From positions 1 through 42,384 of the IMG/VR virus record IMGVR_UViG_3300025313_000045: 42,384 bases of DNA, one strand, 5' to 3'. The stretch's first letter is position 1, and each line of letters begins with the position of its first letter. The translations under genes and the position numbers were made by a program. Of the stretch, positions 1 through 42,384 are shown in pieces. Under the pieces are notes generated by a model. The model saw only the letters and a program-made list of their open reading frames with translations. It was not told where the DNA came from and did not search any database. Source of the DNA: a virus.

Positions 1-12
1 TATATAAGTCAT
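1..12 (-). CDS. Start of small membrane protein (truncated by window edge)
   Basis: The ATG at 10-12 overlaps the TGA of the gene at 9-284 as ATGA, and only four codons remain before the window edge. It is the left-end counterpart of the complete 54-residue membrane protein at 41064-41228. Its presence in the same coupled position supports reading the two ends as one circular locus. Confidence 0.75.
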
Positions 13-284
13 ATTAGTCTGCCTTGGCCCCTATCCTCCATCTCCTTTGTCTGTTCTAATTTCCTTTTTGCTTGCCACGATTGTTTCACCGGTCTGGTAT
101 TTTCCAAAACATACTTCCAAACATTATCCTTTACCCTTATAGTTTTAATATTGTAACCATCCTCCCTAAGTTCATCTAATCTCGCCTTATAATTCAAAAT
201 AAAGTGCTGCGGAAACTCGTAGTTTTTTATTCCTTCCGGGCCTCTTTCATTTAGCAAGGCAACAATGGTTTGTTTTTGTGTCAT
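9..284 (-). CDS. Winged-helix/HTH-like small phage protein
   Basis: This 91-residue basic protein has a predicted helical N-terminal region (residues 1-45) rich in R-L-D-E-L-R-E-D-G-Y followed by a short strand pair. That layout resembles the small winged-helix proteins common in phage early regions, which choose between reading frames of regulation by binding DNA. No catalytic motif is visible and the C-terminus is charged. Its ATG overlaps the stop of the 27-codon gene upstream (ATGA at 281-284), and its own stop overlaps the next start, so it is translated in a coupled chain. The allele at 41225-41500 differs at very few residues. DNA binding is inferred from pattern only. Confidence 0.7.
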   Translation of the reverse strand: MTQKQTIVALLNERGPEGIKNYEFPQHFILNYKARLDELREDGYNIKTIRVKDNVWKYVLENTRPVKQSWQAKRKLEQTKEMEDRGQGRLI

Positions 285-364
285 TTCTTCCTTTCTAGTT
301 TCTTAAATCGCTTGATCCAATTCTTAAAATGCCTAGTCCCCCGATAATAAATTCTGGGTTTCAT
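281..364 (-). CDS. 27-residue basic protein, ATGA-coupled on both sides
   Basis: A very short gene whose ATG overlaps the TGA of the upstream gene (361-364) and whose TGA overlaps the next ATG (281-284). The product begins MKPRIYYRG and ends KKLERKK, and is strongly basic. In the second allele (41497-41580) the frame, start, stop and length are kept and the only residue change noticed is Lys to Arg, which is what a translated sequence should show. Function unknown; nucleic-acid or protein binding would fit the charge. Confidence 0.6.
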   Translation of the reverse strand: MKPRIYYRGTRHFKNWIKRFKKLERKK

Positions 365-888
365 AATCCAGCCTCTTTTAGATAGCACATACAAGTTTCC
401 ATAGGATCAATCTCTATCTTCCAAAGACCGCATTCTTTATGTCTATATATTTTAGGCATTACCTTGAATATCCCGAAGCCATCGTTTGCTTTTGTCTCGG
501 CTACTTCGTGTTCTAGATCGCTTTTACTAAGCTGTTTAGCTTTCTCCAACCACTCACCGCGCTGTTCCGGTGCCGAATCTAAAACGCTGTGCTTTATTAA
601 CAACAGCTTTTCGTAGGAAACATCGGCAATCTCTTTCGGCGCAAACCCTAGCTTCTCGCAGTAAGTCTCGTATAGGTCGCTAAATCTATACAAAGCTGAT
701 TGGCTATAGCTGAAACCGGCTAAGTATTCTCTAAAGGTTTCGTAACCCAATGTCTGCCAGTAAGCCCTCTTCCAGTTCTCGTATAGAAGTTGGCCCAAGA
801 ATACCCATCGTTGGTTCACCTCGTTTACTATCTCAACAATCATTTCGTGGTTTTTATGCGCCTCGGTTACTAGCAGGTCGTTTGTCAT
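361..888 (-). CDS. 175-residue early protein with a helix-rich 'FREYL' core, function unknown
   Basis: The protein has a helical N-terminal third, then a W-x-x-LGYETFREYL stretch (about residues 43-55) followed by a S-x-SALYRFSDLYETY segment that looks like a recognition-helix-containing domain. Similar layouts occur in phage and plasmid DNA-binding or replication-accessory proteins, but I cannot assign a family. The C-terminus contains two Cys (CMCYLKEAGL) and no further metal site. The allele at 41577-42104 has about 30 base changes but only two residue changes that I can find (D4N, T8A), so the gene is under strong purifying selection. It is the best-conserved unknown of the early operon and a candidate replication or transcription factor; that role is inference. 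Confidence 0.7.
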   Translation of the reverse strand: MTNDLLVTEAHKNHEMIVEIVNEVNQRWVFLGQLLYENWKRAYWQTLGYETFREYLAGFSYSQSALYRFSDLYETYCEKLGFAPKEIADVSYEKLLLIKHSVLDSAPEQRGEWLEKAKQLSKSDLEHEVAETKANDGFGIFKVMPKIYRHKECGLWKIEIDPMETCMCYLKEAGL

Positions 889-899
889 TTTTCTAGTTA

Positions 900-1052
900 C
901 TAGAATTTGTCTAATTTGTTTTTAAAGTAATCTATCAACTTCTCGATCGTGGCGTTGTAGTAGTCCTCAAATTCCTTTTTCGTGCTTTGCTTTTCCCAAA
1001 GTCGGTATATTACCCCTCTAAGTCTTTGGCTCGGTGTCTTTTTTATTTCCAT
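900..1052 (-). CDS. 50-residue helical protein overlapping the annealase gene
   Basis: Starts ATG at 1050-1052 inside the 3' end of the 1018-1590 gene in another frame and ends TAG at 900-902. The product begins MEIKKTPSQRLRG and is amphipathic and helix-like, with a C-terminal YNATIEKLIDYFKNK segment. Comparison with the allele at 42116-42268 shows mainly synonymous or conservative changes (E to D, G to A, F to L) and no stop, which supports translation. No family recognised. It fills what would otherwise be an empty gap between two coupled genes. Confidence 0.6.
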   Translation of the reverse strand: MEIKKTPSQRLRGVIYRLWEKQSTKKEFEDYYNATIEKLIDYFKNKLDKF

Positions 1053-1590
1053 TTGATGCCGTTTTAAAGCTCTGTATCCTCTTTAATATTCCCCGTTTTT
1101 CTTCTACCTCAAGACCCTTAAAGTCCTCGCTCTCTACAATCTCATTTATATCGTTGTAATTGGTAGCCTGTACTACTCTTTTAAATACCTCTTGGTATTT
1201 CGGGTCTTTGCTGCCGTGAAAACCAGTTACTACACCTTCCCTATTTTGGGCGTGCATAACCTCCTCGGCGGTTGCGATGCCCCCTACCAAACCAAAACCG
1301 GCAAAGCCTAATGCTCTACCGACCGCGCTAGTCTCGGCTACCTCAAACGGGCTACCACCCTCTACCCCCTGGGCGTTAAAGTTACTAACCGCGTGGCCGG
1401 TAAACTCCTTACCGTCTATTTCTACAGTTGCCTTAAATATCACGGCGTTTTCTTGTATCTCATGTATTTCTGTCTTTATACTCAAACTCTCTTTAGCGTC
1501 CCGGTGGGCTTCGATTAGCCTACCGGCAACCATCATATATTTTTTACCCTTAATATCGACAATGTAATCTTCAACTTTTGCTTGGATCAT
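1018..1590 (-). CDS. ERF/Rad52-like single-strand annealing protein (putative recombinase)
   Basis: This 190-residue protein carries the stretch PFEVAETSAVGRALGFAGFG at residues 81-100, a signature-like block of phage ssDNA-annealing/ERF-type and related Rad52-superfamily proteins, preceded by a beta-rich half with alternating strands (residues 15-70). Such proteins pair complementary single strands during phage recombination and concatemer formation. The C-terminus is a charged tail ending KKDTEPKT, also usual for annealases that contact single-strand binding protein. The start is supported by a Shine-Dalgarno AGAAAGGCGG about 7 bases upstream, and the ATG overlaps the previous stop (ATGA at 1587-1590). 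Family assignment rests on motif memory, so it should be taken as probable. Confidence 0.6.
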   Translation of the reverse strand: MIQAKVEDYIVDIKGKKYMMVAGRLIEAHRDAKESLSIKTEIHEIQENAVIFKATVEIDGKEFTGHAVSNFNAQGVEGGSPFEVAETSAVGRALGFAGFGLVGGIATAEEVMHAQNREGVVTGFHGSKDPKYQEVFKRVVQATNYNDINEIVESEDFKGLEVEEKRGILKRIQSFKTASNGNKKDTEPKT

Positions 1591-1781
1591 TCTGATACCG
1601 CCTTTCTATATTCAATATCACTCTCGACCATTTGATCTTCGGGTGCTGGAAATAGCTCTGGGTACAATTTTTTCTGGGCTTTGCTCTGGGAAATGTAATC
1701 CCTAATTGAGTTCTTGTCTGGTCTTGTAAGAGTTTTAATTCTGGCATTTCTCAGCTCCATCTCTAACAAATCAATTTTCAT
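1587..1781 (-). CDS. 64-residue small early protein, unknown
   Basis: An acidic-to-neutral, mostly helical protein beginning MKIDLLEMELRNARIK. It is joined to both neighbours by ATGA overlaps (1587-1590 and 1778-1781), which fixes start and stop. Nothing in it is recognisable; the leucine/arginine spacing of the first 20 residues could be a short dimerising helix. Confidence 0.65.
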   Translation of the reverse strand: MKIDLLEMELRNARIKTLTRPDKNSIRDYISQSKAQKKLYPELFPAPEDQMVESDIEYRKAVSE

Positions 1782-1984
1782 ACATATCCTTTCAAATAAA
1801 GAGCCTCACAATTATTGCAGCGCCCCTCGTTATCCGACCAAGTTATATGACCCCCACACCAACTTCCTGTTAGATCCTCCGGGTCGTCTGAATATCTCGC
1901 TTCACATTCATTATTAATTATATCTACCGTAGTTTCCACGTCTGGCATTTCAGTACCAGATTTAATAAACATTTCAGCCTTCAT
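1778..1984 (-). CDS. 68-residue putative zinc-ribbon protein
   Basis: The C-terminal half holds C43-x2-H46 and C56-x2-C59 (WCGGH ... RCNNC), spaced as in small zinc ribbons, plus an extra C27. The N-terminal half is acidic. A Shine-Dalgarno AGAAAGG lies just upstream of the ATG at 1984, inside the preceding gene, and the two genes overlap by 11 bases. Small zinc ribbons of phages usually bind nucleic acid or a host protein; the partner is unknown here. Confidence 0.6.
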   Translation of the reverse strand: MKAEMFIKSGTEMPDVETTVDIINNECEARYSDDPEDLTGSWCGGHITWSDNEGRCNNCEALYLKGYV

Positions 1985-2147
1985 AATTTACTGCCTTTCT
2001 ATTTACATATACGTTGTAGGCTTTCTGTTCCGGTAGTACTGTGTAGGAAATATACTTGCCGTGGTAGGCTGGCAACTCATCTATCTTTGATCTAACACTA
2101 ACTAACGCTTCTTCTAGGCTTCTAAATCTATCTATTTTACTTTGCAT
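1974..2147 (-). CDS. 57-residue small early protein, unknown
   Basis: ATG at 2145-2147 is preceded by AAAGGAAGTGAAAA, a good ribosome-binding site, and the frame runs to TGA at 1974-1976. The product begins MQSKIDRFRSLEEALVS and ends in a strand-rich segment (YISYTVLPEQKAYNVYVN). It looks like a small alpha/beta protein. No family recognised. It is the first gene after a 296-base non-coding stretch and so may head its own transcript. Confidence 0.65.
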   Translation of the reverse strand: MQSKIDRFRSLEEALVSVRSKIDELPAYHGKYISYTVLPEQKAYNVYVNRKAVNYEG

Positions 2148-2443
2148 TTTTCACTTCCTTTCCTTTGATTATAAAAGCTAGGAACCTCGAGATGGTCAAC
2201 CGTTTCCGGTGTCCGGCGATCAGATTGGTTACTGATTCGGGAGCCTCTGTCTCAAGGCCCTGCAACAGCTCCCAGTCTTGGTATTACCCTTAACCAGAAG
2301 CCGGTGCAGCTAGCCTAACATCTACTCTCCTGTAGTCGAACGCTGTCCAAAATTGAGGAAACTGCCTGCCGGTGTCTCAAACCGGCTATTTATTTTTAAG
2401 TCTACAGGAGAGCAGGTGTAAGATTCTCTCTCCTTTCTCCGTT
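2148..2443 (-). ncRNA. Structured non-coding stretch (putative RNA element)
   Basis: No credible gene fits here. A perfect 11-base inverted repeat (CTCTCCTGTAG at 2325-2335 with its complement at 2402-2412) closes a domain holding a 5-bp GC hairpin (2368-2372 with 2382-2386). Its loop bases CTCAA (2376-2380) can pair with TTGAG at 2353-2357, a pseudoknot geometry. Further hairpins lie toward 2200-2300, including GGAGC/GCTCC pairs. A TATAAT on the minus strand at 2168-2173 has only a poor -35 (20-base spacing). Strand is inferred from the surrounding genes. Confidence 0.5.
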
Positions 2444-2614
2444 TTAGATATACTGTCTATTAAACAGTTCTACCCATCTGTCTCTAATCCTTCTTACCGC
2501 TATTTGCTCGGCCGCTCCATAGTTGCGTTTCTCGTAGAGTCTGTTGACTTTTTCCCTATCTGCCGGAGACGCAACGTCTAGAAACAAACCTTCTAACATT
2601 GATCCTTCTCGCAT
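2444..2614 (-). CDS. 56-residue charged helical protein
   Basis: The ATG at 2612-2614 sits 6 bases after a full AGGAGGA Shine-Dalgarno, the best in the early region, and the frame ends TAA at 2444-2446. The product begins MREGSMLEGLFLDVASP and is rich in Arg/Glu (EKVNRLYEKRN, VRRIRDRWVEL), most likely two or three helices. It is the first gene downstream of the consensus promoter at 2859-2887, with a 240-base leader, and is followed by the structured stretch 2148-2443. No family recognised. Confidence 0.65.
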   Translation of the reverse strand: MREGSMLEGLFLDVASPADREKVNRLYEKRNYGAAEQIAVRRIRDRWVELFNRQYI

Positions 2615-2852
2615 TCTGTCCTCCTTTCTCTAGGATTATCACCTAGTCGCTAGGAAGGGTTCGGCTTTGCGGGCAGTCTTCGCGAGCTATGCGTCTGATA
2701 AACCTAGGCAGCCAGTCTTCCTGCTATACCTTGCGGTTAGTAAGAGGCTTGGCTTTTGGGCTTATCGTAACAGCTAGTTTCGGACTTACCGTAGGCTTTT
2801 AGAAACCTTACCCAGCCACTAAGCGATAATCTCCTTGATCTCTAACCTTTGT
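2615..2852 (-). promoter_or_regulatory. Structured 5' leader of the early operon
   Basis: About 238 bases lie between the expected start of the promoter at 2859-2887 and the first gene, without a usable reading frame. On the minus-strand RNA, AGGAAG (2722-2717) can pair with CTTCCT (2657-2652) to close a domain. Just before the ribosome-binding site the sequence CCTAG (2654-2650), CTAGG (2646-2642), CCTAG (2634-2630) offers two mutually exclusive 5-bp hairpins. That is the arrangement of a switch or of translational control, but no known riboswitch class was recognised. Confidence 0.5.
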
Positions 2853-2858
2853 ACTTTA

Positions 2859-2887
2859 ATTATAGCATACCTTTACACATTTGTCAA
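2859..2887 (-). promoter_or_regulatory. Consensus sigma70-type promoter
   Basis: Minus strand TTGACA (2887-2882), 17-base spacer, TATAAT (2864-2859): a perfect match to the housekeeping bacterial consensus. It lies over the 3' end of the HTH gene at 2873-3034 and faces the chain of small early genes, so it is probably the main early promoter. Transcription should begin near 2852. Confidence 0.85.
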
Positions 2888-3034
2888 GTACCTATCTGAA
2901 TGGGCCAAAAAGTCATAAATTGCCTGCCTAGAAATACGTTTCTTCCTTGCTATCTCTGCGATTGGAACCCCAATTGCCTTTAATTCAAGAATTGATTTTG
3001 CCATTTTTCTATCAATCTTTTTAATTTTAGCCAT
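2873..3034 (-). CDS. 53-residue helix-turn-helix protein
   Basis: Residues about 14-45 read as a resolvase/sigma-like HTH: ELKAIGVPIAEIARKKRISR followed by QAIYDFL, with the conserved I-A-x-x-x-x-I-S-R turn. The N-terminus is very basic. It is the size of a bare DNA-binding domain with no catalytic part, so it probably acts as a regulator or as a partner of the nuclease encoded just upstream. I chose the ATG at 3034, which overlaps the upstream stop (ATGGCTAA); a TTG eight codons earlier (3058) is possible. The operon promoter overlaps its 3' end, so it could autoregulate or regulate that promoter. Confidence 0.65.
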   Translation of the reverse strand: MAKIKKIDRKMAKSILELKAIGVPIAEIARKKRISRQAIYDFLAHSDRYLTNV

Positions 3035-3359
3035 ATATTTTTGTCGCCTCGATTTCAAATTTAGAATAGCCTTTAATATTTAAGTTACCACACCAAAAGT
3101 TTCGCTTTTTAAGTTCTTTAAATGGAATCAAATATGCCTTTTTTATTTCATCGCAAAAAACTAATAACAGATCAAAGCGATTTTCCCCAGCTAATAACCA
3201 ACCAACTATAGTTCCTTTTCTAGTACCTTTAACTTCGATTCTTTTTTTCTTCCAAATTAAATCGTAGGGGGAATTATATTTCTCTACAATCTCACTACCT
3301 TGCAGTAGGTCTCTTGCTCTAAATTCACACAACTTTCCGAAATCCGAAGGTGTTAACAC
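3027..3359 (-). CDS. PD-(D/E)XK-fold nuclease-like protein
   Basis: This 110-residue protein shows E12 in the first helix, then D33 and E42-V-K44 (SPYDLIWKKKRIEVKG), the spacing of the PD-(D/E)XK active site, followed by a beta-strand-rich half. Small stand-alone members act as structure-specific or mismatch nucleases or as Holliday junction enzymes; substrate is unknown here. The GTG start at 3357-3359 is embedded in the palindrome GTGTTAACAC (3350-3359), and no good ribosome-binding site precedes it. It is followed, with overlap, by the HTH gene, which may be its partner. Confidence 0.6.
   Translation of the reverse strand: MLTPSDFGKLCEFRARDLLQGSEIVEKYNSPYDLIWKKKRIEVKGTRKGTIVGWLLAGENRFDLLLVFCDEIKKAYLIPFKELKKRNFWCGNLNIKGYSKFEIEATKIYG
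3350..3359. promoter_or_regulatory. 10-bp palindrome over a start codon
   Basis: GTGTTAACAC is a perfect palindrome and contains the GTG start of the nuclease gene. A TTGACA on the minus strand at 3379-3384 lies just upstream but has no good -10 at 16-18 bases. The arrangement would suit a repressor operator; no second copy was noticed nearby. Confidence 0.35.
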
Positions 3360-3692
3360 AATCGTATCTTAACATTTGTGTCAAGTTTAAGCAAGTAGCC
3401 ATTACTTTATCCAGAGCCACGAGGAAAGGTATCCCCGTTAAAGAGTTAAATAATTTCGATGATTTTTTTGCCGTTTTATCTCGGCTTCATCTAAGTTTGC
3501 TATCTATCAGCGGTTTTTAATACCGGAGAAAGGACGCATAGCACCAAACGTAACCCCTTCTTTTTAGTACCCATCCTTATCCATGTGCCTTTTCGGATGA
3601 GGCCCTAGTGCTTATCTGTGATGCGACACCACTAGATTTAAACCCCCTGTCGCTACTATTATATTGTTTGTTTTGAAATTAAAATGCATTAA
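3360..3692 (-). other. Non-coding stretch with a pseudoknot-like motif
   Basis: No gene was found. Structures visible: GCCT (3587-3590) with AGGC (3600-3603), whose loop GGATG (3595-3599) can pair with CATCC (3572-3576); CTAGTG (3605-3610) with CACTAG (3630-3635) enclosing GTG/CAC; and GCCG/CGGC inside GATGA/TCATC around 3460-3492. A 24-codon minus-strand frame near 3500-3575 looks accidental. The transcribed strand is not clear. Confidence 0.4.
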
Positions 3693-3767
3693 AAAGGACA
3701 CTTTCCGCGCCGTTCCGTTGCGTAAGGTGTAGGTAACCAAAACGAAACGGCCTGAAAAATGTCCTTT
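3693..3767. ncRNA. Long imperfect hairpin, putative small RNA or operator
   Basis: AAAGGACA (3693-3700) pairs with 3760-3767, then TTTC/GAAA (3702-3705 with 3754-3757), then GCCGTT/AACGGC (3709-3714 with 3746-3751). On the minus strand it is followed by a run of T (TGTCCTTTTT), so it would end like an intrinsic terminator. An AT-rich promoter-like tract (3781-3806) lies just before it on that strand, but with poor -35/-10 spacing. Confidence 0.45.
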
Positions 3768-3780
3768 CCTACTTCTACGC

Positions 3781-3806
3781 AATTATATTATATAACATAA
3801 AGTCAA
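3781..3806. other. AT-rich tract between structured elements
   Basis: Contains overlapping TATAAT-like hexamers on the minus strand (3782-3787, 3787-3792) and TTGACT (3806-3801), but spacing is only 13 or 8 bases. It could be a weak promoter or the melting site of a replication origin flanked by hairpins. Neither is proven. Confidence 0.25.
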
Positions 3807-3817
3807 GTAAAGAAAGG

Positions 3818-3982
3818 GGGCAGGAGGTTAGGTTGCCCCGCAAAGAACGCCTAACTACCTGCCCTGGTAATAGTTGAGTGGAGGAGGTGAGAGAAGATAG
3901 GGGGGGTGCCGCTAGCTCCTCTCAACCTCCACACGCCGAACAGGGCTACGAAAGTCCTATCAGCATCCCCTCCTTTCAACTA
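3818..3982 (+). ncRNA. Multibranched structured element
   Basis: A two-part hairpin (GGGCAGG 3818-3824 with 3858-3864; GTTAGG 3827-3832 with 3850-3855) is followed by a closing stem TAGTTGA (3871-3877) with TCAACTA (3976-3982). This encloses a stem GTGGAGG (3878-3884) with 3926-3932 extended by TGAGAG/CTCTCA, and a hairpin AGGGCT (3942-3947) with AGTCCT (3953-3958). The last contains a pair that is G-U on the plus strand but A-C on the minus strand, weakly favouring a plus-strand RNA. No promoter or reading frame explains it. Confidence 0.5.
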
Positions 3983-3999
3983 CAAGCCTTTCGATAACG

Positions 4000-4287
4000 C
4001 TAGTAAGAACATGTCCACTTTACGCTTTCGTCGATCCGTTGGAAGGCTTTTTCGCAGCTAATCTCTCCTCGTTTGTAATCTCTAACGGTTTCGATGATAA
4101 AATCAGCCTCACCTTTTGTTTCTGGGAATTGGTCGAGTAGATCAGTGTAACAGTCCCAGAGACAACGAGACAGTAGAGAAACTGGTACCAAAGAATCCCC
4201 CACCAAAGGTTCGTCCAGTACGATAAGGTAGTGTACCGCCACGTGGGCAAGTCTCTCAATGAACTCTTTTGAGTCAATGACACTCAC
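4000..4287 (-). CDS. 95-residue acidic protein, unknown
   Basis: A mixed hydrophobic/acidic protein with helices at both ends (KEFIERLAHVAVHYLIVLDE; FIIETVRDYKRGE) and four Cys without clear metal spacing. A GGAGGTGA ribosome-binding site lies directly before the GTG at 4287; because the spacing is short, translation may begin slightly downstream. It overlaps the upstream gene by 14 bases. A second frame at 4020-4283 is open too but reads like noise. No family recognised. Confidence 0.55.
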   Translation of the reverse strand: MSVIDSKEFIERLAHVAVHYLIVLDEPLVGDSLVPVSLLSRCLWDCYTDLLDQFPETKGEADFIIETVRDYKRGEISCEKAFQRIDESVKWTCSY

Positions 4288-4465
4288 CTCCGTACGCTAA
4301 TAGTATGTCTTTGCACTCGACAAGGCGATTCCCCACCGTGACTTCAAAAACAAGGACTTTACCGGCTGGTTTCTGCCTGACCTGCCTATCGGCAATTTCA
4401 ATATTGGCGAGGGGAAGGAAGCAGAACAACAGTCCTTTTTCAGTGATGAGTATAACGTCAACCAC
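4274..4465 (-). CDS. 63-residue beta-rich protein, unknown
   Basis: Begins GTG after GGAAGGAGACA, a good ribosome-binding site, and overlaps the next gene at its end. The sequence alternates hydrophobic residues (VDVILITEKGLLFCFLPL; KVLVFEVTVGNRLVECKD), suggesting a small beta barrel or sheet. No motif recognised; it travels with the 95-residue gene downstream. Confidence 0.55.
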   Translation of the reverse strand: MVDVILITEKGLLFCFLPLANIEIADRQVRQKPAGKVLVFEVTVGNRLVECKDILLAYGGECH

Positions 4466-4495
4466 TGTCTCCTTCCTTTCTGATCAAACTCTCGA

Positions 4496-4777
4496 TTAAG
4501 TTATTATTTCCCACCCTTTTCGTAATACCTTAATCCAAAGTTCGATTCCTTCCATATACTCCCGTTTGTATTTCTTTAAATCCTTTTCTTCACAGGTCTT
4601 TACCTGTACAAGTCTCGCTATCCAATGGTAATCCCCACAACCGAGTGGTTTGACGGCTATTAGATCAGCCCTACCGTGGCTACCGGCTGTCCTAAATACC
4701 TCGAAACCCTCTCCCTCTAAAAGTTCTTTGGCTTCTCTCTCTGCTTTAGCCCCTCTAATGTAATACTTGTTTGGCAC
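4496..4777 (-). CDS. Hjc-like Holliday junction resolvase / PD-(D/E)XK nuclease
   Basis: A 93-residue protein with the Hjc-type layout: basic RGAKAERE start with E13, GFEVFRTAGSHGRADLIAV with D38, then LVQVK with K60. In archaeal-type Holliday junction resolvases and related VRR-like nucleases these positions bind metal and cut branched DNA. The usual E of the E-x-K pair is a Gln here, as in some relatives. In a phage with an annealing protein such an enzyme would resolve branched replication intermediates before packaging. GTG start at 4777 with AAGGAG about 9 bases upstream. Confidence 0.7.
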   Translation of the reverse strand: MPNKYYIRGAKAEREAKELLEGEGFEVFRTAGSHGRADLIAVKPLGCGDYHWIARLVQVKTCEEKDLKKYKREYMEGIELWIKVLRKGWEIIT

Positions 4778-4934
4778 GGCGCAGTCTCCTTATTTCTTTC
4801 ACAAGAACATCAGGATTACTTGCATCCCGATCCACGATGAATACATTAGAAGTATCGATACCAACAGACCGAAAATAATCGCCAAGGTCAGCAGGTACCT
4901 TAGAAATTGTTCTTTCCGCTTCTTTTGCCCCCAC
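4755..4934 (-). CDS. 59-residue small protein upstream of the resolvase
   Basis: From GTG at 4932-4934 to TAG at 4755-4757, overlapping the resolvase start by 23 bases. The product has a protein-like composition: SVGIDTSNVFIVDRDASNPD then a basic helix (LVKEIRRLRRAKQ). The resolvase ribosome-binding site lies inside it, consistent with coupling. Its own ribosome-binding site is weak (TAGGGT). A competing frame (4799-4936) would encode a hydrophobic 45-residue peptide; I prefer this one on codon and residue content. Confidence 0.45.
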   Translation of the reverse strand: MGAKEAERTISKVPADLGDYFRSVGIDTSNVFIVDRDASNPDVLVKEIRRLRRAKQVLH

Positions 4935-5017
4935 ACCCTAAATAATATACCTAACCTAGCAAGCGATGCAACAGCTCGTAGCAGCGAATGAAGAGACGGA
5001 GAATATACATCCGTAGG

Positions 5018-5515
5018 TTATACATATTTAGAGCAAGTCCAGGGGCTCCAAGACTGCCAGGTATAGAGCAAATAAGCGTAGTCTATATTGGATTTCCACT
5101 GGTACATAGAGTCCCAAGTGAAACCATGTTTGGTCATGCTGTAAGCATGAACCGGATGTATCTGGAAAATACCTCGTTCACCTGCGGAACCAGTAGCGTA
5201 TTGATTTAATCCACTTTCACATTGGGCAACACGAACGGCATACTCACTGCCAAACTTGGAACGGATATAATTGGCTATTGTTTCTTTTCCCACAGGAACA
5301 GTAGCCGCTTGGGTAACTTGGGGAGTTGGGGGAGAACTAGCTATTGCGGTTTTTCTCGGAGCCGAGGATTTGGCTTTCGAGATTTTCAATTGTTTCATGT
5401 CCTGCTGTAAATTCTCGATCTCTTGCTCTACCTTCTGTAACTGCTTCTCTTGCGTTCTTTGCCTACTCTCGCTGCCTTCTTTGTGAAACAGAGTGAACAA
5501 CAGCAGAACAATCAC
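5018..5515 (-). CDS. Membrane-anchored lysozyme-like transglycosylase
   Basis: The product has an N-terminal hydrophobic anchor, a Gln/Glu/Lys-rich coiled coil (about residues 17-50), a Ser/Pro/Thr linker, and a C-terminal transglycosylase-like domain: VAQCESGLNQYATG with catalytic-type E100, then GIFQIHP. It should cleave peptidoglycan glycan strands, either during DNA entry or at lysis. The GTG at 5515 is the only in-frame start, yet the frame stays open for 27 codons further upstream and reads like protein (basic RRLW before the anchor), up to an AGGAGG at about 5591-5596. The ATG after that site is one base out of frame, so a missing base, a frameshift or a non-canonical start is likely. 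Confidence 0.75.
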   Translation of the reverse strand: MIVLLLFTLFHKEGSESRQRTQEKQLQKVEQEIENLQQDMKQLKISKAKSSAPRKTAIASSPPTPQVTQAATVPVGKETIANYIRSKFGSEYAVRVAQCESGLNQYATGSAGERGIFQIHPVHAYSMTKHGFTWDSMYQWKSNIDYAYLLYTWQSWSPWTCSKYV

Positions 5516-5580
5516 TACTAGGGCTAACCAAAGTCTCCTAGTAGATTGGTCGCCTTTTACAATAAGGCGTTGGTTCCTTT

Positions 5581-5596
5581 CATCATATTGCCTCCT
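5581..5596 (-). promoter_or_regulatory. Strong ribosome-binding site and out-of-frame ATGATG
   Basis: AGGAGGCAAT then ATG (5586-5584) is a textbook initiation site, but this frame closes after nine codons (MMKGTNALL then TAA). The lysozyme frame is offset by one base and has no start codon between here and 5515. The site therefore most likely belongs to the lysozyme gene. Confidence 0.55.
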
Positions 5597-5710
5597 TTAC
5601 GGATCGCTAATGATTTAATGAACTTAGGGTTAAAGACCCTAGCGGGAGTTAGGCAGGCTACTGATAAACTCCCGTCAGTTTCTTTTACCACCAAGAAACT
5701 TAGTATATAA
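5597..5710 (-). promoter_or_regulatory. Hairpin-rich leader of the lysozyme transcript
   Basis: Three inverted repeats stand in a row on the minus strand: AGTTTCTT with AAGAAACT (8 bp, around 5679-5702), GGGAGTT with AACTCCC (around 5640-5670), and TAGGGT with ACCCTA (around 5624-5643). ACTGA/TCAGT offers an alternative pairing that would break the second. No T-run follows, so they are not simple terminators; an RNA leader is the better reading. Confidence 0.4.
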
Positions 5711-5720
5711 TAACATAGTG

Positions 5721-5762
5721 CAGCAAAAAGTACGACTTTTATAAAAAACGTACGGTGCTGCG
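5721..5762. repeat. Large inverted repeat between divergent genes
   Basis: GCAGCA and GTACG on the left pair with CGTAC and TGCTGC on the right, around an AT-only centre (ACTTTTATAAAAAA). It lies midway between the plus-strand acidic gene and the minus-strand lysozyme transcript, a natural position for a shared operator or cruciform. Confidence 0.5.
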
Positions 5763-5800
5763 TACTATTATTTTGAACCTAGAAATGGGGTGATATAGCA

Positions 5801-5929
5801 ATGTTTGACGATGAAAAGGAACCAGTAGTTGAGGAGGTCGAAAACGGCGATACTCAAGAAGATAAAGAAACTGAAGAAGGCGACGAACCAGAAGAAAAGG
5901 CCGAAACAGAAGAGGGTATTGTTGGTTAA
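5801..5929 (+). CDS. 42-residue highly acidic protein
   Basis: One of only two credible plus-strand genes. ATG at 5801 follows GGGGTGATATAGCA, a usable ribosome-binding site, and the frame ends TAA at 5927-5929. About half of the residues are Asp or Glu (VVEEVENGDTQEDKETEEGD), with no hydrophobic core, so the product is probably disordered. Small acidic phage proteins often mimic DNA or bind basic host proteins, such as restriction enzymes, nucleoid proteins or RNA polymerase parts; that role is inference. A strong terminator follows at 5969-6003. Confidence 0.6.
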   Translation: MFDDEKEPVVEEVENGDTQEDKETEEGDEPEEKAETEEGIVG

Positions 5930-5968
5930 TAGTATGTTATAATACAATTACATTTTTCACTTCCTTTG

Positions 5969-6003
5969 GAAAACTCCACCTGACCAGATTCGGTGGAGTT
6001 TTC
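5969..6003. terminator. Bidirectional intrinsic terminator
   Basis: A perfect 12-bp stem (GAAAACTCCACC at 5969-5980 with its complement at 5992-6003) around an 11-base loop, with T-rich ends on both strands. It ends the plus-strand acidic gene and, on the other strand, the late/lysis operon after the holin gene. Confidence 0.9.
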
Positions 6004-6081
6004 TAGTTAATAGAATTTTTATATAAAGTAAGAGACCGCCAAACTAGCTCCTATTAGCGGCCTCGTTACTCCGGCGTTTGA

Positions 6082-6324
6082 TTATTTCTTCACTGCTTCT
6101 ACTATACGAACGCTTCCCGCACTAAAAGCTCCAAGAACCGCACCTAATGTTGGTGAGATCCCATTTACACCTTCCACACCTATAAATCCAATAATAAAGC
6201 CTACCGCGGCAGCTACAACAATCGTTAGCTCACCCGAAATCTTAAAACCAAGTTTACCTGCCGCTCTTTTAACAAACTCTGTAACTGCTACTACTACACC
6301 AGTAAATATTACTTCTGGGGTCAT
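6082..6324 (-). CDS. Putative holin
   Basis: An 80-residue protein with two hydrophobic segments (about residues 5-18 and 33-52, the latter IVVAAAVGFIIGFIG) joined by a basic turn (FVKRAAGKLGFK), and a C-terminal amphipathic part ending VEAVKK. Size, two-helix layout and position next to the endolysin match class II-type holins, which open the inner membrane at lysis. It has one of the strongest ribosome-binding sites in the window (GGAGGAGGTG). A terminator follows. Confidence 0.7.
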   Translation of the reverse strand: MTPEVIFTGVVVAVTEFVKRAAGKLGFKISGELTIVVAAAVGFIIGFIGVEGVNGISPTLGAVLGAFSAGSVRIVEAVKK

Positions 6325-6343
6325 CTTTTATTACACCTCCTCC

Positions 6344-6577
6344 CTATTTCGATATTGCCTGTAAAATACGTTTCCAAATTCTAGTAAGCTGTCCATCATG
6401 TTTGGTAACTCTCGGTATAGCGGGTTTCTTAGGTTCGGTAAACATACTTAGTCTGTCTTTCAACTCCTCTATCTTCTCGTACGCTTTGGTCAGTTCTCTA
6501 CCTTTGTCAATGATTACCGCCTCATAATCTTTGGTTGTTTTTAATAAAGCTTCGAGGTGGTTTTCTTCAGTAATCAT
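6344..6577 (-). CDS. 77-residue coiled-coil protein of the lysis cassette
   Basis: Residues 5-45 form a heptad-rich helix (ALLKTTKDYEAVIIDKG, ELTKAYEKIEELKDRL), followed by a Pro-containing hinge and a basic end (RIWKRILQAISK). The ATG overlaps the endolysin stop (ATGA at 6574-6577). It might be a holin regulator or anti-holin, but nothing beyond position supports that. Confidence 0.55.
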   Translation of the reverse strand: MITEENHLEALLKTTKDYEAVIIDKGRELTKAYEKIEELKDRLSMFTEPKKPAIPRVTKHDGQLTRIWKRILQAISK

Positions 6578-7179
6578 CGAACTCTTAATTTCCAGCTTAC
6601 TTGTATAATATTAGGATTCTTTGCTAAAGTAGGATATTTACCTTTATTCAAAGTAACCAATCTCTGCCAAGTAGTCTTATATTTTGCTGCTATTTTGGAA
6701 AGTGTATCTCCACCCTTAACTATATAGTAAACACCGCTTACAGGCGGTTTGGTGGGCTTGGGGACAGATTTTGATTTGGGTATCAGTATTCTTGGTCTTA
6801 ATATCCCTAGTAGACCTCTATAAGAGTGGCCTTGTAAGTGGCAAGTAGAATTTGGCGGCCAGTTCTGGTCGAAGCCGGTAAAACCGATTAAGTTACCCTT
6901 AACAAATATATCAGTATGACCCCAACGTGGGTCGGCAGGAGAACCACCCCAAATAATAATATCCCCAGGTCGGGGTACGTTAGTTAAGGTTTTTTTATAT
7001 TTCAGGAAATTCTTAACTGGAGCATTAGCGTAGAGGTTCTTAGCGTTTCCCCAAACCGCAGGATAACCGCAATTTCTAATCCAGTATTCTACTAAATCAA
7101 CGCACTGAGGGCCGTAGTAACCATCGTAGTCAGCATATCTACCATTCCATCTTTTAATAAAATTGGTTAAAGATATCAT
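6574..7179 (-). CDS. Endolysin: CHAP amidase/endopeptidase with C-terminal LysM
   Basis: Residues 1-130 form a CHAP domain with C26 (GPQCVDLVEYW) and H88 (RWGHTDIF), the cysteine-histidine pair that cuts peptide bonds of peptidoglycan. A Pro/Lys linker (KSKSVPKPTKPP) leads to a LysM domain at about 151-200 (YYIVKGGDTLSKIAAKYKT), which binds the glycan backbone. No signal peptide is present, so export should depend on the holin gene two positions downstream. The 201-residue length is typical for this two-domain type. Confidence 0.9.
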   Translation of the reverse strand: MISLTNFIKRWNGRYADYDGYYGPQCVDLVEYWIRNCGYPAVWGNAKNLYANAPVKNFLKYKKTLTNVPRPGDIIIWGGSPADPRWGHTDIFVKGNLIGFTGFDQNWPPNSTCHLQGHSYRGLLGILRPRILIPKSKSVPKPTKPPVSGVYYIVKGGDTLSKIAAKYKTTWQRLVTLNKGKYPTLAKNPNIIQVSWKLRVR

Positions 7180-7199
7180 CCTCTTTTATTATATACCCT

Positions 7200-7532
7200 T
7201 TAACAAATAGACGAAACCGAACACGCTTTTATTAGAAAGTTAATCAAGAAAGCAATAATACCCCCACCTGCACCGGCCGCCAGTAGAAATAATCTCTGGG
7301 TTAGTTTGTAGTCATGAATCCATTGATCGTGTTCTAATATTTTAGGAACTAAATCCTTGGGATTATAGGCATCTCTAACTGTTTCCATATTATCCATTCT
7401 TGTTTCCAAAGCGATAATACGGGTAGTTGTACCTTCTTTTAAGTCTTTCACTTCCTTAACAAGCTGATCCACTTTGGATTCAACTCTTATTAACGTGTCG
7501 TGATCTCGACTAGGTAATTGTTCATTTGGCAT
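7200..7532 (-). CDS. Coiled-coil protein with C-terminal membrane anchor (XhlA-like)
   Basis: A 110-residue protein: soluble coiled coil at about residues 13-55 (VESKVDQLVKEVKDLKEG, ALETRMDNMETV) and one membrane segment at about 82-103 (LFLLAAGAGGGIIAFLINFL). This is the layout of XhlA/hemolysin-type and gp-like accessory lysis proteins found beside holin and endolysin. It probably helps disrupt the membrane or regulates the holin. It sits between the receptor-binding gene and the endolysin gene. Confidence 0.6.
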   Translation of the reverse strand: MPNEQLPSRDHDTLIRVESKVDQLVKEVKDLKEGTTTRIIALETRMDNMETVRDAYNPKDLVPKILEHDQWIHDYKLTQRLFLLAAGAGGGIIAFLINFLIKACSVSSIC

Positions 7533-7533
7533 T

Positions 7534-8103
7534 TTAACTCTTTGTCCCCCATGCTATCCAAGAATAACCATAGTAAATAGAAGCCGAAAAGTTACCTGTA
7601 TTTCTTGCGTAAGTTACATTGAAGTTACTGGTCGTGATATCTGATGCAGAAACACTCCAACCTGCACCACCGCCTTCTTCGGTATCCAAACCAGTTATGG
7701 CCGATGCTGCTGGAGTACTTTTAGCTGCGGTTAAACTAACAACTACTCCTAATATAGTTCCGAATGCAGTAGGAAATGTAACAGTCTCCTGCATTGAAGT
7801 CGCCGCTACTCCTATTATCTGACCCCAACCTAATTGAAGTAATATATTTTCACTTGTGGCGCTTGCTATCGAATCAGAATTATCGGTTTGAGTACGAACT
7901 TGGGAAAGACGTAGGATATCATCAGTGGCTAGTTTTATTAAATCTTTGGCACTACCGCCAGCTTGTGCCGCTTGAATAGCCTGATTATTATTTATTAATA
8001 TACCAGTCCCATCTCTTAAAGAGGCATCGTTTGCTCCTAAAATATTCCATTTTGAGCTGGAAGGCGTTTCTCCGAAGATCACACTCCACACACTATAAGC
8101 CAA
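7534..8103 (-). CDS. Tail fibre / receptor-binding tip protein
   Basis: This 189-residue protein is Ser/Thr/Ala-rich, beta-structured, and ends in YYGYSWIAWGTKS, the aromatic 'SWIAxGT' end found on many phage tail fibre and baseplate tip proteins. The middle (VGVAATS... TVTFPTAFG) resembles the beta-sandwich that precedes such ends. It probably contacts the host surface. Start is TTG at 8103, 6 bases after AGAAAGGCGG; it overlaps the HNH gene by 11 bases. Confidence 0.6.
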   Translation of the reverse strand: MAYSVWSVIFGETPSSSKWNILGANDASLRDGTGILINNNQAIQAAQAGGSAKDLIKLATDDILRLSQVRTQTDNSDSIASATSENILLQLGWGQIIGVAATSMQETVTFPTAFGTILGVVVSLTAAKSTPAASAITGLDTEEGGGAGWSVSASDITTSNFNVTYARNTGNFSASIYYGYSWIAWGTKS

Positions 8104-8653
8104 TTGTTACCGCCTTTCTATTACCATAAGTAGGTGTTTCTATATGACAATCATGACAAAGAGTTCTACCATTATTTAAATCAAATCTTAGCTCTGGGTA
8201 TTTACTAAAAGGTTTTATGTGGTCTGCTTCTATCTCTTTATTTGATCCGCAGAGAATACATTTCCTCCCATCCCTCAAAAAAATTGCTACCTTCCAATCG
8301 ACATAATCTCTAGATTTTCTTATTACATCATTTATGCGACTAATCCCACCCCTCCAATTTGGGGCGTTTTCCTTACTGATCTTAGTTAGAGTTTCTTCCG
8401 TGTGTCTTTTTCCATAAAAAGGGTTATTCTCACCTTCCATATAATCTCCAAACCCAAGATTCCAAGGTTTATTGCCCTTTGGAAACCCCCAACTATTACC
8501 TTTTAAGTAATCAAAAAACCCTTCTGGATATTCCCTTATTTTATTAGCATGACCCCAAATGTACTCTCTTACTCTATACTTAGAGTCTAGGCGCATAAAC
8601 TTTTCACCACACCCGCATTTACATTTGACTAGGTAGTTCTTGTCGGCTTTCAT
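8093..8653 (-). CDS. HNH homing endonuclease with NUMOD-like motif
   Basis: A 186-residue protein: N-terminal CKCGCG metal-binding segment, a NUMOD3-like DNA-binding stretch (NPFYGKRHTEETLTKIS, then NAPNWRGGIS), and an HNH core with CILCG, ADHIKPF and CHDCH (about residues 130-175). Such genes are selfish elements that cut intron- or gene-free alleles and copy themselves in. It is wedged between two tail genes with ATGA coupling at 8650-8653 and contributes nothing to the virion. A second HNH gene (17145-17798) carries the same NW(R/K)GGIS motif. Confidence 0.9.
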   Translation of the reverse strand: MKADKNYLVKCKCGCGEKFMRLDSKYRVREYIWGHANKIREYPEGFFDYLKGNSWGFPKGNKPWNLGFGDYMEGENNPFYGKRHTEETLTKISKENAPNWRGGISRINDVIRKSRDYVDWKVAIFLRDGRKCILCGSNKEIEADHIKPFSKYPELRFDLNNGRTLCHDCHIETPTYGNRKAVTIGL

Positions 8654-9090
8654 ATCTGTAACTTCTCAATAATAAAATTATCTACCTCAATTGTACCACC
8701 TTTTCCTATATATTTCGCAGGTTTCTTTTGTAAGTTTTGATAAACTCTATCTAAATCTTCTTTGGTGGGAACTAACTCGGTGATAATTCCATCTTCTGCT
8801 TCGGCTAATCTGCTATCATTCATACACGCGCACTGGAAACCCATCTGCCCATCTAATCTTGGTCGACTACCAAGCAACCCAGAAACCAATTTGCCTTGTT
8901 TATTAAAAGTTGTTTGTTCTTCTATCTGACCATCATTATAAATATAGGCAATAACTTTACCGGCACATGATTTGGAGAGACACCGAACCTGTTTAACTAT
9001 TTTGCCATTGGCTATATTGGCTAACTTTTCTCTTAGCTTAGGATCAGTAACTTGAGCGATCATATTATTTAAGGCCACCTCGTTAATCAT
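8650..9090 (-). CDS. 146-residue protein with a putative zinc knuckle
   Basis: Helical N-terminus (residues 1-30), then a beta-rich part with C37-x4-C42 and C87-x-C89, which could form a metal site, and a C-terminal Lys-rich helix and strand. Lying between receptor-binding genes it may be a tail accessory or chaperone, but the cysteines are unusual for a virion protein. No family recognised. ATG start at 9090 with little ribosome-binding site. Confidence 0.55.
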   Translation of the reverse strand: MINEVALNNMIAQVTDPKLREKLANIANGKIVKQVRCLSKSCAGKVIAYIYNDGQIEEQTTFNKQGKLVSGLLGSRPRLDGQMGFQCACMNDSRLAEAEDGIITELVPTKEDLDRVYQNLQKKPAKYIGKGGTIEVDNFIIEKLQI

Positions 9091-9117
9091 TTGACAATAT
9101 ACCCTACAATATACTTG

Positions 9118-9297
9118 ATGAAGTACCTACTAGTTATCGCCTTTATTTTATCAGGTTTGTTTATCTTTAGTCCAACAAACCACCAAAAACCTAGTTATCA
9201 AGAACCGAGTATTCGAGAAGTCTGTTATTGGATTATTTCCCAACCACCTTTAATTAAAACTTATAAAGGTTTCGTTATCAAGAATTGTTTATACTAA
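9118..9297 (+). CDS. 59-residue plus-strand protein with signal/membrane segment
   Basis: Starts ATG at 9118 and ends TAA at 9297, overlapping the end of the opposite gene by 9 bases. Residues 1-18 (MKYLLVIAFILSGLFIF) are a clear signal peptide or single anchor; the remainder has two Cys (EVCYWI ... IKNC), so one disulphide is possible. There is no ribosome-binding site, but TACAAT at 9105-9110 lies 7 bases before the ATG, compatible with a leaderless mRNA. Placed against the direction of all neighbours, it looks like a moron-type gene, perhaps a surface or superinfection protein (inference). Confidence 0.55.
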   Translation: MKYLLVIAFILSGLFIFSPTNHQKPSYQEPSIREVCYWIISQPPLIKTYKGFVIKNCLY

Positions 9298-10089
9298 AGC
9301 ATTTTCAAATAAGACTATCTCAAAAGTAATTATTGTATCAGAAGTTCCTAAATTTCTAACGTAGGCAGTAATATTTTCGTCATCGCTATAAACTCTCAAA
9401 TCAACTTCTGGCGCAGAAGTAAAAGCGTAAGGTATATTTAGCAGATTAGTATTTACATCCCCGCTAGCCATTGCTGTAAAGGCCGGGGAGTACCCTAAAC
9501 CATGACCAACACTAATTATAGTTTCTGTGCCAATTGTAGGAACTGTAACTGGAATTGATTTTATTATGCTTGGCTTGTAAGTATCCGCCATAATGAAAAC
9601 TTGTTTGTCATCGTCATCATCGATATCGTAGCCGGATTGAGATATCCTTAACCCAAAACCAGTAGCGCTATTATTTCCCGCTCCTCCAAGTTTAGCCAAA
9701 TCAGCCAATATCATATAATAAAAATCGTGGGTTCTAGCAGTGTCTCCTTCCGAATAGATAGTTAAATTATTTGTATCAACTGTTACCCACCAGTCAACTA
9801 AATCAGCATAAGTATCGCCATCAAAATTGTACCTACCTTTATGGGCGTGCCATTTAGTTGTTCCGCTAGGCTTAAAAAATAAATCATAACTTGGTACAAA
9901 ACCCAAACCATGAGAGATTATTGTTTTACCAGTTGGGGTAGTAGCATAAGGAGTGCTGTTAGTAATTTGCCCACTACCTTCAAGAATAATTTTGGGTGAA
10001 TTATCCTCTGACGATATTACTAAATCCTGCCCTGTAGCTGTACGAGCATCCTTAGTTTCTTTTGATACTTTAAATCCATAGGCTGTCAT
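9289..10089 (-). CDS. Tail protein, paralogue of the next gene
   Basis: A 266-residue beta-rich protein. Its first 35 residues (MTAYGFKVSKETKDARTATG and onward) closely resemble those of the 10086-10508 product (MTQYGIKISKSNFDARTAAN), then both repeat a motif of type ISHGLGFVPS. In this protein the GLGxxPS motif appears twice (residues about 58-65 and 195-205), suggesting two tandem beta-sandwich domains. Position next to the tail hub suggests fibre or tip subunits. ATGA-type overlap with the neighbour at 10086-10089. Confidence 0.6.
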   Translation of the reverse strand: MTAYGFKVSKETKDARTATGQDLVISSEDNSPKIILEGSGQITNSTPYATTPTGKTIISHGLGFVPSYDLFFKPSGTTKWHAHKGRYNFDGDTYADLVDWWVTVDTNNLTIYSEGDTARTHDFYYMILADLAKLGGAGNNSATGFGLRISQSGYDIDDDDDKQVFIMADTYKPSIIKSIPVTVPTIGTETIISVGHGLGYSPAFTAMASGDVNTNLLNIPYAFTSAPEVDLRVYSDDENITAYVRNLGTSDTIITFEIVLFENALV

Positions 10090-10508
10090 TGGGCTGGCTC
10101 ATACATTACATAATAATAACCATTAAAAGTTCTATCAGAACCAGAAATATCAAGAGGTATAGCTCTAACTATAATTGTAGAAGTTCCTTTAATTTCTAAA
10201 GAGTAGATATCATCACTAACTGTACCGCCGGAATCTTCTCCGCCAGTAACCCCAAAAACTTGTGATACTCGTCTTGTGGCTGTAGCAAGCTGATGTTCTA
10301 AAGTAATAATTGTACTTGGGACATAGCCGAGGTTATGGGTAATCGTATAATCAACCGAATCGCTGCTACTTGCAGGAATAGTAATACTAAAGTCGCCACT
10401 AAAAGCCACTTTGTAACTAGGTAATTCGCTGGTTAAAAGTAAATCTTTGTTGGCAGCAGTTCTAGCATCAAAATTAGATTTAGATATCTTAATTCCATAT
10501 TGGGTCAT
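10086..10508 (-). CDS. Tail protein, single-domain paralogue
   Basis: 140 residues: the shared N-terminal YGxKxSKxxxDARTA motif followed by one beta-sandwich domain with THNLGYVPSTIITLEH. It looks like a one-domain version of the 266-residue neighbour and probably arose by duplication. The shared N-terminus would be the virion attachment part and the rest the exposed domain (inference). Its ATG overlaps the TGA of the 44-residue gene upstream. Confidence 0.6.
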   Translation of the reverse strand: MTQYGIKISKSNFDARTAANKDLLLTSELPSYKVAFSGDFSITIPASSSDSVDYTITHNLGYVPSTIITLEHQLATATRRVSQVFGVTGGEDSGGTVSDDIYSLEIKGTSTIIVRAIPLDISGSDRTFNGYYYVMYEPAQ

Positions 10509-10639
10509 TCTAAATTACCAATTATTATTCGGCAATCTCCATTCTCATCAAAAATAAGTATTCGACCATTAGCATATTCGATCCTGATTTTACCGTCTTG
10601 AGTATTCTTTTGTTCCTTTCCTGTATCAGAATTAGACAT
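10505..10639 (-). CDS. 44-residue small tail-region protein
   Basis: ATG at 10637-10639 to TGA at 10505-10507, overlapping the following ATG (ATGA). The product starts MSNSDTGKEQ and then reads KIRIEYANGRILIFDENGD, a beta-hairpin pattern seen near the ends of phage tail fibre proteins. It may be a detached tail-tip segment. No family assigned. Confidence 0.55.
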   Translation of the reverse strand: MSNSDTGKEQKNTQDGKIRIEYANGRILIFDENGDCRIIIGNLE

Positions 10640-10640
10640 A

Positions 10641-12170
10641 TTAAGGCGCAATTACATCTTGGCTAGAACCTATAGAAGAAAGCCCCACCCGAAAATAAGT
10701 ATGTATAGTTTTCTTAACCGCTATTATAGTTTGATTAAATTGAGTTGGCATCATTTTAGAAGCTATCTTGATAATATTATAAAGATCTGATACTTGTTCA
10801 TCCGTTACCCTAATTGTATCACCAACCTGTAATTGTGGTACGCCAACTACTTCTAACTCCCTAACAGGATTGAACTCCTTGTTATCTTCAATCAATATTA
10901 AGGCTATAGATTGGGCAGTGCTAATATCTTGAATAAAGTTATTAGTTATATCCACCGGTCTTTGATGATAGTTGGTTATGCTGGTAGCATCTTCTTCTCT
11001 TGCATAAACTTTTTTGGTTGCGGGTGCAGGAGTTGCCCAGAGTTCAATATTAGTAATATCAACATTAGTTGCCCCGGAGTTAGTAAACGTCATTTTGAAA
11101 CTGGTAGCGAATTGTGTAGTTGTTACCGAAGTAACTGCCGCGCCACTGCTAGTTTCATATAGACTGGTAGTAGCAGAAGTTATATACACAGGAGCATCAA
11201 CTGTAACAACAGGATCAATAAAATCAGCCCATATATCAACACTTGTACCAGCCAATACTAATACCGAACCTGATAATTGCCAGTACTTTTGATTAGCCAA
11301 AACTTCCCTAGCGTCTGAATGTACCTCAACAACATTTATTATATTATCATCGGTAGTCGTTCTTCTTTCTAAAGTGTTGGCTCGATTAAATACCCAAGAG
11401 GTTGAAGTACTAGCCAACCAATTAGTCCGGTTAAGGAATTTAATAATCCCGTTCTCATCCATATAAACTTTGCCTAACTCGGCAGAAGCTAAGTCTCTTA
11501 AATAGGGGCCGAGTTTATCACCTTTATTGGCAAAGAAAAATGGTATTACCTGCTCGCCAGTATCCAAATCCATTTGAGAAGCGGTAAGGCCAGCCAATTG
11601 TAGTAAGGTAGAAATAATCTGATCGGTTGTATTGTCTTGTAGAATTACTGCTTCATCAAGAGGAAAGTTAAAAAGAGACTGCATAAAATCAATACAGTGT
11701 ATCTTTACCGTCTTAGACCGTGTATCAACGTCAGGCATCCTTTCTATCAAACCTACAAACACAGGCACTACTTCATCGCCAAACCCCGCGTAGAGCCTTA
11801 CAGGGCGCCAGGGGAGTATAAAAGAAGCCAATACTGAGCCGGGTTGTCCAGGTGTAAACAAATCATCGTGATTATCTAAAGTAATATCGGCTATCGACAT
11901 AATGGCACCGCCAATATAATGATCTTGTTCTCTTGTCCATTCAAAGTTAAGCACTCTATTTGAGTAATCTGTATAATCGTATTTATCCCACTCCTGTACT
12001 ACATCCCCTGTACCCTTAATAATATCTAAACCACCAATAGTTGAACTACCAATAGTGAAAAAGTTGACTCCGGCGTTGTAAGATTTATCCCAAGAAATAA
12101 GTAAATTCCAACTAAGTTTTCTTAGTTTGGCGATTGTTTTAGCGGCAAGTGTATCTGTTACAGTCTGCAT
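10641..12170 (-). CDS. Tail tip / baseplate hub protein
   Basis: A 509-residue protein of the tail-hub type: N-terminal strands (YSNRVLNFEWTREQDH, GAIMSIADITLDNHDD), then a domain with LYAGFGDEVVPVFVGLIER and a TVKIHCIDF strand, typical of siphovirus hub (Tal/gp27-like) proteins. The middle (about residues 280-380) is Thr/Val-rich and probably a carbohydrate-binding-like insert. The end (VGVPQLQVGDTIRVTD) is the usual last hub domain. It should form the ring closing the tail tube. It directly follows the 129-residue tail gene and the tape measure. Confidence 0.7.
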   Translation of the reverse strand: MQTVTDTLAAKTIAKLRKLSWNLLISWDKSYNAGVNFFTIGSSTIGGLDIIKGTGDVVQEWDKYDYTDYSNRVLNFEWTREQDHYIGGAIMSIADITLDNHDDLFTPGQPGSVLASFILPWRPVRLYAGFGDEVVPVFVGLIERMPDVDTRSKTVKIHCIDFMQSLFNFPLDEAVILQDNTTDQIISTLLQLAGLTASQMDLDTGEQVIPFFFANKGDKLGPYLRDLASAELGKVYMDENGIIKFLNRTNWLASTSTSWVFNRANTLERRTTTDDNIINVVEVHSDAREVLANQKYWQLSGSVLVLAGTSVDIWADFIDPVVTVDAPVYITSATTSLYETSSGAAVTSVTTTQFATSFKMTFTNSGATNVDITNIELWATPAPATKKVYAREEDATSITNYHQRPVDITNNFIQDISTAQSIALILIEDNKEFNPVRELEVVGVPQLQVGDTIRVTDEQVSDLYNIIKIASKMMPTQFNQTIIAVKKTIHTYFRVGLSSIGSSQDVIAP

Positions 12171-12559
12171 TAGCTGACACCGTATCCCTCCTCAAGAGTA
12201 ATTTGAAAGTTCTCGACCATCTGCCCATTCCACTTTATGTTTTTATCCTTGATGTTAATAAAAACAGGTACGGCAAAGTTAGCTGAGGGGATATAAAAGT
12301 CGGGCATCCTATTAGCAAGAAATTGGTTATCGTATAAATTTCTGATTGTGTCGTATTCTGCCGAGGTAATATAATTCCACTTTATTGTCCAACTCCGGCG
12401 GTTGTTTACATAATCAATGTTAAGAGTACCATCTAAGGAAATATTTTTGGCAAGATTAGGTTCGGTAGTATCAATTATCTCTGCGTATAAAGGCAAAGCA
12501 ATACCACCAAGATACACGGGAACCTCTATATTTCCTGTGTATTTATTCGAAGTAGCCAT
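12170..12559 (-). CDS. Distal tail (Dit-like) small protein
   Basis: 129 residues, all-beta, with an NNRRSWTIKWNYITSAEYD core and an FQITLEEGYGVS end, a pattern common in short distal tail proteins that join tube to hub. Located exactly between tape measure and hub, where such proteins are expected. Overlaps both neighbours by 1 base. Confidence 0.6.
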   Translation of the reverse strand: MATSNKYTGNIEVPVYLGGIALPLYAEIIDTTEPNLAKNISLDGTLNIDYVNNRRSWTIKWNYITSAEYDTIRNLYDNQFLANRMPDFYIPSANFAVPVFINIKDKNIKWNGQMVENFQITLEEGYGVS

Positions 12560-14097
12560 TAAAGTATCGCCGCCTTTCCTTTTGCCCTACGTTCCTCATC
12601 TATCGCCCTGATAATATCCTTACCTATATCTCTTAGATCGGCGCGAGACCTAGCCATAATACCAGCTAAATTAATATTATAAGTATCCCCACCAGCTCTA
12701 TTATTTGGTATTACACTTGATCCTCTTGGTAGATTGACTAATTCGGGGCCACGTTCTCCGACCATAGCTAGACCACCAGCGAAACTATTTATACCTTTGG
12801 CAAGTTTAGGTATTTCAGGGATAGTTACACCAAACCTAATTTGTTTTGGTAGCCTATTAAAACCCCGAATCATTATATTAATCCCTGAAATAATTCCGTT
12901 CACCATTATTTTGAAATCTTTCAATACACCAACTGCCATCTTTTCTCCTGCTTTATGTAATCCCAAGAATACATTTATTAATTTCAAACCATATTCGATG
13001 ATCTTAGCGATCACTACAATCGATCCAACTATTGCCGCTACTAAAGTAATTCCTAATACCTTTGCCACCAAGACGATTTCTTTATGGTTTTGTTTCCAAA
13101 TATTCTGGAGTTCTTTAAGGACTGGTCTAACTGCATCGGCGATAATATCGTAAATTTCAATAAATATTTCTTTATTTCTAATCAACCAACCAACTACTGT
13201 TTTCATCGTGGCAATAAACGGAGGCCAAACAGTAGTAATTAAATTACCAATAATTCCAGCAAATATTTGAAAGCCCAGAATTAAATTATTAATTGCATTT
13301 TCGCCATCTTTACTTGTTGCCCAAGCTGCAAAAGATTTAACAAAGGGGGTAATGGCATTAATAATTACTCTACCAAATGTTTCTTGAAGATCGTTAAGAG
13401 CATTATTAAGTTGTTTCAATGCGCCCCCGAAAGTAGTTGAAGCAGCCTCGGCGCTACCACCAAATTCAGTTTGTAGTTCTTTTAATATAAGTTTTTGGGC
13501 ATCTAATGAATGGCCGGTTTCTACCAAATTTGTGATGACTTCTTTTTGTTTATCGTTAAAATTAACACCGACTCTACGCAGAGCAGTAATACCAAGAATA
13601 GGATCTTGTAAGGCTTTGCCCAGTTGAATGGCGGAAGATTTGGTATCCTGCCCCAAAGCTGTGGACATATTTAATACTGTTTTAGTGGCTTGAGGAAATA
13701 TATTCTTGCCTATTTTAGTAAAAGTAAGTAATAGATTTTCGGCTTCTAATACAGATTCATCGGAGAAAGTAGTAACCTTTTGGAGACTTTTAGATAAATC
13801 AATCGCCGCCTTAGAAGTAACACCGGCTACACCACCAGTAGATTTAATAACCGCATTTAATTGGGAAAGAGCGGCTTGGCTTTCGGCAGCGGCTTTAACA
13901 CTAAGGACACTAAAACCCACAAAAGCAGCGCTGGCAACAGCCCCCAATTTCAGAGCTGCCTTACCCACTCCAGCAAAAACACCACCAATTTTAGAACCAA
14001 AAGATTGAGCAGCTGTATGCGAACCTTTTAATTTAGATTTGAATTTAGCATCGTCCAAATCCAAATCCCATTCTATACGGCCAGCATTTTCAGCCAT
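12559..14097 (-). CDS. Tape measure protein
   Basis: 512 residues with the expected features: an Ala/Gly/Lys-rich N-terminus (GGVFAGVGKAALKLGAVASA), a helical region including ALRRVGVNFNDKQKEVITNLV, two hydrophobic stretches (about 235-290 and 345-375, e.g. VAAIVGSIVVIAKII), and a Gly-rich LAKGINSFAGGLAMVGERGP near the C-terminus, which is highly typical of this family. It sets tail length; at about 0.15 nm per residue the tail would be about 75 nm. It sits right after the chaperone frameshift pair. Confidence 0.9.
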   Translation of the reverse strand: MAENAGRIEWDLDLDDAKFKSKLKGSHTAAQSFGSKIGGVFAGVGKAALKLGAVASAAFVGFSVLSVKAAAESQAALSQLNAVIKSTGGVAGVTSKAAIDLSKSLQKVTTFSDESVLEAENLLLTFTKIGKNIFPQATKTVLNMSTALGQDTKSSAIQLGKALQDPILGITALRRVGVNFNDKQKEVITNLVETGHSLDAQKLILKELQTEFGGSAEAASTTFGGALKQLNNALNDLQETFGRVIINAITPFVKSFAAWATSKDGENAINNLILGFQIFAGIIGNLITTVWPPFIATMKTVVGWLIRNKEIFIEIYDIIADAVRPVLKELQNIWKQNHKEIVLVAKVLGITLVAAIVGSIVVIAKIIEYGLKLINVFLGLHKAGEKMAVGVLKDFKIMVNGIISGINIMIRGFNRLPKQIRFGVTIPEIPKLAKGINSFAGGLAMVGERGPELVNLPRGSSVIPNNRAGGDTYNINLAGIMARSRADLRDIGKDIIRAIDEERRAKGKAAIL

Positions 14098-14463
14098 CTA
14101 CATCACCTTTTTAAGCCTTTCAATTCCAGAGTAATCATCATCTTCTATTGTATCACCTTCGTTACCTGATCCTCTAGACAGAGCTTCCATAAATTGTTTT
14201 TGGTCGTCCTCTTCAAGATAAGGTAGTTGGGATACTCTTGCCAGCATTAAATAGTTTTCATATCGCAAACGATAACCTTCTTCAAGTAAGGCAAAGAAAG
14301 TAATTGCGTATTCGTTTTTTACGTCTTGGTAGGTATAGCTAGGATAAAGGTTAAGAAAGAGGGCTATAAGTTTGGAGAATCTAAGTTTTTTTTTCCTCAG
14401 TAGGTTCGGCGTTTGCTTCAGATACTTGTTGGGGAGTGGCCATTTGGGAAAGTAGGGTCTCAA
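14098..14463 (-). CDS. Tail assembly chaperone, second (frameshifted) part
   Basis: The frame from about 14395 downwards encodes LRFSKLIALFLNLYPSY then YRLRYENYLMLARVSQL, an alpha-helical domain typical of the 'T' part of G/GT chaperones. Its nominal start at 14463 has no ribosome-binding site, and upstream codons overlap the first frame, so it is made as an extension of the 14381-14731 product by ribosomal slippage on A9 (14386-14394). Expected fusion spans 14098-14731. Confidence 0.75.
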   Translation of the reverse strand: MRPYFPKWPLPNKYLKQTPNLLRKKKLRFSKLIALFLNLYPSYTYQDVKNEYAITFFALLEEGYRLRYENYLMLARVSQLPYLEEDDQKQFMEALSRGSGNEGDTIEDDDYSGIERLKKVM

Positions 14464-14731
14464 GAGCTAGAATTTGACCGATACTTAAATCTTTGCCTTC
14501 CAGTTCTGGTATAACCCTAACTAAAATTGCTTTCATTTCCTCTACGATAGGTTCGTAGTCAAGGGTACCAGTATTATCTCCTTCCATCTTCTTGGCAAAT
14601 TTAACCATCGCCATTAACTCACCCATCTTGGGAGGATTAACAGTTATTATTTCACCGCCAAATCTAACTTTTTTAGGTTCGGGAACTAAAGCATCGAGGT
14701 CAAGGATCTCTTCATTCATATTGGTTGTCAA
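14381..14731 (-). CDS. Tail assembly chaperone, first part (gpG-like)
   Basis: A 116-residue acidic protein (MNEEILDLDALVPEPKKVRF; VKFAKKMEGDN; ILALETLLSQM) ending TEEKKT and TAG at 14381-14383. It has the usual size and composition of gpG-type chaperones that coat the tape measure during tail assembly. The last codons contain nine A, and the next open frame is entered by a +1 (equivalently -2) shift; the -1 frame meets TAG within seven codons. Both products are expected in fixed ratio. Confidence 0.8.
   Translation of the reverse strand: MTTNMNEEILDLDALVPEPKKVRFGGEIITVNPPKMGELMAMVKFAKKMEGDNTGTLDYEPIVEEMKAILVRVIPELEGKDLSIGQILALETLLSQMATPQQVSEANAEPTEEKKT
14386..14394 (-). promoter_or_regulatory. 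A9 slippery run for ribosomal frameshift
   Basis: Minus strand reads GAG GAA AAA AAA ACT TAG in frame 0. Slippage by -2 or +1 on the nine A gives AAA AAA CTT AGA and continues for 100 codons. The stop directly after the run is characteristic of recoding sites. Confidence 0.75.
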
Positions 14732-14738
14732 GGTAGCC

Positions 14739-15266
14739 TCAACTTATGTTCGTAAGGCCAATGTGTCCAAGTCTGCGACCAGAAGGTTGAGACTCATCCA
14801 CTAAGGCTTCAAAAGTAACTTCAACTGCTTCCTGATCTTTAACTTTGTAGTTTAAGGCAATGTTATTTGTATTAACTGCTTTGTAATAAACAACATCCTC
14901 TGTTAGATCACTAGCAGCATTTTTAATCGGGTGAAGTGTTAGTAAAGCAGCAAATTGTCTAAGTAAAGTACCGGAGTCTGTGCCAAAAGCATTTCTTGTA
15001 CCGGCTGTGCCAGTTTGATTTAAGCCTTCTGGGTTAATTCTTGTAAGAAGCTCGGCTACTGGCTCGGCAAACTTAGCTTTAATAGTGGCCTTGTGACCAA
15101 TAACTGCTTTATCAATTGGGGAATCACCATATTTATCAACGACTAAATCTTGAAAGTTACGTTCTATTTCTACGTCTATACCTTCAAGGGTATGGCCTAG
15201 ATCAACACCATTAAAAACAAAGTTACAGATACCTATTCTTATGTTGGCTATTTGTTTTAAACTCAT
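14739..15266 (-). CDS. Major tail tube protein
   Basis: 175 residues, beta-sandwich type with VDLGHTLEGIDVEIERNF, an IKAKFAEPVAELLTRI segment and a late VEVTFEALVDE strand. Size, composition and position between the completion genes and the chaperones fit the tail tube subunit. A ribosome-binding-like AAGGTGA lies rather far upstream (about 13 bases). Assignment is by context as much as by sequence. Confidence 0.7.
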   Translation of the reverse strand: MSLKQIANIRIGICNFVFNGVDLGHTLEGIDVEIERNFQDLVVDKYGDSPIDKAVIGHKATIKAKFAEPVAELLTRINPEGLNQTGTAGTRNAFGTDSGTLLRQFAALLTLHPIKNAASDLTEDVVYYKAVNTNNIALNYKVKDQEAVEVTFEALVDESQPSGRRLGHIGLTNIS

Positions 15267-15286
15267 CTGTTTATATTATTTCACCT

Positions 15287-15697
15287 TTAAGAAATATTTG
15301 CAAGACTTCTACAAGTAAACAAAAAAGAAATCTTGTGCTGCTTACTTCCTTCCTCTGTCCTATCTACATCTAGTATATCACTAACCGCTAGGCTGCTGTA
15401 AATATACCAATTATTAAGTGAGTAGTTTGATTTCCTATGAAGCTGATCTTTTATCTGACGCGCCATATCATAACCGGCCGGGGTATTATCGTAGATTGTC
15501 CAGAAATCAGTAATGATATTATCGTTATCTATATACTCGTGAGGAGCGGGACTGGGAGCTGGAATAATTAAAACAGCATTAGTTACACCTTGCGGCAGCT
15601 CGCCTTCAAATAAATTAGTGCCGGCAGTTAATCGAAAGGCTGGAATGTTAGCCAGAAAATCTACTAGATCATTTGATAGTGAAGTTAATAAAGCCAT
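15287..15697 (-). CDS. Tail completion / terminator protein
   Basis: 136 residues: N-terminal helix (LSNDLVDFLANIPAFRLT), then FEGELPQGVTNAVLIIPAPS and alternating strands to a conserved-looking HKISFLFTCRS end. The alpha/beta pattern and place before the tail tube match tail terminator (gpU/minor capsid-type) proteins, which cap the growing tail and join it to the head. Adjacent to the gp10-like gene with 1-base overlap. Confidence 0.6.
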   Translation of the reverse strand: MALLTSLSNDLVDFLANIPAFRLTAGTNLFEGELPQGVTNAVLIIPAPSPAPHEYIDNDNIITDFWTIYDNTPAGYDMARQIKDQLHRKSNYSLNNWYIYSSLAVSDILDVDRTEEGSKQHKISFLFTCRSLANIS

Positions 15698-16068
15698 TAG
15701 TAACCTTCCGATCTTGCCGCTTGTTTAACTAAATTGGTAAAGTTTTTAGCGGTTGTATTTATTGCTGCTTGAAACCATCCCTTGCCAGTACCAGGAGTTG
15801 TATAATGTCTGACAACGTGGGAACCGTCAAAGCGGCTACCACGCTCCTGAAAGGCCGCATATTCTAAAGGTACTACTACCCTATATCTACTACTAGAAAC
15901 CCTCTCATGGCGTGTACGCGCCCTCAGAGAGCCTTTATCTTTAGGTGTTCGACCCCCAGTTTTAATAATCGTTTCAATATCTTGCGCTGCGGAAGCTAAA
16001 GAACGATCTTTTATTCGTTCGTTTTTAAGTAAAATTCTGTCTGTATGATCGATAATTCTATATCCCAT
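15697..16068 (-). CDS. HK97 gp10-like tail completion protein
   Basis: 123 residues, basic, with TGGRTPKDKGSLRARTRHE, VVVPLEYAAFQERGS and a C-terminal helix ending VKQAARSEGY. The EYAAFQERGSR element is typical of the HK97 gp10/minor tail completion family. It should join tail to neck. Immediately follows the adaptor gene. Confidence 0.75.
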   Translation of the reverse strand: MGYRIIDHTDRILLKNERIKDRSLASAAQDIETIIKTGGRTPKDKGSLRARTRHERVSSSRYRVVVPLEYAAFQERGSRFDGSHVVRHYTTPGTGKGWFQAAINTTAKNFTNLVKQAARSEGY

Positions 16069-16401
16069 TTAGCTTACCTGCCTCATGTGGTTGACTTCGG
16101 TCTTGATAAAATCGGTTGTATTATCTAGCATTGTCCTTTTACCTTGAATTATTTTAACTATCCGGTAGTGTTCGCTGTTGTAGGCAATAACGTCCCCTCT
16201 AACTATACCGCTATCTGCTGGAAACCAGAAAATTCCCTCAATACTAATACCTTCTTTGTAATCTACTTGACGTAATGAAGAAATATCACGATATAAACAG
16301 ACTACGGTTGTAGCTGTACCAAAAGCAATATCACCATGACGATCGCGAGTTGGATGATAGAAACTTGCAGTCTCTACCATTTTTCTTTGTAGACTTAACA
16401 T
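16069..16401 (-). CDS. Head-tail adaptor (stopper) protein
   Basis: A 110-residue beta-barrel-type protein: ATASFYHPTRDRHGDIAFG-like start, internal ISSLRQVDYKEG, SGIVRGDVIAYNSEHYRIVK, end TEVNHMRQVS. This matches the phage head closure or 'head-tail adaptor' family that plugs the portal after DNA filling. Located between the gp6-like connector and the gp10-like gene, the standard order. Confidence 0.75.
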   Translation of the reverse strand: MLSLQRKMVETASFYHPTRDRHGDIAFGTATTVVCLYRDISSLRQVDYKEGISIEGIFWFPADSGIVRGDVIAYNSEHYRIVKIIQGKRTMLDNTTDFIKTEVNHMRQVS

Positions 16402-16407
16402 ACATTT

Positions 16408-17061
16408 TTAATAGATTCCTAAAGTATCTTCAGCTTCCTCACTTAAATTACTGCCGGGTGAATCATCTACTAAAGGAGTACGTCTGGAATCCATAAGGGC
16501 TTTGACTACGGGATCGTCATTAAACGGGTTGCCGGAGTTATCACCAAAGACTACTTCGTGGCCTTCTATCTTTTCAGACTTCAAGCCTAGAGCCGCCTCT
16601 GGGCTGGATAGCATTGTTCCAACTACACGGGTAGCGATAGTTTTAATGTCGGAAGGCACGCCGCCTTCTTCGGCAGCATACTCTGTAAAGTCGGCAGTAA
16701 CTCTAATATTTTTAAATCCTCTGGGTGTTCTACCAAAGCGCATAGTTATCATTCTGGTTATTGAACTATTGGTAGGTTCCGCTACATAAGTATCGGTAGT
16801 TATCTCGGTATTAACACTTAAATCAGTATCGACAACTGATACATCGGTAATATTTTGGCAGGGATCAATCTCGGTATGACGACTCCCACCATCGAAATAT
16901 CTTACTGCCGCATATAAAGAGGCGGTATTCTTAAAAGTGGTGTCTAAATCTTTGTCTATTTGGCGTTCCACAGCGAAAACTAGAGTAGATAAAAGATTAG
17001 ATTCTTGGGCGGTTAAGTCTCTATTTAGAAATTGCTCGATAAGTTCTTGGTTTGTATACAT
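16408..17061 (-). CDS. Head-tail connector protein (gp6/gp15-like)
   Basis: 217 residues beginning MYTNQELIEQFLNRDLTAQE, with a helix-rich N-terminus (VFAVERQIDKDLD) and a C-terminal region rich in Gly, Asp and Ser. The first half has the alpha-helical bundle pattern of the phage gp6-like head-tail connector that binds the portal. AGAAAGGAAAAA before the ATG is a good ribosome-binding site. Confidence 0.65.
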   Translation of the reverse strand: MYTNQELIEQFLNRDLTAQESNLLSTLVFAVERQIDKDLDTTFKNTASLYAAVRYFDGGSRHTEIDPCQNITDVSVVDTDLSVNTEITTDTYVAEPTNSSITRMITMRFGRTPRGFKNIRVTADFTEYAAEEGGVPSDIKTIATRVVGTMLSSPEAALGLKSEKIEGHEVVFGDNSGNPFNDDPVVKALMDSRRTPLVDDSPGSNLSEEAEDTLGIY

Positions 17062-17144
17062 TTTTTCCTTTCTTTTTCTTATTAACTACGTTTTCTTCAT
17101 CAATCATAGCATTTCTGATTTGCTTTCGCTTTAACATAAAGTAA

Positions 17145-17798
17145 TTATACAGCTTTTCTTTTCCACTTGCGACCAATTGTTCCACCCTTACGATTAAGTC
17201 CCCGCATCCGCTCTTTACTTTTATAGACATGGTCTAACTCACCAACTGTCTTTTTCTTGTGGCAATCAATACACAGTGTTTGACCATTATCTACATTCCA
17301 AAAGTCAGGACAGTCTCTAGCCTGTTGTACAGATTTAATAGTGTGTATCTCCATAAGTTTATGAAACATCAGTGGGTAGTGGTCAGCATTTAACCTACCT
17401 CCACGTTTACCACATGATTGGCAGGTATAATCATCTTTAACATAAACTTTTGTTCGCCATTCGATATAAGGAACTATCCTTCTAATTTTTTCCGCTAGTG
17501 GGCTTATACCACCTTTCCAGTTACTATTCTTTTCCCCAGTTATTCTGGGGTCATTTTTCTTAAAAGCCGTTTGATTAGGTGGCTTTCCAACTCGAAATTT
17601 ATTTTCCTTTAGTTGACAATCCCTAGAACAGTATTTGGGCATCATTTTAGGGTTTTCTAAACCCTTTTTATACGCATAATCACTTCGCCAAAACTCTTTG
17701 TTACATCTAACACAATTAAAATAATGGCGACTATGACTTTTTGTAGTTCTTTTTTTACCTAACCAATAACCACCCTCACCTTTTAAGAATTTTCCCAT
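17145..17798 (-). CDS. HNH homing endonuclease inserted after the capsid gene
   Basis: 217 residues with three zinc sites: CVRCNKEFWRS, YCSRDC and CQSCGKRGG, an HNH core ADHYPL ... CIDCHKKK, and the motif NSNWKGGIS shared with the other HNH protein (8093-8653). This is a selfish mobile endonuclease between capsid and connector genes. It has its own promoter immediately upstream (17825-17853) and is preceded by a terminator, so the insertion appears to have brought, or been tolerated because of, separate transcription. Confidence 0.9.
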   Translation of the reverse strand: MGKFLKGEGGYWLGKKRTTKSHSRHYFNCVRCNKEFWRSDYAYKKGLENPKMMPKYCSRDCQLKENKFRVGKPPNQTAFKKNDPRITGEKNSNWKGGISPLAEKIRRIVPYIEWRTKVYVKDDYTCQSCGKRGGRLNADHYPLMFHKLMEIHTIKSVQQARDCPDFWNVDNGQTLCIDCHKKKTVGELDHVYKSKERMRGLNRKGGTIGRKWKRKAV

Positions 17799-17801
17799 AA
17801 C

Positions 17802-17823
17802 TAGAAAAGCCCCTTTCAGGGCT
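17802..17823 (-). terminator. Intrinsic terminator after the capsid gene
   Basis: Minus-strand AGCCC (17823-17819) pairs with GGGCT (17812-17808) around a short loop, followed by TTTTC. It should end the capsid transcript before the HNH gene. Confidence 0.7.
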
Positions 17824-17824
17824 A

Positions 17825-17853
17825 ATTCTAGGACAATCTTATTTAATTGTCAA
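17825..17853 (-). promoter_or_regulatory. Sigma70-type promoter overlapping the capsid terminator
   Basis: TTGACA (17853-17848), 17-base spacer, TAGAAT (17830-17825). Transcription would begin near 17818, after the 5' arm of the terminator stem has passed, so the new RNA lacks the hairpin and escapes termination. It serves the HNH gene and probably the connector genes. Confidence 0.75.
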
Positions 17854-17866
17854 GAGACTGTTCCCG

Positions 17867-19231
17867 TCAACTGACGGTTCCGACACCTAAGATTACAAAT
17901 CTAGGAGCATCGTTAGCATTCAAGAATCCTAACAATCTAACAACGAATCTCAAAGCAGTACCATCTTGAGTAGCCAGGTTGAAATCGCTTCCACCTGCAT
18001 CTTTAACAGTAGCTTCTCGAAGGGCGGTAACTACCATACCTCTCTTTGTGTAAAGAGTGTAGTAGGATAGATCGCCATAAACTGCTTCAGTTCCCGGGTT
18101 TGGAACGTCCGAAGCCTTATTAAGAACTCTAGTAAAGACGATCGGAGTACCCCAAGGAGTAGCAGGGTTGTTGTTGTTTGGAACCCAACCCGCGGCCGTG
18201 TTCAAACTACCTGCAATGTAATGGTCATTAGTAGTACCTACAGTTTGGATCAAGTAGTTCCAAGTCTGTCGGCGCATATACCATTTGTAGTTTGAGCTAT
18301 CGATACCATCCTCGATTGCGTTTTCAGCATTAAGGATATCACCCCAAGTTATTGTGCTACCAGCACCACTAACAGGTTCAGTAATCACCCCAGAAGTGTG
18401 AGCAATACCGCTAGTTGCATTGGTAAAGACAATTTGATCCTGAAGTTTCGCTAAGGCACGAGCCATTTCACGAGTTACCAATCCCCAGAAGTCTATAGCT
18501 GAATCTTCTGTGAGTTCGTCTGTTGCAGTAACTATCAAAGCATACTTGGTAAGGGCTTTAACCTCGCTGTTGAAAGCAAGTTTACCACCGCTTTTAGCAC
18601 CAGCTTCAGCAGTAGATACGAAGGAAAGCTCATTGGTTATACCAATTTGCTTAACTTGGTTACTTACAACTGTACGGATAGTTGCATTTGCAGCCGCTAC
18701 ACCATACTTAGGTAGGTTTTCGTGAATTGCCGTCTCAAAGTCTGGATAAGGAACCAATACGGCACCATCGGCATCTGTAGTCTCGTTACCATAGTTTGCT
18801 TTTTCGCGAACCTCCATAGCATCTTGCTTATACTCATTAAGAGTTATTAGATCACCAGATGCTAATGCTCTTGCAGCTTTAAGCAAGCGCATTTCTTTAG
18901 ATTCGTGAGCAAATTTTGATTCGATTTCGATTTCGCCAAGTTCGGCACCACCAGCATCAAATGATTTGACTTTAATAGTACCTAACTCACCCTTAGAAGT
19001 ACCTTTGTCAGCAGCTTCTTTATCCTCACCATCTACAACTGCCTTTTTAGAGACAGTTTCGATAGAGGCTAGAGTAGCTTCGACTGTCTGTTTGATAGTT
19101 TCAGCCATATCGGTTTTCATACCCTCTGATACTTTTTCAGAGATAGCCTTTAAAGCATCACCATCAAGTTCGACTTTGGTTTCCTCAACCTCATCAATAA
19201 CTTCTTCAGTTTTTTCTTTTTCTTCTGTCAT
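17867..19231 (-). CDS. Major capsid protein (HK97 fold)
   Basis: 454 residues. The first about 120 are acidic and helical (EKEKTEEVIDEVEETKVELD), the scaffolding-like delta domain removed by the protease. The rest has HK97-type signposts: EVREKANYGNETTDADGAVL (N-arm to E-loop), a spine helix ITREMARALAKLQDQIVF-like, WVPNNNNPATPWGTPIV and VTALREATVKDAGG in the A domain. It forms the head shell. GGGGGTGAACATAA before ATG is a strong ribosome-binding site, fitting the need for hundreds of copies. The protease gene lies directly upstream. Confidence 0.9.
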   Translation of the reverse strand: MTEEKEKTEEVIDEVEETKVELDGDALKAISEKVSEGMKTDMAETIKQTVEATLASIETVSKKAVVDGEDKEAADKGTSKGELGTIKVKSFDAGGAELGEIEIESKFAHESKEMRLLKAARALASGDLITLNEYKQDAMEVREKANYGNETTDADGAVLVPYPDFETAIHENLPKYGVAAANATIRTVVSNQVKQIGITNELSFVSTAEAGAKSGGKLAFNSEVKALTKYALIVTATDELTEDSAIDFWGLVTREMARALAKLQDQIVFTNATSGIAHTSGVITEPVSGAGSTITWGDILNAENAIEDGIDSSNYKWYMRRQTWNYLIQTVGTTNDHYIAGSLNTAAGWVPNNNNPATPWGTPIVFTRVLNKASDVPNPGTEAVYGDLSYYTLYTKRGMVVTALREATVKDAGGSDFNLATQDGTALRFVVRLLGFLNANDAPRFVILGVGTVS

Positions 19232-19244
19232 TTATGTTCACCCC

Positions 19245-20153
19245 CTAACTTTTTAAGGATACTTTGAGAATATGAGCTGTAGTGTCAGACTCTTTGCGAA
19301 TCTGTCCTACAGTCTTGGTAAGAGTAATCTTGTGGATTCTCTTAACCTTCTCAGGAGCAGCTTCGTTTCGGGAAGCCTTGTGGGTTTCCTTTAGAAGTGC
19401 AACAAGAGCGTCTAAGTTTTTAATATGAGTTTCTAGTTCATCTTTACTCGATTTTTCAGCAAGATTTTTAACAACAAAGTCTTTATATTCATTTCTAAAT
19501 TCTTCTTCTGTTTTACCAAGCGACCTAGTAATTAACGCTCCGCGATCAGCCGGTACGGGTACAACTGAAAACTCGACCATCTCTGATTGAAGTATTTTGG
19601 TAAAATCCTGCGACCATTCCTTTACTACAACACCAATAGAAACGGCGTTAAGATACCCGCCTTTTATCATTTTATAAACTGTGGCAGCGAAATCGTATTC
19701 TTCTACTGCTAATTTGAATTTGGAGATAATCTTTCCGTCTGTTTTTCTAGTGGAAATAGCTTTACCTATAGGAAGTGAGTAGTAGTCGTGTCCATAAAGA
19801 ACGACTGAATTGTCTTTATAACTTTTAATATCGACACCGGCAATTTCAATTTGCTCGCCTTGTCGATCTACTTGACCGGTATTTATAGTGGCTTCTAAAA
19901 CCCCATCACCTAAGTCTTTGGTTTCTTCAGCTTCAAAAAGACCTTTAATATATACTTTCTCACCTACTTCTCTTTTTATTGTTTCCATATTTGCATCCTT
20001 ACATTTCTTGCTACACATAGATTCAGCCATCGCTATTGCCTGGTCCTGATCCATATCTGGATTTTCATCCATAATCTCAGGAATTTTCCTTGAGACACAT
20101 TCATTCTTTGTCTCATCATCCATCCGGCACATTGGCGATTTAACTGTTTCCAT
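19245..20153 (-). CDS. Prohead protease with N-terminal cysteine-rich segment
   Basis: 302 residues. The protease core (about 60-225) shows H122 (VVLYGHDYYSLPIG) and S172 (GYLNAVSIGVVVKEW), the catalytic His and Ser of the HK97-type (U35) prohead protease, which trims the capsid delta domain. The first 55 residues are unusual: C9, C19, C47 and C51 around an acidic helix (DENPDMDQDQAIAMAESMC), a possible metal-binding module. The C-terminal tail is Lys-rich. Start ATG follows TTTAGGAAAA, a site that overlaps the T-run of the terminator at 20164-20210. Confidence 0.85.
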   Translation of the reverse strand: METVKSPMCRMDDETKNECVSRKIPEIMDENPDMDQDQAIAMAESMCSKKCKDANMETIKREVGEKVYIKGLFEAEETKDLGDGVLEATINTGQVDRQGEQIEIAGVDIKSYKDNSVVLYGHDYYSLPIGKAISTRKTDGKIISKFKLAVEEYDFAATVYKMIKGGYLNAVSIGVVVKEWSQDFTKILQSEMVEFSVVPVPADRGALITRSLGKTEEEFRNEYKDFVVKNLAEKSSKDELETHIKNLDALVALLKETHKASRNEAAPEKVKRIHKITLTKTVGQIRKESDTTAHILKVSLKS

Positions 20154-20163
20154 TTTTCCTAAA

Positions 20164-20210
20164 TAAAAACCCCAAAGAACTTGAACCGAATGTTCAAACT
20201 ATTTGAGGTT
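20164..20210 (-). terminator. Attenuator-like terminator before the protease gene
   Basis: Arms 20192-20210 and 20168-20186 (19 bases each) around CGAAT. On the minus-strand RNA the stem has a single mismatch because three C-A/A-C pairs on the plus strand become G-U pairs, so it is built for the minus strand. GGGGTTTTTATTT follows. It stands 10 bases before the protease start, so it may regulate capsid-operon expression. Confidence 0.75.
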
Positions 20211-20229
20211 CATTGACCTTAGTATTTAA

Positions 20230-20394
20230 TTATCTACTTAATATGTTACTAGCTTCTTGTTTTGTTGTCAAATAAAATTGGGAGAAATATTTAATATTAT
20301 TAAATTGTTTACAACGAGAGCATTTTATTTCAATATCAGCAAGGTCGCCTTTGAAAAGCAAATGAGAACAGAATTTACAATTATGCTCTTTCAT
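20230..20394 (-). CDS. Com-like zinc finger protein
   Basis: 54 residues with C6-x2-C9 and C25-x2-C28 (HNCKFCSHLLFKG; IEIKCSRCKQFNN), the arrangement and spacing of the Mu Com family, small zinc-finger proteins that bind an RNA hairpin and activate translation of a downstream phage gene. The ATG overlaps the TGA of the upstream gene (20391-20394). Directly downstream stand a terminator-like hairpin and the protease gene, so an RNA target is at hand. Whether it regulates that hairpin is inference. Confidence 0.7.
   Translation of the reverse strand: MKEHNCKFCSHLLFKGDLADIEIKCSRCKQFNNIKYFSQFYLTTKQEASNILSR
20243..20271 (-). promoter_or_regulatory. Possible promoter for protease and capsid genes
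   Basis: TTGACA (20271-20266), 17-base spacer, TAACAT (20248-20243; four of six -10 matches). It lies inside the 3' end of the Com-like gene and would make a transcript starting with the attenuator hairpin. Confidence 0.45.
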
Positions 20395-20735
20395 ATCACG
20401 CCATCAACAATAGATATGTATAAATTGGTTGCCTGCGGTGCTGTTTGCGGTTTGTTTCCTGTGAGCCAAACAATACCAAATTCGGCTATATAATCACCAA
20501 TAGTATTGGTATCACCGGAGGCCCAAGTATAAGAAATAGTGCCGGCTGGCTTTGAAACAAAAGCTCCGGCGGCAGCATTTATTTTTAAAGTTCCTGTATA
20601 TTGGTTCCTCATTGAAAAGGAAATAGTCGAAGCATTAGTTAAATCGACTACAACATCATCTTCATCTTTAACCGTTGCCGTAATTATTGGTAGTAAATCG
20701 TTTTGCTTAATAACAATTCTATTAGCCATCGCCAT
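20391..20735 (-). CDS. BppU-like baseplate/fibre N-terminal domain protein
   Basis: 114 residues with IVIKQNDLLPIITATVKDED, VDLTNASTISFSMRNQ and TWASGDTNTIGDYIAEFGI, the all-beta pattern of the BppU N-terminal fold seen in phage baseplate and fibre proteins. Here it is free-standing rather than joined to a long fibre. It probably forms the base on which the repeat proteins sit (inference). Overlaps the Com-like gene by ATGA. Confidence 0.6.
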   Translation of the reverse strand: MAMANRIVIKQNDLLPIITATVKDEDDVVVDLTNASTISFSMRNQYTGTLKINAAAGAFVSKPAGTISYTWASGDTNTIGDYIAEFGIVWLTGNKPQTAPQATNLYISIVDGVI

Positions 20736-22746
20736 CCTTTAATTCAAGTATAACACTATTACTAGTTATTTTATAATCGTTATTGCCTGACTCTGTAATT
20801 GTCTCAAGAGTTCCCGATTCTAATTTTAGATCGGGGCGTGAATAAATTTCCTGAATATTGGCTGCAAGTATTCTCGATAAACCCAAAAGCGTTTGATTGG
20901 TAACAATCGTAATTCTGGATTTTCCGAGGATTAACCTTAATACATCAACTTCAAAAGTTATATTAGCTTTACCTAGAATAGTTTGTATAGTAGTAGCACT
21001 TATATTAGCTAAACCTTGGATTGTTTGGGTAGTCAAAGCCGTAATTCTGCCAAGACCACTAATAATTTGATTAGAAACTATGGTAATCCTTGCCAAACCA
21101 ATAATGATTTGACTACCTGATATGGTAATCCTTGTCAATCCTTGGATGGTTTGGATAGTGGTAGCAATAATTCTAGATTTACCCAGAATGGTTTGATTGG
21201 TAGAGATGGTAATTCGTGCAATACCCAATATTGTTTGGCCTGTGCTAATCGTTATTCTAGAAATACCTTGAATTATTTGCGATGCCAACTTAGTTATTCT
21301 CGCTATACCCAGAATTGTTTTTGTAGTAGTTGCGGTGATTCTAGACAACCCTTGAATAATTTGGCTAGAAGTCGCGGTGATTCTAGATATACCAAGTATA
21401 ATTTGTGAGGAAGTTATAGTAACTCTGGATAAACCAAGAATGGTTTGTGTCGTAGTTTTAAGAATCGAGGCTTTACCTAATAAGTTTTGTATAGATGTTG
21501 TAGTAATTCTTGCAAGACCTTGTATGGTTTGCGTAAAAGTATTAACAATCGTTGAAATACCCTGAATAGTTTGAGTAGTGGTTTTTAATATATCAGCCCT
21601 ACCTAGTAAGGTTTGATTAATTACGCGTGTTATACGGGAAAGTCCGAGGATGATTTTAGTTGTAATTATTGTTATCCGAGAGAGGCCTAATATAGTTTGT
21701 CCTACGAGATTTGTAATCCTCGAAAGTCCTAATATGGTCTGGAAAGCACTTTTTTCTATACGGCCTAGACCTAATATGGTCTGTATAGTAATAGTAGTAA
21801 TTCGTGCTAGACCCAAGATCGTTTGTAACGATGTAGTAACTATTTGAGATAATCCTAATATGGTTTGAGAAACCGTAATAGTAATTCTGGATAAACCAGG
21901 TATTGTCTGTAAGGCTGTAGCTGTTATTCGGGATAATCCTTGAATGGTTTGACTGGTGGAAATAGTAATTCGGGAAAGACCAAGAATGTTTTGAGAAGCA
22001 GACTTCAATATATCTGCTAATCCAAGTATTGTTTTTGTAGTAGTGGTGGTTACTCTTGCCAATCCTTGAATGGTTTGGGTTGTATCCTTAGCAATACGGG
22101 CTAGTCCCTGGATTGTTTTGGTAGTAGTAATGTCAGATACTTGTTTAAACGAGGCGGCCGCTACTGTCCACTCCCCATCTGGGCCTGACCAATTTATTGC
22201 TTGATTAGTTGCCGTAGTTTGTATTGCATAAGAGGCACCATTTACCCAAGACCCATCATCGTTATTAAATAAAGCAGTTTCTCCTGTACCTGTTGTAGGG
22301 GCTGGCGAAGCATCCCTAACTACAACACCACCTATTATTAGTTCGTTATCTTGAGTAGGAGTTAAACTAACTGTTTGAGCATTTGAATCTCCTATTGCAC
22401 TATTATGCTGATCTTTAGGTGAAGTCTGGACAACACCTTCGTAAGTTGAAACTATCGTTCTTATCTCTCCACCAAAATCTGCTGAAAGAGTATTGGCTCC
22501 AGTAGGAGGATTGACTAAAAACCAAATAGAAACCGCGTGTTCCCAAACGCCAGTGTCGTTATATCTACTGACTGCCTCTGTGAGTGCCTGGCCTCCATAA
22601 GAAACATTACTAACAGTATGATTACCACTTTCCATACCAAGAAACACCACGCCCAAAAGGGAATTATTTGAGGCGTTGTTGGTAAAGCTAAAACTTACAT
22701 TACCGTCTACTAAATTTTGGGCCTTTTCAACAAAAGTAATAGCCAT
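20722..22746 (-). CDS. Fibre protein with about 30 copies of a 14-residue repeat
   Basis: 674 residues. Residues 1-208 form a beta-sandwich domain with Trp-rich motifs (TGVWEHAVSIWFLVNPP; DGSWVNGASYAIQ), like lectin-type domains of phage and bacterial surface proteins. Residues 209-630 are about 30 tandem 14-residue repeats of the type SQTILGLSRITATT, with the Gly at position 6 present in every copy. A 44-residue acidic tail follows. Nucleotide copies have drifted although the residue pattern holds, so the array is old and selected. Likely an elongated virion fibre; it precedes the BppU-like gene. Confidence 0.7.
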   Translation of the reverse strand: MAITFVEKAQNLVDGNVSFSFTNNASNNSLLGVVFLGMESGNHTVSNVSYGGQALTEAVSRYNDTGVWEHAVSIWFLVNPPTGANTLSADFGGEIRTIVSTYEGVVQTSPKDQHNSAIGDSNAQTVSLTPTQDNELIIGGVVVRDASPAPTTGTGETALFNNDDGSWVNGASYAIQTTATNQAINWSGPDGEWTVAAASFKQVSDITTTKTIQGLARIAKDTTQTIQGLARVTTTTTKTILGLADILKSASQNILGLSRITISTSQTIQGLSRITATALQTIPGLSRITITVSQTILGLSQIVTTSLQTILGLARITTITIQTILGLGRIEKSAFQTILGLSRITNLVGQTILGLSRITIITTKIILGLSRITRVINQTLLGRADILKTTTQTIQGISTIVNTFTQTIQGLARITTTSIQNLLGKASILKTTTQTILGLSRVTITSSQIILGISRITATSSQIIQGLSRITATTTKTILGIARITKLASQIIQGISRITISTGQTILGIARITISTNQTILGKSRIIATTIQTIQGLTRITISGSQIIIGLARITIVSNQIISGLGRITALTTQTIQGLANISATTIQTILGKANITFEVDVLRLILGKSRITIVTNQTLLGLSRILAANIQEIYSRPDLKLESGTLETITESGNNDYKITSNSVILELKDGDG
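20857..22122 (-). repeat. 42-bp protein-coding tandem repeat array (about 30 units)
   Basis: Encodes residues 209-630 of the 674-residue protein. Consensus unit is Thr/Ser-Gln-Thr-Ile-Leu-Gly-Leu-Ser/Ala-Arg-Ile-Thr plus three small residues. One unit is 16 residues long (near the end). Confidence 0.9.
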
Positions 22747-24881
22747 TAATGTTTCCCCTCTTCTTTAACATCTATATTGCCATCGTCAACTTCGATATTT
22801 CTATTGCCAGATATAAATTCAATATCTGGATTTAAATTACCTTGTTCGGCAATATTATCTCCATCGGTTAATTGAGATAACCGGGTTCCTAATTCTATAT
22901 TTGTTGCCTCGGTAGCAAGAATAGTATTTATATTTCTATTAAAAGTAGGATCTGGTATATCGGCAATAACTCTGGCAAGGCCAGTGATATTTTGCAGGGT
23001 AGTTGCTTTAATATCAGCAATACCAAGTAAGGTTTGAAGTGTAGAGACTGTAATACGCGCTTTCCCCAGTATTGTTTTAAGGGTAACTACTTGAACCCGG
23101 GCAATTCCTAGTATAGTTTGAGTTGTAGTTTTCTTTATAGCCGCTAAACCAAGAATTAATTGGGTTGTACTTCCGGTTATTTTAGCTACTCCAAGAATAG
23201 TTTGAATACTAACTAAAGCGATTCTGGAAAGCCCTGTAATCGTCTGTAAGACAGTTTTCTCTATCCTCGATATACCTAATAGGGTTCTTGTCGTGGTTGT
23301 CGCTATATTTGCTAATCCTAAAATGGTTTGCAAAGTACTGGCAGTAATACGGGATTTTCCTAGTATCGTCTGAGCTGTACTGATAGTTATTCGTGCCAGA
23401 CCTAATATGGTTCTGGAAGTAGTAACTGTGATTCTCGCCAAGCCTTGTATTATTTGAGTTGTGGTAGAAGTAATTCGAGCAAGTCCTAAGATCGTCTTGG
23501 TAGCAGTTACGGTTGTGGTTATATTAGCGACACCTAAGATTGTCTTAGTTGTACTGGCCGTTACTCTTGCCAAGCCTAGAATAGTATTTGTTGTGGAAAT
23601 AGTGATACGTGCAAACCCCTGTAAGGTCTGTAGAGCGCTTTTCTCTAGTCTAGCTAGTCCCAATATAGTCTTTGTAGTTGAGGCTGTGAGACGACTTATA
23701 CCTAAAATCGTTCTGGTAGTAATCGCTGTAATCCTCGCTAAACCATTTATAGTTTGGTTTACTACTATTTGTATCCGAGATTTACCTAGTATTGTTTGCG
23801 TTGTACTAATCGTTATCCGCGAAATACCTTGAATTGTCTGGGTAACCGTTCTAAGTATTGAAGCCTTACCTAGAATACTCTGCGTAACACTCGCTGTAAT
23901 TCTAGCTAAACCTAAAACTGTCTTAGTAGTACTTGCAGTTATTCGTGATAATCCTTGAATGGTTTGACTAGCTGAGGCGGTTACTCTTGATAAACCCTGG
24001 ATAGTTTTTGTAGTTAGAATAGTAATCCTTGCCTTACCAGTGATAGTTTGAAGTGTTGTTGCAGTGATACGAGCCAACCCCAGAATCGTCTGAGAGGTGG
24101 TTACGAGTATTGCTGCCTTACCCAATATAGTTTGTACAGAAGTAGCTGTTATTCGAGCCAGTCCTAAAATCGTTTTTGTAGAGGAGGTGGTTATTCGAGA
24201 TATACCTTGGATCGTCTGTGCAGTTATAAGAGCAATACGAGAAATACCAAGAATAGTTTGAGTAACAACTTGCTGTATTCGTGAAATACCGAGTATCGTT
24301 CTGGCAGTAGTAACCGTTATGCGGGCAAGCCCTAATATAGTCTGTACTGTAGAAGCGGTAACTCTTGCTTTTCCTACAATAGTTTGAACTGTAGCTACGG
24401 TGATCCTGGCAAGACCATCTATGGTTCTGCTAACTGTTTTTAATATAGCGGCTTTACCTAAGATCGTTTGGAGTGTAGTTGAAGTTATCCTTGAAATACC
24501 AAGTATCGTTTGAGTAGTCGAAGCGGTAATCCTAGATAGACCTAAAATGGTCTGTAGAGTACTAATAGTAACTCTTGAAAGTCCTTGTATGGTCTGTGAA
24601 GAGGTTATTTGTATTCTAGCCAACCCAAGTATTGTCTGTGCCGTAGTGGCAGTTATACGGGCTAGGCCGAGTATCGTTTTATTAGTAGAGGCGGTTACTC
24701 TAGCTAAGCCGAGGATTGTTTGGGAAGCTACGGCAGTAATTCTAGCTTTACCTAAAACGGTCTGTAATACCGTTACTGTTATTCTTGCCAAACCTTGAAT
24801 AGTTTGACTAGAGGTGGCTACGCCACCAGCTCTGGTACTTTGACCAAAGAATATACGACCAAAGAAATTGGCTCCGAACAT
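22746..24881 (-). CDS. Giant repeat fibre protein with 44 copies of a 14-residue repeat
   Basis: 711 residues. The first 24 (MFGANFFGRIFFGQ and on) are Phe/Gly-rich and may anchor the protein. Then 44 repeats (about residues 25-642) of type TKTILGLARITATT, all keeping Gly at position 6; unit 31 is two residues longer. A 69-residue acidic C-terminus follows. Periodic beta-turn-like repeats of this kind suggest a beta-solenoid or coiled fibre. The gene lies between portal and protease with other decoration-type genes, so it could be a head fibre rather than a tail fibre. A TATAAT (24888-24893) six bases before the ATG suggests a leaderless transcript. Confidence 0.7.
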   Translation of the reverse strand: MFGANFFGRIFFGQSTRAGGVATSSQTIQGLARITVTVLQTVLGKARITAVASQTILGLARVTASTNKTILGLARITATTAQTILGLARIQITSSQTIQGLSRVTISTLQTILGLSRITASTTQTILGISRITSTTLQTILGKAAILKTVSRTIDGLARITVATVQTIVGKARVTASTVQTILGLARITVTTARTILGISRIQQVVTQTILGISRIALITAQTIQGISRITTSSTKTILGLARITATSVQTILGKAAILVTTSQTILGLARITATTLQTITGKARITILTTKTIQGLSRVTASASQTIQGLSRITASTTKTVLGLARITASVTQSILGKASILRTVTQTIQGISRITISTTQTILGKSRIQIVVNQTINGLARITAITTRTILGISRLTASTTKTILGLARLEKSALQTLQGFARITISTTNTILGLARVTASTTKTILGVANITTTVTATKTILGLARITSTTTQIIQGLARITVTTSRTILGLARITISTAQTILGKSRITASTLQTILGLANIATTTTRTLLGISRIEKTVLQTITGLSRIALVSIQTILGVAKITGSTTQLILGLAAIKKTTTQTILGIARVQVVTLKTILGKARITVSTLQTLLGIADIKATTLQNITGLARVIADIPDPTFNRNINTILATEATNIELGTRLSQLTDGDNIAEQGNLNPDIEFISGNRNIEVDDGNIDVKEEGKH
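22956..24809 (-). repeat. 42-bp protein-coding tandem repeat array (44 units)
   Basis: Encodes residues 25-642. Two-residue variants recur in a patterned way: K at position 7 with A/S-R or A-A next (GKARI, GKAAI), L at position 7 with A-R (GLARI), and I with S-R (GISRI). Codons differ between units, so recent expansion is unlikely. Confidence 0.9.
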
Positions 24882-24895
24882 GTCCTAATTATACT

Positions 24896-24991
24896 TTATT
24901 TTTCTTCTGGGAATTTACCCTCAAACAAATCTTTCAATTCCTGCACGGACTCTGCCTGTCCTAAATCCCACTTTTCCTGCCCGTCAAACAA
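24896..24991 (-). CDS. 31-residue acidic peptide between fibre genes (possible)
   Basis: A TTG at 24989-24991, directly after an in-frame TAA, opens a frame to TAA at 24896-24898 with a protein-like sequence (FDGQEKWDLGQAESVQELKD). No ribosome-binding site is visible; reinitiation after the 25001-26236 stop is possible. It could equally be the remains of a longer gene. Confidence 0.3.
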   Translation of the reverse strand: MFDGQEKWDLGQAESVQELKDLFEGKFPEEK

Positions 24992-25000
24992 TTATTTCAA

Positions 25001-26236
25001 TCAAGTTGTTGCAATAAAAATTCTTCGAAGTACAGGTGGCGCAGTTACAGTATCATCTTCAACTTCACAAATAATTGCCGAAATGTCCCTTTGGCTGGTG
25101 CCGTCATTTAATTCTCGGTAGTAACCCACTTCACAAGCATTGAAGGCGGCATTTGTCCAAGCACTAGTACCGTCATAAGGTCTGACTCCATGACACATGC
25201 CTTGGTAAGAATAGGCACTTAAACTATTGATAGAAGTCCCAGTCGGTAAAGTTCCTGAATCCAGAAGACCCCATTCATGATTGGCACCTGCATTTAGAGC
25301 TACATTTGTCCATCTGATTACAACCGAAACCGCCTGTACCGTGTTTGGCCCAGAATAGTTGCTTAAAGTATGCCAATCTTCCCTTTGGTTGGGAGAACCA
25401 CTGGGAGTCTCGTTATAAGTTGTCGCATCATCAGGCGGCCATTCGTCCACATTTTGGTAGTTTGAACCTGCACTTGGTGTAAAGTCGGCTTTGGTTCCTG
25501 CCCCCGTTACTATAGCCGTCTGGTAAATCGATCCAGGCCCGCACCAGCTGTTGTTGTCAGATCCTACATTATTATTAAGAGCAATATCATCGTAATACCA
25601 AGTAGCAGTACCGCTTCCTGCAACAAGAGAAATCATCCCAGTATCAAATATTGCCCAATTAGAAGTAGCTACAAGTGGAGTCTTGGAACCAGAACCAAGT
25701 TCCGAAGTACTGTCCCCATCATAAATTTTGGCGGTTACGGTTCCAGCGGGGTCTCCGTCAACTCCGCCTATCTCAAGCCTATACCACTTGGTGAAATCGG
25801 TAATTGTGTAAAAAGTTGTCGGCCCGCTTCCTGCCCAAAGCTGAATCTGACATTCGTTGTTAACTTGGGTTAAAGTACGAATGTAGACGATATTTCCAGC
25901 ACTGCTATTTCTAATAGCAGCGATTATAATAGCGTGGGTAGCCGTGGAAAAACCAGATTGAAGTTTGAAATAAAATCGGGCGTATTTTTCCGTACCCCCT
26001 GAAATACTCCAAATTCTTGCACCAGAAGTTACTCCATTTCTGACAAAAGCAATCCCGTTTGATCCTGAGGCTTTATCAATTTGCAATCCATAACTTCCGC
26101 TTCTTTTGGCAGCGGTGGTGATGGAAAGAGAACCTGGTGAAGTGGTAGAAGTAGAATCAAAAACTGCGGTATCACCAGTCTCAAACCCTGTCAGAAATTT
26201 TCTTGCCATTCTATAACTCTCCTTCGACAACCGCAA
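25001..26236 (-). CDS. Lectin-domain fibre/decoration protein
   Basis: 411 residues. The N-terminal two-thirds read as a concanavalin-like beta-sandwich: KFLTGFETGDTAVFDSTST, then ARFYFKLQSGFSTATH, IVYIRTLTQVNNECQIQLW and a late WYYDDIALNNNVG, a sequence order widespread in phage and environmental surface proteins. The last third is a second beta domain. It should bind sugar or decorate the virion. Good ribosome-binding site (GGAG) before an ATG; the annotated start at 26236 lies eight codons before an alternative ATG at about 26209. Confidence 0.6.
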   Translation of the reverse strand: MRLSKESYRMARKFLTGFETGDTAVFDSTSTTSPGSLSITTAAKRSGSYGLQIDKASGSNGIAFVRNGVTSGARIWSISGGTEKYARFYFKLQSGFSTATHAIIIAAIRNSSAGNIVYIRTLTQVNNECQIQLWAGSGPTTFYTITDFTKWYRLEIGGVDGDPAGTVTAKIYDGDSTSELGSGSKTPLVATSNWAIFDTGMISLVAGSGTATWYYDDIALNNNVGSDNNSWCGPGSIYQTAIVTGAGTKADFTPSAGSNYQNVDEWPPDDATTYNETPSGSPNQREDWHTLSNYSGPNTVQAVSVVIRWTNVALNAGANHEWGLLDSGTLPTGTSINSLSAYSYQGMCHGVRPYDGTSAWTNAAFNACEVGYYRELNDGTSQRDISAIICEVEDDTVTAPPVLRRIFIATT

Positions 26237-26519
26237 CTTGGTAACTCTGCCACCAGTTTATCGGCAAGTTGCCTTCTACATTTCTAATAAGGGCAACAGT
26301 TATTTTAACGGGATTTATCGAATGGACTTTAACCATAAGTCTATCACTTGACCCTTTACCCCACTCAGCTAGTTTTGAATTGAGAGTTTCTTCTATCTTT
26401 TGAATTGTTCCTTTGGGAAACTTATTACCAGTAAAATCAAAAAGGATATTTCCATCAGTGGTAATAATTTTTAAGCCGTCTTGAGTATCAATCGAAGATA
26501 TTTCTTGTATTTTAATCAT
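26211..26519 (-). CDS. 102-residue small fibre-region protein
   Basis: Begins MIKIQEISSIDTQDG and alternates strands with one helix (IQKIEETLNSKLAEWG). It ends overlapping the start of the lectin-domain gene. No family recognised; a chaperone or small connector for the fibre proteins would suit its place. Confidence 0.5.
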   Translation of the reverse strand: MIKIQEISSIDTQDGLKIITTDGNILFDFTGNKFPKGTIQKIEETLNSKLAEWGKGSSDRLMVKVHSINPVKITVALIRNVEGNLPINWWQSYQVAVVEGEL

Positions 26520-27333
26520 AAGTATATCTAAAAGTTACTTGTAATTCTGTAACTGTGCCTGTTTGAGCCGTAGTTTTTAAAACCAACCATGAATCGGCAG
26601 GAATTGTGGCATCATTAAACGAAGTCAAATTTTGTCCTGTTGTGGTATTGGTTATTGCAGTTGCCGATGCCAATATATCCGTAGCACCGCCACCACCCGA
26701 ACGGCTTGTATTATGATAAGGATCGATAGTTACGGAAGGAGATGTTCCTACAACTGTCGCCTGTATCTCTTTTATTGTTACGGCAGAAAAGAAAAAACAA
26801 ATGGCAATATCTTCACTTGCAGTTGGATTTTCTATAGTTATTGAAACTATTTTTTCTCTGGTTTTCCATGCAACATCTGTTCCATCTGAGGTTAAAACTC
26901 GATCGGCAGCTCCCACCACAAACTCATCCCATTTAGGGGTAGAGTTGCCGTAGATTAAGGAGCCACGGGTTACTGTTTGGGCAACCGTATCCGCCTTAAC
27001 TCCATCTAATAGGTTAGCTTGTTCTACATCAGTTAAAGTCTTGGCACTAATTGTAGCGGCTATTTGGTCACCAACTACAATTGATCTTGCACTACTAGAT
27101 TCCTGAGTTCTGGTAATTGTAAAGGTATCAGTTGAAATGTTGGTTACTCGGACTATTTCTGCGTTTGTGGTTGAGGGGTCTACTCCTGTAGGCCATACTG
27201 TAGCGTTAAAAGATACCGCAGGGAATTTAGTACCCTCGCCTGCGGCTATTACTAAAGAAGTACCGCTATCTGCTGGCGATGGGGCTGTTGCTATGGTAGA
27301 GTAGGAAAAGTTTTTATGTGCATCTATTGCCAT
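26512..27333 (-). CDS. Fibre-type structural protein
   Basis: 273 residues, beginning MAIDAHKNFSYSTIATAPSP then TSLVIAAGEGTKFPAVSFNATVW and FTITRTQE, the N-terminal pattern common to phage tail fibre and base proteins. A KTREKIVSITIENPTASEDI segment precedes a C-terminal beta domain. Likely a structural fibre base. It overlaps the next gene by 8 bases. Confidence 0.55.
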   Translation of the reverse strand: MAIDAHKNFSYSTIATAPSPADSGTSLVIAAGEGTKFPAVSFNATVWPTGVDPSTTNAEIVRVTNISTDTFTITRTQESSSARSIVVGDQIAATISAKTLTDVEQANLLDGVKADTVAQTVTRGSLIYGNSTPKWDEFVVGAADRVLTSDGTDVAWKTREKIVSITIENPTASEDIAICFFFSAVTIKEIQATVVGTSPSVTIDPYHNTSRSGGGGATDILASATAITNTTTGQNLTSFNDATIPADSWLVLKTTAQTGTVTELQVTFRYTYD

Positions 27334-27342
27334 AACATAATT

Positions 27343-27765
27343 CTACTCTATTCCTATGGTTCTTTCTACTTTTTTGCCTTTTAATCTACTCTCAAAGCCG
27401 ATAAAATACATTAGTTCACTTCCACTCGGTTCACTACTTAGTATTTTACCAGATTTCAATTCATAAGTGGCTGTGGTGTGTTCTCGATGTCGTCTATAAA
27501 AGATAAGTTTCTTTTTACCTAATATATCTTCACCAACCTGGATAGCTTTACCTCTAATATGGAATAGGCCGGTTATTAAATCGACTGTGTATCTTTGGGG
27601 TATTACATTTACTTGAGAGATTAGTGTAAACTGTGCGACTTGATCTAATTTTTGGGTAATGTCATAAAAACACGACCTTTTAGGGTCGGTAATAGATATA
27701 TCTTCTTTGTTTTGTTTGTAGACTGTGCCGTCCTTGAAGGTGGCTTCGAAAAGGTACTTGAGCAT
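27343..27765 (-). CDS. 140-residue protein, unknown
   Basis: Contains KYLFEATFKDGTVYKQNKED, a strand pair, and IPQRYTVDLITGLFHIRGKA in the middle, an alpha/beta mix. It sits within the decoration island without an identifiable motif. Possibly a structural accessory; not assigned. Confidence 0.5.
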   Translation of the reverse strand: MLKYLFEATFKDGTVYKQNKEDISITDPKRSCFYDITQKLDQVAQFTLISQVNVIPQRYTVDLITGLFHIRGKAIQVGEDILGKKKLIFYRRHREHTTATYELKSGKILSSEPSGSELMYFIGFESRLKGKKVERTIGIE

Positions 27766-27794
27766 TTTATTGCCTCTCTGCCTATTGTATTAGG

Positions 27795-28049
27795 CTAATC
27801 TGTTATGTCTTCAATTATTGATTCAGCTTCTTTGCGCGCTTCCTCTATTTTTGCTTGTTCTTCTGATAAAGTATTAGCTTCCTCGTGTTTATCTATTAAG
27901 TTTTCAATCTCAGCTGTGATTTTACTCGCGGGGAATTTAATGAAAGAGTTGTCTTCGAAAGTAGCTACAATCTCACCGTTATTATCTACGGTTAATTCGG
28001 CTGGTTCCTTTTTTTGTGTATTTGCATTAAATATAAGTTTGGTAGCCAT
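27795..28049 (-). CDS. 84-residue acidic helical protein
   Basis: Residues 1-35 form short strands (TKLIFNANTQKKEPAELTV); residues 38-80 are a Glu/Lys-rich helix (ITAEIENLIDKHEEANTL, KIEEARKEAESI). It looks like a small scaffold-type or chaperone protein of the decoration genes. No family recognised. Confidence 0.5.
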   Translation of the reverse strand: MATKLIFNANTQKKEPAELTVDNNGEIVATFEDNSFIKFPASKITAEIENLIDKHEEANTLSEEQAKIEEARKEAESIIEDITD

Positions 28050-28050
28050 T

Positions 28051-28602
28051 TTAGTTTTCGTTGTATTGTAAAGTCAGGGTAACTTGTGCTGTATCCCCGG
28101 CTGCTGCCGAACCTGTAGTTTGTAGTTGAGTTGTTAGAAAGTTGGTATAGGCTGGAACTGTTGAACTTGAAGACGCTTTACCAGTTGCTTCAGGACCAGT
28201 AGCGCTAAAGAATACCGCTACACCCGAGCCTATTGCTATAGCTGCCGTCATATCAGTTGTTAAGTTGGCGTTTGTAGTAGTAGAGGGTGTCGTATAAAGA
28301 AGCCTGTCGCCATCACCGGTACACGCTGGTGTACCTTTTAGCGTTAAACCTGTACCAAAGGCGGTTAATGTATGAGCAAATAAACCAGCAGATACTTGAT
28401 TGTATGTTCCTGAAAAGTGTCCGAAAGTCCAAAGTTCAAAAGAGTTATTTCCTGCAGTAATAGGAGCAGCAGAATAAGCTGTACCCTCTGTATCAGTATT
28501 TTTCCAGTTATTAACAGTTACTCCACCAGTACGGGTTGTACCCTTTGTTGGCGATCCTGTTTGTGTTCCTGTATCACGGTCCCAAGCAAATGTCGCTGCC
28601 AT
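28051..28602 (-). CDS. 183-residue beta-rich virion protein (putative decoration protein)
   Basis: The product is Ser/Thr/Gly/Ala-rich and all-beta (TQTGSPTKGTTRTGGVTV; FGHFSGTYNQVSAGLF; GDTAQVTLTLQYNEN), like head decoration or fibre domains. It immediately follows the portal gene, a usual place for decoration genes. The start ATG lies 9 bases after a good promoter (28612-28640) and has no ribosome-binding site, suggesting a leaderless, high-copy transcript. Function is by composition and position. Confidence 0.5.
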   Translation of the reverse strand: MAATFAWDRDTGTQTGSPTKGTTRTGGVTVNNWKNTDTEGTAYSAAPITAGNNSFELWTFGHFSGTYNQVSAGLFAHTLTAFGTGLTLKGTPACTGDGDRLLYTTPSTTTNANLTTDMTAAIAIGSGVAVFFSATGPEATGKASSSSTVPAYTNFLTTQLQTTGSAAAGDTAQVTLTLQYNEN

Positions 28603-28611
28603 ATAGTTTTA

Positions 28612-28640
28612 ATTATCTACTAAATAAAATAGTTTTGCAA
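28612..28640 (-). promoter_or_regulatory. Promoter of the decoration operon
   Basis: TTGCAA (28640-28635), 17-base spacer, GATAAT (28617-28612; five of six). RNA would begin about 28605, almost at the ATG (28602), implying a leaderless mRNA. Confidence 0.6.
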
Positions 28641-28643
28641 TAG

Positions 28644-30725
28644 TTATTCTCTACTTGGAATGATCCCACATTCACAGTTAGGATGTAAAGGTGGATTTTC
28701 TATATTCGTATAGTTTATATCCAAAAGCGCATCCCCAACACTAAGTTCATCTCCCAGATTAGCAAAATTCTCATCTAATCCTACCTTCGTTCCATCCAGC
28801 TCTGCACAAAAAGCACAAGCATCGGGGTTTGCATACCATACCATATAGGTAACAAAGCCTGTTTGTTTGTAAGCCATCCGGGTAGCGGCGTTACTGGCTC
28901 TTAGTGTTTCCGTTCTTGAAAGTCTCTCGGCGCGCCAGCCTCTAACATCGCTATCGTAAAATCCTGATAATTCCTTTGCTATTGCTTTTACACTTTTTCC
29001 TTCTTGCAGACCATCAACAATTATTGAACCTAGTGATTTAATAGTCTCATCATTAAAGCGATACTGCATTTTATGGAGAGCATCTTTAATATACTTTTGT
29101 ACTTGTGGGGTTAGTTCAAACTCCAACTCATCTGCCCCGGCAAACTCTAACGCTAGTTGTCCTTGCTCGTCTGCCAAGTTTAATTCTATAGGCAGTAAAG
29201 AAGCTTCAAAGGCTTTTTCTGCTTCTCTAAGGTCAATCAAGCCATCCTCTACCGCTTTAACCACACCCTTAGTTCCTTTAGCGTTTATTTTCCGCCAGTT
29301 CCTTAATACCTCGGCCTTTTGATCTTCTAATACGGGAGCTAAGGCTTTCTTAAAGCGTCTTTCGTATAGTCGTTGTTTTCTTAAAAGGGAAAGTCTAAAG
29401 TTTTCTTTTACTTCTACGTCTAGATTCTTTTTTTTTACAGTTTTAGTAATAGTGATATGCCCTTTGGCTTCTTCTATTTGTGGGCTAATTGGCTCCGAGG
29501 TAGTTTCTTCGTCTAAGGGCATTGAATTAAATAATACCCTTAACTTCTCACCCCCCTCGGCATCTTCTAATCCATATTCTTGACGTATCTCATTTCTGGT
29601 AAGCCAAGTATCTACACCGGCTTTTCTTTCTTCTAGCTCAAATGTTTTATCAGCCGGTATTATATTTTCGTGGGTAACTGTTAGCTGTTCGGTGGGATAG
29701 TATCTTTTAACTAGTGTTTGTAAGAAGTTATCTATCAAGTCCATCTTTGGCTCGATAGTCCGTTTAGCAAAGATATACTCAAGGGTTTCCACACTAGCTC
29801 TGCCAAATCCCTGACCTGTTTCCTCACCTAGTAAAGCCTTGGGTACTCTAAACATTCTCAATACTTCACCTACAGTTAAATCTTTTAGAGCTTGCATATC
29901 TATCTCATCAAGCCCTAGAGATGTTTTAGTAAAGCTAATCTCACTTTGTCTGATAAGAGCCGTCTTGCCGGCGTTCTTTGTACCTTCGTATTGCTCACGC
30001 CATTTTCTTGAGAATATCTTAAAATTCTCTTTTGATATGTCCCCTTTAACTGAAATAATACCGGCAGGAGAGGCGTTATTCTTAAAGAAGTTCTTTGTAA
30101 ATAGCCTCGTGCTTTCCTCAGTCTCGATATAATCTATAGCCGCTTCAACGATTCCATAGCCTCGATAGGGGTTGTTTGGATTAAAGGTTTTAATATGACC
30201 TATCTCCTCTGCTTTAAATAAAGTTTCGGTTCCATTAGCTTTTCTTAGGCAATAACCAATAACCTCGCCGGTGTCATCAATCTTTAGACCCATCTTATCC
30301 GGGGGAAGTAGATATATCTCGGAGCCTTTAGAAATATTGGGTTTGCCAGTTAAACTACCGATAGGTATATACCAAAAGGATTCGCCGAGAATATCAATGT
30401 AGGTTTGGGTAGCTTTGAATAAATCGAACTGGGAAACTCCAACCTGTGGGTTAGCGATTAATTCTAAGAAAGGATGGGTGCTGAGAGGCTCTAGGTGGCC
30501 GTCAACTTGCCGTTTATTTAAATAGGGTTGATAATCTCCTACCTCATCAGATATTAAATTAACCGCCGCGAACACGATTCCTTTATACTTGCCTAACTTC
30601 CTAGTGTCTGCATAGTTACCGAACAGTTGATTAAAAGCAAAAGCACTATCACTATTATCTACTCCGCCAACAAGAGATTTGGCTATATTATTTAAACTTT
30701 CGGCTATCCTAGTTCTTAAAGACAT
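28644..30725 (-). CDS. Portal protein fused to a MuF-type minor head domain
   Basis: 693 residues. The first about 400 form a HK97/SPP1-type portal (KYKGIVFAAVNLISDEVGDY; DILGESFWYIPIGS; TEESTRLFTKNFFKNNASPAG). A linker follows, then the MuF/gp7 domain at about 590-693: GWRAERLSRTETLRASNAAT, then YANPDACAFCAELDGTKVG with two Cys, and LHPNCECGIIPSRE. The portal is the DNA pore at one head vertex, and MuF is a minor head protein injected or bound inside. Portal-MuF fusion removes a separate gene. It starts one base after the terminase gene. Confidence 0.85.
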   Translation of the reverse strand: MSLRTRIAESLNNIAKSLVGGVDNSDSAFAFNQLFGNYADTRKLGKYKGIVFAAVNLISDEVGDYQPYLNKRQVDGHLEPLSTHPFLELIANPQVGVSQFDLFKATQTYIDILGESFWYIPIGSLTGKPNISKGSEIYLLPPDKMGLKIDDTGEVIGYCLRKANGTETLFKAEEIGHIKTFNPNNPYRGYGIVEAAIDYIETEESTRLFTKNFFKNNASPAGIISVKGDISKENFKIFSRKWREQYEGTKNAGKTALIRQSEISFTKTSLGLDEIDMQALKDLTVGEVLRMFRVPKALLGEETGQGFGRASVETLEYIFAKRTIEPKMDLIDNFLQTLVKRYYPTEQLTVTHENIIPADKTFELEERKAGVDTWLTRNEIRQEYGLEDAEGGEKLRVLFNSMPLDEETTSEPISPQIEEAKGHITITKTVKKKNLDVEVKENFRLSLLRKQRLYERRFKKALAPVLEDQKAEVLRNWRKINAKGTKGVVKAVEDGLIDLREAEKAFEASLLPIELNLADEQGQLALEFAGADELEFELTPQVQKYIKDALHKMQYRFNDETIKSLGSIIVDGLQEGKSVKAIAKELSGFYDSDVRGWRAERLSRTETLRASNAATRMAYKQTGFVTYMVWYANPDACAFCAELDGTKVGLDENFANLGDELSVGDALLDINYTNIENPPLHPNCECGIIPSRE

Positions 30726-31949
30726 CTAATCCTCATTATCAACAAAATCACTTTCTAACTCGCTAGTATCCTCATTATAGTCTAAATCGTCTGGTTCCGA
30801 AAGAGTATCTCCTATAACAACAAAATCACCGCCATCCCCCTCCTTTAGATAACTTATTCCGTATCTAACTGCATCAAGGGCGTGGTTCCAAACATCTTCG
30901 GGAGTATTCTCTGGTTTGCCATCTTTATTAAGTTTCCATTTATAATTGCGGTATTCTTTTATTAAATTGATAGAGGACTTAGTCACTTTAATCTTTTGAT
31001 CTTGGACTAACTGAATTCCGTAATTTACACTTCCTGAACCCTTTACTGAAGGTACAGCATTAAGATCATATAGTTTTATCTCTTCAATACTTTTAGGCTC
31101 GGCGCTATCACAAATAACTACTGCTTCAGACCATTGTTTAATTAAGGCGGCTATTTGATTATTAGTTAGTCCGGTACGGTATAACTTCTCATCTAAGATA
31201 TACCCACCATCAAGATAATAGATTGCTATTACCGCCGTAGGATCATTGGTATAACCAAAGTCCAAACCATACCCTTCTAATCTCGCTTCTTCCGGTATAT
31301 GGTCAATAAATTCCCAATCTGTATAAATACTACCTTCTAAAATCCCTATCTCCCCAAGACCGTATATTCGCCACCAATTCTCTCGATCCTTCCTCGATTC
31401 AATAGATATTTTTATTCTTGGGTCAACCGCTTCATTATCCAAATAAGTAAGTTTAAGGAAATCGTGATCTTGTTTAGGTATCACGTCGGTATGTACCCAG
31501 AACTCAGAGACAGGGTTGTAGTCTAAGATAATCTCTCTATTACTTCTAACCTCTAGCTGATCATATATTTCGTAGGGGATGTTGTTTACCTCGTTAATAA
31601 ACAGTACATCACGTCTTGGGCCTCTTACCTTGCCCACCTCGTCAATAGCGAAGAACTCCATTGTCGCACCGGTTTCAAAGGTATAGATTTTATCAGTACG
31701 ATTATATAAATCCTCACGGTAATAATTATGATCCTGCATTATGTTGAGGAAGTCTCTTAAAGCACCGCGCTTGAGGTGAGGTAGGCTCTCAGATACAACG
31801 GAGATGGATAGCTTTTCTCTTTGGGCTTTATCTATGAGGTAAAGGAGAATACCGATTGTCTTACCGGCGGCAGTACCACCTTGTATTATTCTAATCCGTT
31901 TGGTTAGACTCTGGATTTTCTGTAGGGCCTGGGTCTTCTGGTACAGCAT
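30726..31949 (-). CDS. Terminase large subunit
   Basis: 407 residues. Walker A GGTAAGKT at 24-31 and Walker B VLFINE at about 115-120 drive DNA translocation. The nuclease half has YGLDFGYTNDPTAV, ICDSAEPKSIEEIK and the C-terminal HALDAVRYGISYL, the three acidic sites of the RNase H-like nuclease of PBSX/Terminase_6-type enzymes. It cuts and pumps genome DNA into the head. It overlaps the small subunit gene by 59 bases. Slightly short but all motifs are present. Confidence 0.95.
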   Translation of the reverse strand: MLYQKTQALQKIQSLTKRIRIIQGGTAAGKTIGILLYLIDKAQREKLSISVVSESLPHLKRGALRDFLNIMQDHNYYREDLYNRTDKIYTFETGATMEFFAIDEVGKVRGPRRDVLFINEVNNIPYEIYDQLEVRSNREIILDYNPVSEFWVHTDVIPKQDHDFLKLTYLDNEAVDPRIKISIESRKDRENWWRIYGLGEIGILEGSIYTDWEFIDHIPEEARLEGYGLDFGYTNDPTAVIAIYYLDGGYILDEKLYRTGLTNNQIAALIKQWSEAVVICDSAEPKSIEEIKLYDLNAVPSVKGSGSVNYGIQLVQDQKIKVTKSSINLIKEYRNYKWKLNKDGKPENTPEDVWNHALDAVRYGISYLKEGDGGDFVVIGDTLSEPDDLDYNEDTSELESDFVDNED

Positions 31950-32247
31950 TTATTTGTCCTAATATGGGAATGGGTTGACCACCACTAGTTATATCTACTG
32001 ATTTCTTTTCTCCAAACACTTCATGCTCCATTCGTTCTAAGGCGAACTCTACTCTAGCTTTTTTAATCTTACCCCTCACCCACTCTGCTCTAGCAGCCTC
32101 AACTCTATTCGCAAAGTCCGCATCGGCTTTTTTCCAACGGATAATAGTATCTTCACTTTTTCCAATATACATACAAGCATATTTCTGTATAGGAGAATCT
32201 TTGTAGTATTCTAGGTATTTTTCTTTTTCGTCTAAATTATCCTTCAT
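31891..32247 (-). CDS. Terminase small subunit
   Basis: 118 residues. N-terminal helix-turn-helix (YCDSPIQKYACMYIGK-like region: KDSPIQKYACMYIGKSEDTI then IRWKKADADFANRV) recognises packaging sites, followed by a long basic helix (KIKKARVEFALERME). The Pro-rich end (VPEDPGPTENPE) overlaps the large subunit start. GGAG-type site not strong; coupled to the previous small gene. Confidence 0.75.
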   Translation of the reverse strand: MKDNLDEKEKYLEYYKDSPIQKYACMYIGKSEDTIIRWKKADADFANRVEAARAEWVRGKIKKARVEFALERMEHEVFGEKKSVDITSGGQPIPILGQINAVPEDPGPTENPESNQTD

Positions 32248-32404
32248 CTTCTATCACCACTTTAACAACTTTATCACTTTCTATTTTACCTAAATCCAAA
32301 ACGCTAGTATCGTCTGTGGATAACACTACTTTTATTTCAATATCGTTTGATACCAGTTTTCTACTTTGTACTTGTCTAATTTCCGCTAGGAACTCTTTAA
32401 TCAT
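32237..32404 (-). CDS. 55-residue small protein before the terminase genes
   Basis: ATG at 32402-32404 to TAA at 32237-32239, overlapping both neighbours. The product has an N-terminal helix (MIKEFLAEIRQVQSRK) and alternating hydrophobic strands (DIEIKVVLST; KVVKVVIEDEG). No family recognised. Confidence 0.6.
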   Translation of the reverse strand: MIKEFLAEIRQVQSRKLVSNDIEIKVVLSTDDTSVLDLGKIESDKVVKVVIEDEG

Positions 32405-32780
32405 TTAATTTTACCATAGCCATATCTTCATAGTTTAATCGCTTCATACTTTTATCTTTCCCGAACTCGCTTCGCATTCTATTTACTTCCCGACAAAACT
32501 CTAGCAACTTATTATCATTAAAACCTTTTAGGTTATCTGGTACATATAAAGCTAGATCGTATTTCTTTGGTATTTTTATCCCACCTTTTTTTATATTCTC
32601 CTCTGGAACGTATAAGTAATATTTATACTCTGCGTCCGCTATCGCCTCTAAATACCTTTGATACTGGCCTCTCTTGACATAAATCCGGTAATCGTATCCT
32701 GCTCTTGAGATATATTTAAGGCTGGTTTTAGCAAAAGTCTTGGGTCTGTTTTTACTTTTAACGATAGTTATTAATTTCAT
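32397..32780 (-). CDS. Small GT-A-like or nucleotide-sugar-associated protein
   Basis: 127 residues from the ATG at 32780, which overlaps the previous stop as ATGA (a start six codons earlier is less likely). KLITIVKSKNRPKTFAKTS and YRIYVKRGQYQRYLEAIADA resemble the N-terminal half of GT-A glycosyltransferases, and YLYVPEENIKKGG the strand before the metal site, but the DxD motif is not seen. It may be a degenerate glycosyltransferase or an accessory. Confidence 0.4.
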   Translation of the reverse strand: MKLITIVKSKNRPKTFAKTSLKYISRAGYDYRIYVKRGQYQRYLEAIADAEYKYYLYVPEENIKKGGIKIPKKYDLALYVPDNLKGFNDNKLLEFCREVNRMRSEFGKDKSMKRLNYEDMAMVKLND

Positions 32781-33538
32781 GGTACAACAGGCATCCATAC
32801 CCCGTTTAATTTCTTAAATTTATACTGAACTACACCTTCAGGCCAAAGTATCTGGTTGTGATCGTTATGGCCAAACTTTGTTTCCCAATCAATATAGTTG
32901 GTCAATCCTTGCCGTTTCAACCAAAGGCTTGCATTAACATCTGGCCCCCAGGGTTCGTTATTATATTCATAAGGTAGAGACAAATAGTTATCTTTGCTTA
33001 TTAAATATCCATAGAACCCACCAGCATCAATTTCCTCGTAACCTTCTTTGGGCAGCATAGTTACCGCTTCGGTTGGGTCGTTTATATTATCTACTTTCCA
33101 TGCACCAATATAATTTTTATGCCAACGTCCTACTTGGACTCCTTCGATAATACCTATCGTACCGGTATAAAACTGTAACCATTTATCTATATCTAAATTT
33201 TCAAAGACTGTATCATCCTCTAACCCTAAAACAAAGTCGGCTTCAAAACTTGCTACCGACTCTTTACTTTGTCTTTTTATCTCGGCTATTCGTTTGCGTC
33301 TTTCAATCGGCCTTACTTCGTTAGGTTGCCATTCTCGATTTATCTTTATGGTAAAACCTCGATATTGTTCTTCTATTTGTCCTAGTCTTGAGGCTATATA
33401 AGGATCGTCAATATCTACAATAAAAACCAAATTGATTAACCCCTTTGGATAATTTAATGCTAACAGGTTCTCAATCCAACGATCTACGGCCCAACCTCTT
33501 GTAAAAGCACAAAAAATAGTTATGATAACTTGTTGCAA
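32777..33538 (-). CDS. Family-2-like glycosyltransferase (GT-A fold)
   Basis: 253 residues. Starts with a strand and a GT-A-type nucleotide-binding segment (IITIFCAFTRGWAVDRW, LVFIVDIDDPYIA) and has an acidic metal site GLEDDTVF at 105-112, as in DxD-type enzymes that use nucleotide sugars. Late WGPDVNASLWLKRQG and TKFGHNDHNQ would form the acceptor side. It likely adds a sugar to a virion or host-surface polymer. First gene after the next-larger GT gene, with an 19-base overlap. Confidence 0.7.
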   Translation of the reverse strand: MQQVIITIFCAFTRGWAVDRWIENLLALNYPKGLINLVFIVDIDDPYIASRLGQIEEQYRGFTIKINREWQPNEVRPIERRKRIAEIKRQSKESVASFEADFVLGLEDDTVFENLDIDKWLQFYTGTIGIIEGVQVGRWHKNYIGAWKVDNINDPTEAVTMLPKEGYEEIDAGGFYGYLISKDNYLSLPYEYNNEPWGPDVNASLWLKRQGLTNYIDWETKFGHNDHNQILWPEGVVQYKFKKLNGVWMPVVP

Positions 33539-34605
33539 AGTCCCTCCAAAATAGAAATATAGGTAGGTAAAAGTTTTTCCCAGCTAATACTCTCGGCTAT
33601 AGCATCCGCCTTCTTACTTTCAATTAATAATTCTTCTGGTGTCATATTGGCAAACCACTCCATCTTTTCGGCTAATGCCTTCGGGTCGGCCTCATAAACT
33701 TCAATATCTGTTCTTGCTTTAAAGGTAGTTTCTAATTTAGCTGGTACTAACCATTCTTTAGGTAACAAGGTATTCTGCGGTTCTAAATCGGTCATTATTA
33801 CTGGCATCCCTACCGACAAGGCTTCATTCATTGGCAAGCAGTTTCCGCCATAACGTCTAGGCAAGACTAGTACGCTCCCGGCTTTATATAATTCCCAATA
33901 ATCGGCTACCTCATTTGAAAGACCCCAGATAATTCTTTTGTCTGTTGTACGAGACTCAATCGGCACAGATTTTTTTAAACTTTCTGGATCTCTACCAACA
34001 ATCATAAGTTTAACTTTGGGATCATTTGTTACTTTCAACGCCTCTAAAATTGAGATCGTACCATTACGGTCTTTATAAGTTGTCAATCCTATGTTGTGTT
34101 GGAAAAAGTCAAGGGTTTTAATTTCACGATAAGGTAATAGTTGTCGATCTACTGGAAAATGTAAATAGGTAGTAGGGCCAAACTGCTCAATTTCTTTTAT
34201 TCGCCAAACGGACGGCGCTAGAAATAAATCTGGACGTGGTAAGTTAGGTATCCGTAGAAACTCTAGAAACTCAAAGTTAGGTACTAATACAGTTTTAACT
34301 CCTAATTGTTTAGCGCGTTCAAACATCCAATAATTGAGGGGATTTTCCGCTACTAATACTATATCTAACCCTTGTAGGAACCTATCTACCGTTTCATTTT
34401 TAGGAAAACCATAATCAAATATAACCTCAAATTGTTCTGAATCTGTTTGTTTATACCATGCGGGATGAAGTTCTAACTTATTCCACGGAGAAATATCAGA
34501 CACAAGTGTTCGATAAGGTTTCAAATGATCGTAATAAGCTCTAGTTTGGTTACCAAGACCATTCGTAGTAGAAAACGCGGCTAGCCCAAGTTTGATATTT
34601 TTCAT
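33520..34605 (-). CDS. Family-4-like glycosyltransferase (GT-B fold)
   Basis: 361 residues. GLGNQTRAYYDHLKP at the N-terminus is the usual loop of GT-B enzymes, and LVLPRRYGGNCLPMNEALSVG with GMPVIMTD (about residues 245-270) is the conserved nucleotide-sugar-binding E-x7-E region of GT4. It would transfer a sugar to an unknown acceptor. Middle LMIVGRDPESLKK and KRIIWGLSNEVADYWELY fit the family order. Confidence 0.8.
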   Translation of the reverse strand: MKNIKLGLAAFSTTNGLGNQTRAYYDHLKPYRTLVSDISPWNKLELHPAWYKQTDSEQFEVIFDYGFPKNETVDRFLQGLDIVLVAENPLNYWMFERAKQLGVKTVLVPNFEFLEFLRIPNLPRPDLFLAPSVWRIKEIEQFGPTTYLHFPVDRQLLPYREIKTLDFFQHNIGLTTYKDRNGTISILEALKVTNDPKVKLMIVGRDPESLKKSVPIESRTTDKRIIWGLSNEVADYWELYKAGSVLVLPRRYGGNCLPMNEALSVGMPVIMTDLEPQNTLLPKEWLVPAKLETTFKARTDIEVYEADPKALAEKMEWFANMTPEELLIESKKADAIAESISWEKLLPTYISILEGLCNKLS

Positions 34606-34607
34606 AC

Positions 34608-36248
34608 CTAATACTCAAAATTAGGATCGTTACCTCTCGTATTAAGATCGTATGATCTTTTAATATTCTTCGAGTCTGGATAGTAAATCCAAACTTTCCA
34701 AAGATTCCAACCAGGAATACCGTCTATATTAAATGCTTCAACTAACCTACCGTACACACCATGTTCAATAAACCTTGTTTGTTCCTCTGTAAAATAGTTA
34801 TCCATAATATGTCTATAGAAAGCGGTAGAAGTTAAATGCGGGCGGTTAGACCATTGGGCTGTCTTTAATAAAGGAACTCCATCTACTTCTTCTGGTTCGC
34901 CGATCATTAAATGTTTATGCTCTGGGTGGATAACCCCTTCGTGGAATAGACGAATCGTATTAGCTTTACCAGATAAAATAATTTCACCTAACTTATCAAA
35001 AGGTATTGGAAAAACTGGATCAAGCGGCGCATCGTGTTCAACAAATAGAATGAGTGGTGTAGTTACTTCGGGTAATATCTTTTTAACCATTCCCGATTGG
35101 TGATGGAATTTATCAAACAGCACTACTCTTACATTGCGCCATTTATAGTTAGCCAGCCACAGCAGCCTTCTTTTATACTCCTCATACTTACCCTTTAAAT
35201 CAGGCATTATCTTTTCTTTATCAGGATTTAAACCATCCACCATAATAATAATTTCACTATCTGGGAGGTGAATTCTGGTATCTCTTACAGTCTGCTCAAT
35301 ATGTTCGGTTGAGGGGTGTATTGAATAGGCACTAGAAGGCATCAAAATCGTTATTTGTTTCTGATCTGGTTCAATACCACTAAGTTCTTTTATCTGATCC
35401 CTTATTTTTAAGGCTAGTCCTCTTTTATAATCCTGCCACCAAGCAACTACCTTATTATGTTTTTCTGGATATAAAGTAACTTGGTCGCCAATAAATCCTT
35501 GTAGGTATTCCCAATTATCTAATGTAGGAAATAACTCTGGAACACCAAAAAACCAATCCCAGTATTCTTTGTTGTCGGCTATCGGTATAGCACCGGCTTC
35601 TAAGGCTTCAAATAATCTAAAAGTATCGGGTGTCTCTGGCCCTGATGGCGCCGGTACTACTTTAGCCTGGGACATCTTTTCAAAATAATCTTTATGGCTC
35701 AAACCTTTAGTAAAACCATCTGTAAAAACGGATTCCCCTTTTAATCCATGCCACATTGATATTTCTATTAACCATTTCTTCATTTGCTCTCTGGTAGGGT
35801 GGGTGATCTGTCCGGCGAAGAAGTAATCTAAATCCTTCTGTGGGGCGCTGTGAGGCATCAGGACGTGCATTTGAGGAGGATAACCACTTCCTAGCTTATC
35901 GTACTTCTCGTGCCTTCCAGGACGGGGAGACATTACCCATACCTTTATGTTAGGGTGTTTGATCTTCTCTACTTTAAAATCTGATTCCTCATCCCCTGTT
36001 AAAATTAATAAACACCACTTTAATTTATTTAATTCCTTATTTATTTTTTCTTCTTCCCCTGCTCTTAACCTGGCTGGTATTATTACTACAGCCCCCATAC
36101 CATCAACTAGATTTTCAATTCCTTTAATATGACTAAAGTCATAATTAATATCCCAAACACGATTTGCAAATACATCTTCAATATACCCTTGATCCCACCA
36201 TCCCCTATACTTACCATTTTTGTCTCCATACCAAACCACTGGAATCAT
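34608..36248 (-). CDS. Two-domain glycosyltransferase (exostosin-like plus GT-A-like)
   Basis: 546 residues. The N-terminal half resembles exostosin/GT47-type enzymes (DTFRLFEALEAGAIPIADN, LDYFFAGQITHP), the C-terminal half is GT-A-like: ITILMPSSAYSIHPSTEHIE, EIIIMVDGLNPDKEK and LILFVEHDAPLDPVF with a D-x-D-like acid pair. The two domains may work on successive sugars of one chain. It overlaps the dehydratase gene by 4 bases. Bifunctionality is inferred. Confidence 0.7.
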   Translation of the reverse strand: MIPVVWYGDKNGKYRGWWDQGYIEDVFANRVWDINYDFSHIKGIENLVDGMGAVVIIPARLRAGEEEKINKELNKLKWCLLILTGDEESDFKVEKIKHPNIKVWVMSPRPGRHEKYDKLGSGYPPQMHVLMPHSAPQKDLDYFFAGQITHPTREQMKKWLIEISMWHGLKGESVFTDGFTKGLSHKDYFEKMSQAKVVPAPSGPETPDTFRLFEALEAGAIPIADNKEYWDWFFGVPELFPTLDNWEYLQGFIGDQVTLYPEKHNKVVAWWQDYKRGLALKIRDQIKELSGIEPDQKQITILMPSSAYSIHPSTEHIEQTVRDTRIHLPDSEIIIMVDGLNPDKEKIMPDLKGKYEEYKRRLLWLANYKWRNVRVVLFDKFHHQSGMVKKILPEVTTPLILFVEHDAPLDPVFPIPFDKLGEIILSGKANTIRLFHEGVIHPEHKHLMIGEPEEVDGVPLLKTAQWSNRPHLTSTAFYRHIMDNYFTEEQTRFIEHGVYGRLVEAFNIDGIPGWNLWKVWIYYPDSKNIKRSYDLNTRGNDPNFEY

Positions 36249-37162
36249 AAGTCTATTATTTTCTTTAACCCTTCCTCTAAAGTAACTACTGGCTTCCAGC
36301 CAATCTCGGTTAATAACCCTTCGGTTGCTGGATAGAATTGGTCGTTACCTGGTCTAACTGTATCTACATCAACAAGTTTATATTTCAAGGGTTTCCCGAT
36401 TAGTTTTGCTATTAGTTGGGCAATTTCTAGAGTATTGAGTTCTTCCCCACCAGATATAGCGTAACGGACAGGTTTTGTAAGATTGGTTGGGTATGGTTGA
36501 TTTAATATAAATAATAAAGCATCGGCTATATTATCTACCGGATTATAGAATCTTCGTGGAAATTCATTATTTCGGTGGTGGATTGTTATCTCTTGATTAG
36601 TTTTAATCATCTCAATAATTTTTGGCACATACTTTTCTTTATTTTGGTTGGGGCCAATAATGTTATTACTGTTAGTAATTACAATCGGTAGTTTATAAGT
36701 ATTCCAATAGGCTATGCAGATCATTTCTTGGGCTGCTTTGGAGGCCGAATAGGGATTGGTAGGCATTAAAACGTCCCATTCTTTGTGTTCGTAAGGGCCG
36801 TAGACTTCATCAGTAGAAAAATGGATAAACTTTTCTGGTTGATGCTGTCGTGCATATTCTAGCATTTGTAATACGCTTGAGACGTTATTCTCAATAAAAT
36901 TAACGGGGTCGGCTATTGAACGATCAACATGGGATTCAGAAGCAAAGTTTAAGATGTAATCGAAATTCCCTATTTCCGGTATCGGTTGGGTAATATCGTG
37001 GGTTATTACCTCAACTCTGGGATTTGGCTTAAGAAGGGCGGGACTACCTTTATGCTTCCAGGAACAAAGGACGGTAAATTCCCAATCGGTTTTTTCTAGT
37101 AAATAGAAAAGAACATTATTACCGACAAACCCCGTTACACCAGTTATTAAAATTCTTTTCAT
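36245..37162 (-). CDS. RmlB-like nucleotide-sugar 4,6-dehydratase/epimerase
   Basis: 305 residues of the extended SDR family. NAD-binding [14 protein letters not shown] at 8-21, [12 protein letters not shown] (the RmlB-like AAESHVDRS motif), catalytic STDEVYG, and YSASKAAQE with the active-site Y-x3-K. The DE pair in STDEVYG is the catalytic acid pair of dTDP-glucose 4,6-dehydratases, so it probably makes a 4-keto-6-deoxy sugar that the neighbouring transferases use. Slightly shorter than typical (about 320-360). Confidence 0.8.
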
Positions 37163-37680
37163 TGGCGCTCCACAACAATTAAACTATTATTAATACACTT
37201 AATTATTCTCCCGGCCCATTTTTTAGCAAATTCATTAGCCCACTCACCTTCCATATCCTCAATAATATAAACTGCACCGGAGGGCAAACGAGGATAAAGT
37301 TCTTCAAAGGCCATATTTATTTGTCGTGGGTCGTGTTCACCATCGTCAATAATGACATCAAACGGCCCATACAATTGCGAAACTGCTGCCATCTTAGCTG
37401 GATCGGTAGCATCTGCAATAAGTACATCGATATTTATTCTTTGATGTAATCTACACTCCGGTAAAATATCTGCTCCTACTATAAGTGCCTCGGGAAATAA
37501 CTCAGACCAAGCAAATAATGACTTTCCATGTGCCACCCCAATCTCAAACAATCGTTTAATATCTCTTTTACCTAATATTTCTTGATAGGCTTGCATATAG
37601 CCGTGATGACTTGAGGCTTTATCAGTGCCGTAGCGTAACCCTACCTCATCAAAGTTTTTCATAAAACCAGTGTTCTTCAT
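37159..37680 (-). CDS. Class I SAM-dependent methyltransferase
   Basis: 173 residues. [19 protein letters not shown] holds the SAM-binding motif I (E-I-G-x-x-x-G-x-S), [11 protein letters not shown] and [10 protein letters not shown] the following acid sites. The N-terminal [20 protein letters not shown] is found in sugar/macrolide methyltransferases of the cephalosporin hydroxylase-like group. It likely O-methylates a sugar. Overlaps neighbours at both ends. Confidence 0.7.
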
Positions 37681-38437
37681 TGGGTGCGGCCAAAAACTTA
37701 CTTTTATATCCAGTCTCTTTCATAAAATCGTGTATCTGCTGCGATCCTACTTTATAATCTTTCTCTCCTAATTCTGGATGGATTGATACCCATACTTTCA
37801 AATTATTATTCTTTAATGTATTCTCGGCTCCCTGCAAAACTAACAATTCCGCGCCTTCAACATCTATAGTTAAGGCGTTTGGAATAATCCCAGTGCTTTT
37901 AACATAATCATCAAGTTTTATCTGTGGGATTAAATGCCCATGTTCGTGAATATATTTATAAGCTAAGCCCAACATTAAATTATTACTAATGTTATCGGGC
38001 CATTGGGTTGTAATTACAGTTCTTTTATCAGTAGTTCTATTACTAAATAACCCCTGATAACACCCCTTTGGTAGCTTACCCGGGTAATTCTTTTCCCAAA
38101 TAGCTTTAATATTAGGCCAAAAATCACGATTAGGTTCAATCAAAACAATATTTTCTGGCCCACAAAACCTAGCATAAATAATATTGCACCATCCAGCCTC
38201 TGTTCCAATGTCAAAAAGAATACCCCCTTGCTTTAAATTTTTCTCCATACTTAGGAAATGTTCTTTTTCCCAATCTGCAAATACATCCCATTCAGCTAGA
38301 AAACTAGGCAGAACTAACTTATAACGCCACTGGCTCTCTGGCGGTGGGTTGTCGTGTTCTTTTAATACTTGTGATTCAACCCAAATAACTTCTTTTAAAG
38401 GTACTTTTTGCAAATTAGTCATCCCACTTTCCACCAT
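37649..38437 (-). CDS. FkbM-family methyltransferase
   Basis: 262 residues. [19 protein letters not shown] is the SAM motif [17 protein letters not shown] the E-P-N region, and [20 protein letters not shown] with [11 protein letters not shown] the FkbM signature. Such enzymes methylate sugar hydroxyls. Start could also be the ATG five codons later (38422), which overlaps the upstream stop more tightly. Confidence 0.85.
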
Positions 38438-39128
38438 TTGGTGCGTCCGGCCAATAGGCTAAACTATTTTTAGGATTATTAAAGGGATGATCCCAAGCTT
38501 CTTTTTGCCACTCCCCGTGATAACGTCCCCATTTCCTCTTGAAGTATTCTATTTTAGGTTCTGGGGGGCTTATAACACCACCCAAATTAATGCTGTGCGC
38601 CATAACTGTATCGTGAACATCACAAGGATAAGTATTCCAACCAGATTTTCCTTTGTATTTCTTTTGTATTCTAATAGAAAGATCAATATCATCAAATCCA
38701 TAAGGTGTAAAATTCTCATCCCAACGTCCTATCTTATCAAATACTTCCCGTTTGAAAGCGGTTAAATGCCAACCTTTTATCTCATTCACCTCGTCTTTGC
38801 CTTTAGGGTCATGCTGTAATCCACCCTTAACATTAGCGCTGGCGGCATGAATAACATAATGGTCTGAGTGCCGCTTCAAAACATCAATGAAATCCAAACC
38901 GCCAGCTTCTCCAAAGCGTATCGCTGCTGAAAGAATGATTAACCAGTCAGCACCAAGTTCTCGCATCCTATCAATACCCATATTATGCGCACGCATAATG
39001 CCTATTCTGTTATCTGGGTTTGTATCATCAATAAAATAGACATTCTGTGCAAAGTCCGAGTGCATAGTTGCTTTGCATTCTTCTAAATAAGGTCTGTATG
39101 CGAATGGTAAACATATTACATACTTCAT
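38415..39128 (-). CDS. Family-2 glycosyltransferase (galactosyltransferase-like)
   Basis: 237 residues. VYFIDDTNPDNRIGIMRAHN opens the nucleotide-binding half, WLIILSAAIRFGEAGG replaces the usual DxD strand, and GWHLTAFKREVFDKIGRWDE with YGFDDIDLSIR is the C-terminal signature of GT2-type transferases (ED/DD acid). The missing plain DxD is a mild oddity. It probably works on the same glycan. Confidence 0.7.
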   Translation of the reverse strand: MKYVICLPFAYRPYLEECKATMHSDFAQNVYFIDDTNPDNRIGIMRAHNMGIDRMRELGADWLIILSAAIRFGEAGGLDFIDVLKRHSDHYVIHAASANVKGGLQHDPKGKDEVNEIKGWHLTAFKREVFDKIGRWDENFTPYGFDDIDLSIRIQKKYKGKSGWNTYPCDVHDTVMAHSINLGGVISPPEPKIEYFKRKWGRYHGEWQKEAWDHPFNNPKNSLAYWPDAPNGGKWDD

Positions 39129-39568
39129 ATTTTCCTCATTTCAAATTGTAAATTCTTATTCTCTAATTCCTTAGCAGTTACTTTAAACTTTGCTTTGGTA
39201 ATAAATCCTCCTGATCTACCAAAGTCTGTCTCTGGATCAAAGAAATCCATACTTCTAATATCAAACCCCCGGACATGGGTCGGGTCTATCCAGAGGAAAT
39301 CGGCATCCCAGCTAGGCGTTTGTACCCAAAGTTTACCACCCTCTTTTAGTATTCGATAACATTCCTCCATAAAAGTAACAATCGTACCGGGTAATATATG
39401 CTCAATTAAATCTTTAGCTTTAATATATTCTGCCGATTCATCCTCAAAAGGCCAAGGGTAGTTATTAAGATCGTGAACTACAACATCGCTAGTTACTGGT
39501 ATCAGATCAACATTTACCCATTCTTTTGGGTCTTCGATTTCCTCGCCACAACCTAGACTAATCTTCAT
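39125..39568 (-). CDS. SAM-dependent methyltransferase (type 11-like)
   Basis: 147 residues. SLGCGEEIEDPKEWVNVDLI has the shortened motif I of this group, DVVVHDLNNYPWPFED and YIKAKDLIEHILPG the next motifs, and YRILKEGGKLWVQTPSW the characteristic post-II motif. Such small enzymes often methylate sugars or lipids. ATGA overlap with the glycosyltransferase downstream. Confidence 0.75.
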   Translation of the reverse strand: MKISLGCGEEIEDPKEWVNVDLIPVTSDVVVHDLNNYPWPFEDESAEYIKAKDLIEHILPGTIVTFMEECYRILKEGGKLWVQTPSWDADFLWIDPTHVRGFDIRSMDFFDPETDFGRSGGFITKAKFKVTAKELENKNLQFEMRKI

Positions 39569-40544
39569 TTATTATCTCCAACATTGTCTGCATTCTATTA
39601 GTATAAGTATTTTCCCTCTTAGTTCGTTCGTGTCCGGCCAAGCGTATCTGCTCTCTTTCGTCTGAATTTTCCAGGTAGTAATCAATTAAATTTTTTAATT
39701 GAACAAAGTTATCGAAACTATAAAGCACAATCTCTTTTCGATCAATAAATAAGTCAGTAATACCGGCGATATATGGGGCAATAATAAAACCTCCCCGGCC
39801 TGTTACTTCAAATACTCTATCAGAAAAGTAATGGGTATCAATAAAATCTTTACAGAGACTATCGCCTATTACAATCTTAGCACTTGAATAAAGCTGATTA
39901 AGCTCGTGGCCTCTGACTGTTCTTTCAGGATAACCGTATTTACCAAACCTATTCCCATAGGTATCTGCAAGCCACTGTACGAGCTTGTGGCGGTATTCCC
40001 ACTCAGGGTGGCTATAAGTAACCCCTCCACCAACAAATACCACATCGTGTTTAAACTCTTCTACTGGATCGGCCATATAGCATTCATCCTCAAATACTCC
40101 TGCCGGTAGATAGAATTGATTAATACCTAATTCTTTGAATATCTTTTTACTCTGCGCGCTACCTTCTGGGCTGAAAACAAAATCTGTTTTCCAGAAGGCG
40201 CTACCAATACCCATACCGCCGTCTCTTTGGATACCTGCGTATTTATCTAAATGAAAGCTAACTGTTGGTATTCCCATATCGTGAATAGCTTTTAAATGTC
40301 CTTCAGTAATTATCCCGGGCCAAGTTCTAGTCCAAAGAAATAAATCTGATCCTACTACTCTATCTACCAGACTATAAACATAAAACTGCCGTGATTTCAC
40401 AATCTCATCTTCTTGGATAAAGTTTACTTGGTGGCCTAGTTTCTCTAACGATAAAGCGATATGGTTTTCTGTGTTGAAAGATTTACCATCAGAAGCTAGA
40501 TTTTTTCTATTACCTACGTAAGAAATTCTAAGCTGGTCTTTCAT
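39558..40544 (-). CDS. CgeB-like glycosyltransferase (GT-B)
   Basis: 328 residues. The C-terminal half FSDRVFEVTGRGGFIIAPYI, IVLYSFDNFVQLKNLIDYYL, REQIRLAGHERTKRENTYTN is the CgeB/glycosyl transferase 1_2 signature. The N-terminal half ISYVGNRKNLASDGKSFNTE and HIALSLEKLGHQV is the usual partner domain. It is the first gene of the sugar island in transcription order. Confidence 0.8.
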   Translation of the reverse strand: MKDQLRISYVGNRKNLASDGKSFNTENHIALSLEKLGHQVNFIQEDEIVKSRQFYVYSLVDRVVGSDLFLWTRTWPGIITEGHLKAIHDMGIPTVSFHLDKYAGIQRDGGMGIGSAFWKTDFVFSPEGSAQSKKIFKELGINQFYLPAGVFEDECYMADPVEEFKHDVVFVGGGVTYSHPEWEYRHKLVQWLADTYGNRFGKYGYPERTVRGHELNQLYSSAKIVIGDSLCKDFIDTHYFSDRVFEVTGRGGFIIAPYIAGITDLFIDRKEIVLYSFDNFVQLKNLIDYYLENSDEREQIRLAGHERTKRENTYTNRMQTMLEIINED

Positions 40545-40545
40545 A

Positions 40546-40677
40546 TTAGTTATTTAGTTTTTTGTAATTTTCCTCTAGGTGTTTCAGTGCTATTTTTTCG
40601 TATTCAGTGAGCCCACTCTCGGACGACCATTTTTCATATAACTTCTCAATTTGATTCTTTAACTCTTTTTTACTCAT
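40546..40677 (-). CDS. 43-residue charged helical protein
   Basis: ATG at 40675-40677 follows AGAAGGAGAAGGG, a strong ribosome-binding site. The product reads KKELKNQIEKLYEKWSSESG, two helices with many Lys/Glu. Ends TAA at 40546-40548 just before the sugar island. No family recognised. Confidence 0.6.
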   Translation of the reverse strand: MSKKELKNQIEKLYEKWSSESGLTEYEKIALKHLEENYKKLNN

Positions 40678-40748
40678 CCCTTCTCCTTCTGTTCTAGGGA
40701 TTGTAAAACCGCTCTCTTAAAATACTCTATATCCTTATCTGACCACAC
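40674..40748 (-). CDS. Possible 24-residue peptide coupled to the next gene
   Basis: A GTG (or TTG one codon earlier) starts a frame ending TGA that overlaps the next ATG (ATGA at 40674-40677). The peptide VWSDKDIEYFKRAVLQSLEQ is plausibly helical. No clear ribosome-binding site; the frame extends upstream without an ATG. Confidence 0.3.
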   Translation of the reverse strand: MWSDKDIEYFKRAVLQSLEQKEKG

Positions 40749-40776
40749 CAATTTCTTTATCCATCCTTTACTCCTT

Positions 40777-40986
40777 CTAAATTTCTACCCAACCATTATC
40801 AATTTCCATAACCAACTGTGGTCTGTGCCGTGCAATCTCTTTGTTAAGAGCAGTAAGTTCTCGCATCAGATTTTTCCTAATCCTAACAAGTCGTCTATCT
40901 TTTCTAAGAGCTTGCTTTTCCTCTGGTGGTATTAGCGCAAGTATGGACACTGCTCTTTCGCTAATTTTAAGTTTAACTTCTTTCAT
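40777..40986 (-). CDS. 69-residue basic protein
   Basis: A Lys/Arg-rich protein with ISERAVSILALIPPEEKQAL, LVRIRKNLMRELTALNKEI helices. It resembles small nucleic-acid-binding or regulatory phage proteins only by charge. Preceded by AAGGAG, a good ribosome-binding site. Confidence 0.6.
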   Translation of the reverse strand: MKEVKLKISERAVSILALIPPEEKQALRKDRRLVRIRKNLMRELTALNKEIARHRPQLVMEIDNGWVEI

Positions 40987-40989
40987 TCT

Positions 40990-41040
40990 TTACTCCTTAG
41001 ATATTTTAATTTTTGGTCTGGTTGTTGTGTATGCGGTCAT
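40990..41040 (-). CDS. Possible 16-residue peptide
   Basis: ATG at 41038-41040 preceded by GGAGAAATGAA, ends TAA at 40990-40992. The product MTAYTTTRPKIKISKE is short and basic. It may be only a translational relay to the next gene. Confidence 0.25.
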   Translation of the reverse strand: MTAYTTTRPKIKISKE

Positions 41041-41063
41041 TTCATTTCTCCAATCTCTTCAAT

Positions 41064-41228
41064 TTAATTAATAGGTAATAATATATACCACTCAATCACT
41101 ATTGCTAGCCAGAAAACCAATCCAATAAAAAATCCTATTATTAGGCCTAGTAAAAACCTAGTCCGTTTGTTTTCGGCTATAGCCATATCCTGAGCAATTT
41201 CGCGGATTAGTTTGTCTATATAAGTCAT
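41064..41228 (-). CDS. 54-residue single-pass membrane protein
   Basis: From the ATG at 41226-41228, which overlaps the upstream TGA as ATGA. Residues 1-22 are charged (MTYIDKLIREIAQDMA...), 23-46 form one or two hydrophobic spans (RFLLGLIIGFFIGLVFWLAI). The longer upstream frame (to 41336) is not needed. Small membrane proteins of phage early regions often modify host membrane or exclude other phages; role unknown. Confidence 0.65.
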   Translation of the reverse strand: MTYIDKLIREIAQDMAIAENKRTRFLLGLIIGFFIGLVFWLAIVIEWYILLPIN

Positions 41229-41500
41229 ATTAGTCTGCCTTGACCCCTCTCCTCCATCTCCTTTGTCTGTTCTAATTTCCTTTTTGCTTGCCACGATTGT
41301 TTCACCGGTCTGGTATTTTCCAAAACATATTTCCAAACATTATCCTTTACCCTTATAGTTTTAATATTGTAACCATCCTCCCTAAGCTCATCTAATCTTG
41401 CCTTATAATTTAAAATAAAGTGCTGTGGGAACTCGTAGTTTTTTATTCCTTCCCGACCTCTTTCATTTAGCAAGGCAACAATGGTTTGTTTTTGTGTCAT
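41225..41500 (-). CDS. HTH-like small protein, second allele
   Basis: Same 91-residue protein as 9-284; residue 16 is Arg instead of Pro and a Glu replaces Asp near the C-terminus. All overlaps with neighbours are kept. Confidence 0.7.
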   Translation of the reverse strand: MTQKQTIVALLNERGREGIKNYEFPQHFILNYKARLDELREDGYNIKTIRVKDNVWKYVLENTRPVKQSWQAKRKLEQTKEMEERGQGRLI

Positions 41501-41580
41501 TTTTTCCTTTCTAGTTTCTTAAACCGCCTGATCCAATTCTTAAAATGCCTAGTCCCCCGATAATAAATTCTTGGTTTCAT
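41497..41580 (-). CDS. 27-residue coupled protein, second allele
   Basis: Same frame, start and stop as 281-364, with a single Lys-to-Arg change (WIRRF instead of WIKRF). ATGA overlaps are preserved on both sides. Confidence 0.6.
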   Translation of the reverse strand: MKPRIYYRGTRHFKNWIRRFKKLERKK

Positions 41581-42104
41581 AATCCAGCCTCTTTTAGATA
41601 GCACATACAGGTTTCCATAGGATCAATCTCTATCTTCCAAAGCCCGCATTCTTTATGTCTATATATTTTTGGCATTACCTTGAATATCCCGAAGCCATCG
41701 TTTGCCTTTGTCTCGGCTACTTCGTGTTCTAGATCGCTTTTACTAAGCTGCTTGGCTTTCTCCAACCACTCACCGCGCTGTTCCGGTGCCGAATCTAAAA
41801 CGCTATGCTTTATTAACAGCAGCTTTTCATAGGAAACATCGGCAATCTCTTTTGGCGCAAATCCTAGCTTCTCGCAGTAAGTCTCATATAGATCGCTAAA
41901 TCTATACAAAGCCGATTGGCTATAACTAAAACCGGCGAGGTATTCCCTAAAGGTTTCGTAACCCAATGTCTGCCAATAAGCTCTCTTCCAGTTTTCGTAA
42001 AGAAGTTGCCCCAAGAATACCCACCGTTGGTTTACCTCGTTTACTATCTCAACAATCATCTCGTGGTTTTTATGCGCCTCGGCTACTAGCAGGTTGTTTG
42101 TCAT
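41577..42104 (-). CDS. 175-residue early protein, second allele
   Basis: Second allele of 361-888; N at residue 4 and A at residue 8 are the only residue differences found among about 30 base changes. Confidence 0.7.
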   Translation of the reverse strand: MTNNLLVAEAHKNHEMIVEIVNEVNQRWVFLGQLLYENWKRAYWQTLGYETFREYLAGFSYSQSALYRFSDLYETYCEKLGFAPKEIADVSYEKLLLIKHSVLDSAPEQRGEWLEKAKQLSKSDLEHEVAETKANDGFGIFKVMPKIYRHKECGLWKIEIDPMETCMCYLKEAGL

Positions 42105-42115
42105 TTTTCTAGTTA

Positions 42116-42268
42116 CTATAATTTGTCTAATTTGTTTTTAAAGTAATCTATCAACTTCTCGATCGTGGCGTTGTAGTAGTCGTCAAATTCCTTTTTCGTG
42201 CTTTGCTTTTCCCAAAGACGGTAGATAACCGCCCTAAGTCTTTGGCTTGGTGTCTTCTTTATTTCCAT
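42116..42268 (-). CDS. 50-residue helical protein, second allele
   Basis: Second allele of 900-1052: frame and length kept, with conservative changes only (E/D, G/A, F/L). Confidence 0.6.
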   Translation of the reverse strand: MEIKKTPSQRLRAVIYRLWEKQSTKKEFDDYYNATIEKLIDYFKNKLDKL

Positions 42269-42384
42269 TTGATGCCGTTTTAAAGCTCTGTATCCTCTTT
42301 AATATTCCCCGTTTTTCTTCTACCTCAAGACCCTTAAAGTCCTCGCTCTCTACAATCTCATTTATATCGTTGTAATTGGTAGCC
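42234..42384 (-). CDS. Annealase C-terminus, second allele (truncated by window edge)
   Basis: The 3' end of the ERF/Rad52-like gene, identical in sequence over its last visible part to 1018-1168 apart from a few changes near the stop. The 5' part lies beyond the window and, on the circular reading, is the sequence at 1169-1590. Confidence 0.7.
   Translation of the reverse strand, partial: ATNYNDINEIVESEDFKGLEVEEKRGILKRIQSFKTASNGNKEDTKPKT

Follow-up and report, generated by a model that had tools for sequence, protein, structure and literature searches.

In plasmid pT181, the repC leader can form a terminator stem that holds the ribosome-binding site, unless a pre-emptor within the leader keeps that stem from forming (PMC5703833). 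In phage P4, replication genes are silenced by premature transcription termination (PMC4825925). Here we describe a structured, gene-free block in the virus record IMGVR_UViG_3300025313_000045, which was analysed over its full length of 42,384 bases (the window). Judged by analogy, its layout matches a transcription attenuator that precedes a replication gene, and pT181 repC is the closest parallel.

The likeness to pT181 repC and pIP501 repR lies in a terminator-like stem just before a replication gene, with the ribosome site inside it (as seen in L015, a relative of the window), and in a leader segment whose pairing would block the terminator (PMC5703833). The plasmid pre-emptors, however, target the terminator's 5′ arm, whereas here the leader would pair mainly with the loop; moreover, an antisense RNA sets the balance in the plasmids (PMC5703833), but no convincing antisense promoter was found here. 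P4 immunity (CI RNA, seqA and seqC) and IsrK of Gifsy-1 are comparable in that replication or early genes are blocked by termination in the leader via RNA–RNA pairing (PMC4825925); at the present locus, in contrast, no separate CI-like RNA and no Rfam match were found, and there is one hairpin with its own leader. The put RNA of HK022 likewise lies shortly downstream of an early phage promoter and acts on termination, but it binds RNA polymerase and prevents termination (PMC9378689), whereas the element described here itself ends as a terminator.

Genomic setting, stability and strand preference of the block

Every recognisable gene of the window (terminase, portal, major head protein, tape measure, tail and lysis genes) is carried by the minus strand. 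The block (3693–3982) has the lysis genes on one side and a recombination gene (1590–1018) on the other. The two ends of the window overlap by 1,168 bases (1–1168 and 41217–42384; 95.5% identity), which is probably a circular overlap joined from two strains, and the sequence of L015 is continuous across this junction; the genome is therefore probably nearly complete and circularly permuted. Elsewhere in the window, the minus strand of 20722–24881 encodes two large proteins (674 and 711 amino acids) without family matches, contains many internal DNA repeats and is where the GC skew goes positive. Downstream of the major head protein gene, a near-perfect promoter (TTGACA-17-TAGAAT; 17853–17808, minus strand) has a small terminator-like hairpin right behind it.

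The first-pass annotation had described the block as a three-part hairpin, an AT-only tract, a two-part hairpin and a multiloop, one after the other and without any gene. These elements were indeed found in that succession and at the coordinates given, the multiloop being a three-way one, and the block holds no open reading frame of at least 60 amino acids; by inspection, it contains very short frames only, none with a well-placed ribosome site. Folding energies were then compared with those of dinucleotide shuffles (z-scores). The region 3650–4000 folds with −130.5 kcal on the minus strand (z = −6.8) versus −109.5 kcal on the plus strand (z = −3.45), and the first hairpin (3690–3776) with −38.3 kcal (z = −6.8) versus −26.7 kcal (z = −3.55). 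The stretch 3812–3990 also is more stable than its shuffles, with z = −4.2 on the minus and −4.0 on the plus strand. When both strands were scanned in segments of 120 nt, the lowest G+C-corrected energy of the entire sequence fell on the hairpin region. Counting G–U pairs per strand provides a way to test plus-strand or origin readings: there are 6 on the minus strand and none on the plus strand in the first hairpin, and 6 versus 2 in the multiloop (3982–3871, minus strand; −51.1 kcal, versus −46.8 kcal on the plus strand). The first-pass annotation had argued for a plus-strand RNA, and this argument is reversed because both fold energies and G–U pairs favour the minus strand.

Covariance model searches gave no Rfam family for the block: none of the 4227 families of Rfam 15 matched within the window at gathering scores, and relaxing the threshold to E-values up to 5 over 1900–6200 yielded only two chance snoRNA matches, both outside the block. 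ARAGORN reported no tRNA or tmRNA. The DNA of the block has no similarity to annotated phages and plasmids, an exact 22-base pattern of the hairpin has no match in IMG/VR, and other IMG/VR contigs whose portal protein is 100% identical showed no meaningful match to the 2180–6100 region. The best reading of the block is a non-coding regulatory RNA; therefore, of the two options initially offered, non-coding RNA or replication origin, the RNA half survives, on the opposite strand, and the origin half is not supported.

A promoter-like site followed by a terminator-like hairpin

The AT-only tract corresponds to a minus-strand promoter-like site (TTTACT-18-TATAAT, 3811–3782) with a sigma-70-like score of 10/12, a class of sites that is no commoner in the window than in shuffles (52 versus 48). 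A second, overlapping TATAAT can be read from the sequence at 3792–3787 (minus strand). Transcripts are predicted to start around 3775 from the former TATAAT or around 3780 from the latter. An antisense promoter was also sought: the only candidate was a plus-strand site (9/12, 3637–3665), which was no better than chance, such sites being equally common in shuffles, and none was seen in L015.

About 10 nt past the likely start begins a terminator-like hairpin (3769–3691, minus strand; z = −6.8), in which 27 pairs form two helices with a 2 × 2 internal loop and a 21-nt terminal loop, and which is closed by U5 at 3695–3691. In a scan of 1.08 Mb for hairpins that have a T-rich tail, it ranks first by number of pairs; the hairpin of L015 also appears in that list. 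Two segments of the leader are complementary to the hairpin's own loop: a1 (TTGCGTA, 3776–3782) to 3724–3718 (TACGCAA), and a2 (GTAGG, 3768–3772) to 3733–3729 (CCTAC), all on the minus strand. When exact complementarity between leader and loop was assessed by dinucleotide shuffling of the leader, the 7 + 5 bp of the window were equalled by 534 of 20 000 shuffles. Folding of the growing chain (truncated RNAs folded at equilibrium, which does not model kinetics) showed a weak first stage only, with −14.2 kcal at 66 nt, which was soon lost. Leader–loop pairing in the window's own unit is only suggestive.

The stems on the other side of the promoter-like site look like a structured 3′ terminus that belongs to the operon before it. 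The multiloop begins ∼18 nt past the stop codon of the gene at 4287–4000 (minus strand) and would be its structured 3′ UTR; no counterpart was seen in L015. The G+C-rich two-part hairpin (3818–3864, minus strand), just upstream of the promoter-like site and followed by CCUUUCUUUACUU, is without strand preference (3815–3867; −27.3 kcal minus, −27.4 kcal plus) and may serve the upstream operon as an insulator or a weak terminator. On the downstream side, a non-coding stretch of ∼330 nt (3360–3690, minus strand) separates the terminator-like hairpin from the next gene (3359–3027), possibly a PDDEXK-type nuclease as judged by inspection only. This stretch yielded no trace of the replication gene of L015.

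Comparable units in related phages

Searches with the recombination protein retrieved one distinct close relative only, in the form of three near-identical contigs (L015, L016 and L017, mutual identity 99.9% or more); the L015 protein is 66–70% identical to that of the window. Another 36 distant loci from genome contigs have little in common with the early region of the window apart from the recombination protein. Several of the nearest (L031, L033, L035 and L037) sit in Patescibacteria assemblies, which is a hint only as to the host group.

In L015, a unit arranged as in the window occupies a comparable position, flanked by the lysis genes and the recombination gene. It consists of a promoter-like site (TTGACA-17-TATATT, 7844–7872) and a hairpin of 22 pairs ending in U6 (7900–7971). 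Right after the hairpin comes an ATG (7975), and the protein that it begins matches DnaD-like helicase loaders (PHROG 2514, E = 7e-18); its Shine-Dalgarno-like GAGGG lies within the terminator arm. Leader and loop share two perfect complements (9 + 8 bp; 1 of 20 000 dinucleotide shuffles), and the growing chain folds first into a1:a1′ (−19.8 kcal at 60 nt), then into a2:a2′ (−33.1 kcal at 84–90 nt) and finally into the terminator (−39.1 kcal at 96 nt). The a1 pairing is kept between the two phages (TTGCGTA/TACGCAA in the window, TTGCGGAA/TTCCGCAA in L015) with one compensatory change. Aligned along their length, the units of the two phages are weakly similar (11 of 500 shuffles did as well), with ATTGCG-GAAGTA and the loop CGCAA in common.

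A distant phage, L090, presents the elements in the same order upstream of a gene homologous to the L015 replication gene. It is without a good promoter; its leader–loop complementarity amounts to 9 + 7 bp (22 of 20 000 shuffles) and its growing-chain folds are similar to those of L015 (−18.3, −27.1 and −41.6 kcal). A motif of the replication-gene protein identified 46 loci, and a hairpin precedes the gene in 2 of the 44 checked, L015 and L090. Among the matches listed for 209 large-loop hairpins in 1.56 Mb, these two also are the only ones with two loop-complementary segments of at least 7 bp. Further hairpins with loop complementarity were looked at in L101, L055 and L079; that of L101 is an ordinary terminator that can pair in either of two ways. 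Mutually exclusive antiterminator pairing is clear in L015, likely in L090 and suggestive only in the window. The pairing hypothesis arose from the window and L015 and was tested on the same sequences, L090 being the sole independent case. Covariation statistics would need more cases than a single close relative and a single distant phage.

Proposed mechanism and alternative explanations

Our leading explanation, which we would put at about even, is that the block carries a minus-strand control unit where the early region begins, either a transcription attenuator or a source of a short terminated RNA. RNA polymerase would start at 3780–3775 and produce a short leader, then the long terminator hairpin. 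Before the 3′ arm is made, the leader could pair with the loop (a1:a1′, a2:a2′), enclosing the 5′ arm of the hairpin; once the 3′ arm has been made, the terminator would win unless the leader–loop structure holds. The outcome would be an attenuator that lets some early transcripts pass, or a terminated RNA of ∼85–90 nt. The transcription, termination and switching in this scheme, and any trans-acting partner, are what we infer from the layout. As expected of an attenuator, a terminator hairpin with a U-tract stands between promoter and gene, directly before the gene in L015 and after 330 nt in the window. Against it, the window has no replication gene downstream, a poor −35 (TTTACT) and a weak antiterminator. 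Since a regulated gene is not evident in the window, two alternatives stay credible, a stand-alone short RNA and a relic.

The stand-alone RNA would consist of the promoter and a hairpin RNA of 85–90 nt with its own terminator, acting in trans on RNA of the phage or the host, and leader–loop pairing would be incidental. The 330 gene-free nucleotides downstream and the highly stable hairpin with U5 agree with it, but the units of L015 and L090 directly precede the replication gene and the GAGGG of L015 is inside the terminator arm, which points to cis control; we regard this reading as possible though not probable. An ordinary boundary between operons, made of the terminators of the upstream unit and a promoter, without switching, would account for the weak leader–loop complementarity of the window itself, and terminators and promoters are to be expected between modules. 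Yet the 27-bp hairpin sits downstream of the promoter and therefore would stop that promoter's own transcript, and L015 and L090 share the layout, so that a mere boundary appears unlikely.

The same inverted segments could instead act in DNA, as operator half-sites for a phage repressor such as the HTH protein encoded nearby (3034–2873). The candidate half-sites, TTGCGTA/TACGCAA in the window and TTGCGGAA/TTCCGCAA and TGTCACACT/AGTGTGACA in L015, overlap the promoter start, but they are not alike between the phages and the strong G–U asymmetry of the hairpin points to RNA; we consider operator control very improbable. Even harder to credit is a replication origin with an AT-rich melting site. 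It would fit a gene-free stretch in which hairpins adjoin an AT tract, as well as the replication gene beside the unit of L015. However, no iterons were found at the block, the AT tract is better explained as a promoter-like site, G–U asymmetry is meaningless in DNA, and the GC skew, put forward as a check for an origin, has no turning point at the block. The remark that the phage has no recognised initiator holds for the window, where no DnaD-like gene was found; L015 has one directly after its unit.

Within the control-unit explanation, a more specific proposal, which we advance as doubtful, is a new type of phage attenuator whose leader carries two segments that match, by complementarity, two segments of the terminator's own loop, the pairs crossing in the order a1 a2 b a1′ a2′ b′. 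The growing RNA would then fold through two successive antiterminators before terminating, and so act as a timer on phage replication genes. The crossing order is seen in L015 and L090; the copy in the window would be simpler, or decayed. If the control-unit explanation is right, it would add RNA-based control of early or replication genes for tailed phages known only from metagenomes, with a logic similar to that of plasmid copy-number attenuators and P4 immunity.

Other structured stretches near the block

On the minus strand at 2887–2612, a perfect extended promoter (TTGACA-17-TATAAT with TG, 12/12) leads into a structured stretch of leader, ∼240 nt long, and then a ribosome site ahead of a 56-amino-acid gene, and L015 has the same arrangement at 9049–9241. 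Both ends of the leader are conserved between the two (77–78% identity, equalled by 0 of 500 shuffles) and in each phage form a long stem with one another, while the interior differs; this leader is possibly a better RNA candidate than the block. A structured, gene-free stretch lies at 2440–2150 (minus strand), and L015 is structured at the same place (9430–9590) with little sequence similarity. Finally, between the lysis genes and the transglycosylase, a structured leader with a ribosome site precedes a short frame (5740–5600, minus strand).
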